23,964 nt of DNA from a virus: IMG/VR virus record IMGVR_UViG_3300020469_000263, positions 1 through 23,964 of that record. One strand, given 5' to 3'. This document shows positions 1 through 23,964 of the stretch, one piece after another. The position numbers and the translations under genes were made by a program. Within the stretch, counting starts at the first letter, position 1; the number at the start of each line of letters is the position of its first letter. The notes under the pieces are model-generated. The model did no database searches and was not told where the DNA came from. It worked only from the letters and a program-made list of their open reading frames with translations.

Positions 1-516
1 CAGTATGATTTGGAATATGAAAACCTTTTAATGTGTGCCATGAGAGGTAGAGCAGGGCAACAACTAGGTCAGGGATTTTCTGGTAAGAAAACACAAATGG
101 GTGTAAAGATGAGCACTGCCGTTAAACAAGTTGGTTGTTCTAATCTCAAAGTATTAATTGAAGATGACAAGTTAGTAATACCAGATTATGATTGTATTGC
201 GGAATTGACAACATTCATTCAAAAAGGAAATAGTTTTCAAGCAGAGGAAGGTTGTAATGATGATCTGGCAATGTGTATGGTTATATTTGCTTGGATGTCT
301 ATGCAAGAGTATTTTAAAGAACTCAATGATAATGATGTGAGAGCAAGGATATATAAGGATCAACGAGAATCAATTGAGCAAGATATGGCACCGTTTGGAT
401 TCGTAGATGATGGATTGGAAGATGAGTACTTCGCAGATGCACAAGGAGATGTGTGGAAGAATGCGGATGTAACTGGTGACTATGGAGATAAATCATATAT
501 GTGGGAGTACAGGTGA
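1..516 (+). CDS. 17: Terminase large subunit, C-terminal part (gp17-like)
   Basis: This is the end of a gene whose 5' part lies outside the window; the frame is open from base 1 and stops with TGA at 514-516. In T4-like phages gp17 packages DNA into the prohead as an ATPase-nuclease motor docked on the portal. The remaining ~171 residues correspond to the end of the RNase H-fold nuclease domain: a Gly-rich stretch (MRGRAGQQLGQGFSGKKTQ) is followed by NDDLAMCMVIFAW, which matches the acidic 'DDL' catalytic segment of gp17 nucleases. The C-terminus is acidic and Tyr-rich. The position directly upstream of gp18 is the T4 gene order (17-18-19-20). An apparent TTG start at position 10 is only the first start-like codon in a truncated frame and should not be used. 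Identification rests on the nuclease motif and synteny. Confidence 0.88.
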   Translation, partial: QYDLEYENLLMCAMRGRAGQQLGQGFSGKKTQMGVKMSTAVKQVGCSNLKVLIEDDKLVIPDYDCIAELTTFIQKGNSFQAEEGCNDDLAMCMVIFAWMSMQEYFKELNDNDVRARIYKDQRESIEQDMAPFGFVDDGLEDEYFADAQGDVWKNADVTGDYGDKSYMWEYR

Positions 517-528
517 GCACTTCAAAAA

Positions 529-536
529 TATAAATA
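529..536 (+). promoter_or_regulatory. Late promoter motif TATAAATA upstream of gp18
   Basis: A perfect T4-type late promoter octamer lies 12 nt after the terminase stop codon and about 48 nt before the sheath start. In T4-like phages this element is read by RNA polymerase carrying the late sigma factor gp55, which is encoded in this same window. It should give the sheath gene its own late start. Confidence 0.75.
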
Positions 537-583
537 ATCCTAGACACAGGTTTAGTTGACCATTTACTAGGGGTATTATCAAG

Positions 584-2845
584 ATGAGTGCATCAAATCA
601 ACTATCGCCAGGTGTAGTTATACAGGAGAGAGACCTGTCTACAGTAACTACCCCATCAGCGTTTAATGTAGGAGTTATGGCAGCTCCATTCAACAGAGGC
701 CCTGTTGAAGAAATAACCAGTATATCTTCTGAGAGACAATTAGTTGATGTATTTGGTGAGCCAGATGATCAAAACTATGAGTATTGGTATACTGCTTCGC
801 AGTTTCTAGCATATGGTGGTACTTTAAAAACCATTAGAATTGCAAGTAGCAATCTTAGAAACGCAGTAAGCGATGCTCAAACAGCAGAATTAATTAAGAA
901 TCTTCAAGAATATGAAACTACCTTTGAGGATAGAGGTGGCACTACTTGGAATTGGGCTGCTCGTACTCCTGGAGCACTAGGTGATTCAGTTGGTATATTC
1001 GTAACTGATGCTGGACCTGATCAAATTGCTGTATTACCTGCACCTGGCACTGGTAACGAGCATGAGTTTGTTGCTGATGAAGCAATAACTGCATCTTCTG
1101 GTGCTGCTGCTAGAGTTTATAAGTATGCTCTTAAACTAACCTTATCATCTATAGTTAGCAACTTTACTGCTGGATCTACTGCAACAATTACTATTGGTGG
1201 TAGTGCTCAATCTGTAGATGTCCTAGCATGGGATGCTGGAAATAAAGTATTAGAAATTGGATTACAGGCTGGTGGTGTTACTGGTATCGTTGCTGATACA
1301 TCAGACACTATTGCTCAGAGTGGTGCTAGTGCAACTATTGCTAAGACAGAGCGTCTTCTTTATATCGGTTTAGATGCTTCAAGTATTGCTTTTAAAGCAG
1401 CAGACTCTATAACAGATACTAACTCAACTGCTGTTGCAATCACTTCAGTAAGAACTGAGTATTCAGAGCGTGAGTATCTTCCTGGTGTAAAATGGATCAA
1501 CGTTGCTCCACGTCCAGGCACTTCTTTATATGCTAATGGCATTGGTGGAAGTGATGATGAGTTACATATCTTAGTTGTTGATATTGACGGAAAGATAACA
1601 GGAACACCTGGTGCTGTATTAGAAAGATACATCTCAGTATCTAAAGCAGCAGATGCTAAGACATCTGTTGGTGAAGTTAACTACTACAAAGAAGTAATCA
1701 AGCAAAGATCTACTTATGTTTATTGGGGTAAGCACGAAGTTGCTGCACATCCAGGAACAAATGGTAACTCTGCTGCTGGTAACTGGGGTCTTACAGCTGC
1801 AAACAGAAGGTTTAACCGTCTTCGCAATGCCGCAGGTACACAAGATTATCCTGCAGGTAATACAACTGTTGGATCTGATGGAAACGCAACATTCTACTAT
1901 AGACTTGGTGGTGGTGTAGACTACACAGTTGCTGGTGGAATCATTACATTATCAAACACTGACATTGCTGCAGCATATGATTTAGTTGCAGACCCAGAGT
2001 CACAGACAATTGATTTCATTCTTTCTGGTCCAGCTGGATCTACAAATGAAATTGCTCTTGCTAAAGTATCTACTCTAATGAATCTTGTAGAAGAGCGTCG
2101 TGATTGCATGGCATTCTTCTCACCTAAGAGAGGAGATGTTATTGGTATAAGCAGTTCTGCTACAATAACAGATAACATTGTTAACTACTTTGATCTACTA
2201 CCATCATCTAGTTACGCAGTATTTGATTCTGGATACAAGTATATCTACGATAAGTATAATGATGTTTATCGTTACGTCCCAGTTAACGGTGACACTGCTG
2301 GACTATGTGTCCAAACCACAGAAGTTTCAGAACCTTGGTATTCACCTGCAGGTTTTGCACGTGGTGTTTTGAGAAATGCTATCAAACTAGCATACACTCC
2401 AAACAAGATACAGAGAGATACACTTTATGCAAATAGAGTTAACCCAATTGTTTCCTTCCCTGGTCAAGGTATTGTATTATTTGGTGATAAGACTGCACAG
2501 TCATTTGCTTCTGCATTCGATAGAATCAACGTCCGTCGTTTATTCCTAGTTATCGAAAGAGTAGTTGGTACTGCTGCTAAGACTCAACTCTTTGAGCAAA
2601 ACGATGAGGCACAGAGAAATCTATTCCTAAACATTGTTGAGCCATATCTCCGTGATGTCCAAGGTCGTCGTGGTGTTACTGACTTCTTAGTTAAGTGTGA
2701 CTCCGAGAACAACCCTCCACAAGCAGTTGACCGTGGTGAGTTTTACGCAGAAATCTACGTGAAGCCAACACGCACAATTAACTACATTACTCTAACATTC
2801 GTTGCAACCAGAACTGGTGTTGCGTTTGAAGAAGTAGCAAGTTAA
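584..2845 (+). CDS. 18: Contractile tail sheath protein (gp18)
   Basis: The gene encodes a 753-aa sheath subunit that polymerises around the tail tube and contracts on infection. The N-terminus (SPGVVIQERDLSTVTTP) is the conserved sheath opening strand, and the C-terminus (YVKPTRTINYITLTFVATRTG) is the conserved subunit-linking arm. It is longer than T4 gp18 (659 aa). A Ser/Thr/Ala/Gly-rich, beta-prone insert at roughly residues 150-280 looks like an extra surface domain. A further Gly/Asn-rich stretch lies near residues 400-450. The start is ATG at 584, with AGGGG about 10 nt upstream. It is preceded by a TATAAATA motif and followed by a UUCG terminator, so it is probably made as an abundant late transcript. 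The assignment is firm from both termini and from its place between gp17 and gp19. Confidence 0.95.
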   Translation: MSASNQLSPGVVIQERDLSTVTTPSAFNVGVMAAPFNRGPVEEITSISSERQLVDVFGEPDDQNYEYWYTASQFLAYGGTLKTIRIASSNLRNAVSDAQTAELIKNLQEYETTFEDRGGTTWNWAARTPGALGDSVGIFVTDAGPDQIAVLPAPGTGNEHEFVADEAITASSGAAARVYKYALKLTLSSIVSNFTAGSTATITIGGSAQSVDVLAWDAGNKVLEIGLQAGGVTGIVADTSDTIAQSGASATIAKTERLLYIGLDASSIAFKAADSITDTNSTAVAITSVRTEYSEREYLPGVKWINVAPRPGTSLYANGIGGSDDELHILVVDIDGKITGTPGAVLERYISVSKAADAKTSVGEVNYYKEVIKQRSTYVYWGKHEVAAHPGTNGNSAAGNWGLTAANRRFNRLRNAAGTQDYPAGNTTVGSDGNATFYYRLGGGVDYTVAGGIITLSNTDIAAAYDLVADPESQTIDFILSGPAGSTNEIALAKVSTLMNLVEERRDCMAFFSPKRGDVIGISSSATITDNIVNYFDLLPSSSYAVFDSGYKYIYDKYNDVYRYVPVNGDTAGLCVQTTEVSEPWYSPAGFARGVLRNAIKLAYTPNKIQRDTLYANRVNPIVSFPGQGIVLFGDKTAQSFASAFDRINVRRLFLVIERVVGTAAKTQLFEQNDEAQRNLFLNIVEPYLRDVQGRRGVTDFLVKCDSENNPPQAVDRGEFYAEIYVKPTRTINYITLTFVATRTGVAFEEVAS

Positions 2846-3063
2846 TGAAGATCAAACCTCTTAAACATTGTCGGTTATCCCAGATGAAATTCTTCTACTG
2901 GGATCCCAAAGATGATCCACGAGAGCCAGAATATTGGGAAGACTCACCTTCGGGTGGGTCTTTTTTATGCGTGAAATTATTAGTTCTTCTAAATATTAAA
3001 GACGGAGATATTTTACAATCATGGCACTTAGAGGAACCATTGACGATTTTAAAGCTAGTGTAG
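2845..3063 (+). CDS. Doubtful small ORF overlapping the gp18 stop
   Basis: This is a 72-codon frame whose ATG overlaps the gp18 stop codon (TAATG), an arrangement that allows translational coupling. The first ~30 residues (including KFFYWDPKDDPREPEYWED) are unlike random AT-rich translation. However, the frame then runs through the terminator hairpin at 2939-2966, across the gp19 promoter and into the start of gp19. Only the part before the terminator could be made from most transcripts. I do not recognise a family. It could equally be a 96-nt 3' untranslated spacer. Confidence 0.2.
   Translation: MKIKPLKHCRLSQMKFFYWDPKDDPREPEYWEDSPSGGSFLCVKLLVLLNIKDGDILQSWHLEEPLTILKLV
2939..2966 (+). terminator. 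Intrinsic terminator after gp18, UUCG loop
   Basis: The stem GACTCACC / GGTGGGTC (2941-2948 with 2953-2960, one G-T pair, extended by two A-T pairs) closes a TTCG tetraloop and is followed by six T. This is a textbook Rho-independent terminator. It separates the sheath transcript from the tail tube gene. Confidence 0.88.
2988..2995 (+). promoter_or_regulatory. Late promoter motif TCTAAATA upstream of gp19
   Basis: A CTAAATA element lies 22 nt after the gp18 terminator and about 26 nt before the gp19 ATG. It is a variant of the T4 late motif, and the same heptamer recurs before gp67, the tail-tube-like gene and uvsY in this window. Its placement directly after a terminator supports independent late transcription of gp19. 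Confidence 0.6.
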
Positions 3064-3617
3064 TTAATGACTTTGCTAGACCTAATCTATTTCAGGTAGA
3101 CTTAAACTTTCCAGCAACACTAGGAATTTCATCAGATTTATCAACTTTCGGTAACTTTACCGTAAGAGCAGCAAACCTACCAGCATCTCAAATTGGAGTT
3201 GTTGAAGTACCTTTTAGAGGTAGGGTATTAAAAATTGCAGGAGATCGTACATTCGAGCCATGGACAATTACTGTTATGAATGACAGTGGTTTCAACATGA
3301 GAAATGCATTTGAAATGTGGGCAAACTCCATTCAAGCAGCAAACGAAAACTTTACTGCTGCTGGCACTCTTGGTGACGCAACCGATTCTACTGGTTACTT
3401 TGCTGATATGCTTGTCCATCAACTCTCTAGAGATATTAAGTCTGATAGTGAGTCACCTAAGATTACTAAGTCTTATAAGTTCTACAACGTATTCCCAAGT
3501 AATATCTCTGCTATCGATCTTGACTTCGGTAACAACGATGCGATTGAAGAATTCACTGTTGAGCTACAGGTTCAGTACTGGGCACCTCAGTCTACAGCAT
3601 CAACCGATAACACTTAA
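3021..3617 (+). CDS. 19: Tail tube protein (gp19)
   Basis: This 198-aa subunit forms the inner tail tube inside the sheath. The start MALRGTIDDF and the segment PFRGRVLKIAGDRTFEPW, followed by NDSGFNMRNAFEMW, are the characteristic tail-tube pattern (beta strand, RG loop, 'W' strand, helix). It is somewhat longer than T4 gp19 (163 aa). It lies between sheath and portal as in T4. A weak Shine-Dalgarno (GGAG at 3004-3007) is rather far from the ATG. A related protein with the same strand-loop pattern is encoded at 9460-10014. Confidence 0.93.
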   Translation: MALRGTIDDFKASVVNDFARPNLFQVDLNFPATLGISSDLSTFGNFTVRAANLPASQIGVVEVPFRGRVLKIAGDRTFEPWTITVMNDSGFNMRNAFEMWANSIQAANENFTAAGTLGDATDSTGYFADMLVHQLSRDIKSDSESPKITKSYKFYNVFPSNISAIDLDFGNNDAIEEFTVELQVQYWAPQSTASTDNT

Positions 3618-3630
3618 AAAGACCATATCC

Positions 3631-3656
3631 TATCCCTGATAAATAGATCAGGGATA
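3631..3656 (+). repeat. Perfect 10-bp inverted repeat holding a late promoter motif
   Basis: TATCCCTGAT (3631-3640) is exactly complementary to ATCAGGGATA (3647-3656), with the 6-nt loop AAATAG. The late motif GATAAATA (3638-3645) straddles the arm and loop. A run of six T follows at 3663-3668. The element sits between the gp19 stop and the gp20 start. It may serve as a gp19 3' end and a gp20 promoter at once. Confidence 0.7.
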
Positions 3657-3676
3657 ATCAAATTTTTTAAATTATA

Positions 3677-5302
3677 ATGGCAACTCAGTTATTTGGTTTT
3701 TCATTAGAGCGTGCTAAGAAGGTACCTAAGGGGCCTTCTTTTGTGCAGAAGGATAATCTGGATGGATCACAACCTGTATCAGGTGGTGGTCACTATGGTT
3801 ATACTGTAGACTTTGATGGGCAAATTAGAAATGAATTTCAATTAATCTCTCGTTATAGAGAGATGGTATTACAACCAGAATGTGATAGTGCAGTTGATGA
3901 TATAGTCAACGAAACTATATGTGGTAACTTTGATGATGTACCAGTACAAGTTGAGTTATCAAATTTAAAAGTATCTGAAAAGATTAAGAAGTTAATTCGT
4001 GAAGAGTTTGATGAAATCCTCCGTCTTTTAGATTTTGACAATAGATCATATGAAATCTTCCGTAGATGGTATGTCGATGGAAGATTGTTTTATCATAAGG
4101 TAATTGATCCAGACAATCCTACTAAAGGACTAATAGAATTACGTTATATTGATCCTCGCAAGATTCGCAAGATCAATGAAATTGAGAATAGAAATCCAGA
4201 ACAATTAAGAGGTCTTCCTCTAAATCAACAGTTATCTCCTAAATCTGCACAGTATTTCTTATATGATCCAAAGGGATTAAAGAGTACTAGCACACAGGGA
4301 TTGAAGATTGCACCAGATTCTATATGCTACTGTCACTCAGGCATCATGGATCTAAACAAAAACATGGTGTTGTCACATCTCAATAAAGCAATTAAGGCAG
4401 TCAATCAACTTAGAATGATTGAAGACTCTCTTGTTATCTACAGATTATCAAGAGCACCAGAAAGAAGAATTTTTTATATTGATGTAGGTAACCTTCCTAA
4501 GAATAAGGCAGAGCAATATCTACGTGAAGTAATGGGTCGTTACAGAAACAAACTTGTATACGATGCAAACACTGGTGAGATAAAGGATGACAAGAAGTTT
4601 ATGTCTATGCTTGAAGACTTCTGGTTACCTAGAAGAGAGGGTGGTAGAGGTACTGAGATTACTACATTACCTGGTGGACAAAACTTAGGTGAGTTAGAAG
4701 ACGTTAAGTACTTCCAGAAGAAACTATACAAATCACTCAACGTTCCTAATTCAAGATTGGAAACAGAGACTACCTTTAACATAGGTCGTGCTGCTGAGAT
4801 TACAAGAGATGAAGTTAAGTTTCAGAAGTTTGTTGCACGTTTACGCAAACGTTTTGGAGAGTTGTTTGTTGATCTTCTTAAGACTCAACTAATTCTTAAA
4901 GGTATTGTTTCCATTGAAGAATGGGAAGATATGAAAGAGCATATTCAATTTGATTATATTGCTGACAACTACTTCTCAGAGCTTAAGGATATTGAGATCC
5001 GTAATGAAAGGATAAATCAAGTTGCTGCAATGGATCCTTACGTTGGTAAATACTTCTCTATTGAGTATATGCGTCGTCAGGTAATCAAACAAACTGATCA
5101 AGAGATCGTTGAAATTGATGAGCAAATTGAACAAGAAATTGCTGATGGTAAGTTGATGGATCCTGCGGAACAAGCAGCATTAGATGCTGGAATTGATCCA
5201 ATGGCTGCTGGTCCTGAAGGCATGGAAGGCACTGAAGTACCTGCTACTGCAGGTCAACCTGAAGGTCCATCTAGTGCGGATAAAAAACGTGCCGAATTCT
5301 AA
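3677..5302 (+). CDS. 20: Portal vertex protein (gp20)
   Basis: The gene encodes a 541-aa portal subunit (T4: 524 aa). Twelve copies form the ring at the packaging vertex, where the prohead assembles and DNA enters. Recognisable conserved segments include the region around DSAVDDIVNE (residues ~70-80), the RRWYVDGRLFYH segment (~129-140), 'RYIDPRKIRKI', and the C-terminal clip/stem part with TFNIGRAAEITRDEVKFQKF. The C-terminal ~45 residues are acidic and rich in Ala, Pro and Gly. The ATG follows the hairpin/late promoter element. The stop overlaps two tandem CTAAATA motifs. Confidence 0.95.
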   Translation: MATQLFGFSLERAKKVPKGPSFVQKDNLDGSQPVSGGGHYGYTVDFDGQIRNEFQLISRYREMVLQPECDSAVDDIVNETICGNFDDVPVQVELSNLKVSEKIKKLIREEFDEILRLLDFDNRSYEIFRRWYVDGRLFYHKVIDPDNPTKGLIELRYIDPRKIRKINEIENRNPEQLRGLPLNQQLSPKSAQYFLYDPKGLKSTSTQGLKIAPDSICYCHSGIMDLNKNMVLSHLNKAIKAVNQLRMIEDSLVIYRLSRAPERRIFYIDVGNLPKNKAEQYLREVMGRYRNKLVYDANTGEIKDDKKFMSMLEDFWLPRREGGRGTEITTLPGGQNLGELEDVKYFQKKLYKSLNVPNSRLETETTFNIGRAAEITRDEVKFQKFVARLRKRFGELFVDLLKTQLILKGIVSIEEWEDMKEHIQFDYIADNYFSELKDIEIRNERINQVAAMDPYVGKYFSIEYMRRQVIKQTDQEIVEIDEQIEQEIADGKLMDPAEQAALDAGIDPMAAGPEGMEGTEVPATAGQPEGPSSADKKRAEF

Positions 5303-5312
5303 ATACTAAATA
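5299..5312 (+). promoter_or_regulatory. Tandem late promoter motifs CTAAATA-CTAAATA before gp67
   Basis: Two head-to-tail copies of CTAAATA (5299-5305, 5306-5312) overlap the end of gp20 and precede the gp67 ATG at 5335. The position and the match to the other late motifs in the window support a late promoter for the gp67-gp21 pair. Confidence 0.6.
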
Positions 5313-5334
5313 ACTATAACATCATTCACATATT

Positions 5335-5694
5335 ATGCCTACCGATATTGCAAAAGACATTGTTGACAGAATTTTTGGTGACGATAAAGCTAAAGCATTA
5401 GACTTAACTAATGATGCTTTATCTGCTACTACATATGATCTTGTCCAACAACAAAAATTGGAATTCGCCAAATCAATGGGTTTTGACTTGAAAGACACTG
5501 CTCAAGATGCTGCTGATGAAGTACAAGATTCTCTACCTGATGGCCAAGAAGCTCCTACGGAAGTTGAAGTGGTGGATCGTAAACCAGAAGATCCTCCCGA
5601 AAATGCAGAAACTGGTGAAGCAGTACCTGACCCGTCCACAGAAATAGTAGATGCCCAACCTACAGAGGAACCAAAAGATGAGACTAATAGCTGA
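5335..5694 (+). CDS. 67: Prohead core protein (gp67-like)
   Basis: This is a 119-aa, strongly acidic protein lying between portal and prohead protease, the place of T4 gp67/gp68. The N-terminal helical part (DALSATTYDLVQQQKLEFAK, about residues 27-46) resembles the T4 gp67 pattern in which an 'A..R/T.DLI..EK...A+' helix precedes an acidic tail. The C-terminal ~65 residues are almost all Glu, Asp, Pro and Thr. In T4, gp67 is an internal scaffold component degraded by the gp21 protease during maturation. No clear Shine-Dalgarno is visible. The 3' end overlaps the gp21 start by 17 nt. The assignment rests mainly on synteny and composition. Confidence 0.75.
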   Translation: MPTDIAKDIVDRIFGDDKAKALDLTNDALSATTYDLVQQQKLEFAKSMGFDLKDTAQDAADEVQDSLPDGQEAPTEVEVVDRKPEDPPENAETGEAVPDPSTEIVDAQPTEEPKDETNS

Positions 5695-6322
5695 AGAAAT
5701 TTTACAAGTAGAATTTCTATCTGAAGAAAAAAATGGAAAGAAGAGTCACTTTATCGAAGGTGTATTTCTTCAGTCCGAAATAAAGAATAAGAATGGTAGG
5801 GTATATCCACAAGGTGTACTTGCCAGAGAAGTTGCTAAATATGATGAGAATCATATTCAAAAAGGTCGTGCTTTAGGTGAGCTTGGTCATCCTGAAGGTC
5901 CATCAATTAATTTGGATAGGGTTTCTCATAAGATCGAATCATTGAAAGAATCTGGTAATAACTTTATTGGTAGAGCAAAAATACTTGATACACCAATGGG
6001 TAACATTGCTAAGAATCTTATTGATGAGGGAGTACGTTTAGGAGTTTCTTCTAGAGGTATGGGATCACTTAAAGAAAAGGATGGTGTAAATTTCGTTGCT
6101 GACGACTTTATGCTTGCCACTGCTGCTGATATCGTAGCAGATCCTTCAGCTCCAGATGCATTTGTAGATGGAATTATGGAAGGAAAGGAATGGGTTTGGG
6201 ATAATGGCATACTTAAAGAGTCTGCTGTTGCTCAAATCAAGCAAGAAATTGATCAAGCAACCCTAATAAACTTACAAGAACGGAAGGTTTCCGCATTCAG
6301 TAAGTTTTTAAAGAGTCTTTAA
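5678..6322 (+). CDS. 21: Prohead core protease (gp21)
   Basis: This is a 214-aa serine protease of the T4 gp21 family, which cleaves scaffold and capsid proteins after (L/I)-X-E sites. The conserved GELGHPEGPSI (His71) and GVSSRGMGSL (Ser124/125) segments carry the expected catalytic His and Ser. I chose the ATG at 5678 (MRLIAEEI) rather than the in-frame ATG at 5651, because AGAGGA at 5664-5669 is 8 nt upstream and family members begin with this sequence. The gene overlaps gp67 by 17 nt, so the two are likely translationally coupled. Its cleavage targets gp22 and gp23 follow immediately. Confidence 0.92.
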   Translation: MRLIAEEILQVEFLSEEKNGKKSHFIEGVFLQSEIKNKNGRVYPQGVLAREVAKYDENHIQKGRALGELGHPEGPSINLDRVSHKIESLKESGNNFIGRAKILDTPMGNIAKNLIDEGVRLGVSSRGMGSLKEKDGVNFVADDFMLATAADIVADPSAPDAFVDGIMEGKEWVWDNGILKESAVAQIKQEIDQATLINLQERKVSAFSKFLKSL

Positions 6323-6324
6323 TG

Positions 6325-6332
6325 TATAAATA
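6325..6332 (+). promoter_or_regulatory. Late promoter motif TATAAATA upstream of gp22
   Basis: A perfect T4 late octamer lies 2 nt after the gp21 stop and 44 nt before the gp22 ATG. It probably drives scaffold synthesis and perhaps continues into gp23, which has no clear motif of its own. Confidence 0.72.
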
Positions 6333-6375
6333 AATAAAGACAATACAAATAGTACGCTGTACGGAGTTAAAACAA

Positions 6376-7425
6376 ATGTCTGAATCCCTCGAAAAAGAGT
6401 TAGATAATATGGAAGAAGTGACCGAAGGTTCTAACGTTGTCACCAAAAACGCAAAGCCTGGTGAGAAAATCGATACCTCAAAATCAACCGATTCACTAGG
6501 TGGTAGTGGAAAGAAGGTGGTCCATGTAGACACTGATTCCCTTGAAGGAGCAGCTGGTACCAAGAATGCAGGTAAGTCTGCAGCTGGTTCAGTAAGCGTT
6601 GAAAAGGATAAGTCTATTAAGACAAAACCTTCAGATGCGTCCAGTAAAAAGGAGGAAGTAACTAATGATGAAGAAGTCATCTCGGAAGAAACCCCTGAAA
6701 CTAAATACGACTTTACTGAAGACGTTGACGCTCTTGTCGCTGGTGAAGAACTCTCAGAAGAATTCAGACAGCGTGCAGCAACAATCTTTGAAGCAGCAGT
6801 AACCGCTAAGGTTAATGATGAAGTCAAGGTTGTCACAGAAGCATTTGAACAATCTCTTACTGAAGAAGTAGAGAAAGTCAAAACAGATTTGGCAGAAAAA
6901 GTAGATGACTATCTATCTTATGCTGCGAAACAGTGGTTAGAAGAAAATTCAATCGCTGTTGAGCACGGTATTAAGAATGAGATGGCTGAGTCATTCTTTA
7001 ACGGCCTAAAAGAACTCTTCGTGGAGCATAACTTTACAGTTCCCGAAGAAAAATTCAACCTCCTAGATGGGATGGCTGGAGAAATAGATGATATGGAGAA
7101 GAAACTCAACGAGCAAATCGACGCTAATGTCAACCTTAACAAAAGAGTTGGCGAACTTATAAAAATGGAAATTGTGGTTGAGTCATCAGCTGGTTTAGCT
7201 GAGACTCAGAAAGAGAAGCTTGCTTCTCTAGCAGAGGGTGTTGAGTTTGAAACTGAAGAAGATTTTCGCAAGAAGATCGAAACTATTAAGGAATCATACT
7301 TTACTCGCAAGGAAGCAACTGAGGTTGTAGATCCTACCGAGGACAAAGGAGAAAGCCTTGTAGAGGATACTACTTCGGGCACTATGTCTAAGTACGTAGA
7401 TGCACTTAAGCAGTGGTCCAACTAA
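6376..7425 (+). CDS. 22: Prohead core scaffolding protein (gp22)
   Basis: This 349-aa, acidic, Lys/Glu-rich, largely helical protein sits directly before the major capsid gene, as T4 gp22 does. Residues ~1-110 are Ser/Thr/Gly/Lys-rich and probably disordered. Residues ~115-300 have long heptad-like stretches consistent with coiled coil. gp22 forms the core on which the gp23 shell assembles and is then digested by gp21; several L-X-E and I-X-E sites are present. It is longer than T4 gp22 (269 aa), mainly through the N-terminal region. ATG 6376 is preceded by GGAG at 6363-6366. The assignment rests on composition plus its position between gp21 and gp23. Confidence 0.88.
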   Translation: MSESLEKELDNMEEVTEGSNVVTKNAKPGEKIDTSKSTDSLGGSGKKVVHVDTDSLEGAAGTKNAGKSAAGSVSVEKDKSIKTKPSDASSKKEEVTNDEEVISEETPETKYDFTEDVDALVAGEELSEEFRQRAATIFEAAVTAKVNDEVKVVTEAFEQSLTEEVEKVKTDLAEKVDDYLSYAAKQWLEENSIAVEHGIKNEMAESFFNGLKELFVEHNFTVPEEKFNLLDGMAGEIDDMEKKLNEQIDANVNLNKRVGELIKMEIVVESSAGLAETQKEKLASLAEGVEFETEEDFRKKIETIKESYFTRKEATEVVDPTEDKGESLVEDTTSGTMSKYVDALKQWSN

Positions 7426-7474
7426 TTTAATTATTTGTAATTAACCATTTTTCAAAAACAATTTCGGAGACACA

Positions 7475-8860
7475 ATGTCACTAAAATCATTACAAGAAAA
7501 GTGGGCACCCGTTCTTAATCACGATGCTCTTCCAGAGATAGGTGATTCATATAAGAAAGGCGTTGTCGCACAACTTCTTGAAAACCAAGAAAGAGCAATT
7601 TCAGAAGAAGGAAAGATCCTTACTGAAACTCTACAAACAACAGGTTATACACAAGCAGCTACCGCTACAGGTCCAGTTGCTGGTTTCGACCCCGTATTGA
7701 TCAGTCTTATTAGACGTTCAATGCCACAACTAATTGCATACGACGTTGCTGGCGTTCAGCCAATGACTGGTCCTACAGGACTTATCTTTGCAATGAGAAC
7801 TAACTACGGTACTGAGCGTGCTCCTGCTAGTGGTAACTATCGTGAGGCAATGTTTAACGAGCCTAACGCTGGTTTCTCTGGTGGTGCTGGTCAAGACCTA
7901 GCTGAGTATGATACTAATGCATCTGATGGAACAAACGATGCTCAAGGTAACAACCCTGGACTTCTAAATGACAGCCCTGCTGGCACTTATGAGCAGACAG
8001 GTGATGCTACAGGTATGACAACGGCTACCGTTGAAGGACTTGACGACTCTGAAAACACCAATGAATTCAGAGAGATGGGCTTCTCCATCGAGAAGGTGAC
8101 TGTAACAGCCAGAGCACGTGCTTTGAAAGCTGAGTACAGCATCGAGATGGCTCAAGACCTCAAGGCTATTCATGGATTGGATGCAGAGCAAGAACTTGCT
8201 AACATTCTTTCTACTGAGATCCTTGCTGAAATCAACAGAGAAGTTGTTAGAACTATCTACACAAACGCTGTTGCTGGTGCTCAGAACAATACTGCTAACG
8301 CTGGTATCTTTGATCTAGACGTTGATAGTAATGGTCGTTGGTCAGTTGAGAAATTCAAGGGACTTCTTTTCCAAATCGAAAGAGATGCTAACGCTATCGG
8401 TCAGCAAACTCGTCGTGGGAAGGGCAACATCTTGATCTGCTCTGCAGACGTTGCTTCAGCTCTAGGTATGGCTGGTGTGCTTGACTATGCTCCTGCACTT
8501 AATGGTAACAACGCATTGACTGGTGTAGATGATACATCTTCAACTCTAGTTGGTACTCTTAATGGTCGTGTTAAGGTTTATGTTGACCCTTATTCTGCTA
8601 ACGTAAGCGATAAGCATTACTACGTTGCTGGATACAAAGGTACTTCACCTTACGATGCTGGATTATTCTATTGCCCATATGTGCCTCTACAGCAGGTCAG
8701 AGCAATCAACCCAGACACCTTCCAACCAAAAATCGGATTCAAGACTCGTTACGGCATGGTTTCAAACCCATTCTCTCAGGGACTTACTCAAGGATCTGGT
8801 GCTCTTACAGCAAATACCAACAAGTACTACAGAAGAGTACAAGTTGCAAACCTCATGTAA
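7475..8860 (+). CDS. 23: Major capsid protein (gp23)
   Basis: This 461-aa protein has the HK97-type capsid fold of the T4 gp23 family. Conserved segments include FDPVLISLIRRSMPQLIAYD (residues ~70-89), GVQPMTGPTGLIFAMR, the central FREMGFSIEKVTVTARARAL, and near the C-terminus KTRYGMVSNPF. The sequence K-I-L-T-E ending at Glu51 fits the (L/I)-X-E cleavage rule of gp21, so the mature protein would begin at Thr52. GGAG at 7466-7469 lies 5 nt before the ATG. No TATAAATA motif is visible in the 49-nt gap after gp22, so it may be co-transcribed with gp22. A strong terminator follows. Confidence 0.97.
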   Translation: MSLKSLQEKWAPVLNHDALPEIGDSYKKGVVAQLLENQERAISEEGKILTETLQTTGYTQAATATGPVAGFDPVLISLIRRSMPQLIAYDVAGVQPMTGPTGLIFAMRTNYGTERAPASGNYREAMFNEPNAGFSGGAGQDLAEYDTNASDGTNDAQGNNPGLLNDSPAGTYEQTGDATGMTTATVEGLDDSENTNEFREMGFSIEKVTVTARARALKAEYSIEMAQDLKAIHGLDAEQELANILSTEILAEINREVVRTIYTNAVAGAQNNTANAGIFDLDVDSNGRWSVEKFKGLLFQIERDANAIGQQTRRGKGNILICSADVASALGMAGVLDYAPALNGNNALTGVDDTSSTLVGTLNGRVKVYVDPYSANVSDKHYYVAGYKGTSPYDAGLFYCPYVPLQQVRAINPDTFQPKIGFKTRYGMVSNPFSQGLTQGSGALTANTNKYYRRVQVANLM

Positions 8861-8884
8861 TCGACGTATTACATATACTAATCA

Positions 8885-8911
8885 GAGACTCCTTCGGGGG
8901 TCTCTTTTTTT
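8885..8911 (+). terminator. Intrinsic terminator after gp23, UUCG loop
   Basis: GAGACTCC (8885-8892) pairs with GGGGTCTC (8897-8904, one wobble) around a TTCG tetraloop, followed by seven T. It closes the capsid transcript. Confidence 0.9.
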
Positions 8912-8912
8912 G

Positions 8913-8921
8913 TGCTATAAT
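8913..8921 (+). promoter_or_regulatory. Extended -10 element upstream of the tRNA genes
   Basis: TGCTATAAT (8913-8921) is a consensus -10 with the TG extension, 16 nt before tRNA-Ile. The longer string TGTGCTATAAT recurs exactly at 17395-17405. No good -35 is visible because the terminator occupies that region, so activity would depend on the extended -10. Transcription would start almost at the first tRNA. Confidence 0.45.
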
Positions 8922-8937
8922 TTATCAGTCAAAGCAA

Positions 8938-9009
8938 GGGACTATCGCATATTGGTTAATGCCCACTGCTTATAACGGTGTGAACCGAGTTCAATTCTCG
9001 GTAGTCCTA
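8938..9009 (+). tRNA. tRNA-Ile (anticodon UAU)
   Basis: A full cloverleaf can be drawn by hand. The acceptor stem is GGGACTA / TAGTCCT (first pair G-T) with discriminator A9009. The D stem is GCAT / ATGC with loop ATTGGTTA. The anticodon stem is CACTG / CGGTG with loop CTTATAA, and the anticodon TAT is at 8971-8973. The T stem is CCGAG / CTCGG, perfect, with loop TTCAATT. No CCA is encoded. The anticodon reads AUA, a codon used often in these AT-rich phage genes. Confidence 0.85.
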
Positions 9010-9012
9010 TCT

Positions 9013-9086
9013 GACTCAGTAGCTCAGTGGAATAGAGCAACTGCCTTCTAAGTAGTTGGTCGTAGGTTCGAATCCTACCTGAGTCG
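9013..9086 (+). tRNA. tRNA-Arg (anticodon UCU)
   Basis: The cloverleaf is clear. The acceptor GACTCAG / CTGAGTC is a perfect 7 bp, with discriminator G9086. The D stem is GCTC / GAGC, the anticodon stem ACTGC / GTAGT with loop CTTCTAA (TCT at 9047-9049), and the T stem GTAGG / CCTAC with loop TTCGAAT. No CCA is encoded. It starts 3 nt after tRNA-Ile, so both are probably processed from one transcript. It reads AGA, the main arginine codon of the surrounding phage genes. Confidence 0.93.
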
Positions 9087-9087
9087 T

Positions 9088-9117
9088 TACACAAAAATAG
9101 GTATATATTTTTGTGTA
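9088..9117 (+). repeat. Perfect 12-bp hairpin after the tRNA pair
   Basis: Bases 9088-9099 (TACACAAAAATA) are exactly complementary to 9106-9117, with loop GGTATA. It starts 2 nt after the tRNA-Arg discriminator base. It lacks a following T run, so it may be a tRNA 3' processing or transcript-end structure rather than a canonical terminator. Confidence 0.65.
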
Positions 9118-9133
9118 TTTCAAGACAAATGAT

Positions 9134-9141
9134 TATAAATA
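9134..9141 (+). promoter_or_regulatory. Late promoter motif TATAAATA before the 50-aa gene
   Basis: A perfect late octamer between the tRNA genes and the 50-aa ORF gives a leader of about 80 nt before the ATG at 9230. Together with the terminator at 9399 it makes this small gene a stand-alone late transcription unit. Confidence 0.72.
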
Positions 9142-9229
9142 GTATCAGTCAGGGCAACCTACACAACGAGGAAACAAAATGCACTGAAACTTCTATACAT
9201 CATGAGCAAAGTTAACAAGGAGAACAAGT

Positions 9230-9382
9230 ATGCATAACATCGTTTCGCAAAATAATCTGGCAGAATGGAATCACCATAGGTCGGAACACGACAAAGTATT
9301 GGATGATTACTATGAATGTCTAATCGAATGCGAGACAGATCAGTCAAGTTGTAAAAGTATCTGTAAAGAGATACTAATGTAA
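9230..9382 (+). CDS. 50-aa protein with twin CX3C motif
   Basis: ATG at 9230 is preceded by a perfect AAGGAG (9217-9222) at 7-nt spacing, and the frame encodes 50 residues. I do not recognise a named family. The first ~25 residues are polar with a His/Asn-rich part (WNHHRSEHDK). The C-terminal half contains Cys30, Cys34, Cys41 and Cys45, that is CX3C-X6-CX3C. This could close a disulfide-bonded helical hairpin or bind a metal. It has its own late promoter and terminator, which argues for a real, strongly expressed late product. An 11-codon frame (ATG at 9202) overlaps its start. Expression is well supported; function is unknown. Confidence 0.8.
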   Translation: MHNIVSQNNLAEWNHHRSEHDKVLDDYYECLIECETDQSSCKSICKEILM

Positions 9383-9398
9383 ATTACTAGAAAAATTT

Positions 9399-9425
9399 TA
9401 AAGGACTCTTCGGAGTCCTTTTTTT
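9399..9425 (+). terminator. Intrinsic terminator after the 50-aa gene, UUCG loop
   Basis: AAGGACTC (9401-9408) and GAGTCCTT (9413-9420) form a perfect 8-bp stem around a TTCG loop, with a run of seven T at 9419-9425. Confidence 0.9.
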
Positions 9426-9428
9426 ATC

Positions 9429-9435
9429 CTAAATA
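9429..9435 (+). promoter_or_regulatory. Late promoter motif CTAAATA before the tail-tube-like gene
   Basis: CTAAATA lies 4 nt after a terminator and 25 nt before the ATG at 9460. This is the same terminator-then-CTAAATA order seen between gp18 and gp19. Confidence 0.6.
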
Positions 9436-9459
9436 TTATTGTGGGAAGACATATTATAC

Positions 9460-10014
9460 ATGGCAAATTGGTACGCAGAACAACTAACTAATAAAAACTT
9501 TCTTTCTCCTATTGGATTTATATTCACTTTGGAAAAGGCAAAGAAGGTTTCATTTCTATGCCAACGTGTAGAAATTCCAACTATGACTTTAGGGGATATA
9601 GATATTCCAACTAGAGGTATGGTACCAATTCCAACAGAGGGTAATATTCAATATGGTGAATTATCAGCTGAGTTTATTGTAGATGAAGACCTACTCAATT
9701 ATATGGAATTGCATAATTGGATGAGAGGGTTAGGTGCTCCATCTGGTGTGTCGGATAGGGCAACTTTTAAAACAACAAATAAAAAGGTAAGAACAAAGAA
9801 GGATGAATATAGATATTCAGATGGAACTATATTAGTTTTAAATAATAATAACCTATCAAACTTTGATGTAGTATTTAAGGGGTTGTGGCCTACAAGTTTA
9901 TCCACTATTGGATTTGATGTTACTGGTACTGATAATGATTTCCTTACTGCAACAGCAACATTTAAATATACACTCTACGAAATAAGGAATACAAATACCA
10001 CTACTCTTAGGTAA
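9460..10014 (+). CDS. Tail-tube-like structural protein (gp19/gp54/gp3-type)
   Basis: This 184-aa protein (ATG at 9460; the upstream TTG at 9439 is rejected because it lies next to the promoter motif) begins MANWYAEQLT. It has the same order of elements as gp19 in this window: a strand with VEIPTMTLGDIDIPTRG, then IPTEGNIQYGELSAEFIVDE, then a helix LLNYMELHNWMRGL. The parallel with gp19 (VEVPFRGR, FEPWTITVMND, FEMW) suggests a tail-tube fold. In T4-like phages, gp19-like folds occur in the tube initiator gp54 and related tail proteins, and some cyanophage annotations place gp3 (tail completion) at this locus. I cannot decide among these. Late promoter and location support a virion protein. 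Confidence 0.7.
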   Translation: MANWYAEQLTNKNFLSPIGFIFTLEKAKKVSFLCQRVEIPTMTLGDIDIPTRGMVPIPTEGNIQYGELSAEFIVDEDLLNYMELHNWMRGLGAPSGVSDRATFKTTNKKVRTKKDEYRYSDGTILVLNNNNLSNFDVVFKGLWPTSLSTIGFDVTGTDNDFLTATATFKYTLYEIRNTNTTTLR

Positions 10015-10021
10015 CTAAATA
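10015..10021 (+). promoter_or_regulatory. Late-type motif CTAAATA before uvsY
   Basis: CTAAATA begins right after the preceding stop codon and lies 20 nt before the uvsY ATG. The spacing is shorter than at other late promoters here, so it is less certain. Confidence 0.4.
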
Positions 10022-10041
10022 CCTATACAATAAATTTAATT

Positions 10042-10470
10042 ATGAATCTTGAACAACTCCAAGTGAGGTGGACGGAAGATAGTAAGATTGACACCGATAA
10101 ATATGGTGAAGAATCTATCAAGATACCTCAACTCCACATGAGATATATGGAGTTTTATAATACATTTGCCCTAATGAAAAAAGATAGGGAATCTGAAATG
10201 AGAAGTCTTTGGAAAGAGAAATGGATATATTATAAAGGAAAAGCACCAGCAAAGATATACAAAAATACACCATTTGATTTTAAATTAACAACTAAAGAAG
10301 AGATTAACATGTTCATTGATGCTGATGAAGATGTTAGAAAACTACAATATAAGATTGACTATATAGAGCAAGTGATCTTCTTCCTTGATGGAGTTCTTAA
10401 ACAGATAACTAGTCGCAATTATCAAATTAAGAATGCTATTGAGTGGGAGCGTTTTCAATCTGGTATGTAA
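10042..10470 (+). CDS. uvsY: Recombination mediator UvsY
   Basis: This 142-aa protein (T4 UvsY is 137 aa) loads the UvsX recombinase onto ssDNA coated with gp32. The N-terminus MNLEQLQVRWTEDSKID resembles T4 MRLEDLQEELKKDVFID. The middle has EKWIYYKGKAP where T4 has a corresponding DYYSGRG segment. The C-terminus, with FFLDGVLKQITSRNYQIKNA followed by ERFQSGM, matches T4 DFCSGALDAIKSRGFAIKH...FEAGK. The neighbouring uvsW is as in T4. The stop shares one base with the ATG of the following oxygenase gene (TAATG). Confidence 0.92.
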   Translation: MNLEQLQVRWTEDSKIDTDKYGEESIKIPQLHMRYMEFYNTFALMKKDRESEMRSLWKEKWIYYKGKAPAKIYKNTPFDFKLTTKEEINMFIDADEDVRKLQYKIDYIEQVIFFLDGVLKQITSRNYQIKNAIEWERFQSGM

Positions 10471-11021
10471 TGAATTACGGTCTTTTCTATAAAGTAGTTT
10501 CATTCAATCAATTTTCAATGCGTACTGTCCACAGTGCAATTGCGAATACAGATCTAGAATGGAATACAGGACAATTATATAATCAAAAAGCTGGTGTAAA
10601 AAGGCAGACTGATGTTGCATGGATAAATGATCGAAATTTTTTAGCCATGCTTTTGCGTATGGTAAAACAGATTAATAGATCTGCTCGTTGGAATTTAAAT
10701 ATTACTGGTATAGAACCTGTCCAGTTTGGATCATATGGAGATGGAGGTTTTTATGATTGGCATATAGATCAACACCCAAAAATTATTAAAGGAACTGTAA
10801 GAAAGATTAGTATGACTCTCTTTCTTAATGATGACTTTGAAGGTGGTGAGTTTGATTTGGAGATATATAAACCAGGAGAAGACCAAAGGTATGTAACCAT
10901 TCAACCTAAAGTCAACTCCGCAGTTTTCTTTCTAGCAGATCAATGGCATAGGGTAAGACCTGTCACTGCTGGTCATAGGAAATCTATTGTAGCATGGTTT
11001 TATGGTCCGCCTTATGTCTGA
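10470..11021 (+). CDS. 2OG-Fe(II) oxygenase (PKHD-hydroxylase type)
   Basis: This 183-aa protein has the double-stranded beta-helix motifs of 2-oxoglutarate/Fe(II) dioxygenases: HxD at His98-Asp100 (YDWHIDQH), the strand/loop FLNDDFEGGEFDL typical of prolyl-hydroxylase-like members, distal His160 (QWHRV), and the 2OG-binding Arg170 in GHRKSIVAWF. All key residues are present, so it should be active; the substrate is unknown. ATG at 10470 is chosen because it overlaps the uvsY stop and the extra upstream residues from a GTG at 10443 lie within uvsY. The 3' end overlaps uvsW by 8 nt. Such oxygenases are frequent in cyanomyoviruses. Confidence 0.88.
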   Translation: MNYGLFYKVVSFNQFSMRTVHSAIANTDLEWNTGQLYNQKAGVKRQTDVAWINDRNFLAMLLRMVKQINRSARWNLNITGIEPVQFGSYGDGGFYDWHIDQHPKIIKGTVRKISMTLFLNDDFEGGEFDLEIYKPGEDQRYVTIQPKVNSAVFFLADQWHRVRPVTAGHRKSIVAWFYGPPYV

Positions 11022-12486
11022 TTTGATTATCCAGAAAAAGAATGAAGTCTACTTAAAGATAGAAGCAGAGCCTCATCTTCATAAAGAGGCTGCTGATTAC
11101 TTTTCTTTTGAAGTAGAGTCTGCAAAATATATGCAGAGGAAAAACAGATATAGAGGATGGGATGGTAAGGTGCATCTATACTCACCTGCTACTGGAGAGA
11201 TTTATTGCGGTTTAGTAGACTATCTAACTGACTGGGCAACTGAAAGGGGATATCATTACGAGTATTCGGAATCTCAATCGTTTGGACATCCCAAGGATCA
11301 GAATGATCTGATAACTCCAGAGGGTGTTGTAGGATTTGTGAAAGCCCTAAATTTACCTGTACAGGTTCGAGATTACCAATACCGAGCAATATACGAGTGC
11401 CTGAAATACAACAGGCGACTCCTGTTATCCCCAACAGCAAGCGGTAAGTCATTAATGATTTATTCATTGGTACGTTTTCATGTAAATGTCGAGAGGAAGA
11501 TTCTAATTGTAGTCCCTACTACGTCTTTGGTTGAGCAAATGTATAAAGACTTTACAGAATATGGTTGGATGGCATCCAAACACTGCCACAAAATATATTC
11601 TGGGAAGGAGAAAGATACTAAAGCTGATTGCATAATTACCACTTGGCAATCTGTTTACAAGCAACCTCGCAAGTGGTTTGAAAGGTTTGATGTTGTTATC
11701 GGTGACGAGGCTCACCAATTCAAAGCCAAATCTCTTACTACGATTATGCATAAATTGCATGGTTGTAAATATCGTTATGGATTTACTGGCACACTAGACG
11801 GTGCAAATGTAAATCAACTAGTGTTGGAAGGTGTGTTTGGTAGATGCTCAAAGGTTACCAAGACACATGAATTAATGAAGAAGGGACATGTTGCTAAGTT
11901 GAATGTTAAAATTATTGTCCTTAAACATGAAGAACAAATATTTGAAGGGTATCAAGATGAGATGACTTATCTTGTTGAGCATGAACCTAGAAATAAATTT
12001 ATCCGCAATCTAGCATGTGATCTTAAAGGGAATACATTAATCCTCTTTAACTATGTAGAAAAGCACGGACTGCCTTTATATGAGATGATAAATAGTTACA
12101 CCGACAGACCAGTACATTTAGTTTATGGTGGAGTGGATGTCGATGATAGAGAACACATTAGAAAATTAGTTGAAAATGAAACCAACGCTATTATTGTTGC
12201 CTCTTATGGCACTTTCAGCACTGGGGTTAACATTAAGCGGTTGCACAACCTCGTCTTCGCCTCCCCAAGCAAGTCCAGAGTCAGAAATCTCCAATCAATT
12301 GGGAGGGTACTTCGACAGTCTAGGGGAAAAGTAGAAGCAACTTTATATGATATTGCTGATGATATTTCTACAGATAAGGGTAATAACTATACTCTTAATC
12401 ATCTGATGGAAAGACTCAAAATCTATAATGAAGAACAATTTAATTATGAAATCATAGAAGTAAAAGTAAAATCACATGACACTTAA
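11014..12486 (+). CDS. uvsW: DNA/RNA helicase UvsW
   Basis: This 490-aa superfamily 2 helicase is known in T4 for unwinding branched recombination intermediates and R-loops and for switching off origin-dependent replication. Motifs are in order: Q-like region VRDYQYRAIYECL, motif I SPTASGKS (Lys145), motif II DEAH (from Asp231), motif III YGFTGTLDG, and motif VI QSIGRVLRQSRGK. The first ~110 residues correspond to the small N-terminal UvsW domain (KYMQRKNRYRGWDGKVHLY). ATG 11014 (MSDLIIQ) is preferred over an in-frame ATG four codons upstream; neither has a strong Shine-Dalgarno. A tract near 12181-12310 has unusually C-ending codons. Confidence 0.93.
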   Translation: MSDLIIQKKNEVYLKIEAEPHLHKEAADYFSFEVESAKYMQRKNRYRGWDGKVHLYSPATGEIYCGLVDYLTDWATERGYHYEYSESQSFGHPKDQNDLITPEGVVGFVKALNLPVQVRDYQYRAIYECLKYNRRLLLSPTASGKSLMIYSLVRFHVNVERKILIVVPTTSLVEQMYKDFTEYGWMASKHCHKIYSGKEKDTKADCIITTWQSVYKQPRKWFERFDVVIGDEAHQFKAKSLTTIMHKLHGCKYRYGFTGTLDGANVNQLVLEGVFGRCSKVTKTHELMKKGHVAKLNVKIIVLKHEEQIFEGYQDEMTYLVEHEPRNKFIRNLACDLKGNTLILFNYVEKHGLPLYEMINSYTDRPVHLVYGGVDVDDREHIRKLVENETNAIIVASYGTFSTGVNIKRLHNLVFASPSKSRVRNLQSIGRVLRQSRGKVEATLYDIADDISTDKGNNYTLNHLMERLKIYNEEQFNYEIIEVKVKSHDT

Positions 12487-12925
12487 CTACGCAAAACATG
12501 ATGAAGAATTCTATGGACTCTTCAAGCTAGTTAGTGGAGAGGAGCTCATTGCTAAGGCAATAATTTCTAAACAAGAAGATCTTGAACCAGCAGAAGAATT
12601 AATATTTTTAAGTAATCCTGTTACGGTTGAATTTTTTACTAAAGAGTTAGACGGAGGTAAAATTGCTAAAGGAATGGGATTATCAAATTGGATGCAAATG
12701 AGCGACGAAGATTTTTTTATTATTAAAGAGAAAGATCTTATATCACTAGCATCATTGTCCAAGCAATATATTCTAATGTATGAGGCGTATTTGACAGGCA
12801 CGCCCCCAGAAGCATTAACACAAAAACAAAAAAAAGACCTTGAAAAAAATATGGGATATCTAGGATCTATAAATGAAGCTAGAATGTTATTTGAAAAAAT
12901 ATATAATAACCCTTCCCAACCCTGA
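12476..12925 (+). CDS. Conserved-type small protein after uvsW, possible Sm-like fold
   Basis: This 149-aa protein overlaps the end of uvsW by 11 nt. The start FYGLFKLVSGEELIAKAI, followed by a strand-rich part (PVTVEFF) and a helix, is reminiscent of phage and cyanobacterial Sm/LSm-like small barrels, which often open with '.lvsGeeiia.v'. This is a pattern impression only. Residues ~85-110 are hydrophobic and helical, and the C-terminus is Lys-rich with helical propensity. There are no catalytic motifs. Coupling to uvsW suggests a role in nucleic acid metabolism, but function is unknown. Confidence 0.75.
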   Translation: MTLNYAKHDEEFYGLFKLVSGEELIAKAIISKQEDLEPAEELIFLSNPVTVEFFTKELDGGKIAKGMGLSNWMQMSDEDFFIIKEKDLISLASLSKQYILMYEAYLTGTPPEALTQKQKKDLEKNMGYLGSINEARMLFEKIYNNPSQP

Positions 12926-12955
12926 CAGTGTTGAGTCTACATCTATTATCCATTG

Positions 12956-12984
12956 TTGTCAAGTCCCATTATATGTGTTATAAT
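12956..12984 (+). promoter_or_regulatory. Early sigma-70-type promoter before gp55
   Basis: TTGTCA (12956-12961), a 17-nt spacer and TATAAT (12979-12984), with the upstream extension TGTGT, form the best sigma-70 promoter in the window. The leader to the gp55 ATG at 13011 would be about 20 nt. It should let host RNA polymerase start the gp55-gp47-gp46 operon early. Confidence 0.8.
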
Positions 12985-13010
12985 ATTAACACGAAAGTAA
13001 TTCAATACCC

Positions 13011-13484
13011 ATGAGAAAAAATGCTAAGACTAAGAAACAACATTATGTGAACAATGCAGATTTTCTTGCTGCTCTTATTAAGCATAGAGAAGATATTGAA
13101 ATTGCAGAGAAGCAAGGTAAACCTAAACCCATAGTTAATAATTATATTGGGAGTTGTTTTTTAAAGATAGCAACACACTTGTCTTACCGACCAAACTTTA
13201 TCAATTACATGTATAAAGATGATATGGTTTGCGATGGTATAGAAAATTGTATACAATACATAGATAACTTTGATCCTGCTAAAAGTAAAAACCCATTTGC
13301 ATATTTTACACAGATAGTGTATTATGCATTCCTACGTCGTATTGCTAAGGAGAAACGACAGATGGACATTAAGGAAAAAATTATTGAGAAGTCAGGATAT
13401 GATGAAGTCTTCACGGTTGACGGAGAAGGTGGAGCAGAGTATAATCAGATCAAAGCACGTATTGCAATCAATACTAAGAGATGA
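13011..13484 (+). CDS. 55: Late-transcription sigma factor (gp55)
   Basis: This 157-aa minimal sigma factor directs RNA polymerase to TATAAATA-type late promoters in T4-like phages. The region-2-like core is visible: DDMVCDGIENCIQYIDNFDP followed by KNPFAYFTQIVYYAFLRRIAKEKRQ (about residues 65-120). T4 gp55 is 185 aa. The N-terminal ~20 residues are very basic. It is the first gene after the early promoter and overlaps the next gene by 4 nt (ATGA). Its predicted targets are the late motifs listed at 529, 3638, 5299, 6325 and 9134. Confidence 0.93.
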   Translation: MRKNAKTKKQHYVNNADFLAALIKHREDIEIAEKQGKPKPIVNNYIGSCFLKIATHLSYRPNFINYMYKDDMVCDGIENCIQYIDNFDPAKSKNPFAYFTQIVYYAFLRRIAKEKRQMDIKEKIIEKSGYDEVFTVDGEGGAEYNQIKARIAINTKR

Positions 13485-14137
13485 TTCCAACAATCATATA
13501 TGATGATTTCTTTGAGGATCCTGATAAGATAGTAGAGTATGCAAATACTTTAGACTACTCAGAGAATAATAGTAATTATCCAGGTATAAGATCAAATCTT
13601 TTACATGAAATTAATCCAGATCTTTATTCTTATATCGCTCATAGGATTATAAAAATATTTTATCCAGATTCTAAAACATGTGGGTTTGAATCTTTGATGG
13701 GGTTTCAAAAAATTAACCCATTACATATAGAAAAATATAATAATAAAAATAGGGGTTGGATTCACAGAGATATAAATTCACAATTTGGTGGAATTGTATA
13801 TCTTAATAAAAATCCTGAACCAGATACAGGCACTTCAATATATGAACCTAAAAGATTAGACAATCTTTTTTATAATGGTTATTCAAATGAAATTAAAAAT
13901 AAATTTTATCGTGGAGAAGAAGTATCAGATGATGAATATGAAATGGGGTTTACTTCAACTGAAGATAATTGGAAAGAGACTGTTAAAGTTGAAAATGTTT
14001 ATAATAGATTATTTGCTTTTAATGGAAGATCGTGGCATGGTGTAAAAACTTTTGGTAGTGATGAAAGATTGACTCTTGTATTCTTTTTTAAATATCTTTT
14101 TGATACTGGTATAGATGCACCTCTTGATAGATTATGA
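13481..14137 (+). CDS. 2OG-Fe(II) oxygenase-like protein
   Basis: This 218-aa protein lies between gp55 and gp47 with ATGA overlaps at both ends. It begins MIPTIIYDDFFEDPDKIVEYA, a common opening in phage-borne dioxygenase-like proteins. Candidate metal ligands are His95-x-Asp97 (WIHRDI), followed by a beta strand GGIVYLN, and a distal His186 (RSWHGVKTFG) with Arg196 in ERLTLVFFF as possible 2OG anchor. This spacing fits a DSBH fold. Between them is an ~70-residue insertion rich in Asn, Tyr, Lys and Glu. The gene is more AT-rich and poorer in C than its neighbours. The substrate is unknown. Confidence 0.72.
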   Translation: MIPTIIYDDFFEDPDKIVEYANTLDYSENNSNYPGIRSNLLHEINPDLYSYIAHRIIKIFYPDSKTCGFESLMGFQKINPLHIEKYNNKNRGWIHRDINSQFGGIVYLNKNPEPDTGTSIYEPKRLDNLFYNGYSNEIKNKFYRGEEVSDDEYEMGFTSTEDNWKETVKVENVYNRLFAFNGRSWHGVKTFGSDERLTLVFFFKYLFDTGIDAPLDRL

Positions 14138-15165
14138 AAGTACTTTTAATTACTGATCAGCACTTTGGTGTTAGGAATGACAATCAACATTTCATTAATC
14201 ACTATAGAAAATACTATAGTAAGGTTGTTATACCTTTTATTAAAGCATATGGTATCACAGAAATAATAGATCTTGGTGATACATTTGACAAACGTAAATC
14301 AGTTAACTTCATGTCTTTAGAGGCAGCAAAGGAAATGTGGTTTGATCCTATTAAGGAAATAGGATGTAAGATGACTGCCTTGATTGGTAATCATGATATC
14401 TATTATAAGAATACATTACGAATCAATGCACCACAAGAGTTATTGGGAGGATATAATATAGATGTCATTGACGAGCCTACTACTCGTAACTATGATGGTA
14501 CTGACATATTACTTCTGCCTTGGATATGTGATGAGAACAGAGATGATACCTTCAGAAGCATCACGAAAAGTACTGCTCCTGTCTGCATGGGCCATCTTGA
14601 GCTTAACGGTTTTGAAGCTCATCCAGGACATGTGATGAACATGGGTATGGATACTAATCCTTTTAGTAAATTTGAAAGAGTCTTTACAGGACACTATCAT
14701 ATGAAATCTACTAAAGGTAATATCTCATATCTAGGAAATCCATATCAACTATATTGGAATGACTATGGTTGCAAACGTGGATTCCATGTGTTTGATACAG
14801 AAACTTTAAAGACTACTTTTTATAGAAATCCTTTTGATATGTTCTATAAACTGTATTATGATAATGGTGTTAGAAATCAAATTCATCCTTCTGACTTAGA
14901 AGGCACTTTTGTAAAATTAATTGTAGAAGATAAAGGTGATCAAACAAAATTTGATTACGCTGTAAGACAATTACAAAGTTGGGGTCTTGCAGATTTAAAA
15001 ATTATTGAGGATCTTTCTGTTGAGATGGGAGATTCATTGGTGCTGGAAACCGAAGACACCATAACGCTTTTGGATAAATATATAGATGAGATCGATCTCC
15101 CAGTTGACTCTGAAAATGTTAAGAGTATAATGAGATCACTTTATGTCGAGGCATGTGAACTATAA
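14134..15165 (+). CDS. 47: Recombination endonuclease subunit gp47 (Mre11-like)
   Basis: This 343-aa metallophosphoesterase is the nuclease subunit of the gp46-gp47 complex that resects DNA ends for phage recombination. Metal-binding motifs are DQH (Asp8, His10), IIDLGDTFDKR (Asp49), IGNHDIYY (Asn-His), GHLELNG and TGHYHMK. The length matches T4 gp47 (339 aa). Its ATG overlaps the preceding stop by 4 nt, and its stop shares a base with the next ATG. gp46 follows after one small gene. Confidence 0.95.
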   Translation: MKVLLITDQHFGVRNDNQHFINHYRKYYSKVVIPFIKAYGITEIIDLGDTFDKRKSVNFMSLEAAKEMWFDPIKEIGCKMTALIGNHDIYYKNTLRINAPQELLGGYNIDVIDEPTTRNYDGTDILLLPWICDENRDDTFRSITKSTAPVCMGHLELNGFEAHPGHVMNMGMDTNPFSKFERVFTGHYHMKSTKGNISYLGNPYQLYWNDYGCKRGFHVFDTETLKTTFYRNPFDMFYKLYYDNGVRNQIHPSDLEGTFVKLIVEDKGDQTKFDYAVRQLQSWGLADLKIIEDLSVEMGDSLVLETEDTITLLDKYIDEIDLPVDSENVKSIMRSLYVEACEL

Positions 15166-15413
15166 TGTATATTCTCACAGATAAAGACAATGGTGGCGTG
15201 TATGCCGTGTATAATAAGGATAAGATAAAAACTGTACAGATTTTTGAAGTGCAAGATGATGCAGAAAGATACACAATGCTATTAGAAGCTCAAGGATCTA
15301 AAAAGTTAGATGTCTTAAAAGTTAATCTAGATGATGTAGCTTTGAATTGTGGAAGTTTTGGATATTTTTATAATGTAATTACTAGTGATGATTTCGTCGT
15401 ACCTCCTACATGA
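15165..15413 (+). CDS. DUF3110-like small protein
   Basis: This 82-aa protein is wedged between gp47 and gp46, overlapping both (1 nt and 4 nt). The segment VQIFEVQDDAERYTMLLEAQ (residues ~25-44), followed by LDVLKVNLDDVALNCGSFGY, strongly resembles the DUF3110 pattern of small cyanobacterial proteins ('FE.EDDA.RYA.LLEAQ.F....V..I...E+..FC...GY'). The match is from memory of the family and is not a computed alignment. The role is unknown. Position within the Mre11/Rad50-like pair suggests co-expression with DNA processing. A cyanobacterial origin is plausible. Confidence 0.75.
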   Translation: MYILTDKDNGGVYAVYNKDKIKTVQIFEVQDDAERYTMLLEAQGSKKLDVLKVNLDDVALNCGSFGYFYNVITSDDFVVPPT

Positions 15414-17128
15414 TTTTATTTGAGAGTATTCGTTGGAAGAATTTTCTTTCGGCAGGTGACCAGTGGATTGAAATTAAATTAGATGAGAGTATGTCAACTC
15501 TTATCATAGGATCAAATGGTGCTGGTAAGTCTACTATTTTAGATGCTATATGTTTTGCATTATTCAATAGACCATTTCGTAGAGTTAAAAAATCTCAACT
15601 TATTAATAGTATTAATGAGAAAGGAACAAAAGTTGAAGTGTGTTTTTCTATAGGAAGTGATGACTATAGAGTGTTTCGATCAATGAAACCAAATACATTT
15701 GAAGTGTATAAAAATAATAAAATGGTTGACCAAGATGCTGCTGTAAAAGATACGCAGAAATACTTGGAGCAATCAGTATTGAAACTTAATTTTAAAAGTT
15801 TTACTCAAGTTGTTATATTGGGTAGTAGTACGTTTGTGCCTTTTATGCAACTAGCTGCACCTCATCGTAGAGAAGTTATTGAAGATCTTTTAGACATTGG
15901 TATATTCTCTTCTATGAATACCTTACTTAAGGATAAGGTTAGATCAGCAATAGGTCAAAGTAAAGATTGTGATCACCTACTTAGGTTATCTGAAGAAAAG
16001 GTAAGTGCTCAGAAAACATTAATACAGTCTCTAGAGGCAGTAAATGAAACACGTAGAGAAGAGAAGCTTATAAAGATTGCTAAGAATGAAGAAAAGATAT
16101 TTAATCTTACTGGTGGTCTTGCTGAGATGAAGACACAGGTTGAATTATTAGAGTCTGAATATACTGGATCTGATGCTCCTAAAAAAATCTTACAGGATTT
16201 ACGTCAGCAACAAGCAGATAATAAATCGGCAATAAAAATTACTGCTGCTGAAATAAAATTCTTTAGTGAAAATGATGAGTGTCCTGTTTGTCACCAATCT
16301 ATTGATGAAGACTTTAAAACTAATAAGATTGCTGAGTCACATAAAGACGGTAAAAAATATGAGAGGAAGTTAAAGAAACTTGAGAAGACTGTTAAAGAAA
16401 CTATTGATGTTATTGATAAGTTGGATGATGTATCTTCTAAGTTATATGAATCTCGTAGTGATGTATCTCAAATAGAAAAGGATATTATTCGTGTAGAGAA
16501 AGATAATATACAGTTGACAAAGGAGATGAGTGATATTGTAGATCATCAATCTATTACACATATCGAGGATGAATTGGTTGAGTTGGAAAATGAATATAAG
16601 AAAGTTGAAACTGATTGCTCTTCTATCAATAAAACATTAGATGAGTATAAGGTTGTTTCTACTTTATTAAAGGATGGTGGAATCAAGAGTCAAATCATTA
16701 AGAAGTATGTACCTGTTATTAATCAACTAATTAATAAGTATCTTCAAAGTATGGATTTTTATATTAACTTCACACTTGATGAGGAGTTTAATGAAATAAT
16801 CAAGAGTAGATTTAGAGATGAGTTTTCTTATGCATCATTCTCTGAGGGTGAGAAGCAGAAGATAGATCTAGCACTTCTTTTCACATGGAGAGAGATTGCA
16901 CGTATGAAGAATTCTGTTGCAACAAATCTTCTTATACTTGATGAGGTATTTGATAGTTCTTTAGATGATCAAGCAACTGGTGAGTTATTAAAAATTCTTA
17001 GAAGTCTTGGTGTAGGAACAAATGTATTCGTAATATCTCATAAAGGTGATATACTAATTGATAAGTTTCTTAAGACTCTTAAGTTTGAAAAACAAAATGA
17101 TTTTTCTAAGATGTCCGAAGAGTCATAA
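15410..17128 (+). CDS. 46: Recombination endonuclease subunit gp46 (Rad50-like)
   Basis: This 572-aa SMC-type ATPase partners gp47. It has Walker A GSNGAGKS (Gly34-Ser41), a long coiled coil (about residues 170-430) interrupted by the zinc hook CPVC (Cys291-Cys294), the ABC signature SFSEGEKQKIDLALLF, Walker B NLLILDEVFD and the switch His in VFVISHKGD. The length is close to T4 gp46 (560 aa). The gene starts with a 4-nt ATGA overlap, and its stop overlaps a CATAAATA motif. Confidence 0.95.
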   Translation: MILFESIRWKNFLSAGDQWIEIKLDESMSTLIIGSNGAGKSTILDAICFALFNRPFRRVKKSQLINSINEKGTKVEVCFSIGSDDYRVFRSMKPNTFEVYKNNKMVDQDAAVKDTQKYLEQSVLKLNFKSFTQVVILGSSTFVPFMQLAAPHRREVIEDLLDIGIFSSMNTLLKDKVRSAIGQSKDCDHLLRLSEEKVSAQKTLIQSLEAVNETRREEKLIKIAKNEEKIFNLTGGLAEMKTQVELLESEYTGSDAPKKILQDLRQQQADNKSAIKITAAEIKFFSENDECPVCHQSIDEDFKTNKIAESHKDGKKYERKLKKLEKTVKETIDVIDKLDDVSSKLYESRSDVSQIEKDIIRVEKDNIQLTKEMSDIVDHQSITHIEDELVELENEYKKVETDCSSINKTLDEYKVVSTLLKDGGIKSQIIKKYVPVINQLINKYLQSMDFYINFTLDEEFNEIIKSRFRDEFSYASFSEGEKQKIDLALLFTWREIARMKNSVATNLLILDEVFDSSLDDQATGELLKILRSLGVGTNVFVISHKGDILIDKFLKTLKFEKQNDFSKMSEES

Positions 17129-17131
17129 ATA
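17124..17131 (+). promoter_or_regulatory. Late-type motif CATAAATA at the gp46 stop
   Basis: The octamer differs from TATAAATA by one base and lies 18 nt before the next ATG. It could be a late promoter for the glutaredoxin-like gene, but its overlap with the stop codon makes chance occurrence possible. Confidence 0.35.
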
Positions 17132-17148
17132 AGTTTGTTAAATTCCAG

Positions 17149-17394
17149 ATGCTCATGAGTAACGCTGTATTATATTCTAACGATAGTCAAGAATGTGAAC
17201 GTATGATCTCCCTATTAAGTACAATAGATAGCAATTATCAAAAGTATGTTTTAGGAAGAGATTTCAGTGATAAGCAATTCCACAATGAATTTGGGAGTGA
17301 TGCAACTTATCCTCAGATTACTTTGGATGGGAAACATATAGGAAACATCAAGGAAACGTTAAGACACATGAACAAAGTTGGATTAATAAAATAA
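17149..17394 (+). CDS. Glutaredoxin-like protein lacking the first Cys
   Basis: This 81-aa thioredoxin-fold protein of glutaredoxin size has strand AVLYSN, then a redox-site position DSQEC, helix ERMISLLSTI, the cis-Pro loop ATYPQITLDG and KHIGNIKETLRHMNKVGL, which fits the C-terminal glutaredoxin helix and the GG-like turn. Where glutaredoxins have CxxC the sequence is S-Q-E-C, so the nucleophilic N-terminal Cys appears replaced by Ser. It is therefore unlikely to be a normal dithiol reductase. The start may be ATG 17149 or ATG 17155. It may be a specialised ribonucleotide-reductase helper or a binding protein. Confidence 0.75.
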   Translation: MLMSNAVLYSNDSQECERMISLLSTIDSNYQKYVLGRDFSDKQFHNEFGSDATYPQITLDGKHIGNIKETLRHMNKVGLIK

Positions 17395-17405
17395 TGTGCT
17401 ATAAT
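17378..17405 (+). promoter_or_regulatory. Early promoter before the lipoprotein gene
   Basis: TTGGAT (17378-17383), a 16-nt spacer and TATAAT (17400-17405) with the extended string TGTGCTATAAT. The whole string from TGTG is identical to the one before the tRNA genes. The -35 is only a partial match. Confidence 0.6.
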
Positions 17406-17412
17406 ATAAATA
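17405..17412 (+). promoter_or_regulatory. Late promoter motif TATAAATA overlapping the early -10
   Basis: A perfect late octamer shares its first T with the last T of the early -10. The envelope protein genes that follow could thus be transcribed in both phases. Confidence 0.6.
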
Positions 17413-17438
17413 ATTGAAAGTATAACTTCGACTTATAG

Positions 17439-17636
17439 ATGAGGAAACTACCACTCATACTCTTAGCTCCATTCCTAGTTGGATGCACTAATGGAGGATA
17501 TGGATTCGGATACAATGGTGGAGGAGTTAATTGGAATCCACCAGGCACAGCAGGTGAATACACTTGTGAGTCAGCAGGTGAAAATGCTGCTGCTTACTAT
17601 GCTACAGGAGAACACCCAAACTTAGCAGACTGTTAA
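17439..17636 (+). CDS. Small lipoprotein
   Basis: This 65-aa protein has a short lipoprotein signal peptide: MRKLP, a hydrophobic stretch LILLAPF and the lipobox LVGC with Cys16 as the lipidation site. The mature ~50 residues are Gly/Asn/Tyr-rich, then carry two Cys (43 and 65) that could form a disulfide. It should be anchored at the host envelope. The next gene begins at the very next base after the stop. Candidate roles, by location only, are superinfection exclusion or an outer-membrane-side lysis component; neither is shown. Confidence 0.75.
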   Translation: MRKLPLILLAPFLVGCTNGGYGFGYNGGGVNWNPPGTAGEYTCESAGENAAAYYATGEHPNLADC

Positions 17637-18200
17637 ATGAAAAGAACTATAGCAGTAATTGCTGCCTTGATGCTAGTGCCATCTACGACACTAGCATCTT
17701 CTATTAGACCAGGAAGTAGAGTGACTCACGGTTCACTTAATTCTAAAGTTAAATCTAGATCACCGTTATGTAAAGATGCAGAAGAAAAGTTTACACAGGA
17801 ATGTGAGATAACAATAGATGAGACTGGTGTTAAAGGACCATTAGGACACATCACGAATGTAGTCCAATGGAAAACAGAAGAGCAAGACTATAGTGTAGGT
17901 GGAGCAGCAGTCGGTGCTGTTGCTGGTGGTGCTGGTGGTATGATAGTAGGACTAGGTAGTTGTGCCTTTACTGGCCCCTTATGTTTGTTTACTGCACCAG
18001 CAATTATGTCTGGTGGTGTAACAGCAGGTGCTGGTGCTGGTGGTAACCGTAGTGGGAGGTTCTTTACTATCGTTGGTGATGATGCTCAAGGCACTAGACT
18101 AATACAAGAGTTTAAATATAAATATGGCAAAGATGTTAAGAAAGCATCTAAGCTACTGCTCAAGACAACTAAGTTAGCAGAAGGAGAATTGCGTGACTAA
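17637..18200 (+). CDS. Secreted glycine-zipper-like protein
   Basis: This 187-aa protein has a clear Sec signal peptide (MKRT, hydrophobic core IAVIAALMLVP, likely cleavage after Ala20 in TTLA-SS). The mature part has Cys45 and Cys56, a beta-prone region, and then a Gly/Ala-rich hydrophobic segment at ~87-137 with repeated small-xxx-small spacing (VGGAAVGAVAGGAGG, TAGAGAGG). This segment resembles the glycine-zipper motifs of membrane-inserting proteins. The C-terminus is Lys-rich. It is in a tight operon with the lipoprotein upstream and the small membrane protein downstream (8-nt overlap). The function is unknown. Confidence 0.78.
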   Translation: MKRTIAVIAALMLVPSTTLASSIRPGSRVTHGSLNSKVKSRSPLCKDAEEKFTQECEITIDETGVKGPLGHITNVVQWKTEEQDYSVGGAAVGAVAGGAGGMIVGLGSCAFTGPLCLFTAPAIMSGGVTAGAGAGGNRSGRFFTIVGDDAQGTRLIQEFKYKYGKDVKKASKLLLKTTKLAEGELRD

Positions 18201-18408
18201 ATTATGGAGGATATGGAAGTATGCACTGGGTAGTTTCTCTGATGAAAAGACCAAGAGGTATGACAATTCTATTGTCATTATACGATCTTTTGTGTTTCTT
18301 ACTTATCTCATCACTAACTGTTTTATTGTGGCAGGGGTCATAAGGCATTGGGACAGTAACAAAACTGTCCACCAAGTTGACCATTGCCCTTCAGACCTGT
18401 TATACTAG
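18193..18408 (+). CDS. Small single-span membrane protein
   Basis: This 71-aa protein has a basic/aromatic N-terminus (LWRIWKYALGSF), a charged loop (SDEKTKRYDNS) and one hydrophobic span (roughly residues 27-49, including FVFLTYLITNCFIVAGVI), then a polar tail. The ATG lies in the end of the preceding gene (8-nt overlap). The 3' part of the gene contains the dyad and promoter for the following zincin/VWA gene. I recognise no named family; it looks like the third member of an envelope-directed trio. Confidence 0.7.
   Translation: MTKLWRIWKYALGSFSDEKTKRYDNSIVIIRSFVFLTYLITNCFIVAGVIRHWDSNKTVHQVDHCPSDLLY
18351..18370 (+). repeat. Dyad GGACA-N10-TGTCC before the zincin/VWA promoter
   Basis: GGACAGT (18351-18357) and ACTGTCC (18364-18370) are perfect inverted arms around AACAAA. 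The distance from the end of the right arm to the -10 start at 18401 is 31 nt. The dyad at 21392-21411 has the same half-sites and spacing and sits at exactly the same distance from its -10. It is a possible operator or activator site. Confidence 0.55.
18377..18406 (+). promoter_or_regulatory. Early promoter before the zincin/VWA gene
   Basis: TTGACC (18377-18382), an 18-nt spacer and TATACT (18401-18406) lie inside the end of the preceding membrane-protein gene. The predicted leader is only ~18 nt and contains GGAGA just before ATG 18430. Confidence 0.68.
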
Positions 18409-18429
18409 GTGTATCAAAGACGGAGATGT

Positions 18430-20565
18430 ATGATCAATCAGGAAGTTAAAGGCACGCTTGCTAAACTGCTTGCTACTGAAAATCTAAAGGTTGAGCATCG
18501 TAATGTATCTACTGCATGTTTTGATGTGTCAAGTAGAGTTTTGATTCTACCTGTATGGGAGGATGCATCTAATACTGTATATGATTTGTTGGTTGGACAT
18601 GAGGTTGGACATGCACTCTATACTCCTGATGAGAGGTTTGATGCACCAAAAGATTTTGTGAATGTTATAGAAGATGCTCGTATTGAAAGAATGATGAAGA
18701 AGACTTATCCAGGTCTAAGAAAGTCATTCTTTGATGGGTATAGTGAGTTGTGGAATAGAGATTTCTTTGGAGTTAAAGGAGAGGATCTTAGTTTGATTCC
18801 CTTTATTGATCGTATCAACCTATACTATAAAGGTAATAGTACTATAGAATTTACAGATGAGGAGAGAGTATATGTAGATCGTGCTGCTGATACAAAGACT
18901 TTTGCTGATGTTGTACAACTTGCAAAAGAAATTTATGGGTATGCAGAAGAAATGCAAGATCAGAAAGATCAGCAGCAAGCACAAGTAAATGCTGATGGAA
19001 GTTCTGAGGGGGATATAGAAGAGATGCAGATGGATCAAGGTGATGATGAGATGACAGATGAGGAATTACTTGAGGAATTAAATAAACCACTTAATCCTTC
19101 ACAGTCACAAGATGATACTGCTGATTTAGATACTCCTAGTTTTCAATCTAATAATCCTAGAGTTGGTGGAGTAACACATGATGAAACTAAATCAATAACT
19201 GAAGAAGCACTTCGTGAATCATTAGAAACATTAATTTCGGATGATGGTAAAGAGTGGGTTTATCTTGATCTACCTAATCTTAAATTAAATGATTTTCGTA
19301 TTGGACATAAAAAAATATTTCAAGATATGGAAGATCATTTTTCTACCATAGAAGCACACAGACAAGAAGAGAATCTTAAAGAATATAACCAGTATAAAAG
19401 ATCTGCTCAAAAATCTGTTAACTATCTTGTGAAACAGTTTGAGATGAAGAAATCTGCAGATCAGTATTCAAGAAATGCAGTATCTAAAACTGGTGTAATT
19501 GATACTAATAAACTTCACACTTACAGATATAATGAAGATATCTTTAAGAAAATAAATGTAGTTCCTGATGGCAAGAATCATGGCTTGGTTATGTTACTAG
19601 ACTGGTCTGGATCTATGAGTCAAGTCTTAATGGATACTCTAAAGCAAACTTATAATCTAGTTTGGTTTTGTAAAAAAGTAAACATTCCTTTCCGAGTACT
19701 CGCATTTCAGAATAGTTTTGGAGGATATGGAAATCTTGAAAATGATTATATGAAGGTTGATAGTTTGTATGTTGGTGATGGCTTTAAATTACTTGAATTC
19801 TTTTCATCTCAAATGAATAGTAAGAAGTTGGATAAGCAGTTACAGAACATATGGCTCCATTCTAAAGCAATGACTCACTATGGATATTATTCTTACCATA
19901 AAGATTATGGATTAGGTGGCACCCCTTTAGCAGAAGCTATCATGTGTATGCGTCAAGTCGTAAGTGAAATGAAGTCTGTTGAGAAAGTGCAAAAAGTTAA
20001 TGTAGTTTCTTTAACTGATGGTGAAGCAAATCCTATCCAGTATGTTACAACTAATAATAGATATTATGGTGAAGCAAGTTACAATGATGAGAATCTAATT
20101 GCAAGACAGATGTGTCATTCGAGACAAAAGGTATTCATTCTAAGAGATCCTCTTACTGGATATGCTCGCAAATTGGATCACAATCCTTTTAAGACTACAC
20201 AACAAATTGTATCTTTCTTCCAAGAGATTACTAATTATAATTGGATTGGTATTCGTCTTTGCAGTAAAACTGAAATGGTTAGAAATATTAGAACACATAT
20301 TGGTTGGGCAGATGAAACAATACTTGAGAAAGCATCATCAACATGGTCAAAAGAAAAGTATGCTACAGTCAGTGGTATAACTGGATTCACAAAACATTTC
20401 TTTATGCCTAATAAATCTATTGGTGATGGCACTGAGGATTTAGAAGTGAAGCAAAAAGGTGAAGTTGCAACTAAAGCAGAATTGAATCGTGCATTCAAAA
20501 AGCACATGGGATCAAAGATGACTAATAAAACTATCCTAAATGCTTTTGTTGAGCAAATAGCATGA
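18430..20565 (+). CDS. Zincin-like peptidase with VWA domain (CobT-like)
   Basis: This 711-aa protein has an N-terminal zinc-peptidase signature HEVGH (His57-His61), followed by NVIEDARIE (Glu81/Glu86), a likely third ligand. Then come a helical region, an acidic Gln/Asp/Glu-rich linker (about 175-250), a helical part, and a C-terminal von Willebrand A domain. The VWA carries a MIDAS site, DWSGSMS (Asp391, Ser393, Ser395), plus GGTPLAEAI and SLTDGEAN. This order is reminiscent of CobT and of VWA partners of MoxR-type AAA+ ATPases; a CobS-like ATPase is encoded nearby. Start ATG 18430 (with GGAGA) is preferred to GTG 18409, which lies at the promoter. It overlaps pcyA by 4 nt (ATGA). Whether it is a protease, a chelatase chaperone part, or both is unknown. 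Confidence 0.85.
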   Translation: MINQEVKGTLAKLLATENLKVEHRNVSTACFDVSSRVLILPVWEDASNTVYDLLVGHEVGHALYTPDERFDAPKDFVNVIEDARIERMMKKTYPGLRKSFFDGYSELWNRDFFGVKGEDLSLIPFIDRINLYYKGNSTIEFTDEERVYVDRAADTKTFADVVQLAKEIYGYAEEMQDQKDQQQAQVNADGSSEGDIEEMQMDQGDDEMTDEELLEELNKPLNPSQSQDDTADLDTPSFQSNNPRVGGVTHDETKSITEEALRESLETLISDDGKEWVYLDLPNLKLNDFRIGHKKIFQDMEDHFSTIEAHRQEENLKEYNQYKRSAQKSVNYLVKQFEMKKSADQYSRNAVSKTGVIDTNKLHTYRYNEDIFKKINVVPDGKNHGLVMLLDWSGSMSQVLMDTLKQTYNLVWFCKKVNIPFRVLAFQNSFGGYGNLENDYMKVDSLYVGDGFKLLEFFSSQMNSKKLDKQLQNIWLHSKAMTHYGYYSYHKDYGLGGTPLAEAIMCMRQVVSEMKSVEKVQKVNVVSLTDGEANPIQYVTTNNRYYGEASYNDENLIARQMCHSRQKVFILRDPLTGYARKLDHNPFKTTQQIVSFFQEITNYNWIGIRLCSKTEMVRNIRTHIGWADETILEKASSTWSKEKYATVSGITGFTKHFFMPNKSIGDGTEDLEVKQKGEVATKAELNRAFKKHMGSKMTNKTILNAFVEQIA

Positions 20566-21251
20566 GTAGAAGTATAGTAGAAGATATATCAGATCTCATT
20601 CGTCAGGTAGTGAAAGATCTACCTGGCTTTGAGAAGATGGATAATGAGTATCCTGAGATTAATCATAAACAAGTACACATTGTTAATGAGATGTGGAAGT
20701 CCACTGGTCTTAGGAAGATACATCTAGAAACTGGTAAAGCACAAGGTATGGATGTGCTTCATTGTGTTCTATTTCCAGATCCCAGATATAATATTCCTAT
20801 CTTTGGATGTGATATTGTTGCGACTCCAGCAACAGTGACTGCTGCAATTGTGGATGTGTCACCTGTATATGGAACAGATAGAGTGTATCCTGATATAGCA
20901 AGAGTGGCTAATAGTTTTACGTTTAAACATATGAGACCTTTACCATTATGGAGTGAAGAGATATTCTCTCCTCATTGTAAGTTTATGCGTCTTAAAAGTG
21001 AGATTGATAAAGCAAATTATTATTGTGTAGTATCATTGTACCTAAGAATATTTTGTGATGTTGTACGTGATGCTAAACATGATCATTTCTGGCCTAATGT
21101 AATGAGAAGAATTGATGATCAGATTTGGTATTGTAAGTCACAGAAGAAAAATGATAAGACTTTATCTGTATTATCTAAATGGTTTGATAGAGAATTTGCA
21201 GAGAAATATATAGATACTATACTGTTTGATGAACCAGATGCAAAATACTAA
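20562..21251 (+). CDS. pcyA: Ferredoxin-dependent bilin reductase (PcyA-like)
   Basis: This 229-aa protein is of the bilin reductase family, which reduces biliverdin using reduced ferredoxin to make phycobilins. The core HLETGKAQGMDVLHCVLFPD, followed by IPIFGCDIVATPATVTAAIVDVSP, is diagnostic. Glu56, His67 and Asp84 line up with the PcyA catalytic Glu76, His88 and Asp105 (Synechocystis numbering, from memory), with a one-residue deletion between Glu and His. Their presence favours a PcyA-type over a PebS-type enzyme; a PcyX-type enzyme is the main alternative. Its start overlaps the zincin/VWA gene by 4 nt, so they are translationally coupled. It is a host-derived auxiliary metabolic gene. 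No heme oxygenase gene is visible in the window. Confidence 0.88.
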   Translation: MSRSIVEDISDLIRQVVKDLPGFEKMDNEYPEINHKQVHIVNEMWKSTGLRKIHLETGKAQGMDVLHCVLFPDPRYNIPIFGCDIVATPATVTAAIVDVSPVYGTDRVYPDIARVANSFTFKHMRPLPLWSEEIFSPHCKFMRLKSEIDKANYYCVVSLYLRIFCDVVRDAKHDHFWPNVMRRIDDQIWYCKSQKKNDKTLSVLSKWFDREFAEKYIDTILFDEPDAKY

Positions 21252-21402
21252 ATGGTCAGCATACATATTACTGCAATCAAATAGACTTACTAAAGTGGAG
21301 TTTGTTTGTGAATCTAATTTGAGAGAAGATGCTATACAAAGATGCAAGGCATTATATGGTGTGAATGATGTAAGGCAACTGACTAGGGTGTGGACACATT
21401 AA
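21238..21402 (+). CDS. 54-aa protein after pcyA
   Basis: An ATG inside the end of pcyA (14-nt overlap) opens a 54-codon frame, ending at TAA 21400-21402. It begins MQNTKWSAYILLQSNRLTKV and ends with NDVRQLTRVWTH. The alternating hydrophobic strand-then-helix pattern (YILL..., KVEFVCESN, LREDAIQRCKALYG) looks like a small alpha/beta domain and is typical of real coding sequence. It has two Cys. I recognise no family. The stop codon sits in the loop of the 8-bp dyad that precedes the CobS promoter. Confidence 0.65.
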   Translation: MQNTKWSAYILLQSNRLTKVEFVCESNLREDAIQRCKALYGVNDVRQLTRVWTH

Positions 21403-21413
21403 TAAGTGTCCAC
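21390..21413 (+). repeat. Dyad before the CobS promoter, same half-sites as at 18351
   Basis: GTGGACAC (21390-21397) and GTGTCCAC (21406-21413) are perfect 8-bp inverted arms around ATTAATAA. The inner element GGACA-N10-TGTCC (21392-21411) ends 31 nt before the -10, as at the zincin/VWA promoter. There is no T run, so it is a poor intrinsic terminator. Confidence 0.6.
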
Positions 21414-21419
21414 TCATGG

Positions 21420-21447
21420 TTGATTCATGGCTTGAGCGTGTTATAAT
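21420..21447 (+). promoter_or_regulatory. Early promoter before the CobS-like gene
   Basis: TTGATT (21420-21425), a 16-nt spacer and TATAAT (21442-21447) with a GTGT extension. AAGGAG (21461-21466) follows, close to the ATG at 21471. It probably drives the CobS-DUF3310-gp45 operon. Confidence 0.75.
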
Positions 21448-21470
21448 TAATCTATAAACAAAGGAGATCT

Positions 21471-22565
21471 ATGACTTTTCAAGCAAAATTTACAGATGAT
21501 GATCTAATTTCCTTCTTTAAGACTGGAGATATCACTAGCGACCAAGTTGTGAGTTTTGCTGACAGTGTTGGTGTTAAGACTCAGAGTGTTACAAAGAGAA
21601 TGAATAAGTTACCACAATTCTCTAAGGTTGGTCGTGGTAAGTGGAATCTTAGTACTGTGGAAAGACTTGAAGTGCAAGAGCAAGTTACTAAACGAGTAAA
21701 GAAAGCAATTGAAAATCTTGCACCAGCAAAGGATCCTAATTATGTTCCTTTTGGTAACTTCTCTGATGTTAAGAAAGTTATTCAGTCAAAGTTATTCTAT
21801 CCCACATTCATTACTGGACTCTCTGGTAATGGTAAGACTCTATCAGTAGAGCAAGCATGTGCTCAGTTGGGTAGAGAACTTATTCGTGTAAACATTACAA
21901 TCGAAACAGATGAAGACGATCTTATTGGCGGTTTCCGTCTTGTTGATGGTAACACCGTATGGCACAATGGCCCAGTCATCGAAGCACTCAGACGAGGTGC
22001 TATCTTGCTCCTTGACGAGATCGACCTTGCCTCTAATAAAATTCTCTGTCTCCAATCCATTCTCGAAGGAAAAGGAGTCTTCCTTAAAAAAATCGGAGAA
22101 TACGTCCAACCAAAAGACGGATTCAACATCATCGCAACTGCTAACACTAAAGGTAAAGGATCCGAAGACGGACGATTTATTGGAACTAATGTGCTCAACG
22201 AAGCCTTTCTAGAAAGATTCCCCATAACCTTTGAGCAGAATTATCCTACTCCAGTTACTGAAACTAAGATCCTACTTAATGCTGGTTGTGATCAAGAGTT
22301 TGCTGATAACTTAATTAGGTGGGCAGGTGTGATCCGTAAGACATTCTATGATGGTGGTGTTGATGAAGTTGTAACCACTCGTAGATTAGTTCACATCGTG
22401 CAGGCTAAAGAAATTTTTGGGGATCGTCTTAAAGCAATCACTAATTGTGTTGCTAGGTTTGATGATGATACTAAAGAATCTTTCCTAGATCTTTATACAA
22501 AGGTTGACGCAGGAGAAGAAACAGAGTATACTGAGGAGGACAAACAAGATAATAATGAAGTATAG
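21471..22565 (+). CDS. cobS: CobS/MoxR-like AAA+ ATPase
   Basis: This 364-aa protein starts with a small helical, winged-helix-like part (1-80; TQSVTKRMNKLPQFSKVGRGKW). The AAA+ core has Walker A GLSGNGKT (116-123), Walker B LLLLDEID (179-185 ends Asp185), sensor-1 Asn225 in ATAN and candidate Arg finger Arg249 (NEAFLERF). This is the protein named CobS (cobaltochelatase subunit) in cyanomyoviruses, but the motifs only show MoxR/CobS-type AAA+. Its expected partner would be a VWA protein such as the one at 18430. The C-terminal ~20 residues are acidic. Codons in 21900-22230 end in C far more often than in the rest of the gene. Overlaps the next gene by 11 nt. Confidence 0.9.
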   Translation: MTFQAKFTDDDLISFFKTGDITSDQVVSFADSVGVKTQSVTKRMNKLPQFSKVGRGKWNLSTVERLEVQEQVTKRVKKAIENLAPAKDPNYVPFGNFSDVKKVIQSKLFYPTFITGLSGNGKTLSVEQACAQLGRELIRVNITIETDEDDLIGGFRLVDGNTVWHNGPVIEALRRGAILLLDEIDLASNKILCLQSILEGKGVFLKKIGEYVQPKDGFNIIATANTKGKGSEDGRFIGTNVLNEAFLERFPITFEQNYPTPVTETKILLNAGCDQEFADNLIRWAGVIRKTFYDGGVDEVVTTRRLVHIVQAKEIFGDRLKAITNCVARFDDDTKESFLDLYTKVDAGEETEYTEEDKQDNNEV

Positions 22566-22866
22566 TGAAACTGAAATCCTGAAGGAGGTAACTGATTATA
22601 TCAGTTCCACCTATCAGGGGCACTACAGTGCTGGTAGGGTGCAAACATTAGATCTCATTGATTCTGTTGGAGATGCTGAAGCATTCTGTAGGAGTAATAT
22701 CCTTAAGTATGCTTCTCGGTATGATCGAAAGGGTACAGCAAGAAGGGATATCATTAAGATTATCCACTATGCAGTTCTCCTATGCCACTTCAACGATAAA
22801 CGTTCTAAGTCACAAGATCTAGCAGCAACCAACACAACCGCCTTCGCAGTAGACTACGACAGATGA
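22555..22866 (+). CDS. DUF3310-like protein
   Basis: This 103-aa protein (ATG 22555, MKYSETEI) overlaps the CobS-like gene by 11 nt; AGGAGGA at 22534-22540 is 14 nt upstream. The region RVQTLDLIDSVGDAEAFCRS followed by NILKYASRYDRKGTARRDI and IIKIIHYAVLL fits the DUF3310 pattern ('...ID+i...AF..GN.+KY..R...K....DI.KA..Y...L'), common in phages and of unknown function, sometimes linked with nucleotide metabolism. The downstream end overlaps gp45 by 4 nt, so it belongs to the replication operon. Confidence 0.78.
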   Translation: MKYSETEILKEVTDYISSTYQGHYSAGRVQTLDLIDSVGDAEAFCRSNILKYASRYDRKGTARRDIIKIIHYAVLLCHFNDKRSKSQDLAATNTTAFAVDYDR

Positions 22867-23525
22867 CAGTAATTTCTAAAGAGACCATTGATCTATTACA
22901 AAACTTTTCGACTATTAATAAGTCAATTGTTATTAAACCTGGTAATCAGATTGAAACACTTAGTTTAAATAAAAACATTCTTGCTAAAGCAAAGGTGCAA
23001 GAAACTTTTGATCGTGATATGGCGATCTATGATCTACCATCTTTGATATCGCTCTTTAATCTATTTGATGGCAGTCCACAAATTGATACTGATACAAGCA
23101 GTCATCTTTTAATTAGCAATCAAAATAGTAGATCTAGAGTTAAGTTCTTTTATTCTGATCCAGATATCATTGTACAACCACCTGATAAGGATGTTGATCT
23201 TCCTTCAGAGGATGTATCTTTTAGGTTAGAAGCACCAGTGCTTCAGCAGATTCGTAAGGCATGGTCTATTTGTGGTGTGCCTGACTTATGCTTAACTGGT
23301 AATGGTAGTGAGATGGAGTTGTGCTTAACTGATAAGAAGAATGATACATCCAATACATACTCAGTTGTGGTTGGTGAAACTAATGATGAGTTTTGTTACT
23401 GTTTTAAGATGGAAAACCTAAAACTCTATCCTCAAGGTTATGATGTAACTATAAGTAAGGCTAACGTTGCTCGTTTTGAAGCAGACAATGTTAAGTATCT
23501 TATTGCTCTCGAACCCAATTCATGA
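22863..23525 (+). CDS. 45: Sliding clamp (gp45)
   Basis: This 220-aa DNA polymerase processivity clamp of the T4 gp45 type (T4: 228 aa) works as a trimer around DNA. In T4 it also contacts gp55 RNA polymerase to activate late promoters. Typical pattern elements are MTVISKETIDLLQNFSTINKS, NQIETLSLNKNILAKAKVQE, FDRDMAIYDLPSLISLFNLF and the C-terminal KYLIALEPNS. Starts with an ATGA overlap with the upstream gene and ends with another into the last gene. In T4 gp44/gp62 follow; here one unknown gene intervenes first. Confidence 0.93.
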   Translation: MTVISKETIDLLQNFSTINKSIVIKPGNQIETLSLNKNILAKAKVQETFDRDMAIYDLPSLISLFNLFDGSPQIDTDTSSHLLISNQNSRSRVKFFYSDPDIIVQPPDKDVDLPSEDVSFRLEAPVLQQIRKAWSICGVPDLCLTGNGSEMELCLTDKKNDTSNTYSVVVGETNDEFCYCFKMENLKLYPQGYDVTISKANVARFEADNVKYLIALEPNS

Positions 23526-23964
23526 ACATCTTCGTAACTGATCCAGATCCTGTTGCCTCAGCACAATGCTTACCAGATAGGCACGTAGTCAAGATGCCCC
23601 TAGAATCATGTCAAATGCTTTCTATTGTTGCGTCTGCTAGTTGGGGGCATGGTTATGGTCATTTACCTAAGAAGAAAACAGGCACTTGGTATGCTACTGC
23701 TAAGGGTGCCTTTCGTAATCATCCTTGCACTATCTGGGCACAGTCTAACTTTCGTTGGTTGATCAAGCATGGTCTTGCTCTATGTGCTGAGTATACACAC
23801 AGATATAATAAGATACATTCGTGTCAAATTACTCTAGAGTATGCTGACATCATATTCCCTGCTATCGAATGTCCTACCCCCTTTACCAGAGCAATGCCTG
23901 ATGAGTATAAACATGACACAAGCATTGACACTTTTACTGCTTACAAAAATTACATTAGCAGCAA
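23522..23964 (+). CDS. Unrecognised protein after gp45, 3' end outside window
   Basis: The frame opens at an ATG overlapping the gp45 stop and stays open to the window edge (147 codons). It begins MNIFVTDPDPVASAQCLPDR and has the striking stretches HVVKMPLESCQMLSIV, GAFRNHPCTIWAQSNFRWLI and ARAMPDEYK-like FTRAMPDEYKHDTSIDTFTAY. His, Cys, Trp and Asp are unusually frequent, as in metal- or DNA-binding enzymes. From memory similar proteins occur beside gp45 in cyanomyoviruses and carry no firm function; a relation to pyrimidine-dimer glycosylase-type proteins is possible but not shown. Confidence 0.8.
   Translation, partial: MNIFVTDPDPVASAQCLPDRHVVKMPLESCQMLSIVASASWGHGYGHLPKKKTGTWYATAKGAFRNHPCTIWAQSNFRWLIKHGLALCAEYTHRYNKIHSCQITLEYADIIFPAIECPTPFTRAMPDEYKHDTSIDTFTAYKNYISS

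Follow-up and report, generated by a model that had tools for sequence, protein, structure and literature searches.

Introduction

Two promoters of a T4-like cyanophage are preceded, at the same distance, by the same inverted repeat, which raises the question of whether the operons behind them answer to a shared DNA-binding regulator and, if so, whether that regulator is encoded by the host or by the phage. The sequence analysed, here called the window, is a 23,964-bp IMG/VR fragment. Cyanomyoviruses are among the most abundant phages in the ocean. They have been reported to lack motA and asiA, and the same source describes as unclear how they control early and middle transcription without alt, motA and asiA (PMC2984593). 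A cis-element with a defined sequence, spacing and set of targets makes the order of early and middle transcription directly testable; the dyad also gives a bait for finding its regulator, and identifying the protein that binds it could show how cyanophages time the takeover of the cell. Our literature search found no description of the element; the Syn9 transcriptome study lay outside its coverage, and novelty is therefore provisional.

The two dyads and the genes around them

GGACA-N10-TGTCC occurs on the plus strand at 18351-18370 and 21392-21411, where an earlier note on this DNA had placed it, and nowhere else in the window; shuffled sequence gave an expectation of 0.01 copies, and 0 of 100 shuffles reached the two observed. 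As full 24-bp elements the copies span 18349-18372 (position-weight score 31.0; core arms GGACAGT at 18351-18357 and ACTGTCC at 18364-18370) and 21390-21413 (score 39.0; arms GTGGACAC at 21390-21397 and GTGTCCAC at 21406-21413), so that the arm lengths of 7 and 8 bp given for them were correct. A position-weight scan of the window returned no third copy. From the last base of TGTCC to the first base of the -10 the distance is indeed 31 nt in both cases, the -10 being TATACT (18401-18406, plus strand) for the zincin/VWA-pcyA operon and TATAAT (21442-21447, plus strand) for the CobS-like/DUF3310/gp45 operon.

The genes of the two operons, and the small ORF ahead of the first, lie on the plus strand. 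Copy 1 falls within the 3' end of a small ORF upstream of zincin (18193-18408; Syn9 gp149 family, tblastn E 2.5e-13), which agrees with the remark that one dyad is inside a coding region, and copy 2, at the CobS promoter, is intergenic. The first gene past copy 1 encodes the zincin/VWA protein (18430-20565), with HEVGH and DWSGSMS in its translation, homologues in 463 phage records and no matching family in Pfam; the second encodes a pcyA-like ferredoxin-dependent bilin reductase (20562-21251; Pfam Fe_bilin_red, E 7e-49). Past copy 2 stand a CobS-like AAA_5 ATPase (21471-22565; Pfam AAA_5, E 5e-19), a DUF3310 protein (22555-22866) and the gp45 sliding clamp (22863-23525; Pfam gp45-slide_C). 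The gene identities previously proposed for both operons stood, with one small correction: the ORF that begins at 23522 after gp45, the last of the window, is a Pyr_excise endonuclease.

Distribution of the element among phages

The symmetric consensus of the full 24-bp palindrome is TGTG(A/C)CAGTT-N4-AACTG(T/G)CACA, of which the GGACA/TGTCC of the window is a local variant of the half-site. The dyads are kept in close relatives, the CobS copy with some point changes. A related dyad was found at 57/57 non-redundant CobS promoters from IMG/VR loci, with TGTCC 31-33 nt before the -10, and, at the same distance, at all 52 zincin promoters examined, 51 of which score above 12 under a model trained anew with whole phage genomes (a score reached by 0.3% of shuffled sequences). 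The sharing of the element by both operons thus holds in every relative examined.

Syn9, P-HM2, P-SSM2 (1-100 kb) and S-PM2 (1-50 kb) each carry about 13-29 sites scoring above 18, a count in which some palindromes were scored once per strand; shuffled sequence scanned with the same score gave almost none. Besides those of zincin and CobS there are about 10-30 further dyad promoters per genome. The sites cluster in the region of small ORFan genes (Syn9, 44-54 kb; P-HM2, 30-40 kb; P-SSM2, 42-69 kb; S-PM2, 2-24 kb), and such genes lie downstream of most copies. The idea that the regulon is a single AAA+/VWA machine is consequently too narrow, as most copies drive small ORFan genes. The T7-like cyanophages P-SSP7 and Syn5 were scanned and neither has a dyad; the SAR11 kyanovirus HTVC008M has none either, despite the same zincin-CobS gene pair. 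The dyad-free promoters of HTVC008M show TTGACT-type -35s. Judged by these comparisons, the dyad together with its -10 is a distinct promoter class of the cyanobacterium-infecting, T4-like Kyanoviridae.

Spacing and promoter anatomy

When 2.9 million IMG/VR viral contigs were scanned for exact matches to the ideal palindrome with a TATAAT at any gap of 20-32 beyond it, 43 stretches were returned, in all of which the gap was 28-31. The ideal palindrome by itself occurs in at least 120 IMG/VR stretches, and its mirror image, of equal composition, in 0 stretches of the same scan. As a non-circular check, 515 non-redundant dyads were picked by dyad score with the -10 ignored; TATA[AC]T followed at gaps of 28, 29, 30 and 31 in 22, 152, 64 and 9 of them (247 together), with no more than 4 at any other gap. 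From dyad end to TATAAT-type -10 the gap is therefore 28-31 bp, most commonly 29.

Dyads lost where the promoters are kept, and many copies away from promoters, had been named beforehand as grounds for abandoning the proposal; both were checked, the former in relatives, and neither refuted it. That the conservation reflects chance, or coding constraint by itself, has a negligible probability in our view. Copy 1 does overlap a conserved coding end, R-H-W-D; its left arm is in part protein-coding, and selection on the protein may explain some of the conservation of this copy (the W-D codons TGG-GAC). However, copy 2 and many other copies are intergenic, and the exact scans, the gap distribution, the presence at 52/52 zincin promoters and the excess of copies in the window refute this reading. 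Hundreds of promoters share the fixed geometry, the arms are read independently (see below) and the mirrored control is empty; together these results strongly support the claim that both promoters would be served by a shared DNA-binding regulator.

Across 661 non-redundant promoters, the arms hold 0.7-1.9 bits per column; columns of the -10 reach 1.4 bits, and none in the -35 region is conserved (maximum about 0.2 bit). If the -10 is taken to begin at -12, the dyad reaches from about -64 to about -41, with its centre at about -52.5. A fair -35 (5-6 of 6 matches) is present in 12% of the 661 promoters vs 1.5% in shuffles, so not every promoter would need an activator. The 12% could start unaided, and palindromes near promoters are often repressor operators; the dyad might accordingly be a site from which a repressor shuts promoters later or silences a subset. 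We regard this as improbable, since 28-31 bp lie between the site and the -10, which puts the site outside the core promoter, and since a fixed distance and a missing -35 are needed by activator sites, not by repressor sites. An activator site thus remains our preferred reading.

A -10 on both sides was found for 9/81 ideal palindromes, and several dyads, such as that at P-SSM2 66,590(+)/66,615(-), appear to be shared by a pair of divergent promoters. A separate GC-rich, terminator-like hairpin stands between dyad and -10 in 91/661 spacers (about 14%; 13 expected), which indicates that promoters sit packed directly behind terminators.

Protein site or nucleic-acid structure

The element is an inverted repeat, and this frequent combination of terminator and promoter would also suit a nucleic-acid structure, whether as terminator hairpin, as cruciform or as the stem-loop in a recombination cassette of PeSL type. 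A hairpin would make symmetric arm positions covary, and none do among the sites compared. At positions 5/20, A-G and C-T (301) are at least as frequent as the complementary pairs C-G and A-T (291 together), and at positions 8/17 C-C and G-G (327) exceed G-C and C-G (267). There is, moreover, no T-run past the dyad, and the true terminator hairpins stand downstream of it, in the spacer. A structural role is for these reasons very improbable, and the dyad is best taken as a protein-dimer site. The half-sites are conserved independently and stand in fixed register to the promoter, as in an operator; the arms are, by this pattern, read separately, as by a dimeric protein, and the dyad is a putative operator.

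Host or phage origin of the regulator

The element is found in phages of Prochlorococcus and Synechococcus and not in the SAR11 phage HTVC008M; it thus tracks the host phylum, and a host cyanobacterial transcription factor, whose site the phages mimic or exploit as with PhoB, could explain it too. S-PM2 promoters are known targets of host PhoB (PMC10976474), and a factor supplied by the host would be on hand when the region that holds many of the sites, probably the first expressed, is transcribed. We nevertheless hold this explanation to be unlikely, at perhaps one chance in a handful. In the 2.37-Mb genome of Synechococcus WH7803, which is annotated as the host of S-PM2, there are 0 promoter-type sites, and dyad-like, block-only words are rarer there than in shuffled sequence. 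Near-matches in 251 Cyanobiaceae genomes are, as read from the count table, about as frequent as the mirrored control, and 20 near-match stretches that were inspected proved to be mostly coding sequence or half-sites. The unrelated, T7-like cyanophages that infect these hosts are without the dyad, and the motif fits neither NtcA nor the cyanobacterial Pho box.

A host regulon element was accordingly rejected, there being no enrichment at host promoters in WH7803 or, by pattern, in the 251 Cyanobiaceae; the Prochlorococcus-type near-matches considered as host sites were either coding sequence or half-sites that belong to a repeated stretch. The earlier wording, which allowed for a regulator encoded by host or phage, can be sharpened to a probably phage-encoded regulator, given that neither the WH7803 genome nor the unrelated cyanophages contain the element.

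Family searches with Pfam and PHROGs among the conserved, cyanophage-only small proteins detected no HTH and so yielded no regulator, a result that weighs against a phage-encoded protein. The phrog_385 'transcriptional regulator' next to phoH has no HTH in Pfam and was set aside, the dyad-free HTVC008M having an identically annotated gene beside its phoH. Likewise rejected were gp58, gp96, gp136, gp161-167, gp206 and other small cyanophage-only proteins, which match no DNA-binding family, and the early-region families DUF7717/T4-GC 68, T4-GC 66 and T4-GC 70, which gave no HTH match.

Proposed mechanism and significance

We consider it reasonably probable, from the sequence comparisons described above, that a homodimeric, probably phage-encoded activator uses the dyad as its operator and acts on -10 promoters without a conserved -35. 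In this mechanism a homodimeric DNA-binding protein would occupy the dyad from about -64 to -41, just upstream of RNA polymerase, and, by way of alpha-CTD or sigma, would bring the host sigma70 polymerase to promoters without a good -35. The regulator would most likely be encoded by the phage and conserved in the clade, and would be made before this expression class or early in it; its regulon would comprise the ORFan takeover cluster, the zincin/VWA operon and the CobS operon with gp45. The motif itself, its spacing and distribution, the independence of its arms, the lack of a conserved -35 and the absence from the WH7803 genome are established by the sequences; protein binding, activation over repression, a phage origin of the protein and early timing are the parts of this scheme that we infer.

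More broadly, there may be an even chance that marine T4-like cyanophages replaced MotA/AsiA by a dimeric activator of their own, which opens the takeover genes together with the zincin, CobS and clamp operons. If this is true, one palindromic promoter class opens the takeover genes, and the motif by itself marks them in any cyanophage contig. With the dyad, hundreds of ORFans on metagenomic contigs can also be given a predicted regulon.

Comparison with known promoter systems

A close parallel is with the middle promoters of T4 (MotA box, MotA/AsiA), which likewise combine a -10 lacking a conserved -35 with an upstream site at fixed spacing and, like the dyad class, serve a whole gene set of a T4-like phage. 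They differ in having a short MotA box at -30 in place of a 24-bp dyad centred near -52, and in the -30 region of the dyad promoters nothing is conserved that could be taken for a MotA box. A putative middle promoter has been mentioned for P-SSM4 and Syn9 and not for P-SSM2 and S-PM2 (PMC2984593), whereas the dyad element is found in both of the latter. Early sigma70 promoters of T4 and the host have a TTGACA-like -35 at 16-18 bp, unlike the dyad class, which has no -35 consensus; T4 late promoters have a TATAAATA -10 and no upstream element, in contrast to TATAAT with an upstream dyad. The PeSLs of T4-like phages join a promoter to a stem-loop in hyperplastic regions, and some dyad spacers likewise hold a terminator; what is conserved here, however, is not the stem-loop but a dyad of protein-binding type that precedes the promoter.

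Class II activator sites are centred at -41.5 and class I sites at -61.5. The dyad centre near -52 falls between them, and sites of the CRP/NtcA type are likewise palindromes just upstream of polymerase in fixed phase, from which activation would be expected. In sequence, the consensus of the 661 sites differs from NtcA, CRP and PhoB (Pho box) sites: half-sites of TGTGnCAGTT with an N4 core match neither TGTGA-N6-TCACA of CRP nor GTA-N8-TAC of NtcA, and the dyad does not match the Pho/NtcA consensus used for cyanophages (PMC3037559). Host PhoB boxes are also regulatory sites within kyanovirus promoters, but they are the Pho boxes of a host regulator, of other sequence and at few genes (PMC10976474). 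Like the proposed activator, pMarR of P-SSP7 is a dimeric regulator encoded by a cyanophage, and it contacts RNAP alpha (PMC9692554); its phage is T7-like and has no such dyad.

Genes associated with the dyads

The zincin/VWA protein encoded at 18430-20565 of the window (711 aa) carries an HEVGH zincin motif and a VWA-like DWSGSMS motif, has no Pfam match and has homologues in more than 450 phage records. It is an unclassified core cyanophage protein, whose partner gene is the CobS-like ATPase. The next ORF after gp45 (23522-23962) is Pyr_excise, pyrimidine-dimer glycosylase-like, and in P-HM2 the Pyr_excise gene PHM2_139 occupies the equivalent position, with gp45 on one side and gp44 on the other.

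The ORF overlapping dyad 1 (18349-18372) is a small gene of the gp149 family. Such genes were found repeatedly in 21 dyad-bearing contigs (stretches L183-L269), where they are located apart from the ideal palindromes, and the family seems to include paralogues in ORFan regions.

Dyad distribution in phage and host genomes

Single dyads flanked on either side by -10-like elements occur in P-SSM2 at 66,590-66,615 and 68,752-68,777 (stretches L095/L176) and in S-PM2 at 20,115-20,140 (L431); each is apparently common to divergent promoters.

A Cyanobiaceae host repeat (L444-L449, L457) consists of TGTGACAGTTNNNNAACTCAAATA and then a conserved stretch, TGTGAGGAGTTGAGATCCTCCGCAGTGG. It is present in at most three copies per genome, agrees with one arm and the core of the dyad, and lacks a good -10 at the right distance. 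Near-matches to the dyad number 5-6 in each of the Cyanobiaceae genomes G013, G136 and G152, well over the counts in other genomes, an excess possibly due to phage contigs binned with the host.

The SAR11-infecting kyanovirus HTVC008M retains the zincin-CobS pair (NC_020484, 87235-91077, within L429), with sigma70-type -35/-10 promoters in place of the dyad, so the type of promoter varies with the host.
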